Source: Paenibacillus sp. PK3_47 (GTDB taxonomy: Bacteria; Bacillota; Bacilli; Paenibacillales; Paenibacillaceae). From it: a stretch of 64,000 nt of DNA. The stretch is taken from positions 2,852,001 to 2,916,000 of the forward strand of contig NZ_CP026029.1 of the NCBI RefSeq assembly GCF_023520895.1, given 5' to 3'. The notes under the pieces are model-generated. The model was not told where the DNA came from. It saw nothing but the letters and a program-made list of their open reading frames with translations, and made no database searches. Position numbers and translations under genes: made by a program. Positions 1 to 64,000 of this stretch are shown piece by piece. Numbering within the stretch: position 1 is the first letter of the stretch; each line of letters opens with the position of its first letter.

Positions 1-2816
1 CGCAAGCCGGATTAGATACAGTAACGAATTTGCTGGAGAGCGATTATTCGCCGTCAACGTGGGCGAACGTGGTCACAGCCAGAACGATCCTGCAGACCCT
101 GCTGGATAACCCAGGCGCTACCCAATCCCAAATTGATGCTGCAACAATTACACTGAACACGGCAGTTGCAGCCTTGACGCTGAGCAATCCGCAGCAGGAG
201 CTGCTGGATGAGATGAACGAACTGGTGCCGGGTAACTATCTTCCAGGCAGTTGGGCGGTAATCGAAGCGGCACGGGAGATATTGACTGGCTTGCTGGGCA
301 ACCCGGAAGCGACCCAGCCGCAAATTAATGCGGCTACAACAGCGCTGGAGGCTGCGCTGAATGGACTCATTCCAACGAACTCCTCACTGCCAGTAGACCC
401 GGCAGCGTTGGTGAATAGAGTGAACACACTCACACCTGAAGACTATACTCCGGAAACATGGAGTCCTGTAGAAGCAGCACAGCTGGACCTGATCGCTGCG
501 CTGCAAGGCGGAGATTCATCAATAATTCAGACAGCTAGAGAAGCGCTGCAGACTGCTTTGGCTGGCCTGACACCGGTTCCTGTAAATCCAGGGGAGGCAC
601 AGGATCAGCTGGATGCAGCAGCCGATCTAGTATCGGATAACTACTCACCAGCAGCATGGGCAACCGTTGAAGCGGCAAGAGCCACGCTGCAAGCTTTGAT
701 TAACAACGCCAACGCCACGCAGTCGCAAATTGATGCAGCGGCAGAGGTATTGAGCAACGCGATCGCAGCTCTGGCGCCAAGCAACCCGCCGCAGGATCTG
801 CTGGATCAGATCGACGATCTGGTAGAAGGGGACTACCTGCCGGCAACTTGGGCCATTATCGAAGCGTCCCGGACCCTGCTTCAGAACCTGCTGAATGCAC
901 AGGCATCGCAGGAATTGATTGATGCTGCGGTGGATACCCTGCAGGGTGCACTGAATGGACTGGTTCCAATCAACCCATCCGTGCCGGTGGAACCGGCGGT
1001 GCTTCTGAACCAGGTGGATCGCCTCGAACCAAGCGACTATACGACGGAAACTTGGGATGCCGTACAAGAGGCAATCCAGAACCTGTCCGCAGCGCTGCAA
1101 GGCGGCAGTCCGGCAACTGTACAGACAGCCAAGAGAGCGCTGCAGACGGCACTGACCGGTCTGACGATTGCACCAGTGAATGATGAGAATGCGCAGGGGC
1201 AACTGGATGCTGTATCCGGAATGACAGCTGGCGATTATACACCAGAGAGCTGGGCACTCGTTGAAGCCGTCAGATCTCTGCTGGAAACGCTGCTGGCTAA
1301 CCCGGACGCGACTCAATCTCAGATTAACGAGGTGACCTTGGCGCTGGGAATGGCCATTTCTCAGCTTACACCAGAGGAGCCGGAACAACCGGGCACACCG
1401 GCGGAGGAATTGTTGACTGAGATTGATCAGCTGACACCTGAGAACTATCTGCCGTCAGCATGGGCGGCGATTGAAGCGGCACGTGAAGTGCTTGAGAACT
1501 TACTGGCCGACACAAATGCAACCCAGGCTCAAATTGACGCTGCAGTAGCTGCTCTGCAAGAAGCGCTCACTGGATTGATTCCAACAAATCCATCGCTTCC
1601 GGTAAACCCTGAAAATCTATTGGACCAAGTGGCTGATCTGGTAGCAGGCGATTACAGTCCAGAAACATGGAGTGCTGTGCAGGAAGCAAGGGAAGCACTG
1701 GGGACTGCGCTGCAGAGCGGAGATGCATCTGCTGTAGAGACTGCTCTAGAAGCACTGCAGAATGCTCTGTCCGATCTGGCCATCGTGCCAGTGAACGGCA
1801 CTAATGCACAGGAACAACTGGCAACTGTAACGGATCTGACTTACGGCGACTACACGCCGGCAACTTGGGCCAAGGTCGAAGTAGCCAGAGGTGTGCTGGA
1901 ACAGCTGCTGAACAATCAGAATGCGACCCAGTCGCAGATCGATGCAGCTGTAGCAGCACTGAGCAATGCGATTGCGGCCCTGGTGGCAACGCAGCCGGAA
2001 CAACCGGCGACGCCAACACCGGCACCCACTCAAAATCCGACACCAGCACCAACTCAAGATCCAGCGCCAGGCACGGGTGGCGGAGGTAATCCGGGCGGAG
2101 GCACCGGCGGTGGCGGAGGAGGCGGTGGTGGCGCAGTAATCATCACGCCATCTGCAACACCGTCACCAACACCAACGGCCACAGCGACACCAGCTCCAAC
2201 ACCTGCAGCAAGTGCAGGTGCATCGGCCACCCCGATGCCATCGACAGCACCTAAAGTATTCAGCGATGTGAGAACCGGCCAATGGTTCAAGCAATATGTG
2301 GACCGGGCAAGCTCCCTGGGCATCTTGGAAGGGGTAGATGGTACACGATTTGAACCAACCCGTGAGATTACGCGGGCGGAATTCTCAGCCGTTCTGGTCA
2401 GAGCACTGGGACTGGAAGCTGCATCAGGCCAAAGCGCCGGATTCCGTGATGTCGCCGGCAGCAGATGGTATGCAGATGTGATTGCAACGGCGAACCAGTT
2501 TGGACTGATTGCGGGCTACGAGGATAATACCTTCCGTCCGAACCAGCCGATTACGCGGGAAGAAGCAATGGTGATCATCTCACGGGCAATGAACTTGATC
2601 AGCCTGCAGGCCACAAGTGCCACAGGTGCTGATATTCTGAACGGCTTCAAGGATTCAGGGCTTGTAAGTAACTGGGCTCAAAGTGCCGTTGAACAGAATG
2701 TAGCCGCAGGCCTGATTCAAGGCAATAACGGTTCGATCAATCCGAAAGATCAGATTACAAGAGCGGAAGTCGCAGCGATTGTGATCCGGTTCCTGGAGAA
2801 GGCCGACCGGATATAA
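1..2816 (+). CDS. FIVAR-repeat SLH surface protein, 5'-truncated by window edge
   Basis: The reading frame is already open at base 3 and aligns with a FIVAR repeat from there, so the gene begins upstream; the TTG at 30 is only an internal codon. About ten FIVAR repeats of roughly 65-75 residues follow, each with a DYxPxxW core and usually an ATQSQIDAA stretch. They come in a period-three pattern: every third unit lacks the NATQ segment and has LQGG instead. Next come a proline/threonine and polyglycine linker (about residues 665-740) and three SLH domains (about 745-925) with ITRAE-type motifs. SLH domains are known to hold proteins on pyruvylated secondary cell-wall polymer, so the product should sit on the outer wall. 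The rest of the N-terminus and the signal peptide are outside the window. It is a tandem paralogue of the next gene, with very high identity over the shared part. FIVAR function is not well defined; matrix or adhesin role is inference. Confidence 0.9.
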   Translation, partial: QAGLDTVTNLLESDYSPSTWANVVTARTILQTLLDNPGATQSQIDAATITLNTAVAALTLSNPQQELLDEMNELVPGNYLPGSWAVIEAAREILTGLLGNPEATQPQINAATTALEAALNGLIPTNSSLPVDPAALVNRVNTLTPEDYTPETWSPVEAAQLDLIAALQGGDSSIIQTAREALQTALAGLTPVPVNPGEAQDQLDAAADLVSDNYSPAAWATVEAARATLQALINNANATQSQIDAAAEVLSNAIAALAPSNPPQDLLDQIDDLVEGDYLPATWAIIEASRTLLQNLLNAQASQELIDAAVDTLQGALNGLVPINPSVPVEPAVLLNQVDRLEPSDYTTETWDAVQEAIQNLSAALQGGSPATVQTAKRALQTALTGLTIAPVNDENAQGQLDAVSGMTAGDYTPESWALVEAVRSLLETLLANPDATQSQINEVTLALGMAISQLTPEEPEQPGTPAEELLTEIDQLTPENYLPSAWAAIEAAREVLENLLADTNATQAQIDAAVAALQEALTGLIPTNPSLPVNPENLLDQVADLVAGDYSPETWSAVQEAREALGTALQSGDASAVETALEALQNALSDLAIVPVNGTNAQEQLATVTDLTYGDYTPATWAKVEVARGVLEQLLNNQNATQSQIDAAVAALSNAIAALVATQPEQPATPTPAPTQNPTPAPTQDPAPGTGGGGNPGGGTGGGGGGGGGAVIITPSATPSPTPTATATPAPTPAASAGASATPMPSTAPKVFSDVRTGQWFKQYVDRASSLGILEGVDGTRFEPTREITRAEFSAVLVRALGLEAASGQSAGFRDVAGSRWYADVIATANQFGLIAGYEDNTFRPNQPITREEAMVIISRAMNLISLQATSATGADILNGFKDSGLVSNWAQSAVEQNVAAGLIQGNNGSINPKDQITRAEVAAIVIRFLEKADRI

Positions 2817-2848
2817 AGCAACGAATGATAGGCACTACTAAGTAAATA

Positions 2849-2900
2849 ACGGGGCTGTCCTGTAAGTCACAAGATGACTGAGGACAGCCCCGTTGCATTT
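2849..2900 (+). terminator. Rho-independent terminator
   Basis: A 13-14 bp perfect inverted repeat (AACGGGGCTGTCCT with AGGACAGCCCCGTT) lies 30 bases after the stop codon of the first surface protein gene, followed by a T-rich stretch. Confidence 0.85.
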
Positions 2901-3362
2901 TATATAAGGAATTTCAAACTGTCACATCAAGAAGCTTGAGCTTTCCACTCATTGGAATCTGGTGCCTATTAGATATGTAATTCAATCTCTAACCTAGTAT
3001 TTTAAACATATTTCGGACGATGAAACGCTCTGTTGATCTGATTTTATATGAATTAGCCTTGAAATGTTTAAAGCAAACCTTTGCTCTTCCAAAACCGGCA
3101 GCTTCATGGAATAGTAGAGCATGAAAAATCCTCCGGTGTACATATTCGTCTTTGCCGCAGCGGGAGGATTAGATTAAACGGAATGGGAGGGATAACGCAA
3201 AAATGATGGAAGCCTTGGGGGGCTGCAGCGGATGTATACAAAAACTTTGTCCCTGCGGAACGGTGTAACGGATGTGTGCTGACCTGGCGGTCTTGCTGCT
3301 GCAATAGCTAAAGTTTGAGAAGAATGAATCATCAGTTTCTTAAAACCCAAATCTCTAATATC
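2901..3362 (+). other. Intergenic leader of the RCC1/FIVAR/SLH gene
   Basis: This stretch of about 460 bases has no convincing gene. It contains possible RNA structure: AATCCTCC (3126-3133) can pair with GGAGGATT near 3164-3171, and ACAAA/TTTGT inside GCAG...CTGC occurs near 3225-3280. No known riboswitch consensus could be matched. It probably holds the promoter and 5' untranslated region of the next gene, but no clear -35/-10 pair stands out. Confidence 0.4.
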
Positions 3363-3372
3363 GGAGGTATAC

Positions 3373-6300
3373 ATGAGAGGAAAATCCATCTTCAAAAAGC
3401 GGGTATTGCCGCTCCTGCTCTCGGCGGGATTATTGCTCCAGACGGTGATTCTGCCACCCGCTCCTGCGGCGGCGGCTACGACGAATAATCAGCTGTATGC
3501 TTTTGGTAGCGTGCCAGGTCCGCGACAAGGGCAACCGGCGCCTCTTTATACGACGCCGACTAAAATATCGTCGCTTTCGGATCTGAAAGATGCCCGTGTT
3601 GTTAGCGGCGATCGTGTTATGGTCCTAACTAATAGTGGAGAAGTATATACATGGGGCATTACCCCGTCTTACTTGGGTACGAATGCTACTGAAACAAACA
3701 AATTAATACCAAATAGGGTGCAGGGGCTTCCTTCCAAGGCGGTTGCTATTACCGCAACTCTCTATGGGGGATTCATCCTGCTTGATAATGGCGATGTATA
3801 TTCTTTCGGATTGGGAGTTAACGGTGCTCTTGGCCAAGGGAATACGAATAATTATCCACTACCGACCAAAATTACAAGTTTGAGTGGAATTAAAGCAATA
3901 AAAGCCGGAACTCAATATGTACTGGCGCTTACAACCGCAGGAGAGGTGTATGCTTGGGGGACAGCCTCTAATGGCAATTTAGGCCTAGGAGAGCTTACAA
4001 CTACAAACAGTCCGACAAAGATCACAGGACTGTCTAACATTGTAGATATTTCTCCTGGACTCAATCATGCACTTGCCGTCGATTCAAGCGGAAGAGTATA
4101 CGGGTGGGGACTGAACAACACTTATCAATTGGGTATGGAGGATACTTCGAGAAAGACAACACCGATACTAATTCCTGAGCTGTCTGGCGTAGTGGAAGCG
4201 GATGCTGGCTCCACTCACTCCTTGGTGAGGTTGCAGAACGGGGATGTATATGCATTCGGTAGTGGACAGAACGGGCAGCTTGGTCTGGGATCGGATATTT
4301 TGTTTGCAAGAACACCAACAAAAATAGAAGGTCTCAGCAATATTAGCAGCATAAATGCTGGCGTTGTTAACTCCGTTGCTATTCGCAATGATGGAACTGC
4401 TTTTGTATTTGGAGATAATGCATATGGTGTATTGGGACAAGGCGATCAGATCAACCGGTTTCTCCCGACTCCGGTTCCGGGTCTATCTCTTGCTTCGGCA
4501 GACCCTGGTGTTTTTTCTTTAAGAACGGCGCCGTTTATAACAACTGCCGGTGAATTATATCTGGCAGGAGATAATACTTTTGGACTTATTTCTGCTGAAG
4601 CTCTCTATACCACGGTTCCCAAAACAGTAACATCGCTGACCTATAATATAATTGATATAGAGGCGGGAAGTTGGGGTGTAGTTGCACTTAATGATAGGGG
4701 TGAGGTATATGGTTTTGGCCTGAACAACTCTAATGAGTTGGGGCCATCTGTCGCTGGACAATGGGGATATCCCGCTCCAACTAAACTGCCAGTTCCAGAG
4801 GCCAAGGCTATATCGTTGTCATCTTCTACTACGCTCATTCTTACAAAAAACGGGGAAGTATATGGTCTAGGTAATAATGTTCAAGGACCTATTGGCAATG
4901 GTACGACTACAGGTACTAGTACTCCGGTCCGTGTAGCGCTTCCGGGCCCTGCTATTTATATTGCAGGAGGAGACTCAACTTCTTTTGCCATACTGGAGGA
5001 TGGAAGTGTTTATGCCTGGGGCTATAATAGTAATGGACAATTAGGTAACGGCACTACGACTACTCCTCAATTACTGCCCGTTCAAGTTAACGGTCTGCCG
5101 AGCGGGGTAAAAGCTGTACAGGTTTCAGGAGGTTACCGCCACACTCTAATTGTAATGGAAAATGGCGACGTCTACGCAATGGGTTATAATTCGAACGGAC
5201 AATTAGGCACAGGCAACACCACTAACAGCACTACTGCTGTTAAGGTGACAGGGCTGCCTGCGCCAGCCCGAAAAGCGGTTGCTGGACTTTATTCAAGTCT
5301 AGTTCTACTAAATAATGGAACAGTATACGGATTCGGAAGTAACTCTAACGGTGTACTTGGGCTTGGGAACGTAACACAAACTTCCACCCCGACACTTGTT
5401 CCAGGTCTTACTAACGTAATCGATGTGGAGTTGAGCTTCTATGTTTCCTCTTCAGCCGCAATTACATCTAATGGAGATGTGTATACTTTTGGGTTGAATA
5501 ATTATGGACAATTGGGACTAGGAGATCTAGTTAACCGTTCTACTCCCCAAAAAGTAAATGGTTTGCAAAACGCAGTTACAGTTGACTTTGGAGGCTCATC
5601 TATCGCTTCAGGACTCTATCCTAGCGCTTATGTACTGACGAACTCTACAGCGACGCTCGATAGTCGAATCGTTCAGGCGGACAGAGACAGTACTAACTTT
5701 ACTACTACTTTAATGTCCCGGGTTACCGGTAGCTTGCCGCTTCCATCAGTAGGTCCTAATGGCTCTGCTGTTACATGGTCGAGCCAGCCGAATCTGATTG
5801 CTCCAAACGGAACGGTTACGCGGCCGACCGAGCAGGATCAATTCGTAGAACTGACAGCTGTCTTTAGCAGTGGAAGCGAGACGGCGACACGGTCGTACCG
5901 CGTCCTGGTCCGCAAACAGGTTGATCCTTCTGCGCTTGTCCCGCTGCTGCAGCAGGCCAGCACGTTAAGTTCGATTGATTATACGCCTGCAACCTGGACT
6001 CCAGTGCAAAACAGCATGACGAATGCGACCTATGTGACTACAGTTTCAACCGCGACATATGTGCAGTCGGATATTATAAGCATGACGGACTCTTTCCGTA
6101 CACGTCTTGCTAGCTTGTCAGTTGTCCCAGCCGACACTGCCGCAGCACAAGCACTGCTGGAGGGAACAGCCGGATATACAGCAGGCAACTATCCGCAGGC
6201 AAGTTGGGATGCTTTTGTAACCAGCCGCACTGCATTGGAAGACTACTTGAACAGCGCCAATAGCGGCATTACCCTGCTGCAATCCCAAGTCAACCAGCGG

Positions 6301-9300
6301 GTAACCAATTTGCGTAACGCAGCGAATACGATGCTTAGAGAGCGCGGGCAGTCGCTGCTGACGACAGTGAGCACACTGGTAGAAAGTGACTATACGGATG
6401 GATGGGCTGCATTTGCGGCAGCCAGAGACCAGTTGAGTACGGTCTTAGCTGATGCGACCAGTACACTCTCTGCCATTGATACGGCAACCAATGACCTGCA
6501 AGCAGCCATTGGCGGATTGGTCATTGCCACCGTGGATAAGACGGCAGCCAATGCACTAATTCAACGCACAAGCGCACTGACGCCAAGCGATTATACGCCG
6601 GACAGCTGGGCAGCGATGATCGGTGCCGGTAATGTTGTCGTTACGATGATGAACGATCAAGCAACCACCCAGTCCAAGCTGGACGCGGCAGTTGCTCTGT
6701 TGCAAGCTGCGGCTGATGCGCTTGTCGCAGTACCAACGAATGCAACACCTGCTGAAGAGGTGGCGGATTACGCGGGTGATCTGGTAGCCAGCGATTACAG
6801 CGGTGATAGCTTTGCCGCTGTGCAGAATGCTCTTGCTGCGCTACAGGATCTTTTGAATGATCCGGCTGCCCTGCAATCCCAAATCGATGCAGCCAGATCG
6901 GAACTGGTAAGTGCCATTAATGCCCTGGATATTGTGCCGGTTGAAGAGGCCGATGCTCAGGAAGGGCTGGATGCGGTAGCTGATCTGTCCCCTGAGGATT
7001 ACAATCCGGTCTTGTGGTCGGCTGTTGCAGCGGCACAAACTGCACTTCAGGAGCTGCTGAATAACCCGAATGCGACTCAATCGCAAGTCAATGCGGCTAC
7101 GGAGGCGCTGAATAATGCAATTGCGGCTCTGACACCAAGCAATCCGCCGCAGGAGCTGCTGGATCAGATTGCCGATCTGACCGCAGGAGATTACCTGCCG
7201 GCAACCTGGGCGGCGATTGAAGCGGCACGGGAAATTTTGACCGGTTTGCTGGGCAACCCGGAAGCAACCCAAGCGCAAATTAACGCTGCTACTACAGTGC
7301 TGCAGCAAGCGCTGACCGGACTGATTCCGACGAATCCGTCGCTGCCTGCAGATCCGGTGGAGCTGGTGAACCAAGTGGATGCTCTTACAGCAGACGATTA
7401 CACTCCTGAAACCTGGAGTATTGTTGAAGCAGCACAGCTGGATCTGATCGCTGCGCTGCAAGGCGGAGAAGCCGCCGTGATTCAGACGGCCAGAGAAGCC
7501 TTGCAAAATGCATTGGCCAGCCTGACGCCGGTTCCTGTAAGCGCAGGAGATGCCCAGGAGCAACTGGCTGCAGCAGCCGATCTGGCACAGGAGGACTACT
7601 CACCGGCCGCATGGGCAACCGTAGAAGCCGCGAGAGCCACATTGCAAGCTTTGATTACCAATGCCAACGCCACGCAGTCGCAAATTGATGCTGCGGCAGA
7701 GGTGTTGAGCAACGCGATCGCCGCTCTGACTCCAAGCAACCCGCCGCAGGATCTGCTGGATCAGATCGACGATCTGGTAGAAGGGGACTACCTGCCTGCA
7801 ACTTGGGCCATTATCGAAGCGTCCCGGACCCTGCTTCAGAACCTGCTGAATGCACAGGCATCGCAGGAATTGATCGCTGCTGCGGTGGATACGCTTCAGG
7901 GTGCACTGAACGGACTGGTTCCAATTAACCCATCCGTGCCGGTGGAGCCGGCGGTGCTTCTGAACCAGGTGGATCGCCTGGAACCAAGCGACTATACGTC
8001 GGAAACTTGGGATGCCGTTCAAGAAGCAAGCCAGAACCTGTCGGCTGCGCTGCAAGGCGGCAGTCCGGCAACTGTACAGACAGCCAAGAGAGCGCTGCAG
8101 ACGGCACTAGCCGGCCTGACGATTGCACCAGTAAATGATGAGAATGCGCAGGGGCAACTGGATGCTGTATCCGGAATGACAGCTGGCGATTATACACCGG
8201 AGAGCTGGGCACTCGTTGAAGCCGTCAGATCTCTGCTGGAAACGCTGCTGGCTAACCCGGATGCGACTCAGTCTCAGATTAACGAGGTGACCTTGGCGCT
8301 GGGAATGGCCATTTCTCAGCTTACGCCAGAGGAGCCGGAACAACCATCATCACCGGCGGAAGAATTGTTGACTGAGATTGATCAGTTGACACCTGAGAAC
8401 TATCTGCCATCTGCATGGGCGGCGATTGACGCAGCACGTGAAGTGCTGGAGAACTTACTGGCTGACACAAATGCAACCCAGGCTCAAATTGACGCAGCGG
8501 TAGCTGTGCTGCAAGAAGCACTAGCCGGACTGATTCCAACGAATCCATCACTTCCGGTAAACCCTGAAAATCTATTGGACCAAGTGGGTGACCTGGTAGC
8601 AGGCGATTACAGTCCGGAAACATGGAGTGCCGTTGAAGAAGCACGTACAGCACTGGAAACGGCGCTGCAAAGTGGAGACACGTCTGCGATTCAGACGGCC
8701 AAAGCTGCAATGCAGAATGCACTGACAGACTTGACGATCGTGCCAGTGAACGGCACTAACGCACAGGAACAACTGGCAACCGTAACGGATCTGACGTATG
8801 GTGACTACACGCCGGCAACTTGGGCCAAGGTCGAAGTAGCCAGAGGTGTGCTGGAACAGCTGCTGAACAATCAGAATGCGACCCAGTCGCAGATCGATGC
8901 AGCTGTAGCAGCACTGAGCAATGCGATTGCGGCCCTGGTGACAACGCAGCCGGAACAACCGGCGACGCCAACACCGGCGCCAACTCCAAATCCGACGCCA
9001 ACACCGGGCACCGGTGGCGGAGGTAATCCGGGCGGTGGCACCGGCGGTGGCGGAGGAGGCGGTGGAGGCGCAGTAATCATCACGCCATCTGCAACACCGT
9101 CACCAACACCAACGGCCACAGCAACTCCAACACCTGCTCCGACACCGGCAGCAAGTGCAGGAGCATCGGCCACCCCGATGCCATCGACCGCACCGAAGGT
9201 GTTCAGTGATGTGAGAGGCGGCCAATGGTTCAAGCAATATGTGGACCGGGCAAGCTCCCTGGGCATCCTGGAAGGGGTAGATGGTACACGCTTTGAACCT

Positions 9301-9759
9301 ACCCGTGAAATTACCCGGGCGGAATTCTCAGCGGTTCTGGTCAGAGCACTGGGACTGGAAGCTGCCTCAGGCCAAAGCGCCGGATTCAGCGATGTAGCCG
9401 GCAGCAGATGGTATGCGGATGTCATTGCAACCGCGAACCAGTTTGGACTGATTGCGGGCTACGAGGATAATACCTTCCGTCCGAACCAGCCGATTACGCG
9501 GGAAGAAGCAATGGTGATCATCTCACGGGCAATGAACCTGATCAGCCTGCAGGCCACAAGTGCCACAGGTGCTGATATTCTGAACGGCTTTAAGGATTCT
9601 GGGCTTGTAAGTAACTGGGCCCAAAGTGCAGTCGAACAGAATGTAGCCGCAGGACTGATTCAAGGCAATAACGGCTCCATTAATCCAAAGAATGAGATTA
9701 CAAGAGCGGAAGTGGCAGCGATTGTGATCCGGTTCCTGGAGAAAGCCGGCCGGATTTAA
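3373..9759 (+). CDS. Giant RCC1-FIVAR-SLH surface protein (2128 aa)
   Basis: ATG at 3373 follows GGAGG at 3363-3367. A Lys/Arg-rich signal peptide (residues 1 to about 35, ending in an Ala-rich cleavage region) predicts export. Residues about 40-760 hold some 13-14 RCC1-type blades (VYxWG/VYxFG ... GQLGLG), enough for two seven-bladed propellers. A short immunoglobulin-like segment of the 'atrophied bacterial Ig' type (about 765-850, with AVTWSS) follows, then about 15 FIVAR repeats (855-1850), the first five divergent and the last ten very like the upstream paralogue. A Pro/Thr linker and a polyglycine run lead to three C-terminal SLH domains (about 1940-2128), which should anchor it to the cell wall. 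RCC1 propellers are usually binding scaffolds; the ligand is unknown. The gene appears monocistronic with its own terminator. Function beyond a wall-bound binding protein is inference. Confidence 0.93.
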   Translation: MRGKSIFKKRVLPLLLSAGLLLQTVILPPAPAAAATTNNQLYAFGSVPGPRQGQPAPLYTTPTKISSLSDLKDARVVSGDRVMVLTNSGEVYTWGITPSYLGTNATETNKLIPNRVQGLPSKAVAITATLYGGFILLDNGDVYSFGLGVNGALGQGNTNNYPLPTKITSLSGIKAIKAGTQYVLALTTAGEVYAWGTASNGNLGLGELTTTNSPTKITGLSNIVDISPGLNHALAVDSSGRVYGWGLNNTYQLGMEDTSRKTTPILIPELSGVVEADAGSTHSLVRLQNGDVYAFGSGQNGQLGLGSDILFARTPTKIEGLSNISSINAGVVNSVAIRNDGTAFVFGDNAYGVLGQGDQINRFLPTPVPGLSLASADPGVFSLRTAPFITTAGELYLAGDNTFGLISAEALYTTVPKTVTSLTYNIIDIEAGSWGVVALNDRGEVYGFGLNNSNELGPSVAGQWGYPAPTKLPVPEAKAISLSSSTTLILTKNGEVYGLGNNVQGPIGNGTTTGTSTPVRVALPGPAIYIAGGDSTSFAILEDGSVYAWGYNSNGQLGNGTTTTPQLLPVQVNGLPSGVKAVQVSGGYRHTLIVMENGDVYAMGYNSNGQLGTGNTTNSTTAVKVTGLPAPARKAVAGLYSSLVLLNNGTVYGFGSNSNGVLGLGNVTQTSTPTLVPGLTNVIDVELSFYVSSSAAITSNGDVYTFGLNNYGQLGLGDLVNRSTPQKVNGLQNAVTVDFGGSSIASGLYPSAYVLTNSTATLDSRIVQADRDSTNFTTTLMSRVTGSLPLPSVGPNGSAVTWSSQPNLIAPNGTVTRPTEQDQFVELTAVFSSGSETATRSYRVLVRKQVDPSALVPLLQQASTLSSIDYTPATWTPVQNSMTNATYVTTVSTATYVQSDIISMTDSFRTRLASLSVVPADTAAAQALLEGTAGYTAGNYPQASWDAFVTSRTALEDYLNSANSGITLLQSQVNQRVTNLRNAANTMLRERGQSLLTTVSTLVESDYTDGWAAFAAARDQLSTVLADATSTLSAIDTATNDLQAAIGGLVIATVDKTAANALIQRTSALTPSDYTPDSWAAMIGAGNVVVTMMNDQATTQSKLDAAVALLQAAADALVAVPTNATPAEEVADYAGDLVASDYSGDSFAAVQNALAALQDLLNDPAALQSQIDAARSELVSAINALDIVPVEEADAQEGLDAVADLSPEDYNPVLWSAVAAAQTALQELLNNPNATQSQVNAATEALNNAIAALTPSNPPQELLDQIADLTAGDYLPATWAAIEAAREILTGLLGNPEATQAQINAATTVLQQALTGLIPTNPSLPADPVELVNQVDALTADDYTPETWSIVEAAQLDLIAALQGGEAAVIQTAREALQNALASLTPVPVSAGDAQEQLAAAADLAQEDYSPAAWATVEAARATLQALITNANATQSQIDAAAEVLSNAIAALTPSNPPQDLLDQIDDLVEGDYLPATWAIIEASRTLLQNLLNAQASQELIAAAVDTLQGALNGLVPINPSVPVEPAVLLNQVDRLEPSDYTSETWDAVQEASQNLSAALQGGSPATVQTAKRALQTALAGLTIAPVNDENAQGQLDAVSGMTAGDYTPESWALVEAVRSLLETLLANPDATQSQINEVTLALGMAISQLTPEEPEQPSSPAEELLTEIDQLTPENYLPSAWAAIDAAREVLENLLADTNATQAQIDAAVAVLQEALAGLIPTNPSLPVNPENLLDQVGDLVAGDYSPETWSAVEEARTALETALQSGDTSAIQTAKAAMQNALTDLTIVPVNGTNAQEQLATVTDLTYGDYTPATWAKVEVARGVLEQLLNNQNATQSQIDAAVAALSNAIAALVTTQPEQPATPTPAPTPNPTPTPGTGGGGNPGGGTGGGGGGGGGAVIITPSATPSPTPTATATPTPAPTPAASAGASATPMPSTAPKVFSDVRGGQWFKQYVDRASSLGILEGVDGTRFEPTREITRAEFSAVLVRALGLEAASGQSAGFSDVAGSRWYADVIATANQFGLIAGYEDNTFRPNQPITREEAMVIISRAMNLISLQATSATGADILNGFKDSGLVSNWAQSAVEQNVAAGLIQGNNGSINPKNEITRAEVAAIVIRFLEKAGRI

Positions 9760-9800
9760 CCGAAAGGCGCAATAGTTAGCAATTATTAGCAGTTAATACA

Positions 9801-9840
9801 AGGGCGATTCTCCCGTTAAGGGGGGATCGCTCTTTTTTTC
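9801..9840 (+). terminator. Terminator of the RCC1-FIVAR-SLH gene
   Basis: AGGGCGAT pairs with ATCGCTCT (one G-U) around a TCCC/GGGG inner stem, followed by a run of seven T. Confidence 0.8.
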
Positions 9841-9844
9841 AATA

Positions 9845-9888
9845 CAAAAAAGCGCCACTCCACCCGCAAAAGGATAGAGCAGACGCTA
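9845..9888 (-). terminator. Terminator of gluconokinase gene
   Basis: Read on the minus strand, AGCGTC...GGCGCT with an inner CTCTATCC/GGGTGGAG stem is followed by a T run. It lies 20 bases beyond the gluconokinase stop codon, back to back with the plus-strand terminator. Confidence 0.75.
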
Positions 9889-9907
9889 TTTTTTAACAAA
9901 CAATGAG

Positions 9908-11452
9908 TTATTCCCCCGCCTGCTCCCGCTGGAACGCGGCAATCGCTTCATATTCGCTCTCCAGGCTGCGGAAGACGTTGATGTAGATCGGCAGCAGCTG
10001 CTTGTACACTTTGGCATGGTCCTCGACCGGCTGATGCTGATAGGTAGAGCCGATCATGCCGTACACAGCGTTCAGGGAATCGATCCGGCCCAGCGCATGC
10101 AGACCAAGGACAACGGCTCCCAAACAGGAGCTCTCGAAGCTCTCGGGGATCACAACCTCCTGGTCAAAAATATCCGCCATCATCTGCCGCCACAGCCCGG
10201 AGCGGGCGAAGCCGCCGGTAGCGAGGATTTTGCTTGGACGGCCGATAATTTCCTCCATGGCAAGCAGAACAGTGTACATATTATAGATTACGCCTTCCAG
10301 CACCGAGCGGATCATATGCTCCTTGCGGTGATTCATTGTTAGGCCGAAAAAAGATCCCCGTGCATCCGGATTCCACAGCGGCGCCCGCTCTCCGGTCAGG
10401 TAAGGATGAAACAGCAGCCCGCCGCTGCCCGGCGGCACCTGCTCGGCAATGCGGGTCAGCACCTCGTAAGGATCAATCCCCAGACGCTTCGCGGTCTCCA
10501 CCTCTGAAGCGGCGAATTCATCGCGTACCCAGCGGAACAGCATGCCGCCATTGTTCACCGGCCCGCCGATCACCCACAGCTTCTCGGTCAGCGCGTAACA
10601 GAAGATCCGGCCCTTCGGGTCAACAATCGGGCGGTCGACCACTGTACGGATCGCTCCGCTGGTCCCGATCGTGGCAGCGACCACGCCGGGCTCGATAGCG
10701 CCTACACCAAGATTGGAGAGCACGCCATCGCTTGCCCCGACAAAAAAAGGTGTAGTGGAGAGCAGCCCCAGCTTCTCTGACAATCCCGGCAGCAGTCCCT
10801 CCATGGCATGGGTGGTCGGTACAGGTGTAGAAAGGCGCTCACGTGAGACTCCAGCCACATTCAGCGCTTCCGGATCCCAGTCCAGCTTCTCCAGATTGAA
10901 CATGCCTGTACAAGAGGCGATGGAATAGTCAATGACATACTCGCCGAACAGCTTGGCGAAGACATACTCTTTAATGGAGATAAATTTAAAAGCCTGCTTG
11001 AACAGCTCCGGCTGTTCCTCTCCAAGCCACATCAGCTTGGTGATCGGCGACATCGGGTGTACAGGCGTCCCAGTGCGCAGATAGATTTCGTGACCGCCTA
11101 ATTCATTCTTCAGCCGTGCCGCACAGGCGGCGCTGCGGTTATCTGCCCAGGTGATGCAGGCCGTGAGCGGCTTGCCCTCTCTGTCCACCGCAATAACACT
11201 GTGCATGGCCGAGCTGAACGAGACGAACAGCACATTGTCCGGCTGGACCCCGCTCTCCTCCATCACAGCCGCTATAGTGTTAATGACGGCGTTCCAGATT
11301 TGGTCCGGGTCCTGCTCCGCTACGGAAGGCAAAGGCTGATGCAGCGGATAGCCTTCATTTGCCTGGGCAATGATCCTGCCGTTCTCCTCAAAGAGGACGG
11401 ACTTGGTACTTGTGGTGCCGATATCAACGCCTACCATATAGTGTTTACTCAA
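9908..11452 (-). CDS. gntK: Gluconokinase, FGGY family
   Basis: The 514-residue product has the FGGY-kinase two-domain layout: an N-terminal DIGTTSTKS nucleotide/sugar motif (residues 10-18), a central GASDGVLSNLG segment, an ATIGTSGA phosphate-binding motif near 265, and a C-terminal ATGGFARSGLWRQ motif near 435. Length and sequence style fit GntK of Bacillus (about 513 aa), which phosphorylates gluconate to 6-phosphogluconate for the pentose phosphate pathway. The start chosen is TTG at 11452, with AAGAAGGG about eight bases upstream; an ATG five codons later is the alternative. No gluconate permease or GntR repressor lies beside it, so the exact sugar is inferred: xylulokinase or another FGGY sugar kinase is less likely but not excluded. 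A TATAAT-like -10 lies at 11609-11614 on the minus strand. It is divergent from the his operon. Confidence 0.82.
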   Translation of the reverse strand: MSKHYMVGVDIGTTSTKSVLFEENGRIIAQANEGYPLHQPLPSVAEQDPDQIWNAVINTIAAVMEESGVQPDNVLFVSFSSAMHSVIAVDREGKPLTACITWADNRSAACAARLKNELGGHEIYLRTGTPVHPMSPITKLMWLGEEQPELFKQAFKFISIKEYVFAKLFGEYVIDYSIASCTGMFNLEKLDWDPEALNVAGVSRERLSTPVPTTHAMEGLLPGLSEKLGLLSTTPFFVGASDGVLSNLGVGAIEPGVVAATIGTSGAIRTVVDRPIVDPKGRIFCYALTEKLWVIGGPVNNGGMLFRWVRDEFAASEVETAKRLGIDPYEVLTRIAEQVPPGSGGLLFHPYLTGERAPLWNPDARGSFFGLTMNHRKEHMIRSVLEGVIYNMYTVLLAMEEIIGRPSKILATGGFARSGLWRQMMADIFDQEVVIPESFESSCLGAVVLGLHALGRIDSLNAVYGMIGSTYQHQPVEDHAKVYKQLLPIYINVFRSLESEYEAIAAFQREQAGE

Positions 11453-11760
11453 GCTATAGCCCTTCTTTCTGCTTCCGATGCCTGAAGCGGTCCGCCCTGA
11501 TCAGCAGGGCCCGCTGGCGTTAACCGGATGAATGATGATTGTTGTTGTTAGACAAATACCATATTAAATTGCAGTCGAAACAAGCCTTGCATCATACACA
11601 TTGCTTCCATTATATCGGGAATTTTGAAAAAGATATAATGATATGATTTTTCTCATCAGAATAAACCTTAACCTCTGTCCGGATTTCGCGATTCCCGGGA
11701 TAGCGGCTGCTGTGTTTTTTATTGAAGGAAATAAATGCTATGCTGTATCCATAGGTATGA
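11453..11760. other. Divergent gntK / his operon intergenic region
   Basis: No gene is supported here. On the minus strand TATAAT (complement of 11609-11614) could be the gntK -10 box, without a good -35. No T-box signature (AGGGTGGNACCGCG) or histidine leader peptide was seen on the his side. Confidence 0.4.
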
Positions 11761-11790
11761 TTGACGTAAACGGACAGTTCATGATACGAT
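11761..11790 (+). promoter_or_regulatory. Candidate sigma-A promoter of the his operon
   Basis: TTGACG (11761-11766) and TACGAT (11785-11790) are separated by 18 bases, about 85 bases before hisZ. A CTTTAC/GTAAAG inverted repeat (about 11816-11831) lies between this promoter and the gene and could be an operator. Confidence 0.5.
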
Positions 11791-11875
11791 ACTGCCAATG
11801 CTTTACTTTGCTACCACTTTACCATAGTAAAGCGAATTACATATCATACATTTATGAGAATCTGACGAGGTGACC

Positions 11876-13099
11876 ATGAAGATGTCCAAACCTAAAGGTT
11901 TTGAAAAGCCGGCCGGCGTGCGCGACTATCTCCCGCGTGCAGTAGCGAAGCTGCGCAAGATTGAGAACGATGTGCTGCACTGCATGAGCCGCTGGGGATA
12001 CCGGCAGATGATTACTCCAACACTGGAATATTACGATACGGTGGGGGTGGCCAGCTCCACTTCCGACCAGAAGCTATATAAATTGCTTAATAACCGCGGA
12101 CAGGCGCTGGTGCTGCGTTCAGAGATGACGGCTCCGGTAGCCAGAGTGGTATCTTCCCTTTTAAAAGATGAACCGCTGCCGCTGCGGCTATCCTATCACG
12201 CCAACGTGTTCCGGGCGATTGAGGAGGAAGCCGGGCGGGAAGCAGAGTTCTTCCAGACCGGTGTAGAGCTTGTCGGTGATGACTCGCCAGAGGCTGATGC
12301 TGAAGTAGTAGCCTTGGCCATTTCGTCGCTGCAGGCAGCGGGCGTCAAGTCCTTCAAAATTGCCATGGGCCATGTCGGCTTCCTCGACGGCTTGTTCCAG
12401 GAGGCTGTTCCGGGCTTGCCGGAGGCACAGGAGGAACTAAAGAGCCATCTGCTCGGCCGCGATTACGTGGCTTTCCGCGAGACGCTCCGCCGTCTGGAGC
12501 TGCCGGAAGCGCAGAAGAATGAGCTGGACGGATTGCTCCGCCTGCGCGGCGGCAAGGAAATCTGCGGACAGGCACTGGAGCTCAGCAGCCATCCGCTGGC
12601 CCGTACCTCTATTGAGCATTTGTGCAAAGTATGGGAGGTCCTCGTCGCTTACGGCGTATCCCAGCATGTGCTGATCGATTTGACGATGATCGGGGATTTC
12701 TCGTATTACACCGGGATGACTTTTGAGGGTTATGCTTCCGAGCTGGGCTTCCCGGTCTGCAGCGGCGGACGGTATGATAATCTGCTGCAGCAGTTCGGCC
12801 GTGCGGTGCCGTCCACAGGCTTTTCCCTGAAGACAAACCGTATTCTTGATGGCGTTACCGGCATGCCGGAAGAGGAAGAGCTGGCTGTTCTCGTACAGTA
12901 TGATGCGCCGCGCCGTACCGAAGGGCTGACGGAAGCCGCGCGGCTGCGTTCTGAAGGCCATGTTGTTGTCACGAGGCTGGCGGCAGGACCGGAGGACCTC
13001 AAAACTGTGCAGCGTCTCGATAACGGAACCGTTGCAGCGGATGGAGAGCGGTATGGGGATATTTATACCTTTGTATCTTTTGTCAGTGAGCATGGCTAA
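11876..13099 (+). CDS. hisZ: ATP phosphoribosyltransferase regulatory subunit
   Basis: HisZ is a catalytically inactive relative of histidyl-tRNA synthetase that forms a complex with short-form HisG and gives it feedback inhibition by histidine. The product shows the class II synthetase fold motifs: an N-terminal KPAGVRDYLP, motif 2-like VLRSEMTAPVARV (near residue 85), and a C-terminal SGGRYDNLLQQFG near 300. Its ~407 residues fit HisZ, and the HisRS anticodon-binding domain is missing. A GTG at 11870 sits inside the ribosome binding site (GAGGTGA, 11867-11873), so ATG at 11876 is preferred; ATG at 11882 (MSKPKGF...) is equally possible. It is the first gene of the his operon, 93 bases ahead of hisG, as expected for a functional pair. 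Confidence 0.93.
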   Translation: MKMSKPKGFEKPAGVRDYLPRAVAKLRKIENDVLHCMSRWGYRQMITPTLEYYDTVGVASSTSDQKLYKLLNNRGQALVLRSEMTAPVARVVSSLLKDEPLPLRLSYHANVFRAIEEEAGREAEFFQTGVELVGDDSPEADAEVVALAISSLQAAGVKSFKIAMGHVGFLDGLFQEAVPGLPEAQEELKSHLLGRDYVAFRETLRRLELPEAQKNELDGLLRLRGGKEICGQALELSSHPLARTSIEHLCKVWEVLVAYGVSQHVLIDLTMIGDFSYYTGMTFEGYASELGFPVCSGGRYDNLLQQFGRAVPSTGFSLKTNRILDGVTGMPEEEELAVLVQYDAPRRTEGLTEAARLRSEGHVVVTRLAAGPEDLKTVQRLDNGTVAADGERYGDIYTFVSFVSEHG

Positions 13100-13192
13100 A
13101 AAGCCGTGATCTATATAGGAAGCAAGAGGCAGTAAATAAGCTGTATATGCTGTATATATAAAAGAAAGCAGAGACGGAGGAGGTTCATTACG

Positions 13193-13837
13193 ATGGCGCA
13201 GATTTTGAAGGTAGCGATGCCGAAGGGCCGGATTTATAATAAAGCCGCAGAGCTGTTCCGCCAGGCGGGACTGCCGATCCCGGCGGATGGCGAAGAGTCG
13301 CGCAAGCTGGTCGTTTCCCTGCCGGAGGCCGGCATGGAGTTTATACTGGCCAAACCGGTGGATGTGCCGACTTATGTGGAATACGGCGTGGCTGACATCG
13401 GAATTGTCGGCAAGGATGTTCTGCTGGAAGAGGACCGTGATGTGTACGAGCTGCTTGACCTTGGCATCGCGCGCTGCCGGATGTCGATCATCGGCCTGCC
13501 GAACTGGCAGCCGGGTATCCAGCAGCGGGTGGCGACCAAGTACCCGAACGTGGCCTCACGATACTTCCGCGAGCAGGGACAGCAGGTGGAAGTGGTCAAG
13601 CTGAACGGGTCGATTGAGCTGGCCCCGCTGATCGGGCTGGCCGACCGGATCGTTGATATGGTGGAGACCGGCCAGACGCTGAAGGACAACGGACTGGTGG
13701 AGATGAAGAGTATCTTCGAGATCACCAGCCGGCTGGTGGCGAACCGGGTAAGCTACCGGATGAAGAATGAAGAGATCCAGCAGCTGTGTGACCGCCTGCA
13801 GAATGTGATTGCAGAGCCGAAGCTGCAGACCAAGTAA
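13193..13837 (+). CDS. hisG: ATP phosphoribosyltransferase, short form
   Basis: Catalyses the first step of histidine synthesis: ATP plus PRPP gives phosphoribosyl-ATP. The product has 214 residues, the length of the short HisG form that lacks the C-terminal regulatory domain and therefore needs HisZ. Visible motifs are the N-terminal [16 protein letters not shown], the [15 protein letters not shown] segment, and the PRPP loop region around [15 protein letters not shown] (near residue 155). A strong GGAGGAGG (13176-13183) precedes ATG 13193. It follows hisZ in the same operon. The 350-base gap after it is unusual for this operon and is filled with repeats. Confidence 0.96.
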
Positions 13838-13840
13838 ACC

Positions 13841-13882
13841 TAAACTAACTAACAAACTGACAAACTAACTAACTAACTAACA
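13841..13882 (+). repeat. AACT tetranucleotide tandem repeat
   Basis: Immediately after the hisG stop the sequence runs through about nine copies of AACT/AACA-type tetranucleotides, ending in four uninterrupted AACT units. Copy number of such tracts can vary by slippage. Confidence 0.85.
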
Positions 13883-13902
13883 CATAAGGCGCGGGTGCTA
13901 TA

Positions 13903-14095
13903 CGTAGCGGGAATTTCTCCACCTATTTCTCTTTAAAACACGGAAACTATGAAGCTAGCGGGAAAAACTCCACTTATATCGATGAGTTTCATCAATAGTG
14001 GGGGATATGGCCCGAAATAAAGGGACAATTTCCACCTAATTCCTAAAAACGGCGATAAATATTAGATTTAGATGGAGAAAATCCAACTACTAATT
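13903..14095 (+). repeat. Degenerate GGGA...TCC repeat array inside the his operon
   Basis: Four to five imperfect units recur every 40-60 bases: TAGCGGGAATTTCTCCACC (13905), TAGCGGGAAAAACTCCAC (13955), GTGGGGGATATGGCCC (13997), AAGGGACAATTTCCACC (14020) and GATGGAGAAAATCCAAC (14071). Each has a small inverted GGRR...YYCC core followed by an AT-rich tail. No gene is present in this gap. Confidence 0.65.
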
Positions 14096-14188
14096 CAGCA
14101 TTCCTCCAGAGCGTGGTACAACATTTTGACCGGCGCCAGAAATACGTATAGACATTTACAATAGATAGCATGTAGGGAGGAACCAGCG

Positions 14189-15496
14189 GTGAAGATCCAG
14201 TCAAGCAGGGAATTCAAGCTGCAGCGGGAAGTGGACTATGGAACGCCGGAGCAGAACGCGGCTGTGAAGCAGATTGTAGCTGATATCAAAAAAGAAGGCG
14301 ACGCCGCGCTGCTCCGCTATACGGAGCGGTTCGACGGCACGGCGCTGACACCGGCGGGTCTGCGGGTCACCGCGGAAGAGCTGCAGGCTGCATACGGCCA
14401 TGTGGAGGAGTCGTTCGTTACCGCTATCCGCGCGGCGGCGGCTAATATCCGGGCGTTCCATGCCCGGCAGAAGCGCAGCTCCTGGATGGATCTGCAGCCG
14501 GACGGGACCATACTCGGACAGATTATCCGTCCGCTGAAACGCGTGGGCGTGTACGTGCCCGGCGGCAAAGCGGCTTACCCGTCCAGCGTGCTGATGAACG
14601 TCATCCCGGCCCAGATAGCCGGGGTGCCGGAGATTGTCATGGTGACGCCTCCGGCAACTGGCGGAACAGCCGGCATTGATCCTTATATTCTCGTAGCGGC
14701 CGCCGAAGCGGGTGTGAACGAGATTTACCGCGTGGGCGGTGCGCAGGCAATCGCCGCGCTGGCTTTCGGAACGGAGAGCATCGCTCCGGTAGACAAGATT
14801 TGCGGCCCGGGCAACATCTACGTGGCCCTGGCCAAACGCGAGGTATACGGTGCGGTCGATATCGACAGCATCGCCGGACCGAGCGAGATCGTGGTGCTCG
14901 CGGACGAGACTGCGGAGCCGGCCTACATTGCAGCCGATCTGCTGTCCCAGGCCGAGCATGACGAGATGGCATCGGCGATTCTGGTGACGCCGTCGCAGAG
15001 CCTGGCCGAGACGGTTGCGGCAGAAGTGGAGCGCCAGCTGCAGGAGCTGCCGCGGGAGGCGATCGCCCGCGCTTCAGTCGAAAATTACGGCGCGATCATC
15101 GTGGTCGATTCCTTGCAGGAAGGCATCGACGTCGTTAACAGCCTGGCCCCCGAGCATCTGGAGGTTGTAGCTGAGGACCCGATGGGACTGCTGGGCAGCA
15201 TTGAAAATGCCGGTGCGATTTTTCTCGGGCCGTACAGCTCCGAGCCGGTCGGGGATTATTTTGCCGGACCGAACCATATTATACCGACCAACGGCACGGC
15301 GCGGTTCTCGTCGCCGGTTGACGTGGATGATTTTATCAAGAAATCAAGCCTGATTTACTACAGCAAGGAAGCGCTCCTGCGCGACGGAGCAACGATTATC
15401 GAGCTGGCGAGACGCGAAGGGCTGGAAGGCCATGCACGGGCAATAGAGATCAGACTGGAGAACGAAGCGAAGGGTGGAGACGGGAATGGAGAATAA
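14189..15496 (+). CDS. hisD: Histidinol dehydrogenase
   Basis: Oxidises L-histidinol to L-histidine in two NAD-dependent steps, the last stage of the pathway. The 435-residue product carries the family landmarks: [20 protein letters not shown] (about 112-131), [13 protein letters not shown] (about 183), [11 protein letters not shown], the signature [15 protein letters not shown] (about 230), LLSQAEHDE with the zinc-binding and active-site Gln/His region, and a C-terminal [17 protein letters not shown]. The GTG start at 14189 has GGAGG nine bases before it. It follows the repeat-filled gap after hisG, and its last 11 bases overlap hisB, suggesting translational coupling from here on. Confidence 0.96.
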
Positions 15497-16097
15497 CAAC
15501 AATATACCGGCAGAACGCAAGGCCGGACTCAGCCGCACAACAAACGAAACGGATATTACACTGTCCCTCGGTGTAGACGGCAGCGGGATTTCCGAGCTGG
15601 AGACAGATGTGCCTTTTCTGAATCATATGCTGGATCTGTTCACAAAACACGGCCAATTTGACCTCTCCGTACAGGCGCGGGGGGATATTGATATCGATGA
15701 TCACCACACGGTGGAAGACATCGGGATCTGTCTCGGACAGGCACTGCGCGAAGCACTCGGCGACAAAAAAGGCATCAAACGTTACGCCAGCGTCTTCATT
15801 CCAATGGATGAGGCCCTGGCCCAAGTTGTGATTGATATCAGCAACCGGCCGCATTTTGAATACCGCGCACAGTATCCTTCACAGCAGGTGGGCAGCTTTT
15901 CAACTGAGCTGGTGCACGAATTCCTCTGGAAGTTTGCGCTGGAAGCCCGGATTACGCTGCATGTCATTGTACATTACGGCTCCAATACCCACCACATGAT
16001 TGAGGCGGTATTCAAAGCGCTGGGCCGGGCACTGGATGAAGCGACCCAGGTGGATCCGCGCGTGAAGGGTGTGCCTTCCACGAAGGGAGTGCTGTAG
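15486..16097 (+). CDS. hisB: Imidazoleglycerol-phosphate dehydratase
   Basis: Dehydrates imidazole glycerol phosphate to imidazole acetol phosphate, a manganese-dependent step. The product (203 aa) is the monofunctional form, with the metal-binding histidine motifs [17 protein letters not shown] and [13 protein letters not shown] in the first repeat and their partners [11 protein letters not shown] and [16 protein letters not shown] in the second. A GTG at 15474 would extend it by four codons, but ATG 15486 has GGTGGAG at an ideal distance and is preferred. It overlaps the hisD stop by 11 bases, and hisH starts one base after its stop. Confidence 0.95.
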
Positions 16098-16098
16098 G

Positions 16099-16722
16099 AT
16101 GACCGTTGCGATCGTCGACTACGGCATGGGCAATCTGCACAGTGTCAGCAAAGCTGTGGAGCGTCTGGGCTACAAGAGTCTGGTGACCGGGGATGCCCGG
16201 GAAATTCTTGCGGCGAACAGCGTCATCCTGCCGGGTGTCGGTGCGTTCAGCGATGCGATGGAGCATTTGCGGGAGACCGGCCTGGATCTGGTAGTCAAAG
16301 AGGCCGCTGCCGGGAGCCAGCCGGTGCTCGGGATCTGCCTCGGCATGCAGCTGCTGTTCAGCAGCGGCGAGGAGCATGGTGTCCATGAAGGACTGGATAT
16401 TCTGCCCGGTTCGGTAGTGCGTTTTGCCCCGAGAGACGGCTATAAAGTGCCGCATATGGGCTGGAACAAGCTGAGCTTCCGCCAGCCGGAGAGTCCGCTG
16501 CTCAAGGATCTGGAAGAAGGGCATGTCTACTTCGTTCACTCCTATCATGCGCTGGCTCGGCAGGAGAGTGATTTGCTCGCAGTCACCGACTACGGCCATC
16601 CTGTCACGGCGGTCGTCGGGCGGGAGAATGTATTCGGCATGCAGTTTCATCCGGAAAAAAGCGGAGAGCTCGGGATGAAGCTGCTGGGGAATTTTTTGAA
16701 GCTGACAGGAGAGCGGGCGTAA
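16099..16722 (+). CDS. hisH: Imidazole glycerol phosphate synthase, glutaminase subunit
   Basis: HisH hydrolyses glutamine and passes ammonia to HisF. The 207-residue protein has the class I amidotransferase elements: an oxyanion-strand motif PGVGAF near residue 48, the nucleophile elbow GICLGMQLLF with the catalytic Cys (near residue 80), and the His-Glu pair in FGMQFHPEKS near 185. ATG 16099 lies directly after the hisB stop, with AAGGGAG within the end of hisB. The longer upstream reading frame has no ribosome site. Its partner HisF is two genes downstream. Confidence 0.95.
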   Translation: MTVAIVDYGMGNLHSVSKAVERLGYKSLVTGDAREILAANSVILPGVGAFSDAMEHLRETGLDLVVKEAAAGSQPVLGICLGMQLLFSSGEEHGVHEGLDILPGSVVRFAPRDGYKVPHMGWNKLSFRQPESPLLKDLEEGHVYFVHSYHALARQESDLLAVTDYGHPVTAVVGRENVFGMQFHPEKSGELGMKLLGNFLKLTGERA

Positions 16723-16764
16723 GCCCGCTATCACTATATTCGTAATGAAAGCGGGGAGCAGCAC

Positions 16765-17502
16765 ATGTCTTCATTCATAGTATATCCGGCGATTGATATC
16801 CGGGACGGCAAATGTGTCAGACTGCAGCAGGGGGATTACGCCCAGGAAACAATCTATAACGACAGCCCGGTGGAGGTTGCGAAGTCATGGGAAGCGCAGG
16901 GCGGCAAGTTTATTCATCTTGTGGACCTTGACGGTGCCAAGGCGGGTCACCCGGTCAATGATGCTATTATCGGCGCAATTGCAGCAAATGCGAATGTTCC
17001 GGTCCAGGTAGGCGGCGGACTGCGCAGCCTGGCGGATGTGGAGAAGCTTCTGAACCTTGGGGTCAGCCGGGTCATTATCGGTACTGCGGCGATCAATGAT
17101 CATGCTTTTACAGAAGCTGTGCTGGCCAAATACGGCGATAAGGTCGCTATCGGGATTGATGCCCGTAACGGCTATGTAGCGACACACGGCTGGCTGAATA
17201 CCTCCGAGGTGCGTGCAGAGGATTTGGCCAAGGAGCTGGCCGCCAAAGGCGCGGAAACCTTTATTTATACCGATATTTCCCGTGACGGCATGATGCAGGG
17301 ACCGAACGTGGAAGGCATTCTGTCAATGGCGGCAGCCAGCGGCAAAAGCGTCATCGCCTCCGGCGGGGTGACAAGCCTGGATGATCTTCTGCGGCTGAAT
17401 GTACATAGTGCGGATGGTATCGGCGGAGCTATTGTCGGCAAAGCGCTGTATACCGGCAATATCAATCTGTCTGAAGCTTTGCGTGCGTTGGGACAGCAGT
17501 AA
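16765..17502 (+). CDS. hisA: Phosphoribosylformimino-5-aminoimidazole carboxamide ribotide isomerase
   Basis: Opens the ribose of ProFAR to give PRFAR, an Amadori rearrangement. The 245-residue (beta/alpha)8 barrel has the N-terminal catalytic Asp in YPAIDIRDGKCVRL, the first-half phosphate loop GGGLRS (near residue 80) and the C-terminal half catalytic/phosphate motifs YTDISRDGMMQGPN (near 170) and ASGGV. GGGGAG lies eight bases before ATG 16765. It sits between the two subunits of imidazole glycerol phosphate synthase as usual in his operons. Confidence 0.95.
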   Translation: MSSFIVYPAIDIRDGKCVRLQQGDYAQETIYNDSPVEVAKSWEAQGGKFIHLVDLDGAKAGHPVNDAIIGAIAANANVPVQVGGGLRSLADVEKLLNLGVSRVIIGTAAINDHAFTEAVLAKYGDKVAIGIDARNGYVATHGWLNTSEVRAEDLAKELAAKGAETFIYTDISRDGMMQGPNVEGILSMAAASGKSVIASGGVTSLDDLLRLNVHSADGIGGAIVGKALYTGNINLSEALRALGQQ

Positions 17503-17520
17503 GCAGCCTTTAATTCAAAG

Positions 17521-17555
17521 ACAGCCGCCGGTTAATCTTAAGTAACGGCGGCTGT
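17521..17555 (+). promoter_or_regulatory. Intra-operon hairpin between hisA and hisF
   Basis: ACAGCCGCCG (17521-17530) and CGGCGGCTGT (17546-17555) form a perfect 10 bp stem extended by TTA/TAA. No T run follows, so it is not a normal terminator; it could stabilise mRNA or mark a processing site. Confidence 0.6.
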
Positions 17556-17585
17556 TCCGGCTAGGCGAGAGAAAGGGGTTCTATC

Positions 17586-18344
17586 ATGTTAGCCAAACGT
17601 ATCATTCCCTGTCTGGATGTGAAGGACGGGCGGGTAGTCAAGGGCGTTAATTTTGTCAATCTGCGCGATGCCGGGGACCCGGTGGAGCTGGCGGCACTGT
17701 ATGACCGCGAAGGTGCGGATGAGCTGGTGTTCCTGGATATTTCCGCTTCGGTAGAAGGCCGGGCGACGATGGTTGAAGTGGTGCGCCAGACGGCAGGCGA
17801 AATTGCCATTCCGTTCACGGTAGGCGGCGGCATCTCGACTCCTGAGGATATGAAAATCATCCTGCGCGCAGGCGCGGACAAAATCGGCATCAACACGGCA
17901 GCCGTCAACAATCCGCAGCTCATTCTGGAAGGGGCGCGGCGCTTCGGCTCGCAGTGTATTGTGGTAGCGATGGATGCTAAATATAATGAAGCTTGGGGCG
18001 AATGGGAAGTGTACACGCACGGCGGGCGCAAGCCTACCGGGATCCGTGCACTGGCCTGGGCCAAGGAAGCGGAGAAGCTGGGCGCGGGCGAAATTCTGCT
18101 GACCAGCATGGATGCGGACGGCACCAAGGACGGCTTCGATCTGCAGCTCACGTCTGCGGTATGCGATATCCTTAGCATTCCGGTTATTGCCTCCGGCGGT
18201 GCCGGGAAGATTGATCATTTTTACGATGTATTTACAGCAGGCAAAGCCGATGCGGGACTGGCTGCGACTATTTTTCACTATAAAGAGATTGCCATTCAAG
18301 ACTTGAAAGCCGATCTGAAGCAAAAAGGGGTAGAGATCCGATGA
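17586..18344 (+). CDS. hisF: Imidazole glycerol phosphate synthase, cyclase subunit
   Basis: HisF uses ammonia from HisH to convert PRFAR into imidazole glycerol phosphate and AICAR, the latter feeding purine synthesis. The 252-residue (beta/alpha)8 barrel shows the catalytic Asp in [17 protein letters not shown], the FLDISAS strand, [10 protein letters not shown] phosphate loop, the second catalytic Asp in [13 protein letters not shown] (near residue 130) and the final SGGAG loop. A good AGAAAGGGG site precedes ATG 17586. Its stop overlaps the hisI start by four bases (ATGA). Confidence 0.96.
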
Positions 18345-19048
18345 GCCAAGAACTAGAGAATACAGCCCTGATTCAACAAGAAATTATCGATACCATCCGC
18401 TGGAATGAATCCGGGCTGCTGCCTGCCGTTGTGCAGGATGCCAATACCCTGGAGGTGTTGATGTTCGCCTACATGAATCCGGAGTCCCTGCGCCTCTCGC
18501 TGGATAGCGGACAGACGTGGTTCTGGAGCCGTTCACGCAAAGAGCTATGGCATAAGGGCGGGACTTCAGGCAATACCCAGGCCATCACTTCGATTCATTA
18601 TGACTGTGACAGCGATACGCTGCTGGTGAAGGTGGTTCCGGAAGGACCTGCCTGCCATACCGGCGAAAATACATGCTTCTTCCGCGAGCTTCCGCTGAGC
18701 AGCCCTGCCGCTGTGGAGCCGGATCACGCAGCAGCAACTTCCAACACTGCAAGGTTTGCCGTCCTGGGAGAATTGGAACGGGTCATTGCCGAGCGTGAAA
18801 TCGAGCGTCCGGAAGGCGCTTATACTACTTATCTGTTTGACAAGGGTGTCGACAAAATCCTCAAAAAGGTCGGTGAAGAAGCTTCCGAGACGATCATCGC
18901 CGCCAAAAACAAGGATAATGCCGAGCTGCGTCTTGAAGTCAGCGATCTGATCTATCACCTGCTCGTCCTGCTGCAGGAGCGCAAGCTGCCGCTCGATGAA
19001 ATCCTGGAAGAGCTTAGCGCACGCCACGAACGTCCGCGCCGGGACTAG
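18341..19048 (+). CDS. hisI: Bifunctional phosphoribosyl-AMP cyclohydrolase / phosphoribosyl-ATP diphosphatase
   Basis: The 235-residue fusion carries out steps two and three of the pathway. The N-terminal half (to about 125) is the cyclohydrolase, with [19 protein letters not shown] and the zinc/magnesium motifs [10 protein letters not shown] and [11 protein letters not shown]. The C-terminal half is the pyrophosphohydrolase (HisE), with the all-alpha MazG-like motif [15 protein letters not shown] and [17 protein letters not shown]. The order cyclohydrolase then diphosphatase matches HisIE of Bacillus. ATG 18341 overlaps the hisF stop. Confidence 0.95.
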
Positions 19049-19063
19049 AAGGGAGCCTTTCGC

Positions 19064-19891
19064 ATGCATATCGATTATCATACCCACCATGAACGCTGCG
19101 GCCATGCGGTAGGGAAGCTGGAGGAATACGTGCAGCGCGGCATAGAGCTGGGGCTGCAGCAGCTCGGGCTGTCGGACCACCTCCCGTTGATCCATGTGGA
19201 CCCGGATAGCTATTATCCCGAGATGGCCATGCCGCTGGCTGAGCTTCCGCGGTATGTCGAAGAGTGTCTTACGCTGAAGGAGCGCTACCGCGGCCAGATT
19301 GAACTGCGTGTGGGACTGGAGGCCGATTATATCGAAGGCTATGAGGAGCAAATCCGTGAGCTATTGGCGCCGTACCCCTGGGATTATCTGATCGGCTCCG
19401 TGCACTTTTTGGGAGAATGGGATATTACCGATTTCCGTCAGGTTCACGGGTGGGAAGACCGGGATGTCATGGCGGTATATCGCCAATATTATGAAGCTGT
19501 CCAGAGGTCGGCGAGATCGGGATTATATGATATTATAGGACATATGGATGTTATCAAACGGTTCGGCTATGGTCCTAAGACGCCGGAAGAGAAAGCAGAG
19601 GTCCGCGGGCTTGAGCTTGATACGCTGAAGGTGATTGCAGGGAGCGGCATCGCCATGGAGCTTAATGCCTCCGGCCTTACCAAGCCCTGCGCCGAGATGT
19701 TCCCGGCAGAGCATGTGCTTCAGCAGGCTTTTGAGCTTGGGATTCCGCTGACTTTGGGCTCCGATGCCCATGACTCGGCCAAGCTGGGAGACGGGCTCGG
19801 CGAGGCCCGCAGTCTGCTGTGGCGGACCGGTTTCCGCGAGCTTGCGGTGTTCGAGGGCCGGCGCCGTTCATCCGTTTCATTTGAACTATAA
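19064..19891 (+). CDS. hisJ: Histidinol-phosphatase, PHP family
   Basis: Hydrolyses histidinol phosphate to histidinol. The 275-residue protein has PHP-domain metal ligands in order: the N-terminal HIDYHTHHERCGHA, GLSDH near residue 40, GLEADYI near 84, GSVHFLG, DIIGHMDVIKRFG near 155, and LGSDAHD near 230. This is the Bacillus HisJ type, unrelated to the HAD phosphatase fused to HisB in enterobacteria, and it supplies the only missing pathway step in the operon. GAAGGGAG precedes ATG 19064, 15 bases after hisI. The aminotransferase HisC is not in this window. Confidence 0.92.
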   Translation: MHIDYHTHHERCGHAVGKLEEYVQRGIELGLQQLGLSDHLPLIHVDPDSYYPEMAMPLAELPRYVEECLTLKERYRGQIELRVGLEADYIEGYEEQIRELLAPYPWDYLIGSVHFLGEWDITDFRQVHGWEDRDVMAVYRQYYEAVQRSARSGLYDIIGHMDVIKRFGYGPKTPEEKAEVRGLELDTLKVIAGSGIAMELNASGLTKPCAEMFPAEHVLQQAFELGIPLTLGSDAHDSAKLGDGLGEARSLLWRTGFRELAVFEGRRRSSVSFEL

Positions 19892-19914
19892 ATTTTGATC
19901 CCCAGGAGGGTACT

Positions 19915-20865
19915 ATGCATCATCATCAATTGCGTATTTTTTCCGGTTCGTCGAATCCGAAGCTGGCCGCAGATATTGCGGAGCGTCTTGGTGCACCACT
20001 CGGCCAAATTAAGCTGACCCGTTTCAAGAGCGGCGAGATTTATGTGCATTATGAAGAGAGCATCCGGAACTGCGACGTATTTTTGGTGCAATCCCTCGCT
20101 CATCCGATTAACGAGCTGTTCGTGGAGACACTTGTCATGATTGATGCAGCCAAACGCGCTTCGGCAAGAACGGTGAACATCATCGTGCCTTATTACGGAT
20201 ATGCCCGGCAGGAGCGCAAATCCGCGCCGCGTGAGCCGATTTCGGCCAAAATGGTAGCTGATGTGCTTACGACCGCCGGAGCTACGCGGGTTATTACCAT
20301 TGATCTGCATGCCGCGGCCATTCAAGGCTTCTTCAATATTCCGGTAGATCATCTGACCGCACTGGATCTGATCAGCGGATATTTGAAGGTCAAGGGCATC
20401 TCCAATCCTGTGGTGGTCTCCCCGGATGCGGGCCGTGCCTCCATGGCCGAGAAGCTGGCCAGCCGGCTGGACTCCCCGTTTGCGATTATGATCAAGAAAC
20501 GCCCGGCTCATAATGAATCGGTGATCACTCACGTGATTGGCGATGTGGAGGGGCGGACACCGATTATTATCGAGGATCTGATCGATACAGGCACGACGAT
20601 TGTGAATGTGGTGGAAGGCTTGAAGGAGCGGGGGGCCCAGAACAGTATCGTTTGTGCGACTCATGGTCTTTTCTCCGACAACGCGGTTGTCCGTATGGAT
20701 CATCCTAACATTGACGAGATCGTGGTTACCGATTCTATCGCCCTGCCTGACAACCATTCCAGCCGGTTCACGGTACTGTCTGTGGCGCCAATGCTGGCTG
20801 AAGCGACGCGGATTATCCTCGAAGGCGGATCTATAGATAAGCTGTTTAGAGACGCAGGAATCTGA
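19915..20865 (+). CDS. prs: Ribose-phosphate pyrophosphokinase (PRPP synthetase)
   Basis: Makes PRPP from ribose 5-phosphate and ATP, the substrate HisG consumes. The 316-residue class I protein shows RFKSGEIYVHYEESIRNCDVF-type ATP-site residues, the PYYGYARQERKSAPREP flexible region near residue 95, DLHAAAIQGFF with the metal-binding His, a catalytic Lys region IMIKKRPAHN near 200, and the PRPP loop EDLIDTGTTI (near 220). The loop reads TGTT where Bacillus Prs has TAGT, and SPDAGRAS replaces SPDHGGV, so this is a divergent paralogue rather than the usual housekeeping copy, which is normally beside glmU. Its position at the end of the his operon suggests dedicated PRPP supply; that is inference. 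Confidence 0.92.
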   Translation: MHHHQLRIFSGSSNPKLAADIAERLGAPLGQIKLTRFKSGEIYVHYEESIRNCDVFLVQSLAHPINELFVETLVMIDAAKRASARTVNIIVPYYGYARQERKSAPREPISAKMVADVLTTAGATRVITIDLHAAAIQGFFNIPVDHLTALDLISGYLKVKGISNPVVVSPDAGRASMAEKLASRLDSPFAIMIKKRPAHNESVITHVIGDVEGRTPIIIEDLIDTGTTIVNVVEGLKERGAQNSIVCATHGLFSDNAVVRMDHPNIDEIVVTDSIALPDNHSSRFTVLSVAPMLAEATRIILEGGSIDKLFRDAGI

Positions 20866-20879
20866 TTCCTGCGTTTTTT
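20852..20879 (+). terminator. Terminator of the his operon
   Basis: ACGCAGGAATC pairs with GATTCCTGCGT (11 bp), followed by six T. It overlaps the prs stop codon. Confidence 0.92.
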
Positions 20880-20953
20880 GCTGTAATTTGCAGCAGGGGA
20901 TGACCGGATTCTGCAATCTTCAAGCTTTTTCCTCCCAAAAGGCCTGCTGCGGC

Positions 20954-20984
20954 TTGAGAATCTTCCGTCTACATGTGTTATACT
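20954..20984 (+). promoter_or_regulatory. Promoter of the TPR protein gene
   Basis: An extended -10 (TGTTATACT, hexamer 20979-20984) lies 19 bases after TTGAGA (20954-20959). The long spacing is offset by the TG extension. Confidence 0.5.
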
Positions 20985-21117
20985 GTGTGAAGACAGCTAG
21001 GGCCAGAAATGGAAACGGAAGAACGGTAAGGCAGGAACTTGGACTGCTGTTCATCCCGCCCTCCTGTTTTTTTCGCGTATATAAGGAAGCTTGTAAAGAG
21101 GGAGGTGTCTTGCTTCC

Positions 21118-22863
21118 ATGATGAAAAGAATTTCAGAGAATGCGGCGGAGAACGATAATGTAATTCCCGTCACTCTGAATGCCAACTTTTTCTTTGAAAG
21201 AGCCGTTCGGTCCCTGGACCGCTTTCAATATGATAAGGCATTAAAGAATTTCCGCAAGGCCGTAGAATATGAACCGGAGAATCCGGTGAATCACTGCAAC
21301 ATGGCTGGTATATTGTCAGAGATGGGCAATTATGAGGCGTCTAATGAGATTCTGACCCATGTGCTGGAGGAGATTGATCCGGCGATGACGGAATGTCATT
21401 TCTATATGGCTAATAACTTCGCGAATATGGAAAGCTTTGAAGAGGCGGAGCGCGCACTGATGACGTACCTGGAAGAGGACGCAAGCGGGGAGTATCTGAC
21501 AGAGTCCGAGGAGTTAATGGAGCTGCTGCAGTATGAGCTGAACCGCCCTGCTCCGCTCGTACGCATCCGCAGCCGTGAAGGGGTAGTCGAACATGACCGG
21601 GCACGCGCGATGCTGGAAGAAGGGAAGTTTCCCCAGGCGGTGAAGCTGCTGGAGGAGATTGTAGAGAGTACGCCTGATTTTCTCGCAGCACATAACAATC
21701 TGGCTCTTGCCTACTTCTATATGGGCCGGTTCGCCAAAGCGAAGGAATGCCTGTCGGAGGTGCTGGAGCAGGATCCCGGCAATCTGCATGCGCTCTGCAA
21801 TATGGCAATATTTATGCAGTATGCCGGGGATAAGGAGGAGCTTGCCGCTCTGGTCCGCATGCTTGAAGCCACAGTGCCGTTCCATCAGGAGCATGTATTC
21901 AAAATGGCCACAACGATGGGCATTCTCGGCAGCCACAGAACGGCCTACGGCCATTTCCGCCGGCTGCTGAAGGATGAAGAGGTTGGCGGAGATGCCAGTC
22001 TCTATCATTACTGCGCGGCGGCTGCCAGCAACAGCGGCGAGTACAGCGAAGCGCTGCGCTGCTGGAAGCAGGCGGCCAAGCTTGACCCTGAATCGCCTGT
22101 TCCCGGCTTCTTCTTGTCCCAGCTGCAGGCCTCCCAGGCGGCAGGCAGACCGATGTCTCCTGTCAGCTATAACTATCAGCTGCCTTTTCAGGAGCAGCTC
22201 AAGCAGTGGAAGGACAATACGGAGAAATTCACGGAAGAGGTGCGGAATAACCCGCTGCTGCGTGCCTCATTCTTCTGGGCCTTGCGCTACGGGGATTCCG
22301 GTACGAAGCTGCAGGTGACAGAAGCGCTCCGCTGGATCGAAGACAAGGAAATGTCTGACGTTCTGCAGGAGCTGATTACCAAAGAGCCTGTGCAGGAGAA
22401 TAAGCTGCAGGAGGCCGCATTAATCAGCCTGCAGCGGCTGATCGGAGGCTGCTATGAAGAGAAGGCCGGCGAAGACGAACAGCAGACATCCGCGGCGGGA
22501 CCCAAAGGGCTGCCGGAATGGAAAGATGACTGGCAGCGGGTGATAGACCAGACTACGGCGATGATGGACCGCAGATTTGACACTGCCCAGAAAAGGGACG
22601 CAGAGCTTCTGTGGAAGCAGTTCATCAGCAGCCTCTATCCGGATGTGCCGTATTTCCGCCACACCGGCGGCTGGTGCGCCGCTCTAGAATATATAACCGC
22701 CAAAAGGCACGGCCGGCCGGTTACTTACCGCGAGGTTGCCCAGCAATACGGAGTCACGGCCTCGATGGTCAGCAGATATGCACGCCGGATCGGGGACAGC
22801 TGCGGAGTTCCGGGAACCTTCCCGGAACCGGAAAGCCTGACCTCGTCTACAGAAAATATCTGA
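21118..22863 (+). CDS. TPR-repeat protein with C-terminal helix-turn-helix
   Basis: The 581-residue soluble protein has clear tetratricopeptide repeats at about residues 25-125 (for example ALKNFRKAVEYEPENPVNHCNM) and 160-340 (AAHNNLALAYFYMGRFAKAKECL, YSEALRCWKQAAKLDPESP). After a charged middle region the last 70 residues look like a helix-turn-helix (YREVAQQYGVTASMVSRYARRI), so DNA binding is possible. There is no signal peptide. GGAGGTG (21101-21107) precedes two adjacent ATG codons; the first is used here. Its place just ahead of trxB matches yvcD, a TPR gene of the Bacillus trxB neighbourhood, but the function is not known. Confidence 0.85.
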   Translation: MMKRISENAAENDNVIPVTLNANFFFERAVRSLDRFQYDKALKNFRKAVEYEPENPVNHCNMAGILSEMGNYEASNEILTHVLEEIDPAMTECHFYMANNFANMESFEEAERALMTYLEEDASGEYLTESEELMELLQYELNRPAPLVRIRSREGVVEHDRARAMLEEGKFPQAVKLLEEIVESTPDFLAAHNNLALAYFYMGRFAKAKECLSEVLEQDPGNLHALCNMAIFMQYAGDKEELAALVRMLEATVPFHQEHVFKMATTMGILGSHRTAYGHFRRLLKDEEVGGDASLYHYCAAAASNSGEYSEALRCWKQAAKLDPESPVPGFFLSQLQASQAAGRPMSPVSYNYQLPFQEQLKQWKDNTEKFTEEVRNNPLLRASFFWALRYGDSGTKLQVTEALRWIEDKEMSDVLQELITKEPVQENKLQEAALISLQRLIGGCYEEKAGEDEQQTSAAGPKGLPEWKDDWQRVIDQTTAMMDRRFDTAQKRDAELLWKQFISSLYPDVPYFRHTGGWCAALEYITAKRHGRPVTYREVAQQYGVTASMVSRYARRIGDSCGVPGTFPEPESLTSSTENI

Positions 22864-22951
22864 TCCGGTCTGCATTTGGTTCTAACATGAGCAAATACGT
22901 ATAATTAAGGGTATAGTATAGGAATTACCTACTTGTAAGGAGGCCGCAGTA

Positions 22952-23905
22952 ATGTACAAAACAATTGTAATCGGAACGGGTCCTGCCGGACTGACAGCCG
23001 CAATATACCTGGCACGGGCGAACCTGAACCCGCTCGTCATTGAAGGCTTGCAGCCGGGCGGGCAGCTGACAACGACGACAGAAGTGGAGAACTTTCCAGG
23101 CTTTCCTGAGGGTATCCTCGGCCCTGACCTGATGGAGAATATGCGTAAGCAGGCGCAGCGCTTTGGCGCGGAGTTCAAGAACGGCTGGGTGGAATCCGTG
23201 GATTTCTCACAGCGGCCCTTCAAAGTAACCGTGGATGGACAGGGTGTACTGGAGGCGGAGTCGGTTATTATCTCGACAGGCGCATCGGCCAGATATCTGG
23301 GCATCCCGGGCGAGCAGGAGAATGTAGGGCGGGGGGTCAGCACTTGTGCGACCTGTGACGGCTTCTTTTTCCGCGGCAAAAAGATTATCGTAGTCGGCGG
23401 AGGCGACTCCGCCATGGAGGAAGCGAGCTTCCTGACCCGCTTTGCATCCAGTGTTACGGTGGTTCACCGCCGCTCCGAGCTGCGCGCTTCGAAGATTATG
23501 CAGGACCGTGCACGCGATAACAGCAAGGTAGCGTGGGCGCTTAACCGCACACCGCTTGAAGTGACCGTAACGGATAACAAGGTACAAGGCCTGACGGTCC
23601 GCGATAACGAGACGGGTCTTGAAGAGCTGATTGAAGCGGACGGCGTGTTCGTGGCGATCGGACACACCCCGAACACGGCCTTCCTGGGCGGCCAGATTAC
23701 AACGGATGCGAACGGGTACATTGTTGTTAAGCCGGGAACTACGGAAACGAACATCCCCGGAGTCTTCGCTTGCGGAGATGTGCAGGATACTCGTTACCGC
23801 CAGGCGATTTCGGCAGCCGGAACGGGCTGTATGGCGGCAATGGACGCCGAGAAGTATCTGGAAGGCACCATGGTGCATGACTGGAGCGAATCGCTGGATA
23901 AATAA
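22952..23905 (+). CDS. trxB: Thioredoxin reductase
   Basis: NADPH-dependent flavoprotein that reduces thioredoxin. The 317-residue product has the FAD-binding [16 protein letters not shown] at the N-terminus, [17 protein letters not shown], the redox-active CATC pair in [10 protein letters not shown] (near residue 132), the NADPH-binding [15 protein letters not shown] (near 148) and a C-terminal [13 protein letters not shown] motif. AAGGAGG stands eight bases before ATG 22952. It forms a likely operon with the TPR gene 88 bases upstream and ends at a strong terminator. Confidence 0.95.
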
Positions 23906-23937
23906 CATCCGGATGACCAGATGATATGAAGTTAATG

Positions 23938-23982
23938 AAGCTGTCTCCTCTGCTGCTGAAGCGGAAGGAGGCGGCTTTTTTG
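23938..23982 (+). terminator. Terminator after trxB
   Basis: A 12 bp stem (AAGCTGTCTCCT with AGGAGGCGGCTT, two G-U pairs) is followed by TTTTTTG. Confidence 0.88.
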
Positions 23983-24008
23983 TGTTAAATCAGCGTCTTT
24001 TATCACTT

Positions 24009-24024
24009 AGTGACTGGAATCACA
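24009..24024 (+). promoter_or_regulatory. Fnr-type box
   Basis: AGTGA-CTGGAA-TCACA matches the Bacillus Fnr (CRP-like) consensus TGTGA-N6-TCACA at nine of ten positions. TATGCT (24041-24046) is a plausible -10, which places the box centre near -36 to -41, an activating position. This suggests oxygen-limited induction of the next two genes. Confidence 0.6.
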
Positions 24025-24055
24025 ATCCCCCCTTAGGGGCTATGCTAAGCTGTTG

Positions 24056-24072
24056 TTGAGAAGAGTTCTCAA
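24056..24072 (+). promoter_or_regulatory. Perfect inverted repeat at the presumed transcript start
   Basis: TTGAGAA-GAG-TTCTCAA is a perfect 7 bp inverted repeat located just after the candidate -10. It could be an operator or a 5' hairpin; the binding protein is unknown. Confidence 0.45.
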
Positions 24073-24102
24073 TTAATAGAGTACCTTTTAGGAGGTAGGC
24101 AC

Positions 24103-24330
24103 ATGAGCAAAGTGCTGAAGATGGATGAGCCCATATTCGACCTGGTGGACCGGCATCCTGAAGTCATGGATATTATGGTAGAGCTCGGTTTCCGCGATAT
24201 TGCAAAACCCGGAATGCTGCAGACAGCAGGCCGGTTCATGACCTTAACCAAAGGAATCAAGTTGAAACGAATGGATCTTGATACTGTCCGGCAGGCCTTT
24301 GAGGCCCATGGTTTTGAGATTTTACAATAG
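24103..24330 (+). CDS. DUF1858 domain protein
   Basis: A 75-residue protein consisting only of a DUF1858-type domain: PIFDLVDRHPEVMDIMVELGF, then a GRFMTLTKGIKLKRMDLDTV segment. Such domains often accompany hemerythrin or hybrid-cluster/redox proteins. GGAGGTAGGC precedes ATG 24103. It is 21 bases ahead of the DUF438/hemerythrin gene and very likely co-transcribed with it, behind the Fnr-like box. A role in handling oxygen or nitric-oxide stress is inferred from context. Confidence 0.8.
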   Translation: MSKVLKMDEPIFDLVDRHPEVMDIMVELGFRDIAKPGMLQTAGRFMTLTKGIKLKRMDLDTVRQAFEAHGFEILQ

Positions 24331-24351
24331 AAGATTAAGGAGAGGGTAAAA

Positions 24352-25605
24352 ATGAGCGAGCTGATTAACAACCGTGAAGTGGATGTACCCGAGCAGACCC
24401 GCCGCCAGGCGATGCTTAAGGAGATTATTAAGGAACTCCATGCAGGTAAAAGTGTAGACGAGGTCAAAGCCCGTTTTGCTGAAGCGGTAGGTGATGTTAC
24501 TGTAGCTGAAATTTCGGCGATGGAGCATTCCTTAATGACGGAAGAGGGGATTCCGGTCGAGGAAGTGCAGCGTCTGTGTTCTGTGCATACGGCGATTTTC
24601 AAAGGCTCGATTGAGCAGATTCACCGTTCCTCGAAGCCGGAAGAGCAGCCGGGACATCCGGTGCATACCTTCAAGCTGGAAAACCGGGAGATTGAACGTC
24701 TCGTGAACTTCCGCCTGGAGCTTCATGCAGGCAAGTTCGCGAAGAATGACAGTGAAGAGATTGTTTATAAGCTGCTGGAGGATCTCAGTCTGCTGCTGGA
24801 CCTGGATAAGCACTACAGCCGCAAGGAGAATCTGCTGTTTCCGTACCTTGAGAAGTATGGGATTTATGGTCCGACCAAGGTGATGTGGGGAGTAGACGAC
24901 GGCATCCGTGCCATGATAAAAGAAGCCAAAGCCGCATTAAGTCCCTACCAGGGCAATAAGGAAGAAATCGGCGGTATGCTGGCGGACATCATCCAGGAAG
25001 TCAATGAAATGATCTTTAAGGAAGAAAATATTCTGCTGCCGATGGCGCTCGATAAGCTGACTGAAGATGAGTGGGTCAAAATTGCCCGTGAGAGTGAGGA
25101 AATCGGCTTCTGCCTTGCCGCCCCTGATCAGGTGTGGATTCCGGAGCGTGCTGCCGAGCCTCAGGGCGCTGCAGAAGAAGCTTCCCCGGAGTCGCCGCAG
25201 GGCTACATCCGCTTCGAGACGGGTCTTCTGTCCGTGCATCAGCTGGAGACGATAATGAATCATCTGCCGGTCGACCTGACATTTATTGACGAGAACGACG
25301 TAGTACGTTATTTTTCGCACGGCAAGGAGCGGATCTTTGCCCGGACCAAGGCGGTCATCGGCCGTACCGTGCAGAACTGCCATCCGCCGCAAAGCGTGCA
25401 TGTGGTCGAGAAGCTGCTGGAGGATTTCAAGGCAGGCCGCAAGGATGCGGAGGACTTTTGGATTAATATAAAAGATAAATTTATCTACATCCGTTATTTT
25501 GCCGTGCGGGATGCAGAGGGCCGCTATATGGGTACGCTGGAGTTCACCCAGAACATTGCGCCGATCCGGGCACTGGAAGGCCAAAAACGGATATTGTCGG
25601 AATAA
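24352..25605 (+). CDS. DUF438 / hemerythrin HHE / PAS protein
   Basis: The 417-residue cytoplasmic protein has three parts: an N-terminal DUF438 domain (about 15-85, with LKEIIKELHAGKSVDEVKARF), a central hemerythrin-type four-helix bundle (about 95-240, with iron-ligand candidates in DLDKHYSRKENLLFPYLEKYG and MIFKEENILLPM) and a C-terminal PAS-like domain (about 285-410, with PVDLTFIDENDVVRYFS and NCHPPQSVHVVEKLL). This architecture is common in anaerobe and facultative genomes beside DUF1858. Hemerythrin domains bind a di-iron centre, so oxygen or nitric oxide sensing or repair of iron proteins is plausible. AAGGAGAGGG precedes ATG 24352. Confidence 0.88.
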   Translation: MSELINNREVDVPEQTRRQAMLKEIIKELHAGKSVDEVKARFAEAVGDVTVAEISAMEHSLMTEEGIPVEEVQRLCSVHTAIFKGSIEQIHRSSKPEEQPGHPVHTFKLENREIERLVNFRLELHAGKFAKNDSEEIVYKLLEDLSLLLDLDKHYSRKENLLFPYLEKYGIYGPTKVMWGVDDGIRAMIKEAKAALSPYQGNKEEIGGMLADIIQEVNEMIFKEENILLPMALDKLTEDEWVKIARESEEIGFCLAAPDQVWIPERAAEPQGAAEEASPESPQGYIRFETGLLSVHQLETIMNHLPVDLTFIDENDVVRYFSHGKERIFARTKAVIGRTVQNCHPPQSVHVVEKLLEDFKAGRKDAEDFWINIKDKFIYIRYFAVRDAEGRYMGTLEFTQNIAPIRALEGQKRILSE

Positions 25606-25667
25606 TGACAAGGTTTTGCTTATAGGATGTTCCTACGGATGGGTATTTTGATTGGAGTGATTGTATT

Positions 25668-26100
25668 TTGTGCAGCAGAATCTTTGCCAATCGGCCCTAA
25701 ATCCCATGCTGCTGCACTTTGTACATTTGATTAGAGGATAATGGTGTAAAAACGCCAAAACGTGCCGATTCTGCTGTACAAACTACACTAGTTTCGATTT
25801 TTGGGCAGATTTAAGGCTCATCGGATGTATAAAGTGCAACAGAATGTCTCAAGCTCCTTATACATTGGCCGTGAACTCAATGATTCGCCTGATCATTACT
25901 TTTGACAATTCCTGCATAATTCATATAGCTGTATTTCCTGCAACTAAAGTGGCCCATTCAGGCTTTAGAATGAGTTTACCTGCACTTTCTGCAGTTAAAA
26001 TCCCCTTTATTCCGCAAAAGTGTACGTTTTACCGTTTTTACCTGCACAGAATACAGCTAAACTCCCGAGCCCGTTTTTTTGCAGGCTTTTAGCTGCACCA
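25668..26100 (+). repeat. Array of degenerate TGCA-palindrome repeats
   Basis: The ~790-base gap after the DUF438 gene has no supported gene. Imperfect units resembling CCTGCACTTTCTGCAGTTAAA recur at about 25668, 25708, 25771, 25832, 25927, 25979, 26041 and 26081, in either orientation, with 40-60 base spacing in the second half. Each has inverted TGCA/TGTA halves and a CTAAA tail. They are too diverged to be a CRISPR array. Confidence 0.6.
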
Positions 26101-26212
26101 AATACATTTAACAGCTATCCATTCCGGCAGTCAGGCAGAACGCAGTCCAGTGTTCCAGCAGCAGCTTATCATAAATTACAAACCATATAACCGGTTCTTC
26201 CGGACCCTGATT

Positions 26213-26249
26213 AAGACTTCTTTGCGTGATGTGCAAGGAGTCTTTTTTT
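26213..26249 (+). terminator. Orphan terminator upstream of glcK
   Basis: AAGACTTCTTTGC pairs with GCAAGGAGTCTT and is followed by seven T. The nearest upstream gene ends 600 bases away, so it may end a small RNA or stop read-through. Confidence 0.75.
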
Positions 26250-26320
26250 AATTCAATCTTACTCTGCCATAGGAACTGGCCTGCCAGTCAGCCATTATTA
26301 CCCGGGTGTGCCGCCATTCC

Positions 26321-26349
26321 TTGACCGCAGGGGAGGCTTCTATTATAGT
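26321..26349 (+). promoter_or_regulatory. Sigma-A promoter of glcK
   Basis: TTGACC (26321-26326), 17 bases, TATAGT (26344-26349). The start of glcK is about 45 bases further on. Confidence 0.75.
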
Positions 26350-26397
26350 GGGTACGTAGGATTAACTATTTTAGCATAGAAAAAGGTGGCTTGTTAC

Positions 26398-27348
26398 ATG
26401 TCTGAAAATATCTACGTTGGCGTGGATTTAGGCGGAACCACGATTAAGGTTGGAATCTGCAGTGCCGAAGGAAATCTGCTTCACACTTACGAAGGGCCTA
26501 CGGGAACTGCGGACGGCGTTGATACCGTCATCGACAACATTGAGAAGTATGTACGCCAGATTGTGGAAGAATCCCCGTACTCCTGGGAGCAGCTGGCCGG
26601 TGTCGGCGCGGGTCTGGCCGGGTTTACGAACATTCGTGAAGGAATCATTATCCATGCGCCTAACATAGGATTTAGAGATGTGCCGATCCGCTCCATTCTG
26701 GAGGGTCGCTTGAACAAGCCTGTCAAAATAGACAATGATGCTAACGTGGCAGCGCTGGGCGAAGCATGGAGCGGCGCAGGACGCGGTATTGACAATTGCG
26801 TATGCTATACGCTGGGAACCGGCGTTGGCGGCGGCATTATCATTAACGGTAAGGTATATCAAGGGTTTGCGGGTCTGGCCGGCGAGCTGGGCCATATCTC
26901 TGTAGTGCCTGATCTTGAAGCCATCCAGTGCGGATGCGGCAAGATGGGCTGCTTGGAAACGGTTTCCTCTGCTACTGGGATTATCCGGATGGCGAACGAT
27001 GCCGTTGCCCGCGGAGACCGTACTTCCCTGTCACAGGTAGAGAAGATTGCAGCCAAGGAAGTGTTCGATGCTGCCAAGGCCGGCGACGAAGTTGCCCTGC
27101 GCATTGTTAACCGTGCAGCCTTCTATCTCGGCAAATCGATGGCCTCTGTTGCTGCAGTACTGAATCCGGAAGTGTTCATCGTTGGCGGAGGCGTATCCAA
27201 AGCCGGCGACATTCTGTTTGATGAAGTCCGCCGTGTATTCGCCCAGCTGACTCCGGCACCGCTGCTGACAGGCGTAACTATCGTTCCGGCAGAGCTTGGC
27301 AATGATGCGGGTATTATTGGTGCGGCAGGTCTGCTTCTGCGTTCTTAA
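26398..27348 (+). CDS. glcK: Glucokinase, ROK family
   Basis: Phosphorylates glucose to glucose 6-phosphate at the entry of glycolysis. The product (316 aa from ATG 26398) has the ROK signature: N-terminal VGVDLGGTTIKVG ATP motif, IDNDANVAALGE with the catalytic Asp (near residue 105), TLGTGVGGGIIINGK, GELGHISV with a zinc-binding His, and the zinc cluster CGCGKMGCLE (near residue 178). A GTG at 26386 would overlap the ribosome site AAAGGTGG, so ATG 26398 is chosen. The protein resembles GlcK/YqgR of Bacillus. It lies ahead of the rapZ-yvcK-whiA group, which connects carbon metabolism with cell-wall control. Confidence 0.92.
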   Translation: MSENIYVGVDLGGTTIKVGICSAEGNLLHTYEGPTGTADGVDTVIDNIEKYVRQIVEESPYSWEQLAGVGAGLAGFTNIREGIIIHAPNIGFRDVPIRSILEGRLNKPVKIDNDANVAALGEAWSGAGRGIDNCVCYTLGTGVGGGIIINGKVYQGFAGLAGELGHISVVPDLEAIQCGCGKMGCLETVSSATGIIRMANDAVARGDRTSLSQVEKIAAKEVFDAAKAGDEVALRIVNRAAFYLGKSMASVAAVLNPEVFIVGGGVSKAGDILFDEVRRVFAQLTPAPLLTGVTIVPAELGNDAGIIGAAGLLLRS

Positions 27349-27395
27349 AAACCGGAAATTATTCATATACTAATTTATAGGGAGGGGACGCTTTT

Positions 27396-28295
27396 ATGAC
27401 CGAACCGGAGCACACTCCTTCGGCTGGTGCCACCCTGATCATTATTACGGGAATGTCGGGTGCAGGCAAGACGATTGCCGTACAGAGTCTGGAAGACCTC
27501 GGGTTCTTCTGCGTCGATAATCTGCCTCCGGTACTGATTCCGAAATTCGCGGAGCTGATTGAGCAGTCCAAAGGGAAAATCGCCAAGGTTGCTCTTGTTA
27601 TTGACCTGCGCGGGCGCGAGTTTTTCACGGCATTGTCAGAATCACTGGCCTATATCAAGAACGAGTCAAGCATCGGCTGCGAAATTCTGTTCCTGGATGC
27701 AACCGACTCTGTGCTGGTGCAGCGCTATAAGGAGAGCCGGCGGCATCATCCGCTGGCCCCCAAAGGCATGCCGCTCGACGGGATCCGCCTGGAGCGCCAG
27801 ATGCTGGATGAGCTGAAGAATTCCGCTACCCTGTGTCTGGACACCAGCAGCATGAAGCCGGTGCAGCTCAAGGAGAAAATCGTATCGCGGTTCTCTCATC
27901 TGGGCAAAAGCACACTCTCCGTCAATATTACTTCGTTCGGCTTTAAGTATGGCATTCCAATTGATGCAGACCTCGTGTTTGATGTCCGTTTTTTGCCCAA
28001 CCCGCATTATGTGGACCAGCTGCGGCCCAAGACAGGCCAGGACAGCGATGTGTATGATTATGTAATGAAATGGCCTGAAACACAGGCGTTTCTGACCAAA
28101 CTGCTGGATATGCTGCATTTCCTGATTCCGCAATACCGTAATGAGGGGAAATCCCAGGTTATTATCGGTATCGGCTGTACGGGAGGCAAACACCGTTCAG
28201 TCGCGATTTCAGAGTATTTGGGTAAAATGCTGGGGGTTAGCGAGACGGAGCTGGTGGCGGTCAGCCACCGGGATTCCGAGCGTGACCGGCATTAA
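27396..28295 (+). CDS. rapZ: RNase adapter / nucleotide-binding protein RapZ (YvcJ)
   Basis: The 299-residue P-loop protein carries a Walker A motif GMSGAGKT (near residue 20), a conserved CVDNLPP, Walker B-like [10 protein letters not shown] (near 70), and a C-terminal domain with [18 protein letters not shown]. In Bacillus the homologue YvcJ hydrolyses GTP and affects competence; in E. coli RapZ controls GlmZ/GlmY and amino-sugar synthesis. No small-RNA partner can be judged here. GGGAGGGG precedes ATG 27396. It is the first of the conserved rapZ-yvcK-whiA-HPr set, with short gaps that suggest one operon with glcK. Confidence 0.93.
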
Positions 28296-28313
28296 CGAGA
28301 GAAGGGGTCAATA

Positions 28314-29288
28314 GTGGCTGAAGAACAAGGACAGCGTCCGCGTATTGTCGTCATGGGCGGGGGTACCGGACTGTCTGTCATGCTTCGCGGTTTGAAGGAA
28401 AAGCCGCTTGATATTACAGCGATAGTCACTGTAGCAGATGACGGAGGGAGCTCCGGGATTCTGCGCAATGAGCTGCAGATGCCGCCTCCCGGCGACATCC
28501 GCAATGTGTTAACGGCAATGGCTGATGTAGAGCCGCTGATGGCGCAGATTATGAAATACCGTTTCAGCAGCGGAGAGGGCCTCGCCGGGCATAGCCTCGG
28601 CAATCTGATTCTGGCTGCACTTACCGATATTTCCGGCGATTTTGTCACCGGAGTACGGGAGCTCAGCCGGTTGTTCGCTGTCCGCGGCCGGGTGCTTCCG
28701 GCTGCCGGAGAAGCAGTAGTGCTGCATGCCGAGATGGCTGACGGGACTATTGTTACCGGCGAGTCCAAGATTCCGGAGGCCGGAGGCGTCATCAAGCGCG
28801 TATTTTTGGAGCCGGCGGAGGTTGAGCCGCTGCCTGAAGCGCTGGAGGCGATCCGGAATGCAGATGCCATTCTGTGCGGGCCGGGCAGCCTGTACACGAG
28901 TATTCTGCCCAATCTGCTCGTGCCGAAGCTGGCGGAGGCGGTTGTTGCTTCCAGTGCCATCAAAATATTTGTCTGCAATGTTATGACCCAGCCGGGTGAA
29001 ACCGATAATTATACGGTAAGCGATCATCTTCAGGCGGTGTATGACCATGTCGGCCTGCATTTGTTCGATTATGTCATTGTTAATGACGGTGAGATACCGG
29101 AACAGGTGCAGATCAAATATGCCGAGAAGGGCGCGCGTCCGGTGCAGCTTGACCGGGAGGCCGTCGACGGTAACGGATACAAGGTGATTGCCGACAAGCT
29201 GGTATTATTTAAGACTTATTTGCGGCATGATACGGATAAGCTCAGTCATCACATTTACCAGCTGGTGAAGGACTGGATATCCAGATAA
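28314..29288 (+). CDS. yvcK: Gluconeogenesis factor YvcK (CofD-like)
   Basis: YvcK binds UDP-sugars and in Bacillus is needed for growth on gluconeogenic carbon sources and for correct cell-wall synthesis. The 324-residue protein shows VVMGGGTGLSVMLRGLK at the N-terminus, VTVADDGGSSGILR (near residue 42), PPPGDIRNVLTAM, the GHSLGNLILAAL motif (near 96) and CGPGSLYTSILPNLLV (near 187). The GTG start at 28314 has AGAAGGGG seven bases before it. It lies 18 bases after rapZ and 51 before whiA. Confidence 0.94.
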   Translation: MAEEQGQRPRIVVMGGGTGLSVMLRGLKEKPLDITAIVTVADDGGSSGILRNELQMPPPGDIRNVLTAMADVEPLMAQIMKYRFSSGEGLAGHSLGNLILAALTDISGDFVTGVRELSRLFAVRGRVLPAAGEAVVLHAEMADGTIVTGESKIPEAGGVIKRVFLEPAEVEPLPEALEAIRNADAILCGPGSLYTSILPNLLVPKLAEAVVASSAIKIFVCNVMTQPGETDNYTVSDHLQAVYDHVGLHLFDYVIVNDGEIPEQVQIKYAEKGARPVQLDREAVDGNGYKVIADKLVLFKTYLRHDTDKLSHHIYQLVKDWISR

Positions 29289-29339
29289 CAGACGAAATCT
29301 GCTGCTCCAAGTTGTATGAACATGAAAGAGGTGAGCCCC

Positions 29340-30269
29340 TTGTCTTTTGCGGCCCTTACCAAAAAAGAGCTGACGATGGTGGAGAGCCAGCCCTGCTGCG
29401 AGAAGGCGGAAATGTCGGCGCTGATCCGGATGAACGGTTCCGTGCAGCTTTCAAGCAAAAAGGTTGTTCTCGACATTTCGACGGAGAACGCCGCGATTGC
29501 AAGGCGGGTATATTCTTTGCTTAAGAAATATTACCAGGTCCATATCGAGCTGCTCGTGCGTAAAAAAATGCGTTTGAAGAAGAATAACGTTTATATCGTA
29601 AGAATTCCAAACCAGGTGCAGGAGATCCTGAAGGATCTGCGGATTGTCTCCGAAGGCTTTATTTTTACCGATGGGATCGATGAGGAAATCGTCGGCAAGA
29701 ACTGCTGCAAACGGGCTTATCTCCGCGGTGCCTTTATGGCGGGAGGATCCGTTAACAATCCGGAAGGCTCGTCCTATCATTTGGAAATCGCTTCCATGTA
29801 TGAGGAGCACTGCAAAGCGCTTGTGGAGCTGGCTGGTGAATTTCACCTGAACGCCCGCTGTATTGAGCGCAAGAAGGGCTTCATACTGTACATCAAGGAA
29901 GGCGAGAAGATCATTGAGTTCCTCAGTCTCATCGGCGCCCATCAGGCGCTGTTCAAGTTCGAGGACGTGCGGATTATGCGCGATATGCGCAACTCGGTGA
30001 ACCGGATCGTAAACTGTGAGACAGCCAACCTGAACAAGACGATCAGTGCGGCAGTGCGCCAGATTGAGAACATCAAGCTGCTGCAGCGTGAGGTGGGGCT
30101 GGAAAGTCTGCCGGATAAGCTGCGGGAGGTTGCCGAGATCAGGCTGGCACACCCCGATATCAACCTTAAGGAAGTCGGCGAGATGCTGAAAGGGAACGTC
30201 AGTAAATCCGGTGTGAACCACCGTCTGCGCAAAATTGACGAGCTGGCGGAGAAGGTTAGGGGCGGCTGA
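29340..30269 (+). CDS. whiA: DNA-binding protein WhiA
   Basis: WhiA has a LAGLIDADG homing-endonuclease-like N-terminal part and a C-terminal helix-turn-helix; in Bacillus it affects chromosome segregation and Z-ring formation, in actinomycetes sporulation. Here [21 protein letters not shown]-like sequence (near residue 120) marks the LAGLIDADG part and [25 protein letters not shown] marks the C-terminal HTH. ATG 29316 gives a longer frame, but AAAGAGGTGA lies inside it (29325-29334) and points to TTG 29340, giving [11 protein letters not shown], the usual WhiA beginning, and 309 residues. Confidence 0.93.
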
Positions 30270-30365
30270 TATTTTTTTTCTAGTGTGGATCAGGTTATAA
30301 TGATATAATATTATAAAATTAATGTGAAATTTTTGGGCAGATCTCAAATAGGGGGTAAGCGTTTC

Positions 30366-30635
30366 ATGACAAAGCACCCGGTAGTTGTTCGGTTGAAGAC
30401 GGGGCTCCATGCTCGGCCGGCAGCATTGTTCGTGCAAGAAGCCAACAAGTTTTCGTCGGAGATTTTCGTGGAAAAAGATGATAAAAAAGTTAACGCCAAG
30501 AGCATCATGGGCATTATGAGCCTTGCGATCAGTTCCGGCACGGAGATTTATATTAGCGCGGATGGCGCCGATGCGGATCAGGCTGTAACCGCTTTGACAA
30601 GTCTTGTCAGCAAGGAAGAGCTGGAGAACCAGTAA
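30366..30635 (+). CDS. HPr-family phosphocarrier, Crh-like sequence with His15
   Basis: An 89-residue HPr-fold protein. His15 (TGLHARPAALFVQEANKF) is the site phosphorylated by PTS Enzyme I, and Ser46 (VNAKSIMGIMSLA) is the HPr kinase site used for carbon catabolite repression with CcpA. The gene follows whiA exactly where Bacillus has crh, and the sequence around both sites resembles Crh more than HPr, yet Crh has Gln at position 15. It may therefore act as the PTS carrier and as Crh at once. GGGGGT lies about nine bases before ATG 30366; the earlier in-frame ATG at 30324 has no ribosome site. No ptsI follows. Confidence 0.9.
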   Translation: MTKHPVVVRLKTGLHARPAALFVQEANKFSSEIFVEKDDKKVNAKSIMGIMSLAISSGTEIYISADGADADQAVTALTSLVSKEELENQ

Positions 30636-30714
30636 TCCGGGTTCCAGGCCTTAATTTTTGTACCATGAGCGAACGATGCTGTCATCCTGTACCAGGCTGG
30701 TCAGCATTTTAAAG

Positions 30715-30737
30715 AAGCCCCTTCGGGGGCTTTTTTT
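30715..30737 (+). terminator. Terminator after the HPr gene
   Basis: AAGCCCC-TTCG-GGGGCTT with a very stable UUCG tetraloop and seven T. Confidence 0.92.
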
Positions 30738-30823
30738 ATTTTCTGCGATATGCAACTTTTGCCAGAGGGGCACGTCTAGAGGGTACCAACACTTTAACAA
30801 AAAATTGAAAGGGGATGGCAGGT

Positions 30824-31582
30824 ATGAACAAATGGGGTAAAGCGGCCGGAACAGTATTGCTGGCAGGAAGTCTGATGGTAGGAGGGCTGGGGATCAGTGC
30901 GGCGATTCAAGGTCCTGAAAAGGCTTACGCTGCCGATGAGGTACAGAGGAATGTTGTGAGTGTAGTAGGTAAAGGTGAGCTCTCCATCAAGCCGGATATC
31001 GTGTATCTGTCGATCGGGGTGAGCACCTCTGCAGCAACGGCTGAAGAAGCCCAGAAGCTGAACGGGGCAAAGATTGCCAAGCTGACCACTCTGCTTAAGA
31101 ATACCTGGGGCATTGCCGACAAGGATATTCAAAGCACACAGTTCTATGTACAGCCTAACTACGTTTATAACGAAAAAGAAGGCCAGCAGGTAAAGGGGTA
31201 TAACGCCCAGCACACACTGCAGGTATCTTACCGGGATCTGACCAAAGTCGGACAGCTGCTGGATGCCGCTTCGGCTGCAGGAGCCAACAATATCGGCGGT
31301 GCGCGTTTTGCCATCGAGGATCCTTCCGCATTTGAAGCTCAAGTGATCGAGAAAGCCATGGCTAATGCAGATGTAAAGGCAGCAGCCATTGCCAAAGTAG
31401 CCAAACGCAGCCTGGGGCAGGTCGTTACAGTGATCCAGAGCGATGACGGCAACAACCCTGTGTACTACATGGAGAATGCCATGGCGTCGAAAGCATCAGC
31501 AGATATGGCAGCAGGCACTTCTGTTGAAGCTGGTGAAGTCAAGGTATCCACACAGCTTAGCGTAACCTATGAATTGAAATAG
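30824..31582 (+). CDS. Exported SIMPL-domain (DUF541) protein
   Basis: The 252-residue product starts with a signal peptide (MNKWGKAAGTVLLAGSLMVG..., cleavage after the AYA near residue 37) and then a SIMPL/DUF541 domain from about residue 45: VVSVVGKGELSIKPDIVYLSIG at its start and the C-terminal VSTQLSVTYELK strand. It lacks membrane segments after the signal. SIMPL proteins are periplasmic or secreted; some are oxidative-stress related (E. coli YggE) but the mechanism is unknown. ATG 30815 would have no spacing to AAAGGGG, so ATG 30824 is used. Confidence 0.85.
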   Translation: MNKWGKAAGTVLLAGSLMVGGLGISAAIQGPEKAYAADEVQRNVVSVVGKGELSIKPDIVYLSIGVSTSAATAEEAQKLNGAKIAKLTTLLKNTWGIADKDIQSTQFYVQPNYVYNEKEGQQVKGYNAQHTLQVSYRDLTKVGQLLDAASAAGANNIGGARFAIEDPSAFEAQVIEKAMANADVKAAAIAKVAKRSLGQVVTVIQSDDGNNPVYYMENAMASKASADMAAGTSVEAGEVKVSTQLSVTYELK

Positions 31583-31858
31583 GCCCATCCTGATAGAGGT
31601 GCTGCTTCTGCCGTAATGGCAGGGGCGGGCCTCTATTGCTTTTTCAGCCGGGGAATGTGTGAAATCTCTCAAAATGTTTAAAGAACTGTAATAAGCCATG
31701 CTATTTTTGCAGTAAAACCTTAAGAAACTGTAAGCGCCGTTGTAACAATAGCGGATTATCTTTTTACTATAATGGGAAGAGTGAACCGGGGACAATCAGG
31801 CCTCCGGACTTGTGTGGAATTACATCAAGGCAATCAACGTGCCACGGAAGGAGAATGC

Positions 31859-32962
31859 ATGATGAATATTATACTTAAGGATAAAGCCCTTAAATGGGGA
31901 GCGGGAATGTTGGCGGCGGGGATGCTGCTGGGCGGGGGATTGCTGCCTGCGGGAACGTCACAAGCGGCACCGGCTGCAGCTGCAGCCAAAGCAGGCCAGT
32001 CGCAGGTTATTCTGAAATGGAACGGCAGCATCACGAAGCAGACGGGTATTTTTAACGGGGGTAAAGTTTGGGTACCGGTTGCTTTCCTGCGGGACAGCCT
32101 GGGCATGCCGGTATCTTATAATAAGGCAGATATGACTTACACGATCGGCAAAGGCAACACACTGACCAAGCTGATGGTCTCGGATTACGGCATCTCTATT
32201 TCGGTGAACAATTATTTTCTCGGAGATTATGAAGCCAAAAATATAAATAACCGCATGTATGTACCGCTGGACCTGTTAACCGGTTATCTCGGCTACCACG
32301 GTGACTGGAGTCCGCCTACGGGCCGTCTGAATGTGATGAAGCAGAAGCAGAACAATATTACGATTACTACGGAGAGCTACGTCAAAGAAAGCAAGGATGC
32401 GCCGATCAGGCTGGATTATCCGGTAATCAGCGGTCTTGCGAATGCCGAAGCACAAAAAGCAATCAACGATACGCTGAAGCAGACGGTGCTTAATTACGCG
32501 GCAGATGCCGAAAAACAAATCGCTGACAGAGCGGCAGATGACCGGCCTTACGAGTTTGAGGGTGGATATGTCGTGACCTATAACCAGAATGGTGTGCTTA
32601 GTCTTATTACGCAGCAGTATGGCTACACCGGCGGAGCACACGGGATGACTTACCGCAATGCCTTCACCTTCTCGCTTAAAGACGGCAAACGCCTGCTGCT
32701 GGGAGATCTGTTCGGGGCTAACCCTAATTATAAAAAAGAGCTGAATGCCAAGCTGTCCAAGCAGCTTAAGGCGGATGGCGGCTATCTCGGCGGATTTACT
32801 GGTCTGAACACAGAGAAATATTTCTATCTGCAGGACGGCAAGGTGACGCTGTTCTTCCAGCTGTACGAATATACGGCCTACGCTGCGGGATTCCCTGAGT
32901 TTACCTTCACCTTTAAAGAATTACTGCCGGACGGGAGCAGTCCGTTTGCGGGATTGAAGTGA
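31859..32962 (+). CDS. Secreted copper-amine-oxidase-N / DUF4163 / DUF3298 protein
   Basis: The 367-residue product has a signal peptide (to about residue 38), a copper amine oxidase N-terminal-like domain (about 45-130, with KVWVPVAFLRDSLGM and NNRMYVPLDLLTGYLGY), which in Firmicutes is a common wall-associated module, then a DUF4163-like region (about 140-245) and a DUF3298 domain (about 250-360, with GYTGGAHGMTYRNAFTFSLKDGKRL). The last two domains also occur in RsiV and PdaC, where they bind lysozyme or act beside a deacetylase; no catalytic deacetylase domain is present here. GAAGGAGAA precedes two adjacent ATG codons (31859, 31862); either may be used. Confidence 0.8.
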   Translation: MMNIILKDKALKWGAGMLAAGMLLGGGLLPAGTSQAAPAAAAAKAGQSQVILKWNGSITKQTGIFNGGKVWVPVAFLRDSLGMPVSYNKADMTYTIGKGNTLTKLMVSDYGISISVNNYFLGDYEAKNINNRMYVPLDLLTGYLGYHGDWSPPTGRLNVMKQKQNNITITTESYVKESKDAPIRLDYPVISGLANAEAQKAINDTLKQTVLNYAADAEKQIADRAADDRPYEFEGGYVVTYNQNGVLSLITQQYGYTGGAHGMTYRNAFTFSLKDGKRLLLGDLFGANPNYKKELNAKLSKQLKADGGYLGGFTGLNTEKYFYLQDGKVTLFFQLYEYTAYAAGFPEFTFTFKELLPDGSSPFAGLK

Positions 32963-33059
32963 GACGCGGATGACATTGTGTGAAGTGACTGTGGAATGAG
33001 TTATGTGAATGGCGACGGATTACCTTGTTCATGATTTATGAATATTATATGTAAAATCC

Positions 33060-33088
33060 AAGGCTGTCGAGAGAGTTTTGACAGCCTT
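33060..33088 (+). terminator. Hairpin, likely terminator
   Basis: AAGGCTGTC and GACAGCCTT form a perfect 9 bp stem about 100 bases after the preceding stop; the T-rich tail is poor. Confidence 0.55.
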
Positions 33089-33162
33089 ATCTAGTTGATT
33101 TTGATTTCATGCGACACTGCGTTAACAAGTGCCGGCTCCACCCCATCTCGTCGCGCGTACCA

Positions 33163-33427
33163 GAACCTATTAATTACTTGGCAATCCTAATGTAACGGAC
33201 TACAGTTCCGTTATTTTGCGCTGGAGGTGTGCTTTGGAATCCTAACGGACCCTAGATCCCTTGTTTCATCCGGATGGGCGTTATTTATCCCTCATTTGGC
33301 GGAATAAAGGAACTACGGTCTGTTAGCGGTGGAAATGGGGCGATTATCGGCAAATAACGGAAGCAGTGTCCGTTAGCGCGGCAAAGGGGACGGGGCAAGT
33401 AACGGATGCAGCTTCCGTTCCGCATGG
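33163..33427 (+). repeat. Dispersed AACGGA-palindrome element, copy A
   Basis: About 265 non-coding bases match a second stretch at 51545-51810 from end to end, starting GAACCTATTAAT and containing five AACGGA...TCCGTT-type palindromes (for example GTAACGGACTACAGTTCCGT at 33192). Units are spaced about 50 bases. The element carries no gene. Confidence 0.8.
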
Positions 33428-33589
33428 AGGGAAGCGCCCGGCAGCCTTATGCGCCCGCCCCGTTATCCGCCGATAATCTCCTTAATAATATGTCTATCCG
33501 TTAAATGCACACCTATCCTGCCGTTACCTGATGCTCTTGCCGTTCATAAGCTGAAGAAAGGGAGCCAGCTTAGTGAAGGGAGGGAGAGC

Positions 33590-34231
33590 ATGATGGGATA
33601 TCTGTATACAGCGGTTGGCGATTCCCTGACGACCGGTTTTGGCACGCTTCCGGGCAGCGGCTTTGTTCCGGTCTACCGCAGAATGGCGGAGACCCGGCTG
33701 CGCACTTCAATCCGGCCCGTCAACCTTGGGGTTAACGGCTTGACTACGGATGGGCTGGAGCGGCGGCTGAAAGAGGACTACAATTACCGGCTGGCGGTCC
33801 GTGATGCCGATATCATTACGCTGTCGATCGGCGGCAACGATCTCATTAGGGCAGCCAAGGCAGCCGGCGGCCGTCCGGGTGACCTGTCTCCCCGGCTGCA
33901 AAAGGCACTCCGTAACTGCAAGCAGAATTTCAGCGATATTATGGGCACCTTTATGCAGCTCAAGGCTGGAATGCCCAAACCTTATATTATCCGGATTGTA
34001 GGGCTGTATAATCCTTATCCGCAGATAGATGAGGCATCGGACTGGGTACGGCAGTTCAACCGGTATGCCGCAGGATACAGCAGCCGGATATGCGGATTTG
34101 CCTCCGTGTACAATGAATTTGCCGGCAATGAACGGGGACTGCTGTTCATCGACGGTATCCACCCGAATGGGAGAGGATACCGGGTAATAGCCGATAAGCT
34201 GGATAGCCTGGGGTATGGCGGCTTGAGATAA
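33590..34231 (+). CDS. SGNH/GDSL-family hydrolase
   Basis: The product (213 aa) has the four SGNH blocks: GDSLTTGFG with the nucleophile Ser near residue 12, a Gly in NLGVNGLTT near 46, GGND near 80, and the catalytic Asp/His in FIDGIHPNGRGY near 190. No signal peptide is seen, so it is probably cytoplasmic. Substrate (lipid, acetyl ester or other) cannot be told. The ATG pair at 33590/33593 follows AAGGGAGGGAGA; the longer upstream frame has no ribosome site. Confidence 0.85.
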   Translation: MMGYLYTAVGDSLTTGFGTLPGSGFVPVYRRMAETRLRTSIRPVNLGVNGLTTDGLERRLKEDYNYRLAVRDADIITLSIGGNDLIRAAKAAGGRPGDLSPRLQKALRNCKQNFSDIMGTFMQLKAGMPKPYIIRIVGLYNPYPQIDEASDWVRQFNRYAAGYSSRICGFASVYNEFAGNERGLLFIDGIHPNGRGYRVIADKLDSLGYGGLR

Positions 34232-34266
34232 TCGATTTGCGGGTGAAATTGTTTGTTAATAACAGC

Positions 34267-34306
34267 AAAAAAGGCTGCCGGACCGTTGAAGGTCCTGCAG
34301 CCTTTT
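34267..34306 (-). terminator. Terminator of clpP, possibly bidirectional
   Basis: On the minus strand AAAGGCTGC(A)GGACC pairs with GGTCC(G)GCAGCCTTT, followed by T. T residues flank the other side too, so it may also end the SGNH gene. Confidence 0.88.
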
Positions 34307-34321
34307 GACTGTCGGATGAAA

Positions 34322-34918
34322 TTATACGCCGGAAGGCAGTGTCTTCTCGATAACTTTATCAACAATGCCGTATTCAGCAGCGTCCGCTGCACTCATGAAG
34401 TAATCGCGGTCAGTATCCTTCTCGATCTTCTCGAGCGGCTGGCCGGTACGTTCAGACAGAATGCGGTTCAGCTTCTCACGCAGCTTGATGATGCGGCGGG
34501 CGCGGATTTCAATATCCGAAGCCTGGCCTTGAGCTCCGCCCAGAGGCTGGTGGATCATGATTTCGCTGTTAGGCAGTGCAAAACGCTTGCCTTTGGCGCC
34601 GGCGTTCAGCAGAAACGCTCCCATGGAAGCGGCCATACCCACACAGATGGTGGAGACATCCGGCTTGATGTACTGCATTGTATCAAATATAGCCATACCC
34701 GCTGTAATGGAACCGCCAGGGCTATTCACATACAGGTGAATGTCCTTCTCCGGATCCTCGGCAGCCAGGAACAGCATTTGGGCGATGATGGAATTGGCAA
34801 CCACGTCATTAACCTCTGTTCCAAGGAAAATGATGCGGTCCTTCAGCAGGCGGGAATAGATGTCATAAGCGCGCTCGCCGCGGTTGCTCTGTTCTACTAC
34901 CATAGGAATATAACTCAC
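34322..34918 (-). CDS. clpP: ATP-dependent Clp protease proteolytic subunit
   Basis: ClpP forms the barrel-shaped serine protease that works with ClpC, ClpX or ClpE. The 198-residue product has the catalytic triad: Ser in [11 protein letters not shown] (near 98), His in [12 protein letters not shown] (near 123) and Asp in DRDYFMSA (near 172). The long frame upstream is discarded: a GTG at 34918 has AAGGAGG eight bases before it and gives the usual beginning [10 protein letters not shown]. Upstream lies a sigma-A promoter overlapped by a perfect CtsR box. Confidence 0.96.
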
Positions 34919-34984
34919 GTGGAAAACCTCCTTGAGATTGGGTTCTTCGAATGTGTTCATTTTTACTGTTACCGTATTAACCAC

Positions 34985-35013
34985 ATGATAAACAAATTCA
35001 AACAAAAAGTCAA
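34985..35013 (-). promoter_or_regulatory. clpP promoter
   Basis: On the minus strand TTGACT (complement of 35008-35013), 17 bases, TATCAT (complement of 34985-34990). Confidence 0.8.
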
Positions 35014-35024
35014 AGAAAGTCAAA
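35008..35024 (+). promoter_or_regulatory. CtsR operator of clpP
   Basis: AGTCAAA-GAA-AGTCAAA exactly fits the CtsR direct-repeat consensus RGTCAAA-NAN-RGTCAAA and covers the clpP -35 box. Heat-shock repression of clpP by CtsR follows from known Bacillus control. Confidence 0.88.
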
Positions 35025-35033
35025 CTTACTTTC

Positions 35034-35061
35034 AAAAAAAAGAGCCATCCATTGGCTCTTT
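35034..35061 (-). terminator. Terminator of the tRNA-Arg gene
   Basis: AAGAGCCA and TGGCTCTT form an 8 bp stem followed on the minus strand by eight T. Confidence 0.85.
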
Positions 35062-35112
35062 GGTTAAATAACAGTATAGCAACTGCTAAAATATGTACAA
35101 AAATGTAATTAA

Positions 35113-35187
35113 TGGCGCGCCCGCCAAGAATCGAACTTGGATCTCAGGCTTCGGAGGCCTACGTCATATCCATTGGACCACGGGCGC
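35113..35187 (-). tRNA. tRNA-Arg (CCG)
   Basis: The minus strand folds into a full cloverleaf: acceptor GCGCCCG/CGGGCGC, anticodon loop CTCCGAA giving anticodon CCG (codon CGG, Arg), T arm CCAAG-TTCGATT-CTTGG, discriminator G and an encoded CCA end at 35113-35115. Its terminator lies 50 bases downstream and clpP follows on the same strand. Confidence 0.95.
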
Positions 35188-35322
35188 AACAGAAATTATT
35201 ATAATACATTAATTGTACAATTGCAATATTCAATCCGGTTGTTAAAAAAATAACTTCGTCGCCCTGAAGGGCTCCCGGATGTATAAGATGAAATGAGGTT
35301 GAGAATTATACTCTCGGAAGAC

Positions 35323-35351
35323 TTGCACTCCGCGTAATATTTGGGTAGAAT
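35323..35351 (+). promoter_or_regulatory. Sigma-A promoter of the glycolytic operon
   Basis: TTGCAC (35323-35328), 17 bases, TAGAAT (35346-35351), directly before the CggR operator. Confidence 0.8.
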
Positions 35352-35356
35352 ATGGG

Positions 35357-35392
35357 TGGGACTTAAAAAGTTAACCCGGGACATTTTGAGAC
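35357..35392 (+). promoter_or_regulatory. CggR operator
   Basis: Two half-boxes, TGGGAC (35357-35362) and CGGGAC (35377-35382), are 20 bases apart, each followed after six bases by AGTT or AGAC. This is the spacing of the Bacillus operator CGGGAC-N6-TGTC-N4-CGGGAC-N6-TGTC. It starts about where transcription should begin, so CggR would block initiation or elongation until fructose 1,6-bisphosphate binds. Confidence 0.85.
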
Positions 35393-35438
35393 CACGAACA
35401 AGGGAATAAGAGAAAGACGAAGTTGCAGGAGTGAAAGC

Positions 35439-36491
35439 ATGCGTAACTTATTAGAAATCCAAAAGCAGCTTCTGCCTGATCTCATGGAAACCCTTAAGAG
35501 ACGGTACACGATTCTACATCAGATCATGCTGTCCGATATTATCGGGCGCAGGACGCTGGCCGCTTCGCTGGATATGACCGAGCGGGTGCTGCGTGCCGAG
35601 ACGGATCTTCTGAAATCGCAAGGGCTCATTGAGATCGAGAGTATTGGCATGCGCATTAGCGATGCCGGGCGCAGCGTGCTTGACCTGCTTGAGCCGGTTG
35701 CCAAGAGCCTGTTCGGCCTGGATGATCTGGAAGAAAAGATTCGCTCCACTTATGGCCTCAGCAAAGTCATTGTCGTACCCGGCGATTGTGAATCATCGCT
35801 GTTTACGAAGCGTGAACTGGGGCGGGCGGGTGCCAGGGCTCTTCTTGGAGTGCTGCGCGGAGACGACACCGTTGCTGTTACAGGCGGCTCAACACTGGCC
35901 GAAATGGCTGACCAGCTTACACCGCCGTTATCCCTGTCCTATAAGAACGCCTGGGTAGTTCCGGCGCGCGGAGGACTGGGAGAGAGTATGGAGATTCAAG
36001 CCAACACTATAGCCTCCACTATGGCTAAGAGAATAGGCGCGAATTACCGGCTGCTGCATGTACCTGATCTGCTTAGTGAGGATGCGTACCAGTCCCTGGG
36101 ACTTGACTCCAACATTGGAGAGATCGTACAGATCATCCGCAGATCACGCATTATAGTGCATGGAATCGGCGATGCCATGGAAATGACCCGCCGGCGCAAG
36201 CTGGATGAAGCCACAGTGGCGGAAATCCGGGGAGAAGGCGCGGTTGCCGAATCATTCGGCTATTATTTCAATGAAGAAGGCCAGGTTGTCCATACGATGC
36301 TGACGATGGGGCTGCGTCTGGAGGATATTATCCGTACAGAAGTCGTAATCGGAATAGCAGGGGGCAAACGCAAAGCCAAAGCCATTCATGCGATGCTGCG
36401 TTTCGGGCAGGAGAACGTTCTCGTTACCGATGAAGCTGCTGCTGTCGAAATCGGCAGGGAAATCGATGCACAAGTACAGCAAGTCCTATAG
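35439..36491 (+). CDS. cggR: Central glycolytic genes regulator
   Basis: The 350-residue SorC/DeoR-type repressor has an N-terminal winged helix-turn-helix (about 15-75, with RRTLAASLDMTERVLRAETDLLKSQG-like sequence) and a C-terminal sugar-binding domain with VAVTGGSTLAEMADQL (near 145), GARGGLGE-like PARGGLGE (near 175) and VIGIAGGKRKAKAI (near 305). In Bacillus CggR represses cggR-gapA-pgk-tpi-pgm-eno and is released by fructose 1,6-bisphosphate. The gene has the same place here, behind a matching operator. GCAGGAGTG precedes ATG 35439. Confidence 0.95.
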   Translation: MRNLLEIQKQLLPDLMETLKRRYTILHQIMLSDIIGRRTLAASLDMTERVLRAETDLLKSQGLIEIESIGMRISDAGRSVLDLLEPVAKSLFGLDDLEEKIRSTYGLSKVIVVPGDCESSLFTKRELGRAGARALLGVLRGDDTVAVTGGSTLAEMADQLTPPLSLSYKNAWVVPARGGLGESMEIQANTIASTMAKRIGANYRLLHVPDLLSEDAYQSLGLDSNIGEIVQIIRRSRIIVHGIGDAMEMTRRRKLDEATVAEIRGEGAVAESFGYYFNEEGQVVHTMLTMGLRLEDIIRTEVVIGIAGGKRKAKAIHAMLRFGQENVLVTDEAAAVEIGREIDAQVQQVL

Positions 36492-36608
36492 CTTTCCAGT
36501 ATATGGGGAGCATTCGCAGTTATTTTGCATTATACTTAACATTGTTGTCTTGACGGGCCTCACGGCTTGTCTTGAATAAATAAAACGAAATCTAGGAGGA
36601 ACTATTCA

Positions 36609-37619
36609 ATGAGTGTAAAAGTTGGTATTAACGGATTTGGACGTATTGGACGCCTTGCATTCCGCCGTATTCAAAATGTAGAAGGTATCGAAGTGGTAGC
36701 AATCAATGACTTGACTGACGCTAAGATGCTTGCTCATTTGCTTAAATATGATACAACTCAAGGTAAATTTGACGGAGAAGTTGAAGTTCATGACGGATTC
36801 TTCAAAGTAAACGGTAAGGATGTTAAGGTTCTGGCGAACCGTAACCCTGAAGAACTGCCATGGGGCGACCTCGGCGTTGACATCGTTCTGGAGTGCACAG
36901 GTTTCTTCACAACTAAAGAAGCAGCTGAGAAGCACCTTAAAGGCGGAGCTAAAAAAGTAGTTATCTCTGCTCCAGCTACAGGTGACATGAAAACTGTCGT
37001 TTACAACGTTAACGATGACATCCTTGATGGCAGCGAAACTGTAATCTCCGGCGCATCTTGCACAACGAACTGCCTGGCTCCTATGGCAAAAGTTCTGAAC
37101 GACAAGTTCGGTGTGGTTGAAGGCCTGATGACTACAATCCACGCTTACACTGGCGACCAAAACACTCTTGATGCTCCACACGCTAAAGGCGACTTCAGAC
37201 GTGCCCGCGCTGCTGCTGAGAACATCATCCCTAACACTACCGGTGCTGCAAAAGCAATCGGCCTGGTTATTCCAGAACTGAAAGGCAAACTTGACGGAGC
37301 AGCACAACGCGTGCCTGTAGCTACAGGTTCCCTGACTGAGCTGGTAACTGTTCTTGAAAAAACCGTTACTGTTGAAGAAATCAACGCAGCAATGAAAGCC
37401 GCTTCCGATCCGGAAACTTACGGCTACACTGAAGATGAAATCGTATCTTCCGACATCAAAGGTATGACTTTCGGTTCCCTGTTCGATGCTACTCAAACTA
37501 AAGTCCTGACTGTTGGCGACAAACAACTGGTTAAAACAGTTGCTTGGTATGACAATGAAATGTCCTACACTGCACAACTCGTTCGTACTTTGGAGAAATT
37601 CGCTAAGCTGGCTCAATAA
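36609..37619 (+). CDS. gap: Glyceraldehyde-3-phosphate dehydrogenase
   Basis: Oxidises glyceraldehyde 3-phosphate to 1,3-bisphosphoglycerate. The 336-residue protein has the Rossmann [13 protein letters not shown], Asp in AINDLTD that favours NAD over NADP (the glycolytic GapA type), the active-site Cys in SCTTNCLAP (near residue 152) and SWYDNE-like [10 protein letters not shown] near the end. AGGAGG lies nine bases before ATG 36609. Codon use is strongly biased as in highly expressed genes, which also produces long spurious antisense frames. A hairpin separates it from pgk. Confidence 0.97.
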
Positions 37620-37646
37620 GACCGGTTTTATATAAGCAGCATTTAT

Positions 37647-37683
37647 AGAGCGGAAACAGAAGTTCCTTGTTTCCGCTCTTTCT
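37647..37683 (+). terminator. Strong hairpin between gap and pgk
   Basis: AGAGCGGAAACA and TGTTTCCGCTCT form a perfect 12 bp stem with a 9-base loop followed by TTCT. It could be a partial terminator or an mRNA-stabilising end that lets gap be made in excess over pgk. Confidence 0.65.
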
Positions 37684-37734
37684 AAATGGATTCGTGATGA
37701 CTGAACCAATTATGGGTGTGGAGGAAAACTAATC

Positions 37735-38916
37735 ATGAACAAAAAAAGCGTCCGCGATGTAGAAGTAGCAGGTAAACGCGTATTCGTACGCGTCGATTTC
37801 AATGTGCCGGTGGAAGATGGTAAAATCACTGATGATACCCGTATCCGCGAAACACTGCCAACGATTAAATATTTGATCGAGAACGGTGCAAAGGTTATTC
37901 TGGCCAGCCACATGGGCCGTCCTAAAGGTCAATTCGTAGATTCCATGCGTCTAACTGTAGCTGCAGAGCGCCTGTCCGAGCTGCTCGGCAAACCGGTAGC
38001 CAAAGCTGATGAAGCCATCGGTGAAGCTGTTAAAGCGCAAATCGCTGAACTGAACGACGGTGATGTGCTTGTGCTTGAGAATGTCCGTTTCTATCCGGGC
38101 GAAGAAAAGAACGATCCTGAACTGGCTAAGCAGTTCGCTGAACTGGCTGACCTGTTCGTTAACGACGCATTCGGTGCGGCTCACCGTGCGCATGCATCGA
38201 CTGAAGGGATCGCTCACTTCCTGCCGGCTGTATCCGGTCTTCTGATGGAGAAAGAACTGTCCGTACTGGGCAAAGCTCTGTCAAACCCTGAGCGTCCTTT
38301 CACTGCCATCATCGGCGGTTCCAAGGTTAAAGACAAAATCGATGTAATCGACAACCTGCTGACTCTGGCTGACAATGTTCTGATTGGCGGCGGTCTATCC
38401 TATACATTCACCAAAGCTTTGGGTCACGAAATCGGCCAATCCCTGGTGGACAATGACAAGCTCGATGTAGCTCTCGGATTTATCGAAAAAGCAAAAGCGC
38501 TCGGCAAAAACTTCCTGCTTCCGGTGGATATTGTTGTTGCTGACAAATTCGGCGCAGACGCTAACACCAAGATTGTTGATGTTAACGAAATTCCAGCTGA
38601 CTGGGAAGGTCTGGACATCGGTCCTAAGACCCGTGAACTGTATGCCGATGTGATCAAGAACTCCAAGCTGGTTGTATGGAACGGACCTATGGGCGTATTT
38701 GAAATCGACATCTTCGCTGAAGGTACGAAGGCTGTAGCTCAGGCTTGCGCAACAACTGAAGGCTACACTGTAATCGGCGGCGGCGATTCCGCAGCTGCAG
38801 CAGAAAAATTCCACCTGGCTGACCAAATGGATCATATCTCCACTGGCGGCGGTGCATCCCTCGAGTTCATGGAAGGCAAAGCACTTCCTGGCGTAGAGGC
38901 ACTGAACGACAAGTAA
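37735..38916 (+). CDS. pgk: Phosphoglycerate kinase
   Basis: Transfers phosphate from 1,3-bisphosphoglycerate to ADP. The 393-residue two-domain enzyme shows [15 protein letters not shown] at the N-terminus, the substrate-binding SHMGRPKG (near 60), [12 protein letters not shown] at the domain boundary (near 195), NGPMGVFE (near 320) and the nucleotide loop GGGDSAAA (near 350). TGGAGGA precedes ATG 37735. It is the third gene of the CggR operon. Confidence 0.97.
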
Positions 38917-39699
<783 letters not shown>

Positions 39700-39701
39700 G
39701 G

Positions 39702-41246
39702 ATGTCAGCTCCAAAGCCTGTTGCTTTAATTATCATGGACGGTTTCGGTCTGCGGAATACGGATGAAGGCAACGCGGTTGCCCAAGCCAACAAGCCCAAC
39801 TATGACCGTTACCTGAAACAATATCCGAATACTACCCTGACCGCTTGCGGCGAAGCCGTAGGTCTGCCGGAAGGACAAATGGGTAACTCTGAAGTAGGTC
39901 ACCTTAACATCGGTGCAGGCCGGATCGTATACCAGGATCTGACCCGTATCGACAAGTCCATCCGTGACGGGGAGTTTTTCGAGAACGAAACGCTGGTTGC
40001 AGCTGTAAGAAGCGCCAAGTCTAGCGGCAAAAAGCTTCACCTGTATGCGCTGGTATCCGACGGAGGGGTACACAGCCATATCAGCCACCTGTTCGCCATG
40101 CTTGATCTGGCCAAGAAAGAGGATATGCATGAAGTGTATATCCATGCTTTCATGGACGGCCGTGACGTGCCTCCTGACAGCGGACAGAAGTTCGTCCAGG
40201 ACCTCATTGCCAAGATCGAAGAGGTTGGCGTAGGTACAATTGCTACGGTATCCGGCCGCTATTTCGCGATGGACCGTGACAAGCGCTGGGAACGTGTAGA
40301 GAAGACTTACCGTGCGATGGTATATGGCGAAGGCCCTAAATATACGGACGCACTGCAAGCGATCACTGCATCCTACCAGAATTCCGTGTATGATGAATTT
40401 GTTGAGCCTAGTGTAATTGTGGACAGCAATGATAAGCCGGTAGCGGTAGTGGAAAGCGGCGATTCCGTCGTGTTCCTGAACTTCCGTCCTGACCGTGCGA
40501 TCCAGCTGTCGCAAGTCTTCACGAACTCCGACTTCCGCGGGTTTGACCGTGGACCGCTGTTCCCGCAGGGCCTGCACTTCGTATGTCTGACGACTTTCAG
40601 TGAAACGGTACAAGGCTATGTAGCCTACTCGCCGAAGAATCTGGATAACACGCTCGGAGAAGTGCTTGTTCAGAACAACAAGAAGCAGCTGCGTATTGCG
40701 GAAACTGAAAAGTACCCGCACGTAACCTTCTTCTTCAGCGGCGGACGCGATGAGGAGCTTCCCGGCGAAACGCGTATCCTGATCAACTCTCCAAAAGTAG
40801 CAACCTATGACTTGAAGCCTGAGATGAGCGCATACGAAGTGGCGGCGGCCTGCGTAGCGGAGATCGAAGCGGACAGACAGGATGCGATTATCCTGAACTT
40901 TGCGAACCCTGATATGGTCGGACACTCCGGTATGCTGGAGCCAACCATCAAGGCTGTAGAAGTAACGGATGAGTGTGTGGGTAAAGTTGTCGATGCGGTT
41001 GTCGCCAAGGGCGGCGTTGCGATTATCATTGCCGACCATGGTAATGCTGATATGGTATTTGACGAGAACGGACGCCCGTTCACGGCCCATACCACCAACC
41101 CGGTTCCTTTCATTGTGACTACTGAAGATGTTGTACTGCGTGATTCCGGTATTCTTGCCGATGTGGCACCGACCATCCTGGATCTGATGGGACTTCCGCA
41201 GCCTGCGGAAATGACCGGACAATCCATGATTGCCAGCCGTAAATAA
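39702..41246 (+). CDS. gpmI: Phosphoglycerate mutase, cofactor-independent
   Basis: Interconverts 3- and 2-phosphoglycerate. The 514-residue manganese enzyme of the alkaline phosphatase superfamily has the metal Asp in IIMDGFGLR, the phosphorylated Ser in [14 protein letters not shown] (near 62), DGGVHSH (near 122), the FLNFRPDRA arginine motif (near 258), and metal ligands in PDMVGHSG and ADHGNAD in the C-terminal part. Its ribosome site (GAGGGGG) lies within the end of tpiA. Confidence 0.97.
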
Positions 41247-41299
41247 GCAGGAACGAACGCTTTTGAAATTCCCAAAATCAATGAATAAAAGGAGATTAA

Positions 41300-42592
<1,293 letters not shown>

Positions 42593-42613
42593 TCTCTTTT
42601 GAGACAGATTTAT

Positions 42614-42646
42614 AAGAGTCTGCCGTTTTCGGCAGGCTCTTTTTTG
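42614..42646 (+). terminator. Terminator of the glycolytic operon
   Basis: AAGAGTCTGCCG-TTTT-CGGCAGGCTCTT, then a T run, 20 bases after the eno stop. Confidence 0.92.
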
Positions 42647-42685
42647 TGAAGATATAACTTTATACAGATAGTGCCAGCTCTATGG

Positions 42686-42714
42686 TTGTATTCGCTTCAC
42701 TGCTATGATAAAAT
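42686..42714 (+). promoter_or_regulatory. Candidate secG promoter
   Basis: TTGTAT (42686-42691), 17 bases, TAAAAT (42709-42714). Confidence 0.5.
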
Positions 42715-42788
42715 AAGAATGCTGTTTATGATCCGTGAACTCTAAATTACCATAGATAGTGATGCTTAGGCGTAGGAGGTGGAAGTGA

Positions 42789-43022
42789 ATGGATATCTTT
42801 TTGAAAATTGTGCTCCTGATTTTTTCCGTCGGTCTGATTGCGGTCGTTCTTCTGCAAAAAGGGAAAAGCGCAGGTCTTTCCGGTGCCATCTCCGGCGGTG
42901 CTGAGCATCTCTTCGGCAAGACAAAAGCACGTGGTATGGAACTCGTACTGCAGCGTGTAACAGTTGCACTGGCAGCCGGATTCTTCATCATGTCGATCAT
43001 TGTTGCCGTTGTTGTGGACTAG
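42789..43022 (+). CDS. secG: Preprotein translocase subunit SecG
   Basis: A 77-residue protein with two hydrophobic helices (about residues 1-22 and 52-75) joined by the conserved cytoplasmic loop VLLQKGKSAGLSGAISGGAEHLFGK-type segment, typical of SecG, the small SecYEG subunit. AGGAGGTG lies nine bases before ATG 42789. Its place between eno and rnr is conserved in Bacillales. Confidence 0.93.
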   Translation: MDIFLKIVLLIFSVGLIAVVLLQKGKSAGLSGAISGGAEHLFGKTKARGMELVLQRVTVALAAGFFIMSIIVAVVVD

Positions 43023-43034
43023 TATATGTACAGT

Positions 43035-43079
43035 AAGCCTTTGTTCTGTTCCTTAAGGGACGGTGCGGGGGCTTTTTTG
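43035..43079 (+). terminator. Terminator after secG
   Basis: AAGCCTTTG pairs with CGGGGGCTT (with G-U pairs), with an inner GTTCC/GGGAC stem and six T. Confidence 0.7.
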
Positions 43080-43257
43080 TTGCCCGAATTTATACATAGG
43101 AATAACTACCGGATCATCAGAAGAGGGATGCTATCGATTGATTTCGTGTATACTAGGGTATGAGTATATAGAGGTAAATTTTACTTGAATGAATCAGCGC
43201 GAAAAAGGACAAGACATACATATATGCCAGCGGCATTAAATGCTGCGGAGGGCCGAG

Positions 43258-46062
43258 GTGACTTTATTGATAACTCAGGAAATATTACTTGATTTCATGC
43301 GGGAGACCGCTTATAAACCGCTGACTTATGACGAACTGGTGAGCCATTTCGCTATCGAGGACAGCACAGACTTTACAGCTTTTGAAAATTTGCTTAAGGG
43401 GCTGGAGCAGGACGGCAGAATTGTGCTGACCCGCAACGGACGCTACGGCGTACCTGAACGTATGGACCTGCTCCGCGGACGGCTGCAGGCGCATGCCAAG
43501 GGGTTTGCTTTTCTGATTCCGGATGACCGGGACCACCCCGATGTGTACATCCACGCCAATGATCTCAAAGGTGCGATGAACGGGGATATCGTGCTTATCC
43601 GCATTACCTCCAAGAGTCCGTCCGGCGGACGTATGGAAGGTGAAGTTGTCCGGATCGTCAAAAGAGGTGTGCTGCAGACCGTAGGTGTATTTCAGAACCT
43701 GGAAACTTACGGATTTGTGCTGCCGGATGATAAGCGGATTAACCGGGATATTTTTGTGCCGAAGCAGTCCTTTATGGGAGCGGTTGACGGCGATAAGGTC
43801 GTAGTGCGCATTGTGAGCTATCCGGAAGGCCGTGCTGCCGCAGAGGGGGAAGTGATTGAAATCCTCGGGCACAAGGACGATCCGGGTGTGGACATTCTGT
43901 CGGTGATCCGCAAGCATCAGCTGCCGGAGGCTTTTCCGGCAGAAGTGATGAGGGAAGCGGAGCAGGCGCCGGATTCCATTACGGAAGAGGAGATCATTCA
44001 GCAGGGCCGCCGCGACCTGCGCGGACTGAACATTGTTACGATTGACGGCGCAGATGCGAAGGACCTGGATGATGCGGTCAATGTGCAGCGTCTGGAGAAC
44101 GGGCACTATAAGCTGGGCGTTCACATTGCTGACGTCGGCTATTATGTCCGCGAGGGCTCTGAGCTTGATAAAGAAGCTTATGACCGCGGCTGCAGTGTCT
44201 ATCTGGTGGACCGGGTAATCCCGATGCTGCCTCACCGGCTGTCGAACGGGATATGCAGTCTTAATCCGAAGGTAGACCGGCTGACGATGTCCTGCGAGAT
44301 GGAATTCAATGAACAGATGAAGGTCGTCAAGCATGATGTCTTTACGAGCGTAATCCGTACCAAAGAAAGAATGACCTACTCCGATGTCCGCAAAATTGTT
44401 GAGGATGAGGATCCGGAGCTGCTGGAGCGCTATGCCCCGCTGATTGACGATTTCCGTCTGATGAAGGAGCTGGCCATGAAGCTGCGCGGTGCTCGGATGC
44501 GGCGCGGTGCGGTGGATTTTGATTTTGAAGAGAGCAAGATCATTGTTGATGAGAACGGTAAAGCAGTGGACATCGTCAAACGCGAGCGTTCGGTCGCAGA
44601 ACAAATTATCGAGGAGTTCATGCTGGCAGCCAACGAGACGGTGGCCGAACATTTCCACTGGCTGAAGGTGCCGTTCCTCTACCGGATTCACGAGGATCCT
44701 GATCCGGAGAAGCTGCAGAACTTCATGGCCTTCGCGGCCAACTTTGGCTACCATGTCAAAGGCCGGGGCAATTCGGTTCATCCGCGTGCCCTGCAGGATC
44801 TGCTGGAGCAGATTGAAGGCACGAAGGAGCAGACGGTCATCAGCACGATGATGCTGCGTTCGATGAAGCAAGCGAAATACGATGCCGAGAGCACAGGCCA
44901 CTTCGGTCTGGCTGCGGAATACTATTCCCACTTCACCTCGCCGATCCGCCGTTATCCCGACCTTGTCATCCACCGCGTCATGCGTGAAGTAATTGAGAAC
45001 GGCGGCGCCCTTAGCGAGAAGCGTCATGAGTATCTGGCGACCCGGATGCCTGACATCGCCCAGCAGTCCTCAGAGCGTGAGCGGGTAGCCGTTGAGGCTG
45101 AGCGTGATACGGAGCAGCTGAAGAAAGCAGAGTACATGCTGGATAAAGTCGGTGAGGAATTCGACGCCATGGTCAGCAGTGTGACCAGCTTCGGGATGTT
45201 CATCGAGCTCGACAATACTGTCGAAGGCCTGATCCGGCTCAGTGCACTGACCGACGATTATTACCACTTCGACGAGGCGCATATGGCGCTCATCGGTGAG
45301 CGCACCTCCAAGGTGTTTCGCATCGGCGACGAGGTCAAGATCCGGGTAGCCAAGGTCAACATGGACGACCACACGATCGACTTCGAGCTGGTCGACATGA
45401 AGCCGCGTGCGGCAGGCGAGCACCGCAGCTATGGCGGCCGCGGCGGCCGTCCCGGAGCCGGCGGCTTCGGGAAGCCTGGCGGCAAGCCCGGCAGCGGCGG
45501 CAGAAGCCGCACTGGCGGTAAGGGCAAGGCCGGCGGCGGGAAGAACGCCGGCAAACGCAAGCCGGGCGCGGTAGCTACCGGCGCCTGGGAAGCGCAGCCG
45601 CGCAGTGACGCACCGGCAGGTGCGGGCGCACGCGGCAAGCGCGGAGGCGGCCCGGCAGAGGCCGCCCGGCGGGCATTCGACGCCCTGAACAGCGAAGCGG
45701 GCGGCGGCAGTGCACCGCGCGAGCGCAGCGGGCGCGGCGGTGGTGCCGGAGCAGGTGCCGGCGGACGCGGCATCAGCTTCGGCTTTGGCTCCGGCAAGGG
45801 CGGCTATGGCGCCCCGGCCGAGCGGGGGGTCGGCGACCTGCCGGGCGTCGACGCCAGCACGCGGTTCCGCAGCCGGGAGGATCTCGGCAGCGGCAGCGGG
45901 TATGAGAGCCGCAGCGGCGGTCCGCAAGGCAAAAGCCGCCGCAAGAAAACCAGAGGCGGCGTTTTCATCAGCCCGTCTGTAACGGCTGGTAATGCTTCAG
46001 GCAGCAACAATGCGGAGAATGCGGTCCGCCGGAAGAAAAAGAAGAAGAAATCGCAGGATTGA
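43258..46062 (+). CDS. rnr: Ribonuclease R with long basic tail
   Basis: A 3'-5' exoribonuclease that degrades structured RNA and works with SmpB/tmRNA in quality control. Domains in order: N-terminal winged helix (about 10-75), two cold-shock RNA-binding domains (80-230), the RNB catalytic domain (about 255-590, metal Asp cluster in [14 protein letters not shown]) and an S1 domain (about 640-720, starting [13 protein letters not shown]). After it come about 210 residues rich in Gly, Arg, Lys and Ser, ending in a run of lysines; this tail is much longer than usual. GGAGG (43247-43251) supports GTG 43258 as start; ATG 43240 lies ahead of that site. The order rnr-smpB-ssrA is conserved. Confidence 0.94.
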
Positions 46063-46153
46063 TTAAGGAAGCTGGGCAAGACTGGCGGGAAGCTAAGGAT
46101 ATTCAATGATCTCAAGCTCCCGGGCCGTGCTCATTTATAGGTATAAAATTTAG

Positions 46154-46199
46154 CAGAGCAGCACAACCTGCATTTTTGCAGAGTGGCTGCTCTGTTTTT
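46154..46199 (+). terminator. Terminator after rnr
   Basis: CAGAGCAGC pairs with GCTGCTCTG, with an inner CTGCA/TGCAG stem, followed by five T. The rest of the 350-base rnr-smpB gap shows only a candidate smpB promoter (TTGCGC, 18 bases, TACAAT near 46325-46354). Confidence 0.88.
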
Positions 46200-46412
46200 C
46201 ATAAATAGTGTCAATCCGCTTCTTAAGGGTTAAGTAAATGTAGCCATGCGGCTTACTGACATACAGCTGACAAAATCAAATTAGCAATCTCAAAATGAGC
46301 TGAGTAGGAATGGGGAGCCGCTCCTTGCGCTACACAGTTGGCTTTTGATACAATAAAGATCTGATGTTTGACTCCGCTATGCCGGGGAAATTTGATTCAA
46401 GGAGTGACTCTC

Positions 46413-46892
46413 ATGGGTAAAAAAGCAGACGGGAAAGTGCTCGCCCAGAACAAAAAAGCTTCCCATGATTATTTTATCGAGGACACTTATGAGGCGGGTA
46501 TGGTGCTGACGGGTACTGAAATCAAGTCACTGCGTAACGGCCGCGCCAACATTGGTGATGCGTTCGCTACGATCCGCAACGGCGAGATTCATATTCACAA
46601 TATGCACATCAGCCCGTTCGAGCAGGGGAACCGTGCCAACCCTACCGATCCGACGCGTACACGCAAGCTGCTGCTGCATAAGGTGCAGATTAACAAGCTG
46701 CTCGGACTGTCCAAGCAGGAAGGTTACTCGATCGTGCCGCTGAAGATTTATGTGCGCAATGGCTATGCCAAGCTGCTGATCGGTCTCGGTAAAGGGAAGA
46801 AGCAATACGACAAACGTGACTCCGCCGCCAAAAAGGACGCTCAACGCGATATCCAGCGTGCGCTGCGCGAGAAACAGAAGATCGCCAGATAA
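46413..46892 (+). CDS. smpB: SsrA-binding protein
   Basis: SmpB binds tmRNA and delivers it to stalled ribosomes. The 159-residue product has the conserved beta-barrel sequence [29 protein letters not shown]-type at the N-terminus, [14 protein letters not shown] (near 70), and the basic C-terminal tail [25 protein letters not shown] that reaches into the mRNA channel. The frame opens at 46368 but AAGGAGTGA (46399-46407) points to ATG 46413. Its RNA partner ssrA follows 166 bases downstream. Confidence 0.96.
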
Positions 46893-46915
46893 GTACCAGA
46901 ATCCACCTTCAATTC

Positions 46916-46956
46916 CTTTAACCCACGTGTTAAAGTGTTGATAAATGTGCTATACT
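46916..46956 (+). promoter_or_regulatory. ssrA promoter region with inverted repeat
   Basis: An extended -10 (TGC-TATACT, 46951-46956) lies about 100 bases ahead of mature tmRNA. Upstream, CTTTAAC-CCACGT-GTTAAAG (46916-46935) is a perfect 7 bp inverted repeat near the expected -35; it may be an operator. Confidence 0.5.
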
Positions 46957-47058
46957 GTGTAAGTAAGATTTTTGCTTCGATACAGTCTCAAGTCAGAGGC
47001 TGTGGATTGGATCTCTCTTGCCGGAAGATCCGCTTGATCCGAAGCGCCCTTTTAATGA

Positions 47059-47420
47059 GGGGCCGTTCTTGGATTCGACGGGGGTAGTTCGAGCATGAGC
47101 AGCGAGTAGTGGGGACGCGTCCGCTTCATCAACGCTAAAGCCTATTAAACGGCAAACAACAAAACAACTACGCTTTCGCAGCCTAAGAAACTGTGTGCGT
47201 GCTTCTACCCTGCATCGCCCATGTGACAGGGATAGGGGCTAACTAGTAGTGGGATACGCCGCTTGGTCTCCGCCTGGGGTCAACGGAAGAAGATAATCAG
47301 GCTGACCCAACGTATAGCCGGTTACGGGGCGATACTCGGGTGACATCAAAACTGTGACTACACTCGTAGAAACTTATGTGCCGTTATCTTCGGACAGGGG
47401 TTCGACTCCCCTCGGCTCCA
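47059..47420 (+). ncRNA. ssrA: Transfer-messenger RNA (tmRNA)
   Basis: The 362-nt RNA begins GGGGCCG, pairing with CGGCTCC before the discriminator A at 47420; CCA is not encoded. The tRNA-like end has the T arm ACAGGGG-TTCGACT-CCCCT. The tag frame runs from GGC at 47151 to TAA at 47184-47186 and codes GKQQNNYAFAA, so stalled proteins would receive (A)GKQQNNYAFAA, ending in the usual ...AA degradation signal. smpB and rnr lie just upstream. Bases from about 47221 to the 3' end are duplicated at 48391. Confidence 0.96.
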
Positions 47421-47436
47421 TATGGAGTACAAGTAG

Positions 47437-47461
47437 AAGACACCTTAGGGGTGTCTTTTTT
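47437..47461 (+). terminator. Terminator of ssrA
   Basis: AAGACACC-TTAGG-GGTGTCTT followed by T run. This hairpin is the prototype of a family found repeatedly downstream. Confidence 0.9.
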
Positions 47462-47539
47462 CGTTATAGGCAATTTCCTTCGAAGCCCATTTCAAATGAA
47501 AAATGTTATAATAAATATTAAAGAATGGAGCTGATGCCG

Positions 47540-48367
47540 ATGGAATTACTCGACCCGCGTGTGGATTTTGTGTTCAAACGGATATTTGGCAGCGAGAATA
47601 ATAAGGATGTGCTGCTGGCGTTTCTTAACCGCATTTTTACAGAGGCTGGCGAGCCGCCGCTGACCGAGATTATTCTAATGAATCCCTATACGGACAAAGA
47701 CGATCCACTCGACAAACAATCTATCTTTGATGTTTATGCCAAGACTTCTGAAGGTAAACTAATTGATATAGAGATGCAGTTATTTAATAAATACGACATA
47801 GAGAAAAGAACACTCTTTTACTGGAGTAAACGATATGCGAGTCAACTCAGTGAGGGTGAGAAGTATCTAGAGTTGAAGAAATGCGTAACGATCAATATTT
47901 TGAATTATTTGTTCTTGAAGAATCAGCAATATCATAATGTATTTCATTTGCGGGAAGACCGGACAGGAATATCCTTAATCGACGATATTGAAGTTCATTT
48001 CCTGGAGCTGCCGAAGCTGGATGATCATAATGTTCCTTCTGAAGGCGGACTAATTAATTGGCTATTGTTTTTAAAAGGTGCTGATACATCACAATGGGAG
48101 GTGCTGAAGATGAATGAGCCAGGATTGGAAAAGGCCATGGATACTCTGCAATATCTAAGTCAGGATTCGGATGCTAGACGGTTGTATGAGGCCAGACAGA
48201 AGTATTTGCATGATGAGGCTTCTATGCTGGGAAGTGCAGAAATGGCGGGTATAAAAAAAGGTAAAATAGAAGTTGCCCAGAATTTGTTGGCTATGGGAAT
48301 GGATCATGCTGCTGTCGCTAAAGCAACTGGTCTAAGTGAGGATGAAGTTCGGTCTATAAGGTTTTAA
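47540..48367 (+). CDS. Rpn-family PD-(D/E)XK recombination-promoting nuclease / putative transposase
   Basis: The 275-residue protein begins MELLDPRVDFVFKRIFGSENNKD-like sequence, the mark of the Rpn/PDDEXK_2 family. Nuclease-core candidates are Asp in SIFDVYAKTSEGK and the acid/Gln in LIDIEMQLFNK (IEMQ), followed by YWSKRYASQL. The C-terminal 60 residues form the helical region often ending in repeated helix-turn-helix-like KATGLSEDEVRSI. In E. coli Rpn proteins raise RecA-independent recombination. GGAG (47527-47530) supports ATG 47540; ATG 47525 overlaps that site. A truncated second copy lies at 48680. Its location right after ssrA suggests part of an inserted or duplicated module. Confidence 0.85.
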   Translation: MELLDPRVDFVFKRIFGSENNKDVLLAFLNRIFTEAGEPPLTEIILMNPYTDKDDPLDKQSIFDVYAKTSEGKLIDIEMQLFNKYDIEKRTLFYWSKRYASQLSEGEKYLELKKCVTINILNYLFLKNQQYHNVFHLREDRTGISLIDDIEVHFLELPKLDDHNVPSEGGLINWLLFLKGADTSQWEVLKMNEPGLEKAMDTLQYLSQDSDARRLYEARQKYLHDEASMLGSAEMAGIKKGKIEVAQNLLAMGMDHAAVAKATGLSEDEVRSIRF

Positions 48368-48390
48368 TATCCCTATTCTTTCAGCTGATC

Positions 48391-48592
48391 ATGTTGACAG
48401 GGATAGGGGCTAACTAGTAGTGGGATACGCCGCTTGGTCTCCGCCTGGGGTCAACGGAAGAAGATAATCAGGCTGACCCAACGTATAGCCGGTTACGGGG
48501 CGATACTCGGGTGACATCAAAACTGTGACTACACTCGTAGAAACTTATGTGCCGTTATCTTCGGACAGGGGGGCGGGCTCCCCTCGGCTCCA
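48391..48592 (+). pseudogene. Partial ssrA copy (3' half, defective T-loop)
   Basis: About 200 bases repeat the ssrA sequence from roughly nucleotide 163 to the 3' end. The only change seen is in the T arm, where loop TTCGACT is replaced by GGCGGGCT. The 5' acceptor strand and the tag frame are missing, so it cannot form tmRNA. The copy continues past the 3' end into a duplicate of the ssrA terminator. Confidence 0.92.
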
Positions 48593-48608
48593 TATGGAGT
48601 ACAAGTAG

Positions 48609-48633
48609 AAGACACCTTAGGGGTGTCTTTTTC
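48609..48633 (+). terminator. Duplicate of the ssrA terminator
   Basis: AGACACC-TTAG-GGGTGTCT with five T, the same as the hairpin at 47437, as part of the duplicated segment. Confidence 0.85.
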
Positions 48634-48679
48634 ATTTTCCTGTAAAGTTCAGTTCCCTTGAAAATGCTATAATAATGAC

Positions 48680-48984
48680 GCCGTATTTTCACTGAAGCTG
48701 GTGAACCGCCGCTGACCGAAATTATCCTGATGAACCCTTATACGGATAAAGACGATCCCCTCGACAAACAGTCCATCTTTGATGTTTACGCCAAAGCCTC
48801 TGAAGGTAAGCTAATTGATATAGAAATGCAGTTGTTTAATAAGTACGACATAGAGAAAAGGACGCTTTTTTATTGGAGTAAACGGTATGCCAGCCAACTC
48901 AGTGAAGGCGATAAATATCCAGAGTTGAAGAAATGCGTGACGATCAACATCCTAAACTATTCGTTCTTGAAGAATGAGCAATAG
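48680..48984 (+). pseudogene. Truncated second copy of the Rpn-family nuclease gene
   Basis: The frame matches the intact copy from about residue 36 (RIFTEAGEPPLTEIILMNPY) to about residue 133 (NYSFLKNEQ) and then hits a stop. The first ~35 codons are lost by a deletion that joins the upstream AT-rich promoter region straight to the coding part, and the C-terminal half is missing. Protein identity is high but many synonymous sites differ, unlike the almost unchanged ssrA segment beside it. Confidence 0.88.
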
Positions 48985-49142
48985 CGGGTACTTGAAGAAG
49001 AGGAAGCTTTTGTGGTTGGATTTTTGGAGGGATACCGATTTATAAAAGAGCTCCAAAGATTCGGTGGAGGTCAGACTCTGGTTTAGGAGAAACCATCATT
49101 TATGCTATAATAATAGTAATTATTTATCCGGAGGTGTCCAAG

Positions 49143-49400
49143 ATGCGATGGGATGAAGTTCAGGAGCGGTTTCCGAATGAATGGGTCGTTCTTGAGGCGA
49201 CTAAGGCTTATTCTAAGGAAGGCCAGCGTTATATTGAAGAAATGTCCGTAATCGACTCCTATGAGGACTCTACCAAAGCGTTGAAGCGGTATAGTGAATT
49301 GCATCAAGAAGACCCTCACAGAGAGTATTGTTTCTTTCACACCTCCCGTCCTGAGGTTGTAGCGCGAGAACGATATGTTGGTATAAGAGGGCCCAGATGA
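49143..49400 (+). CDS. Small protein paired with retropepsin-like protease
   Basis: An 85-residue acidic/basic mixed soluble protein (MRWDEVQERFPNEWVVLEA..., ending GIRGPR) that I do not recognise. The GTG at 49134 lies within GGAGG (49130-49134), so ATG 49143, eight bases after it, is chosen. It overlaps the next gene by four bases (ATGA), so both are surely translated together. A TATAAT-like -10 lies near 49105. A role as partner, substrate or inhibitor of the protease is possible but only inferred from coupling. Confidence 0.7.
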   Translation: MRWDEVQERFPNEWVVLEATKAYSKEGQRYIEEMSVIDSYEDSTKALKRYSELHQEDPHREYCFFHTSRPEVVARERYVGIRGPR

Positions 49401-49783
49401 AACTAACAGAAATTTATGGACTTCCCTTCATAAGCATAACTGTTGTATTTAGAGGGAAAGAATTAAAACTGGAGAAGGTATTGCTTGACACAGGCTCTGT
49501 CAGCACACTTTTAAATGCGGATATTGTGCAGGAGATTGGTATGGTCCCCGAAGGAAATGATATAGTTGATATTATTCGTGGTGTAGGTGGTGTGGAGTAT
49601 GTATACACCAAATGCTTGGACTTGATTATAGTCGATGAAGCTATACTTAAGGATTTTCAAGTGGAAATCGGGAACATGGATTATGGCATGGAAATCGACG
49701 GCGTCCTTGGGTTTAACTTCTTGAAACAAGCAAGATCCGTGATTGATACTGGAGAAATGCAATTGAAAACTAACATTTGCTAA
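49397..49783 (+). CDS. Retropepsin-like aspartic protease
   Basis: A 128-residue protein with the aspartic protease active-site signature LLDTGSVSTLLN (Asp near residue 31) and the hydrophobic companion motif DGVLGFNFLKQARSVIDTG near the end. One DTG per chain means it would have to work as a dimer, as retroviral-type proteases do. No signal peptide or membrane segment is visible, so it is cytosolic. It is translationally coupled to the small protein before it and followed by a terminator. No reverse transcriptase or gag-like gene is near, so it is not a retroelement. Confidence 0.78.
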   Translation: MKLTEIYGLPFISITVVFRGKELKLEKVLLDTGSVSTLLNADIVQEIGMVPEGNDIVDIIRGVGGVEYVYTKCLDLIIVDEAILKDFQVEIGNMDYGMEIDGVLGFNFLKQARSVIDTGEMQLKTNIC

Positions 49784-49809
49784 ACGACTATCCTTCACAA
49801 CTCCAGCAG

Positions 49810-49836
49810 AGACACCTTAACCGGTGTCTTTTTTCT
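49810..49836 (+). terminator. Terminator of the small-protein/protease pair
   Basis: AGACACC-TTAACC-GGTGTCT with a T run; same hairpin type as the ssrA terminator. Confidence 0.85.
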
Positions 49837-49961
49837 TTTAGAAAACCGAAGTTTATCCTCTCGAAAAAAAGAGATCATACGTTCGTAAAAAGTGTTTATT
49901 TTCATCAAATTTTGTGTATAATAAAAGCTGACTGACCAACTTATTCCAAAGGGGATGAAGA

Positions 49962-50382
49962 ATGATGTCAATCGGTTTGAACCCGTATTTTGTCTTTAAC
50001 GGAAATGCAAGAGAAGCTCTTCATTTTTATGAAAAAGTGCTGCGCGGGATCGTGGTGGGAATTATGACGTTCGGGGACTTACCGGAAAATCCGGATCATC
50101 CGCTGACCGATGAGACGAAGAACCTCATTATGCACGCGCATTTAAAAGTCGGTGACGCAGATCTCATGTTCTCTGATACTTTTCCGGGCACTTCGCATCA
50201 GGCGGACGGGGATACGGTTCAGATTGCCATCCATCCCACAGGAGATTTTTGCCGCATTGGAAGACGGTGGTCAAGCGGTTATGCCTCTGCAGAAAACGGA
50301 TTGGAGTCCTTTGTACGGAATTGTTAAGGACAAGTTCGGCGTTACTTTTCAGGTGAATGTCCATGTCCCGGGGGAGGAATGA
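49962..50382 (+). pseudogene. PhnB-like VOC family gene with frameshift
   Basis: The first frame from ATG 49962 codes a typical PhnB/3-demethylubiquinone-like VOC N-terminal half (PYFVFNGNAREALHFYEKVL, LMFSDTFPG) up to about residue 95 (VQIAIHP). The missing C-terminal half (ALEDGGQAVMPLQKTDW..., DKFGVTFQVN) continues in the next frame to a stop at 50380-50382. A small deletion near 50240-50250 therefore breaks the gene; the original frame ends at 50327. Sequencing error is possible. The start has AAGGGGATG upstream, and the next VOC gene begins three bases after the restored stop. Confidence 0.8.
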
Positions 50383-50385
50383 ACT

Positions 50386-51303
50386 GTGACAATTGCTAAT
50401 CAGACCATCGTTCCGCATATATGGTATGACAAAGACGCGGTGAAAGCAGCTAATTTTTACGCCTCTGTTTTCCCGGAATCCAAAGTTACGAGTGTTACTA
50501 CCCTTCACGATACACCGTCAGGCGACTGTGACCAGGTTTCTTTTGAAATATGGGGACAGAAATTTATGGCCATTAGTGCAGGGCCGTATTTTAAGTTAAA
50601 TCCTTCTGTATCTTTCTTCGTAAATTTTGATCCTTCACGCGATAAGGATGCAGCCGAGAAAATAGATGAGGTCTGGCACAAATTATCTGAGGGCGGCCAA
50701 GCCCTGATGCCGCTTGATAAGTATCCGTTCAGTGAGCGGTATGGCTGGATTCAGGATCAGTATGGCGTGTCCTGGCAGCTGATGCTTACGAATCCGGAGG
50801 GTGAGGAGCGGCCGGCTATCATTCCGTCTTTTTTGTTCGTAGGTGATCAATGTGGTAAGGCAGAGGAGGCTATGTCGCTCTATTTATCCGTATTTAAAAA
50901 TTCGCGGCAGGGTACGGTGGCCCGTTATCCTAAAGGCTCGGAGCCTGACCAGGAAGGAACGATTATGTTCGCTGACTTCATGCTCGAGAATCAGTGGTTC
51001 ACCGCCATGGACAGTGCGCATGAGCATAAATTCAGCTTCAACGGGGCGATCTCCTTTATGGTCAAATGCGATTCACAAGAGGAGATTGATCACTACTGGG
51101 ACAATCTGTCTGCCGTTCCCGAGGCGGAACAGTGCGGCTGGCTGAAAGATAAGTTCGGGGTGTCCTGGCAGATCGTACCTTCTGCGCTGGATGAGCTGCT
51201 CGGAAAAGGAACACCTGAGCAGAATGAGCGTGTGACGAAGGCTTTTATGCAGATGAAGAAGTTTGACCTTGCAGCATTGCATAAAGCTTATAAGGGCGAG
51301 TGA
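50386..51303 (+). CDS. Tandem-domain PhnB-like VOC family protein
   Basis: The 305-residue protein contains two successive VOC/3-demethylubiquinone-methyltransferase-like domains: residues about 5-135 (PHIWYDKDAVKAANFYASVFPES ... DQYGVSWQLM) and about 145-265 (PSFLFVGDQCGKAEEAMSLYLSVF ... DKFGVSWQIVP). Such PhnB-like proteins are widespread and mostly of unknown activity. The GTG start at 50386 follows GGGGAGG by eight bases and overlaps nothing. The broken one-domain VOC gene lies directly upstream. Confidence 0.85.
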   Translation: MTIANQTIVPHIWYDKDAVKAANFYASVFPESKVTSVTTLHDTPSGDCDQVSFEIWGQKFMAISAGPYFKLNPSVSFFVNFDPSRDKDAAEKIDEVWHKLSEGGQALMPLDKYPFSERYGWIQDQYGVSWQLMLTNPEGEERPAIIPSFLFVGDQCGKAEEAMSLYLSVFKNSRQGTVARYPKGSEPDQEGTIMFADFMLENQWFTAMDSAHEHKFSFNGAISFMVKCDSQEEIDHYWDNLSAVPEAEQCGWLKDKFGVSWQIVPSALDELLGKGTPEQNERVTKAFMQMKKFDLAALHKAYKGE

Positions 51304-51314
51304 GAGTGTAATTC

Positions 51315-51378
51315 TTGGGCGGGCCTCTCGGCTCTATATAGAGTGCATGCAGCAGACACCTTCAGAGGTGTCTTTTTT
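51315..51378 (+). pseudogene. Third, decayed copy of the ssrA 3' end plus terminator
   Basis: GGGCGGGCCTCTCGGCTC and the following bases up to the AGACACC...GGTGTCT hairpin (51354-51373) resemble the altered T arm, acceptor end and terminator of the partial copy at 48391, including its GGGCGGGC change, with more substitutions. Confidence 0.7.
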
Positions 51379-51544
51379 ATTCCCACAGATGTAATTAGAA
51401 AGCAAAGTTTCGAGTAATTAACCAGCAAGGCACTCGGCGGTACTCTCAGCCAACTTTCAGTTCGAAATAAGCTTGCTTTGAGAAAAGGTCTCTATACTAA
51501 TCGTATAAAACCTTTGGAAAGGAAGTGGTGTAGTATGCTGAAAC

Positions 51545-51810
51545 GAACCTATTAATGACTTGGAAATGCTAATGCTAACGGACCCCAGATCCGTTATTTT
51601 GCGCTAGAAGTGTGTTTAGAATCCCTAACGGACCCTAGATCCGTTATTTCATCTGAAAGGGCTTAATGTACCCACCATTTAGCAAAATAAAGGAACCACG
51701 TTCCGTTAGCGATGGAAACGGGGCGATTTTCGGCAAATAACGGACGCAGTGTCCGTTAGCGTGCGAAAGAGGATGAGGCATCTAACGGATGCAGCGTCCG
51801 CAGACATGGA
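51545..51810 (+). repeat. Dispersed AACGGA-palindrome element, copy B
   Basis: Matches copy A (33163-33427) over its whole length in the same orientation, with five AACGGA...TCCGTT-type palindromes, for example TAACGGACCCCAGATCCGTT at 51576. It begins right after a promoter-like TATACT, AAAGGAAG and ATG CTG AAA CGA, so it may have interrupted a gene after four codons. Confidence 0.8.
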
Positions 51811-51820
51811 TACACAGCAA

Positions 51821-51888
51821 AGAAACCCAAGACCATTGAAAGAGCTGGGTTTCTCAACTCTGAAGGCACCCTAAAGGGTGTCTTTTTT
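51821..51888 (+). terminator. Two hairpins, the second an ssrA-type terminator
   Basis: AGAAACCCA/TGGGTTTCT (51821-51854) is followed by GGCACCC-TAAA-GGGTGTC (51865-51882) and six T. No gene ends directly before them. Confidence 0.7.
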
Positions 51889-52124
51889 ATTTAAAAACTA
51901 TGTTTTAGACATTTCAGCTACTTTTAAACTGAAACACTGAAAGCGGTCTCAATTCTGCTTGTACCCCTCACTTTTGCTACAAAATCAAAAATGACAACAG
52001 AAATCAGTACCAATGATTTACAGGGAAATCGCTGGTGGACTACAATGCAGACACATCCTTGCCACAGTAAGAACGTCTATCATCGGTTTAGTCTATCCCT
52101 ACAAAAGCGAGGTGAATGCAATCT

Positions 52125-52161
52125 GGAAAGCGCTTCATGTTCATGTCTGTAAGCGCTTTAC
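52125..52161 (+). promoter_or_regulatory. Paired AAGCGCTT palindromes upstream of the rhamnogalacturonan lyase gene
   Basis: GGAAAGCGCTTC (52125-52136) and TGTAAGCGCTTTAC (52148-52161) are CG-centred palindromes 24 bases apart. The second fits most of the cre consensus; together they can also form a 9 bp hairpin. Control by CcpA or another LacI-family protein is likely. Confidence 0.5.
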
Positions 52162-52238
52162 TAAGGAGAAACCGGACAACGATCTTTTTTCGGCGGGACT
52201 GGCAGCTTCATGAATTGCTACTACGAGGAGTGAAATAA

Positions 52239-55200
52239 GTGAAGAGAAGGCTTAAAAGGTACATGTCTGCAGTTCTCACAGTTTCCATGGCTTTTATGCT
52301 TATGCCGCCGGTTGCTTTGGGCGCGGATGATAATGGCGGTGCGGTTTCTGCCGTATTGACACAGGTAGGACCTGTACTGGATTTTGAGAATGGCGAGCTG
52401 ACAGGGACTGTTGCCGGCGCTCCGGCAGCCACCGGTCCCGGATCCGTTACGGTAGCCGTTTATGAGTCCAATCACGTTCTTCGCGTTCAGCCTCCATCTG
52501 ATACGGATTCGAATGAAGCCAAACAGGCGAGTTTTTGGTGGACACTTCCTCTGGATAACGGAGATTATGATCTTAGCGGCAAAGACCAGGTTGAAGTAAG
52601 CTTTGACTGGTGGGCTGACATTACCCGTCCTGGCGCCAACTCACTGGATGTCCGTCTTAACGACGGTACGGACCAAGTCATAACGCTTCGGACCTCCGGA
52701 GGCGGAACGAGTGCAGACTCACCCGCGAATATATCTTATTACACCGGAAATATGAATGCCAGCAACGCTCCGGCAATAGGAACGGCCACTCCTGCACTGA
52801 ACGGGGTGCCACGTCTGACCAAACTTTCAGCAACCATGAAGGTGGATCTGCTCCATCAAGTGGCGGCAATCAGCGTTACAGACGGCGGTTCGATGGTATA
52901 CACCACGCCACAGCCCATAGCCATAGGCTCTGATCAGCTGACCAGCATAAGCATAGGCGCGAGCCGGGCAAGCGGACAAAACTGGGCAAGGTTTAATGCA
53001 GCTCCAGGCAAAGACTGGGATGAAAGTACCTATGGGATGCGCGTAGATAATATCATATTCAGGGCTGCTGCATCCGGTGGAGTAAAGCCGGTTATTAACC
53101 CGAATGAAATCATAATATCCCCAGCCTCTGCTGTGAATTTGGAATACGGCGAGGGCTCACTTGCAGACAAGCATTCCGCCACATTCAGCGCGGTGGTCAT
53201 GCCTGTTAATGCGACCGACAGGACGTTTACCTGGTCTATCAGCGATGAGAAGGTTGCCGCTATAGCCGTAAACGAGGATAACAGTGTAACTGTTACTGCA
53301 ATTGGTGCAGGTGATGCCACTCTTAAGGCTGTGTCCAACATGGACGGTTCCATTACGGACAGCGTTCCAATTCATGTAAAATATGTTCCGTCGATTAATG
53401 AACCTGCACCGGACTTTTCCGCTCTGTTAGCGGACGGGTACACGCAGGCGTTCGGGAGCAATTTTGCCGCTGGAGGTCCAGCTCCTTTATGGATATTTGC
53501 CGGCGGCCCGTATCATACGCTTGCGCGGGAGGATGCTCCCAAGGCCAACAATTATTTCAGATTTGACGCATCCGGTTCAGGCAACCGCGGGGGTAAGGGA
53601 GATTTACCGTATGCCGTTTCCGGCAGCAAGGTATATGTTAATTTAGATTGGAAGGTTCCTGCGGTCACCACGGTGCAAAATACGTTTAACCTGAGCTTCC
53701 AGGATGGAGCCGGTGTGCTGCTCAGTTTAAGAACAGGCACATATAACGGCGCAAGGACCATAGGTGCATTTGCCGGGAAATTACCGGGACCGACCGGACC
53801 CGATCCGGCTAATTTTTGGAGCAGTGACCGTTACCATGCGTTTACGTACAACGAGGTCAATAAATGGTATACGGTAGGCCTAGAGTTTGATTTTGATACG
53901 ATGCTAGCTACCGTTTCTCTTGTTCCCAGAGATGAGACCGGAGCGGTGCCGTCGGTGCTGACGGTTCCTTTTGAAGGAAGCCAGATCAGTTCGTTCGTCC
54001 TCACAGGTGAGCGCGCAGGCGGGAACAACGTGGGTATAGTGGATAATGGCATTGATAACTTATACTTCTTTACCAAGGAGCTTTCCCCGGACACGATTGT
54101 GGAAGTGCTGCCCTATGAATTTTTACCCGGGCGTCCTGTAACAGCCGACAGCAACACCTGGCAGAGCTGGTTCAAGACCGTTTATATTGGAGAGGTAGCG
54201 GATGAGTCGGGGCTTAACCTGCCGGAAACTGTTGAGGTTAAGCTGGCGGATGGTAATACAGCTGATGTAGAGGTAACCTGGGAATTAACAGAAGCCCCAT
54301 GGTCTACAGCAGACACAGAACTGGTGTATAACGGCGATAAGCAAGGCGTCTTCTCTTACGTGGGAACGCTTACGGGTATCCCTGAAGTAGCGGTCAACAG
54401 AATGGGCGTAAAGGCGAAGCTGTATATTGAGAACCGCCATAAAGACAGCATTACTTCCGAGCCGATCTCCATGGAGTGGCTGGACAGAGGGGTAGCAGCT
54501 GTTCCGGAAAAAAGCGGCGGCGGCATCCTGGTTACGTGGCGTTTGCTGTCTTCGGAGTATGACCAAGGCTTAACTTTTAACGTGTACAGAAACGGCGAGA
54601 AAATCAACACTTCACCTGTTACTGTACTGGATTATGTGGATGCAGGCGGTAAAACCGGTGACATCTACGAAGTAGAGACGGTAAACACCGGTGCTAGGAG
54701 CAAGCCTGCAGCGGCATGGGCTAATAATTACATCGATATTCCGCTGCAGCGGCCGGCAGACCGCGATAACCCGGCAGATGCTTACTCAGATTCTACTTTC
54801 GAGCGAATTACTTACACTGCTAACGATACCTCGGTAGCAGATGTTAACGGTGATGGACAATATGAGATTCTGGTGAAATGGTATCCGTCCCAGGCTCAAG
54901 ATCCGGGGCTTCCAAACAGGCATACCGGCGAGACAATCTTCGATGCCTACACCCTGGAAGGCAAGCTGCTGTGGAGAATCAACCTGGGTATCAATATCGT
55001 ATCCAGTGCGCATCACAGCCCGTTCAACTTCTATGATCTGGATCAGGACGGAAAAGCTGAGTTTACAGTGAAGACAGCAGACGGTACCAGGGGTTATCTT
55101 CCTAAAGCAGACGGTACAATTAATGACCTGACAGATACTCCTGCCTGGGTATTGGGCGACCCTGATGCGGTATGGGTAGGTGGCTTGCGTAATCCGGCAA

Positions 55201-57230
55201 AAGATAACCAGATCAACGATACGGCGCTTGGCAGAGTGGCGTCCGGTCCGGAAACCTTTACGGTATTTAACGGCGAAACCGGACAGCCTGTAGATACAGC
55301 CGATTATTTTGCACCGTACAGCATCAGCTCCAACTGGGGCGACAACAACAATAACCGCAGTGACCGTTTTAACGGGGCGGTAGCCTATATGCCGAAGAAT
55401 GGCGAGTATGGTGCGGAGCCCTATCCTACGGTGATAGAGGTGCGTGCTCACTACGGCCCGCAGTATGTTGCTGCCTATCAGTATATTGAAGGTAAAATTG
55501 TGGAGATCTGGACATTTACGCTAGCTGATTGGAATGCCGGCAGCAACCAGGGTAACCATAATGTACAGGTTGCCGACGTGGATTTTGACGGATATAACGA
55601 GGTTGTGCTTGGCGGCATCACGATAGACCAGGACGGAACGATCTTGTGGAGTACCAACGGCACGCGGGGAACGGCAGCAGCAGGCCATGGCGACGCGCTG
55701 CATGTAGCCGCGATGGTACCTGGAAGCGACGAGATTTATGTATTCCAGCCGCATGAATCCGGGCCTCCGGATAATGTGACCCTGGTCCGCGGCTCCACAG
55801 GAGAACCTGTGTGGACATATGCGGCTAACTTGGGCGATGTCGGACGCGGCGTTGCGGCAAATGTAACACCATTGCCGGGCTTCGAGGTGTGGGGAATAGG
55901 AACACCTATGTACAACATTGTGAGCGGTGAAGTCATTACAACCGAGGTAGGCGGCATTGGCGTTGCTAACAAGGCCCCTGTGAACTTCATTCTGTATTGG
56001 GATGGGGATCTGCTTAGCGAATTCTTTGACGGGCCTGATAACCTGAATTCGGCAGCTGCGCCATCGATCACGAAGTTTAATTATGACACTGCAACCGGAC
56101 AGAGTGAGCTTACTACGCTTCAGGCTTTGACCGGAACCTATTCCAACAACGGAACCAAAGCGAATCCAAGTCTTATCGCTGATATTTTCGGAGACTGGCG
56201 TGAGGAGGTTTTTGTCCGCACCAGTGACAATGAATCTTTAAGAATCTATACGTCGGACATCCCGACAGATAATGTAATTTATACGCTGATGCATGATCCG
56301 CAGTACCGTTTGGCGGCAAATTCGCAGAATGCTATGTACAATCAGCCGACACATCTAAGCTTCTACCTGGGTGAAGACATCCGTGGTGAAGTTCAGAATA
56401 AGCAGCTTCCGGTGCCAAACACCTACTATACTGTAGACGGCGATGATACAACGACACCAAATCCGGCACCGGTTCCGGCACCCAATCCGGTAACACCATC
56501 GATTCCGGCGCCAGGCCCCGGCAACACGACTACAGGTTCAGTTGCACCGGCAAATCCTAGCCCGGCAGCAGATACCGGTGCCTCAGTGCAGGTGCCGACT
56601 CCTGAGAAGCCGGTACTGAACAGTGCTATCGCTAATGCGGAGCAGATAAAGGCTAAGGTGGAACAAGCGCTGCAAGCGAATCCGCCGGTCAGCTTCTCCG
56701 ATGTACCAGTTACGCATTGGGCTGCTAAAGCTATCGGATATGCTTCGAGGCTCGGTATTGTCGAAGGCCAGCCTAATGGGGTATTCAAGGGTTCTGATAA
56801 TGTAACAAGGGCTGAATTTGCCGCGATGATTGTCCGTACATTAAGTATGGATACCTCAGGAGCGAACGGTTCCTTTTCCGACACGGATGGTCACTGGGCG
56901 GGGGCCTATATTCGTGCATTGCACCGCGCAGGTATTGTGAACGGTGCAGGCAATGGTACATTCAAGCCCAACCAGGAGATCACCCGCGCCGAGATGTCGG
57001 CAATCCTGGCCCGTGTGCTGAACATGAGCGCGGTTAACGGTTCACCGCAGTTCTCCGATATCAGCGGACATTGGGCTGCAGGCAATATTCAGCAGCTCAG
57101 CCAAGCAGGCATTGTGCAGGGTGTCAGCGACGGTAAGTTCGCACCAAACGACACTGCAACCCGCCATCAGTCCGTAACGATCATTATGCGGATGCTGAAC
57201 GTTGTGTTTGATCTGGAACTTGATTTGTAG
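52239..57230 (+). CDS. SLH-anchored rhamnogalacturonan lyase (PL11)
   Basis: The 1663-residue protein has a signal peptide (to about residue 30), two carbohydrate-binding-like beta-sandwich regions (about 45-290 and 390-630), an Ig-like Big domain between them (about 295-380, DRTFTWSISDEKVAAI), and a PL11 catalytic beta-propeller (about 760-1400) with many calcium-type loops: DVNGDGQYEI, DLDQDGKAEF, DVDFDGYNEV. PL11 enzymes (YesW/YesX of Bacillus) cleave the rhamnogalacturonan I backbone. A proline-rich linker (about 1405-1470) leads to three SLH domains (about 1485-1660), so the enzyme should be held on the cell wall rather than released. GTG 52239 follows GAGGAG by eight bases. The next degradative gene, a pectate lyase, is 2 kb downstream. 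Confidence 0.9.
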   Translation: MKRRLKRYMSAVLTVSMAFMLMPPVALGADDNGGAVSAVLTQVGPVLDFENGELTGTVAGAPAATGPGSVTVAVYESNHVLRVQPPSDTDSNEAKQASFWWTLPLDNGDYDLSGKDQVEVSFDWWADITRPGANSLDVRLNDGTDQVITLRTSGGGTSADSPANISYYTGNMNASNAPAIGTATPALNGVPRLTKLSATMKVDLLHQVAAISVTDGGSMVYTTPQPIAIGSDQLTSISIGASRASGQNWARFNAAPGKDWDESTYGMRVDNIIFRAAASGGVKPVINPNEIIISPASAVNLEYGEGSLADKHSATFSAVVMPVNATDRTFTWSISDEKVAAIAVNEDNSVTVTAIGAGDATLKAVSNMDGSITDSVPIHVKYVPSINEPAPDFSALLADGYTQAFGSNFAAGGPAPLWIFAGGPYHTLAREDAPKANNYFRFDASGSGNRGGKGDLPYAVSGSKVYVNLDWKVPAVTTVQNTFNLSFQDGAGVLLSLRTGTYNGARTIGAFAGKLPGPTGPDPANFWSSDRYHAFTYNEVNKWYTVGLEFDFDTMLATVSLVPRDETGAVPSVLTVPFEGSQISSFVLTGERAGGNNVGIVDNGIDNLYFFTKELSPDTIVEVLPYEFLPGRPVTADSNTWQSWFKTVYIGEVADESGLNLPETVEVKLADGNTADVEVTWELTEAPWSTADTELVYNGDKQGVFSYVGTLTGIPEVAVNRMGVKAKLYIENRHKDSITSEPISMEWLDRGVAAVPEKSGGGILVTWRLLSSEYDQGLTFNVYRNGEKINTSPVTVLDYVDAGGKTGDIYEVETVNTGARSKPAAAWANNYIDIPLQRPADRDNPADAYSDSTFERITYTANDTSVADVNGDGQYEILVKWYPSQAQDPGLPNRHTGETIFDAYTLEGKLLWRINLGINIVSSAHHSPFNFYDLDQDGKAEFTVKTADGTRGYLPKADGTINDLTDTPAWVLGDPDAVWVGGLRNPAKDNQINDTALGRVASGPETFTVFNGETGQPVDTADYFAPYSISSNWGDNNNNRSDRFNGAVAYMPKNGEYGAEPYPTVIEVRAHYGPQYVAAYQYIEGKIVEIWTFTLADWNAGSNQGNHNVQVADVDFDGYNEVVLGGITIDQDGTILWSTNGTRGTAAAGHGDALHVAAMVPGSDEIYVFQPHESGPPDNVTLVRGSTGEPVWTYAANLGDVGRGVAANVTPLPGFEVWGIGTPMYNIVSGEVITTEVGGIGVANKAPVNFILYWDGDLLSEFFDGPDNLNSAAAPSITKFNYDTATGQSELTTLQALTGTYSNNGTKANPSLIADIFGDWREEVFVRTSDNESLRIYTSDIPTDNVIYTLMHDPQYRLAANSQNAMYNQPTHLSFYLGEDIRGEVQNKQLPVPNTYYTVDGDDTTTPNPAPVPAPNPVTPSIPAPGPGNTTTGSVAPANPSPAADTGASVQVPTPEKPVLNSAIANAEQIKAKVEQALQANPPVSFSDVPVTHWAAKAIGYASRLGIVEGQPNGVFKGSDNVTRAEFAAMIVRTLSMDTSGANGSFSDTDGHWAGAYIRALHRAGIVNGAGNGTFKPNQEITRAEMSAILARVLNMSAVNGSPQFSDISGHWAAGNIQQLSQAGIVQGVSDGKFAPNDTATRHQSVTIIMRMLNVVFDLELDL

Positions 57231-57251
57231 ACAGTTATATTTATAATAATT

Positions 57252-57283
57252 AGCCTCCCGGCGTATGCCGGGAGGCTGTTTTT
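57252..57283 (+). terminator. Terminator after the rhamnogalacturonan lyase gene
   Basis: AGCCTCCCGGC-GTAT-GCCGGGAGGCT, then GTTTTTG. Confidence 0.92.
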
Positions 57284-57412
57284 GAGTCACCCTCATAGGA
57301 AAGATAACCAAAAACCAAGGCGAATTAATTAACATATGTATGTCACAATAGTTATGTGATCAGGTGTAAGAATGGGCGATTGTTATAATATCAAAAAGCC
57401 TGGAAGGAGAAG

Positions 57413-57656
57413 ATGAGAACCCTATGGTACTTATAGTTACAGTTCCTTGCGGCTTAGGAAAACAACAATTTCATATTTGATCGTTCAAGACAGTAAGCTG
57501 ATTCGGGTTAGCGGAGATGGAATTGAGCAGGAGCAGGAGCTTTTTCCTGAGCTCGCACAGCAACATTTTAAAAACAGCGATATTGTCATTGATTATGTTA
57601 TCTTAGGACAAGAGGGAATCGAAGAATACAGAATGGCATTGCCAGAAAGTCTTTAA
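57413..57656 (+). pseudogene. Small hypothetical gene with broken start
   Basis: GGAAGGAGAAG directly before ATG 57413 looks like a good start, but that frame stops after seven codons. A different frame from about 57447 encodes 66-69 residues (SYLIVQDSKLIRVSGDGIEQE ... YVILGQEGIEEYRMALPESL) and has no ribosome site of its own. A one-base indel near 57420-57445, or a sequencing error, would join them. The product is not recognised. Confidence 0.4.
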
Positions 57657-57814
57657 ATCTGGGTTCTGCTCTACACGAAAGAGGTTATCATCAAGAGAGA
57701 TCAGTTACGAGACTGCATGACAGCTTCAACCAAATTAGTTCCGCTTATTTGAGGTCAGTGATGATATAAGAGATAAGGAAGTCTTAATAGAGACTAAATT
57801 CAAAGGGGATCATA

Positions 57815-58393
57815 ATGAAAAATTTTGCTGAAGAATTGGTTTATTGGTATTTGCGATTTAATGGTTTCTTCCCATTGACAAATTTTGTGTTACATCGTCA
57901 GGGTTTATCTAATGGCCACCAGAATGCAGATGCGGATCTCTTAGCTATTCGTCCAAAATTTGTAATGGAGGATGTTGGTGGGGATCACCGTGATAATTCT
58001 CTCTTTAGACATTTTAGTACTGAAACCAATATTGGTTTGATGTGTGAAGTTAAGTCAGGCAGCACCGTTAATTTAGAAGAGGTACACCTCAAAAGAGCAG
58101 ACCGTATATCATATTGTTTGAGGAGAATAGGCTTTTTTTCAGAGAGTAAAGCAAGGTATCATACGGAGTATCTTAAAACAGAAAAGGTGTCTAAGGGACA
58201 ATTCCATGAGATAGGAAAGCTCTTAATTACACAAAGAGAGATAGAGATGCCTGGTTTTATATGTTTAACGATGGAGCATGTTGAATCATTTATTTTAGAG
58301 AGAATTCATCTTTATTCTCGTGAAAAATATGGGGCTAAGCTGTATTTTGATTCTGACATGGTCCAATATATGATATGGAAAAAAGGTGTATAA
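57815..58393 (+). CDS. Hypothetical protein with possible PD-(D/E)XK nuclease core
   Basis: A 192-residue soluble protein, more AT-rich than its neighbours, which suggests transfer. Near residue 38 it has NADADLLAIRP and near residue 76 GLMCEVKSGS, an Asp followed by Glu-x-Lys at a spacing seen in PD-(D/E)XK nucleases and Mrr/VSR-like folds. No methyltransferase or helicase lies beside it. AAAGGGG precedes ATG 57815 by seven bases. Family assignment rests on this motif alone. Confidence 0.65.
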   Translation: MKNFAEELVYWYLRFNGFFPLTNFVLHRQGLSNGHQNADADLLAIRPKFVMEDVGGDHRDNSLFRHFSTETNIGLMCEVKSGSTVNLEEVHLKRADRISYCLRRIGFFSESKARYHTEYLKTEKVSKGQFHEIGKLLITQREIEMPGFICLTMEHVESFILERIHLYSREKYGAKLYFDSDMVQYMIWKKGV

Positions 58394-58484
58394 CTTTATT
58401 GATGAACACGTTGTATCGGTGATAGGCCTATGAACTCCTAAGTCCAGAGCAGTATTCACCAGCTACGTCCATGAGGACAAAATA

Positions 58485-58508
58485 AAGACACCTAAGGGTG
58501 TCTTTTTT
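58485..58508 (+). terminator. ssrA-type terminator after the nuclease-like gene
   Basis: AAGACACC-TAA-GGGTGTCTT with a T run, the last member of the GACACC/GGTGTC hairpin family, 11 kb from ssrA. Confidence 0.88.
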
Positions 58509-58509
58509 C

Positions 58510-59127
58510 TAGCTCTATGACCTTTCCGTTACCTTAAATCACAGAATGTGACCAAGATAAGTCTGGTTTGCTAGCTTAAGCAGTTATCTAAAGACATTCT
58601 TCAAAAAGAAACTAAATAGATTGAATCTGAAATTATCCTATAAGTAAAAAGGGGTGGAGGAGAAGTTTGGAACTGTAGGAGCAATAGCGTCCGCCTTTGT
58701 CACCGGATTTCACCCGCGAACAGCGGTATTAATCAGGAAATCTGGGGACAACAGCGGCCGGAAGTCCAAACATTCTCTGGAGTCACGTACAATTACAGAT
58801 AGAAAAATCAATCATTAGCTCAATCTATATACTTTTTTCTTGTAGAACATATCACACACTTCACAGACTTAATATACTCCTCTAGCAATCATTTTGAATG
58901 TATAAGACTTCAGGCTATCATCTCCCACACTTATAATCATTACCTCAGATCACTGTGAAATGCGGAAGGTATGAGAAAATGATTGTTTCGGAACCGGGTG
59001 ACGGCTGATATGCTGAGGGTGCGAAAAAAATACCAAAATTTGTGTGATTATTCCGGTTGGGCTGCTGGTCTGTGTTTCGGTTATTGGGCTGCATAAATGG
59101 GGGGGAGGGAGGATGTACCGGATTTAT
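58510..59127. other. Gap before the pectate lyase gene
   Basis: No gene is supported in these 620 bases. A frame at about 59028-59131 would encode a short hydrophobic stretch (VIIPVGLLVCVSVIGLH) but has no start codon; it may be a remnant of a membrane protein. Confidence 0.4.
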
Positions 59128-59142
59128 TTGTAAACGGTTTCA
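59128..59142 (+). promoter_or_regulatory. cre site (CcpA binding)
   Basis: TTGTAAACGGTTTCA fits the full cre consensus WTGNAANCGNWNNCW, 38 bases before the pectate lyase start. It predicts glucose repression through CcpA and Ser46-phosphorylated HPr. Confidence 0.8.
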
Positions 59143-59179
59143 GTACAACTGCAACAATTTATAATCAGGAGGGAATAGG

Positions 59180-61393
59180 ATGAAAAAGAATGTTGCAAAG
59201 GTAACCGGAATGGTATTAATGCTGTCTCTTGTACTGTCTCTGCTAACAGGCGGATGGGTGAACACAACGGCGAATGCGGCCGGTCTGTCGATCACAGGCA
59301 GCGGAGGCTGGAATGAAACGGCTTATGTGGAGTGGTCAGCTGTAAGTAATGCGTCGGGGTACAATGTTTATGTTAAGCCTGCAGGTGCGCCCGATTCCCA
59401 GTACCAGCAGCTTCATAATGAATTGATCCGCAAATACCCTTCCTTTTGGAGAGCGGATGCTGTAGGGCTTGCGGCGGGAAGCTATGTAATGAAAGTAGAG
59501 GCTATAGGCGGGGGAGCGGCGGCTGCGGTTACCAATACGCTTCAGGTGGCGGCACATGACCGTTCGGGATTTGCTTTTTCAGCGAACTCTCCGTTCGGGA
59601 CAGGCTCGGGTGCTTATAACGATAACGGAACACTCAAAGCTGGCGCCCAAGTCCTTTATATTACTTCGCAAAATGCCAAAACGGTTACCCTGGGGGTAAA
59701 AACAAGCAGCTCCGATACGGTGCAGACAGGCGTGGGGCTTGGCGGAATTTTGAATCTTAGACAAAAAGGCTATGATACCACACCTCTGGCTATCCGGATT
59801 ATCGGAAAAGTTACGGCGGCGGATCTGAGCGGACAGCTCAACAGCAGCGGATATCTCGAAGTCAAAGGTAAAAACAATTACTCCGAAATGAATCTGACCA
59901 TCGAAGGGATCGGTGACGATGCCTATGCGTACGGGTGGGGGATGCTGCTCCGGTATGCCGGTAATGTAGAGGTGAGAAATCTGGGACTGATGCTTTTCCC
60001 GGATGATGGAATCTCGATGGATACGGGCAATGCGAATGTATGGGTGCATCATAATGATATTTTTTACGGATCTGCGGGAAGTGATGCGGACCAGGTGAAA
60101 GGCGACGGTTCCACAGACCTTAAGAAAGGATCTACCTATATTACGATTTCGTACAATCACTATTGGGATTCGGGAAAAGCATCTCTGGTCGGATTGAGCG
60201 AGACGGCAGATTTTTTTGCAACATTCCATCACAACTGGTTCGATCATTCGGATTCCCGCCATCCGCGCATCAGAGTCGCCTCTGTTCACATTTATAATAA
60301 CTACTATGACGGAGTATCAAAATATGGCGTGGGGATGACCACCGGGGGTTCTGCTTTTGTAGAATCCAACTATTTCCGGAATGCCAAATATCCGATGCTG
60401 ATTTCCCTGCAGGGCACTGATGCGCTGGGTGAAGGAACCTTTTCGGGCGAAAATGGCGGGATGATCAAAGCGTACAACAACCTCGTTGTCGGTGCAGCCA
60501 GTCTGATTTATGCCAATTCCGGTGCGGGAACAACGGCTGCTAATGCAACATCTTTTGATGCCTTCCTCGCATCTTCAAGAAGTGAAACCGTCCCAAGCTC
60601 ATTCAAAGCTCTGAAAGGCGGAACGGCCTATAACAACTTTGACACGAGTACCGATACCGGAGTGAGCGCATCTGACGTTGATAATGTAAGCGCCGTGGAA
60701 CAGATTGTTACGGCAGAGGCCGGACGTCTGGGCAGCGGGGACTTCGCATGGAACTTTAATGATTCGGTCGATGACACGTCGTATGATGTGAATTCCGCAC
60801 TGATGTCCGCTATCCGCGGCTACACCAGTCAGCTTGTTTCAGTAGGCGGAAATTCCAGCCAGGGACCAGCACCTACTCCTACGGCAACGCCAGCACCAAC
60901 ATCGACACCTGCACCTACGTCTACGCCTTCACCAACAGCAACCTCTGCACCTACGTCTACACCTACATCTACGCCAGCACCAACATCGACACCTGCACCT
61001 ACAGCAACGCCTGCTCCAACAGCTTCTCCGGTGCCTACAGCAACGCCAACGCCGACTACCGGAGCCTACGTGCATAACTTTACTGCATCCGGAACAGCGA
61101 GCGACTTTTTCAATATCTCGGGTAATCTCTCAGCATCAAAGGGGACTGTTGTCTACAATGGTCTGACCCTGACGCAATGCCTGAAAATTGAGAGTGCAAC
61201 CAGTATTCAATTCACTGCTGCCAAAGCCTCAACGCTTACGCTGGTGTTCAGTACATCCGAAGGAACCAGAATCAAAGTGGATGGCACAAGCTACCCGATA
61301 ACAAATGGCATTGCGACGATCTCCCTGGCGGCAGGCGCGCACACCATCACGAAGGACAGCACAGCGAATTTGTACTATATGGTGCTGAATTAG
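59180..61393 (+). CDS. Secreted pectate lyase, PL1 family
   Basis: The 737-residue protein starts with a signal peptide (to about residue 34). A fibronectin-III-like segment (about 36-120, [23 protein letters not shown]) precedes the parallel beta-helix catalytic domain (about 130-560). PL1 marks are [35 protein letters not shown]-type calcium/substrate region, and [17 protein letters not shown] with the catalytic Arg, then [10 protein letters not shown]. It should cleave polygalacturonate by beta-elimination. A Pro/Thr linker (about 565-630) leads to a C-terminal beta-sandwich (about 635-737) often attached to pectate lyases and probably carbohydrate-binding. AGGAGGGAA precedes ATG 59180; a perfect cre match lies just upstream. 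No SLH domain, so it is likely released. Confidence 0.9.
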
Positions 61394-61441
61394 AGACGTT
61401 GTAGGCAGTATTAAATGGCAACTGAGAGGCCATCTATGAAT

Positions 61442-61489
61442 AAAAGCTGTCAACGATGCGATAACAGCATTTCGTTGACAGCTTTTTTT
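61442..61489. terminator. Bidirectional terminator between pectate lyase and GH94 genes
   Basis: A 15 bp perfect stem (AAAAGCTGTCAACGA with TCGTTGACAGCTTTT) with T runs on both strands ends the two convergent genes. Confidence 0.92.
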
Positions 61490-61508
61490 GTTCCGGGATT
61501 TGGTGGAC

Positions 61509-63890
61509 TTATTCCATAATGACCCGTACCGTATTTTCGGCTTTCATTTTGAGGACCGGTATCAGGTTGCCCTCAATTTCTTCACCGTTGATCACAATAC
61601 GGGATACCCCTTTTTGCACACCATTCTTGTTCTCGACCTCAATGTTCAGCTGTTTGCCGCGGAATTCCCGCACCATGGAGAATTCATTCCAGCTGGAAGG
61701 AACGCAAGGGTCGATGCGCAGGCCATCGATCTGAGGCTGAACGCCCATAATGCCTTCTGCTAAAGAGACCATAACAGTTGAGGCTGTACCGGTCAGCCAG
61801 TGGACATGTGCCCGGCCTTGGTACGGACTGTCTTTGGACTCTACGAACTGGCCGTGTACATAAGGCTCAAGCTTGCGGACTTCGGCCTTGTCGTTCATGC
61901 TGGCCGGACTGCAGTTCAGGAAATACTCGAATGCACGGTCGCCGTTACCGATCATGGTCTCAGCCAGAATCAGCCAGCCCTGCGGCTGACTGAAGATGCC
62001 GGCGTTCTCCTTGGTGGAGGGATTGAAAAGTGTCATCAAAGCGACCGGCAGGCCGTATTCCCTAAATGGCGGATAGAACAGCATCGTGCCGTAATCAGTC
62101 CGCAGATTGTTATACACCTTATCCATGGCGAGTTTGGCCTGATCAGGACGGGCGGCACCGCTTAATACAGCCCAGCTCTGCGGGTTCAGCCATACCTTTG
62201 CCTCATCATTCTCCCAGGAGCCGACCGTGTAGTTGTCCTCCGTGAAGCCGCGGACGAACTGGTCGTTCTCCCAGGCGTGTGTTTGAATGTTGGCATCAAG
62301 CTCATCCAGAAGGCCCTGTGCCCATTGGACATCTTCCGGTTTGTTCTTGTTATGTGCGATTTCCATGAACAGTTTGAAGGCCATATACAGCTGGAAGGCT
62401 ACGAATAGCGATTCCCCCTTAGCCCCAAGACGCAGGCAGTCATTCCAGTCTGCGTGCAGACCGACCGGCATGCCGTGGGCACCCATACGGTCCAGGCTGA
62501 ACTGGAGCGCGCGGCGCAGATGCTCGTACACTGTGTCTTCGCCTTTGTCTGAATAAGGAACGACTTCATCGGTAAAGTCCCAGTTGCCGCTCTCATTCAA
62601 ATATTTGATTACGGTCGGGAACAGCCATAGGGCATCATCTGCACGGTAATGGGGGTGACCTGTCTCCCGCACGTATTCCGGATCATCAGGCGTGCCTTCA
62701 TGTCCTGGATTATGGTCGAACTTCACCAGCGGAAGACCGCCGCCATTGGAGACCTGGGCAGAGATCATCAGTCTCAGACGGCCGAGCGCCATCTCATGAT
62801 CCAGATGAATAATTCCTTGAATATCCTGCACCGTATCCCGGTAGCCAAGCCCGTTACGGAGTCCGCAGTACTGGAAGGAAGCGGCACGGGACCAGATGAA
62901 GGTAATAAAGCACTGATAAGCATTCCAGGTGTTGATCATGCTGTTCAGGTTGTCGCTTGGCGTCTGGACCTGAAAACGGTTGAGCTTGCTGTGCCAGAAT
63001 GTCTTCAGCTCTTCCAGTTCCTTATCCACCACAGATAAATCCTTGTAGTGGCTGAGAATGTCTGATGCGCCTTGCTCATCATACTGTCCAAGCAGGAAGG
63101 CGATCTCCTTCTCTTCCCCCGGCTGAAGCTCCACATTGATCTGCAGGGCACCGCAGGCGTTGGTGTTATAGTTCAGGGAGTTGCTGCACCGGCCGTTCTC
63201 TACGGAAGCGGGATTGCCGTAGCTGCGGTAGTCGCCGAGGAAAGTATCCCGGTCCCCGTCATAAGCGGTTACCTCTGCACCGGCAGCCCCAAAAAATCTC
63301 CAGCTCTGTTCCTCAGGTATATTTTCATTAATGGATTGCAGAATCATATTATTTCTGTAGTGGGTGCGTGAAATAAACAAAGTATACTGAAGGTTAACGG
63401 TATCCTGCTCATAGTTATTGTGATTGGTGAATTCAACAAATCCGAAGAGAGCCAGCTTCCGGGCCTTGGTGCCGTTATTGCGCACCTTCAGGCGCCACAC
63501 CTCATAGGTCTTGTTCAGCGGCACGTAATATAAAGTCTCCGTCTGAATGTTGTCATAATCGGCAGTCATGTTCGTGTATCCGGTTCCATGATGGCATACC
63601 GACTTATACTGGCCCAGATCTTTGCCCACCGGCTGCCAGGAACCGGACCAGTAATCGCCATTTTCCAGGTCTCTTACGTAAATGTAGCGTCCCGGCTCGT
63701 CTTGGGAATTGAAATGGTAGCGGACATGCCGTCCGTTAGCTCCTGACTTCACAAAGCTGTAGCCGCCAGCGTTCCCTGAAATTATGGCGCCATATTCCGG
63801 CGAGCCCAGATAGTTGGCCCAGGGAGCCGGGGTATCGGGCTTCGTGATGAGGTATTCCTTATTTTTCTCGTCAAAATAACCGTATTGCAT
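61509..63890 (-). CDS. GH94 disaccharide phosphorylase (cellobiose or diacetylchitobiose type)
   Basis: The 793-residue cytoplasmic protein begins MQYGYFDEKNKEYLITKPDTPAPWANYLG, the typical opening of GH94 phosphorylases, has an N-terminal beta-sandwich (to about 275), and an (alpha/alpha)6 barrel with the catalytic Asp in HADWNDCLRLG (near residue 485), RYRDTVQD-like GYRDTVQDIQG (near 352) and PQSWAVLSG (near 595). These enzymes split cellobiose or chitobiose with phosphate, saving ATP. Which sugar cannot be decided by eye. ATG 63896 touches AGGAGG; ATG 63890, seven bases away, is the start. A TATAAT -10 (complement of 63972-63977) and a downstream palindrome control it. Confidence 0.85.
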   Translation of the reverse strand: MQYGYFDEKNKEYLITKPDTPAPWANYLGSPEYGAIISGNAGGYSFVKSGANGRHVRYHFNSQDEPGRYIYVRDLENGDYWSGSWQPVGKDLGQYKSVCHHGTGYTNMTADYDNIQTETLYYVPLNKTYEVWRLKVRNNGTKARKLALFGFVEFTNHNNYEQDTVNLQYTLFISRTHYRNNMILQSINENIPEEQSWRFFGAAGAEVTAYDGDRDTFLGDYRSYGNPASVENGRCSNSLNYNTNACGALQINVELQPGEEKEIAFLLGQYDEQGASDILSHYKDLSVVDKELEELKTFWHSKLNRFQVQTPSDNLNSMINTWNAYQCFITFIWSRAASFQYCGLRNGLGYRDTVQDIQGIIHLDHEMALGRLRLMISAQVSNGGGLPLVKFDHNPGHEGTPDDPEYVRETGHPHYRADDALWLFPTVIKYLNESGNWDFTDEVVPYSDKGEDTVYEHLRRALQFSLDRMGAHGMPVGLHADWNDCLRLGAKGESLFVAFQLYMAFKLFMEIAHNKNKPEDVQWAQGLLDELDANIQTHAWENDQFVRGFTEDNYTVGSWENDEAKVWLNPQSWAVLSGAARPDQAKLAMDKVYNNLRTDYGTMLFYPPFREYGLPVALMTLFNPSTKENAGIFSQPQGWLILAETMIGNGDRAFEYFLNCSPASMNDKAEVRKLEPYVHGQFVESKDSPYQGRAHVHWLTGTASTVMVSLAEGIMGVQPQIDGLRIDPCVPSSWNEFSMVREFRGKQLNIEVENKNGVQKGVSRIVINGEEIEGNLIPVLKMKAENTVRVIME

Positions 63891-63927
63891 AACCATTCCT
63901 CCTGCATATTGGATGAGAGACAGGGCC

Positions 63928-63943
63928 GTAAACGCGCGTTCAC
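63928..63943 (-). promoter_or_regulatory. LacI-type palindrome upstream of the GH94 gene
   Basis: GTGAACGC-GCGTTTAC (minus strand) is a 16 bp palindrome with a CG centre and one mismatch. It lies about 22-37 bases after the presumed transcription start (TATAAT at 63972-63977), a repressor position. Confidence 0.55.
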
Positions 63944-64000
63944 AAACGGTCGAAGATTCCGGCTCACTTTTATTATAAGATAGGTTCCGGCAAATCTATA

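Follow-up and report, generated by a model that had tools for sequence, protein, structure and literature searches.

Displaced 3' ends of the tmRNA gene ssrA point to repeated insertion of single genes behind it in Paenibacillus

Our analysis of a 64,000-nucleotide stretch of DNA from Paenibacillus sp. PK3_47 (the window) and of related genomes suggests that new single genes were repeatedly inserted directly behind ssrA in Paenibacillus, and that each time the broken 3' piece of ssrA was pushed downstream. We regard this as probable, and we would with similar moderate confidence read the partial ssrA copy of the window as a displaced 3' end, left when an rpn cassette entered through one-sided homologous recombination with an illegitimate joint on the other side, and later homogenised with ssrA. 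The genes of the window follow the order rnr, smpB, ssrA, rpn, displaced ssrA 3' end and rpn' remnant, after which the array continues with a candidate defence pair, two VOC genes and a third ssrA remnant (Table 1; rnr, smpB and the VOC genes were named from their own sequence and not by family search).

Table 1. Features of the ssrA locus in the window.
Feature	Position	Strand	Evidence
Intact ssrA (tmRNA), anchor gene, tag GKQQNNYAFAA	47059..47420	+	ARAGORN; Rfam RF00023, 175.5 bits
ssrA intrinsic terminator	47435..47459	+	11-pair stem, then T-run
Complete rpn cassette gene, PD-(D/E)XK, Rpn/TIGR01784	47540..48367	+	Pfam PF12784, 5e-70; TIGR01784, 6e-63
rpn 3' flank and putative illegitimate joint to ssrA: GATCATGTTGA / ssrA CCATGTGACAGGG, short microhomology	48368..48396	+	
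Displaced ssrA 3' half, left part (matches 47224-47400)	48395..48571	+	Repeat search
Replaced T-loop, GGCGGGCT	48572..48579	+	Repeat search, fold prediction
Displaced ssrA 3' end (T-stem 3' strand, acceptor strand)	48580..48592	+	Repeat search
Displaced terminator, now behind rpn	48607..48631	+	
rpn' remnant, both ends lost; DNA 86% and protein 95% identical to rpn	48681..48984	+	
Candidate defence pair PDC-M08A/B, next cassette	49134..49783	+	PADLOC, 2e-36 and 4e-48
Older remnant (third) of the ssrA 3' end, terminator included; T-loop replaced by GGGCGGGC	51317..51380	+	Repeat search

The original prediction described a near-perfect duplicate of the ssrA 3' part in which the T-loop alone is replaced, and this is exact. 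The repeat search gave identity over 177 nt (47224-47400 against 48395-48571) and over the 53 nt that hold the ssrA 3' end and terminator (47408-47460 against 48580-48632), while in between TTCGACT (47401-47407) of ssrA has become GGCGGGCT in the copy, 8 nt for 7 nt. ARAGORN finds a single tmRNA in the window, at 47059-47420, and the copy scores 31.4 bits in Rfam, under the gathering score of 47. In the whole genome (6.8 Mb, one contig) there are only two strong ssrA matches, with E-values of 1e-211 and 2e-114. That the copy is an assembly artefact, a concern raised with the prediction, is unlikely given this search and given the separate assembly of P. phytohabitans, in which ssrA and rpn precede an ssrA fragment whose loop is altered as in the window, and what is left of an rpn 3' end comes next. 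Group I introns are known in the tmRNA T-loop (PMC11915505), and we rejected this explanation because 8 nt replace 7 nt and no intron is present. The third remnant, which the original prediction had overlooked, is made up of GGGCGGGC, CTCTCGGCTC... and a terminator. Beside it, at 51574-51760, lie several palindromic repeats of the form TAACGGAC...GTCCGTTA.

Comparison with other Paenibacillus ssrA loci, which had been proposed as a check, shows that truncated ssrA 3' ends are widespread and that the loop change extends beyond the window. A tmRNA profile search found one to five such ends downstream of one intact ssrA in 44 of 54 Paenibacillus genomes, the 54 regions being those with an intact tmRNA and most of them picked for having ssrA matches. 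An uncurated sample of same-genus relatives gave at least two matches to the copy in 28 of 36. Every region in which a tmRNA was detected has one intact ssrA upstream, and the arrays always have ssrA on their left. The control rnpB, also a long structured RNA, was at most single-copy in each of 61 genomes. The fragments are biased towards the 3' end of the gene: none of the 90 starts before tmRNA nt 50 (the range is nt 52-333) and 75 reach nt 355 or beyond, where these counts and our tests treat fragments as independent and take one genome per species. If the newest insertion always lay nearest to ssrA, the oldest fragments should be farthest away, but we found no significant trend of this kind, either between rank and identity to the own ssrA (rho -0.21, p 0.08) or between first and last fragments in that identity (p 0.45), and strict stacking was set aside. 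A literature search, with most subscription journals outside its coverage, returned no paper describing ssrA arrays in Paenibacillus.

The joints between cassette and ssrA give a first view of how these insertions may have come about. The rpn gene is joined to tmRNA nt 161 in the window and to nt 266, 68, 225 and 183 in other species, five in all. Joints lie between -5 and 30 nt from a same-strand stop codon in 31 of 90 cases, compared with 6.9 +/- 2.5 (maximum 14) for random intergenic positions under the same distance criterion, and a single minus-strand gene start falls at that distance. Trimming deletions between the stop codon and the ssrA piece would equally give such proximity. Left edges at nt 260-299 account for 40 of the 90 and could hint at a preferred site, though some of them only reflect divergence further upstream. 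A precise crossover near nt 281, where BLAST edges cluster, was rejected since several fragments extend upstream in diverged form and the edges are scattered from nt 52 to nt 333 in the profile search. Short matches at the variable joints were seen in a few cases, judged by eye and without a null.

It is possible to follow some joints from one species to another. P. tengchongensis has the same rpn-ssrA joint as the window, with the rpn flank GCYGATCATG | TGACAGGG, and it was against this locus and the rpn flank of a further relative (G028) that the window joint was defined. The two strains are 92.8% identical in rpn and 85.1% in smpB (p 1e-5), with 85% for the VOC genes and 95% for terminator plus spacer. 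In the same way P. monticola and P. phytohabitans, which have a common joint at nt 66-68, are 91.6% identical in rpn against 81.1% in smpB (p 6e-8). The reverse is seen between Paenibacillus sp. PastM-3 (G032) and G022, where smpB is 93.7% and rpn 84.4% identical. Judged from these sequence comparisons, the discordance between cassettes and smpB supports an origin of the inserted segments in other strains. The P. tengchongensis rpn itself (L134, 4001-4827) is frameshifted and 93% identical to that of the window, and the first VOC gene of the window (49962-50327) encodes 121 aa against 142 aa in its P. tengchongensis counterpart and is probably frameshifted too.

P. tengchongensis is also informative about why the RNA part of the window copy is identical to ssrA. 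Outside the loop the window pair is 100% identical, whereas in P. tengchongensis the displaced copy differs from ssrA at 15 of 237 positions (93.7% identity) and has a wild-type T-loop. As the joint is the same and the divergence there is 6%, the identity in the window implies later homogenisation by gene conversion. Slow evolution of ssrA was rejected as the sole cause, because species pairs whose rpn genes are 83-92% alike have ssrA tails that are 85-98% alike and never 100%. The comparison thus supports homogenisation of the window copy with ssrA after the joint had formed, provided that the joint was inherited or moved as a unit; that the same joint arose a second time in a new event seems less likely. 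The original prediction had offered gene conversion, or an equivalent homologous exchange, as one way in which the RNA segment could be kept alike, and it is this option that gains support.

The repeated order ssrA-rpn-ssrA-rpn' and the perfect identity of the RNA part could also be taken to mean that ssrA and rpn were duplicated in tandem within the strain and that the second copy then decayed. We rejected this and consider it very improbable. Divergence of the rpn copies at many synonymous sites had been noted in the original prediction, our alignment bears out that most changes are silent, and the copies are no closer to each other than rpn genes of different species. With 95% protein and 86% DNA identity, both must have been functional during their divergence, and truncation of one came later; the RNA part, identical outside the loop, does not follow the rpn copies in their divergence. 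Additionally, the joint is present in P. tengchongensis, and other species hold unrelated genes between their ssrA pieces.

A more serious alternative, which we still consider rather unlikely, is that the copies are remnants of site-specific integrative elements that used ssrA as attB through a serine or tyrosine integrase and have since lost their integrases. The target gene is restored and its old 3' end displaced, as integrative elements would do, and ssrA islands with insertion in the T-loop are known from Dehalococcoides (PMC3146451). Large serine recombinases are found behind ssrA in six relatives (G012, G013, G015, G026, G028 and G032), and conserved right ends CGAATTGTGGCTCTGCANGTCCA|CCCCTCGGCTCC occur in P. 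monticola (G018, twice), G031, G032 and G036. Against this, no tyrosine integrase or large serine recombinase lies nearer than about 290 kb to ssrA in the window's own genome, most cassettes consist of one gene without a recombinase, the left edges of the long fragments are spread over about 280 nt and vary even for one and the same gene, and fragments that start anywhere in the range given above do not form an att repeat of fixed position and length. The original prediction of an attachment remnant thus stands as far as a displaced ssrA 3' end is concerned, and falls for a classical att repeat, given edges that vary between species and the lack of a nearby integrase. Part of the arrays is nevertheless probably site-specific, as the serine recombinases behind ssrA in several relatives indicate. 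Such islands probably use the same ssrA locus, partly inside displaced ends (G035, G036), and an integrase may have acted on the arrays in trans. CGAATTGTGGCTCTGCANGTCCA, placed directly before CCCCTCGGCTCC, looks like a conserved element end, comparable to attR in elements with a serine recombinase. In G035 and G036, sequences that may be the corresponding left ends lie inside displaced ssrA ends, which may be landing sites.

The changed T-loop is a separate problem, since displacement as we propose it does not predict a recurrent loop change. The change recurs in displaced ends of at least four species: the window and P. phytohabitans both have GGCGGGCT, which also occurs in G121 in a degenerate end, and the displaced ends of G114 and G002 have GGCGGACT and GGTAGGCT, respectively (the GG type). 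The intact ssrA loops among the matches listed from 100 genomes of the genus read TTCGACT or TTCGAAT, and none of them is of the GG type. P. tengchongensis and P. monticola lack the change even though they have joints in common with the window and P. phytohabitans, respectively, so that its origin, or its exchange, probably postdates the joints. The idea that it is the scar of an element specific for the T-loop finds no support: conserved attR-type ends exist, but none of them ends in GGCGGGC, and every example of the change apart from the third remnant of the window is embedded in ssrA.

One could instead regard the remodelled T-arm as a sign of a functional small RNA, in which selection maintains the tmRNA 3' half, either by itself or as an element of a 3' UTR. 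The recurrence of a like change would agree with this, as would the terminator, which is kept in most fragments. For the three GG-type sequences the same fold and energy are predicted, a tetraloop on a 7-bp stem and -11.2 kcal/mol, compared with a 5-bp stem and 7-nt T-loop at -7.7 kcal/mol predicted for the normal T-arm. However, the z-scores of the fold against shuffled sequences are unremarkable, and the predicted fold proves nothing by itself. The GG type is seen in only 4 of the 73 fragments that include a T-arm, against 52 in which the loop is canonical, the fragment is without the 5' half required for the tRNA-like fold, and the P. tengchongensis copy decays freely. An independent 3'-fragment RNA, as originally suggested, is also not supported in the window: a simple consensus scan detected no sigma-70-like promoter site upstream of the copy, which lies 21 nt behind the rpn stop. 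We therefore consider a functional small RNA improbable, while the displaced copy is likely to serve as 3' UTR and terminator of rpn.

The terminators add to the picture of turnover at this site. Those of ssrA fall into several families, which recur behind the displaced ends of other species, and the displaced terminator belongs to the family of the own ssrA terminator in only 19 of 66 cases. The recurrence of families across species indicates that the ssrA 3' flank was replaced repeatedly.

Under the displacement reading, incoming DNA in which a gene is accompanied by an ssrA-like end and a terminator would pair with the conserved ssrA by homologous recombination, and on the distal side an illegitimate joint would connect the sequence right after the stop codon of the gene to a point inside the resident ssrA. 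This would leave ssrA intact, add a new gene and shift the former 3' end, together with the terminator that followed it, downstream, where it could act as the 3' end of the new gene. Repeated rounds would then build arrays of cassettes, and a cassette flanked on both sides by ssrA could pass from one species to another through ordinary homologous recombination. In the lineage of the window, gene conversion would later have homogenised the displaced end with ssrA except in the T-loop, which had become, or afterwards became, a tetraloop hairpin.

Integron arrays collect single-gene cassettes, with toxin-antitoxin and defence cargo among them, behind a fixed anchor. The ssrA arrays resemble them in single-gene cassettes, toxin or defence cargo and fixed anchor, and the outcome is integron-like with no recombinase found near ssrA in this genome; the search there gave no tyrosine integrase near ssrA, and there is no repeat of constant length or attC. 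The orphan immunity-gene arrays of the V. cholerae T6SS, for which homology-facilitated illegitimate recombination was proposed (PMC5361080), are similar in that new modules are taken up at a conserved anchor upstream, which shifts the old 3' part downstream, and in that such events repeat and build arrays. Immunity genes are what remains there, behind a protein-coding anchor, whereas the Paenibacillus anchor is a tmRNA gene that has to be preserved whole and what remains are 3' ends of this gene together with terminators. The Dehalococcoides islands also lie in tandem downstream of ssrA with ssrA 3' repeats as bounds, but these are constant 20 bp repeats cut in the T-loop and many islands have the serine recombinase DsiB (PMC3146451), unlike the Paenibacillus repeats, which vary in length from about 30 to 310 nt and surround single genes. 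In additive flexible genomic islands at tRNA genes, RNA-gene 3' repeats likewise mark successive additions, and in the Methylophilaceae they are the last 20 bp of tRNA-Lys (PMC10872708), compared with long tmRNA 3' parts and intrinsic terminators here. Of the mechanisms considered, it is the recombination model proposed for V. cholerae that fits the Paenibacillus arrays best.

Between the fragments there are mostly single genes, which include Rpn, Fic/Doc with a short partner, a zeta-toxin-like AAA protein, HNH, Mrr-like, nucleotidyltransferase and VOC genes. Rpn proteins are described as toxic anti-phage proteins restrained by intragenic antitoxins (PMC10327210). Several cassettes match candidate-defence models of PADLOC, PDC-M08A/B of the window among them, where the cassettes scanned were hand-picked, ten of them as the first 110 residues or less, and we claim no enrichment. 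PDC-M08B is aspartyl-protease-like (Pfam PF13650), and a block similar to the pair also stands behind ssrA in G007, G012, P. monticola, G031 and G032. In the window the pair has its own terminator. If our reading is right, the ssrA 3' flank in Paenibacillus would be a place to seek untested defence genes.

A wider reading is that ssrA is a genus-wide capture site, free of recombinases, for single-gene defence and toxin cassettes, that its displaced ends are reused as the 3' UTRs and terminators of these cassettes and as new landing sites, and that the stable tetraloop hairpin is a repeated adaptation which keeps the displaced ends from being read as tmRNA; taken as a whole we find this doubtful. 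If the displacement reading holds, a conserved RNA gene may work as an integron-like collecting point without a dedicated recombinase, driven by its conservation across species. Partial tmRNA matches would then be displaced ends and not new RNAs, which is a warning for annotation, and the recurrent remodelling of the T-loop offers a small puzzle that can be tested directly.
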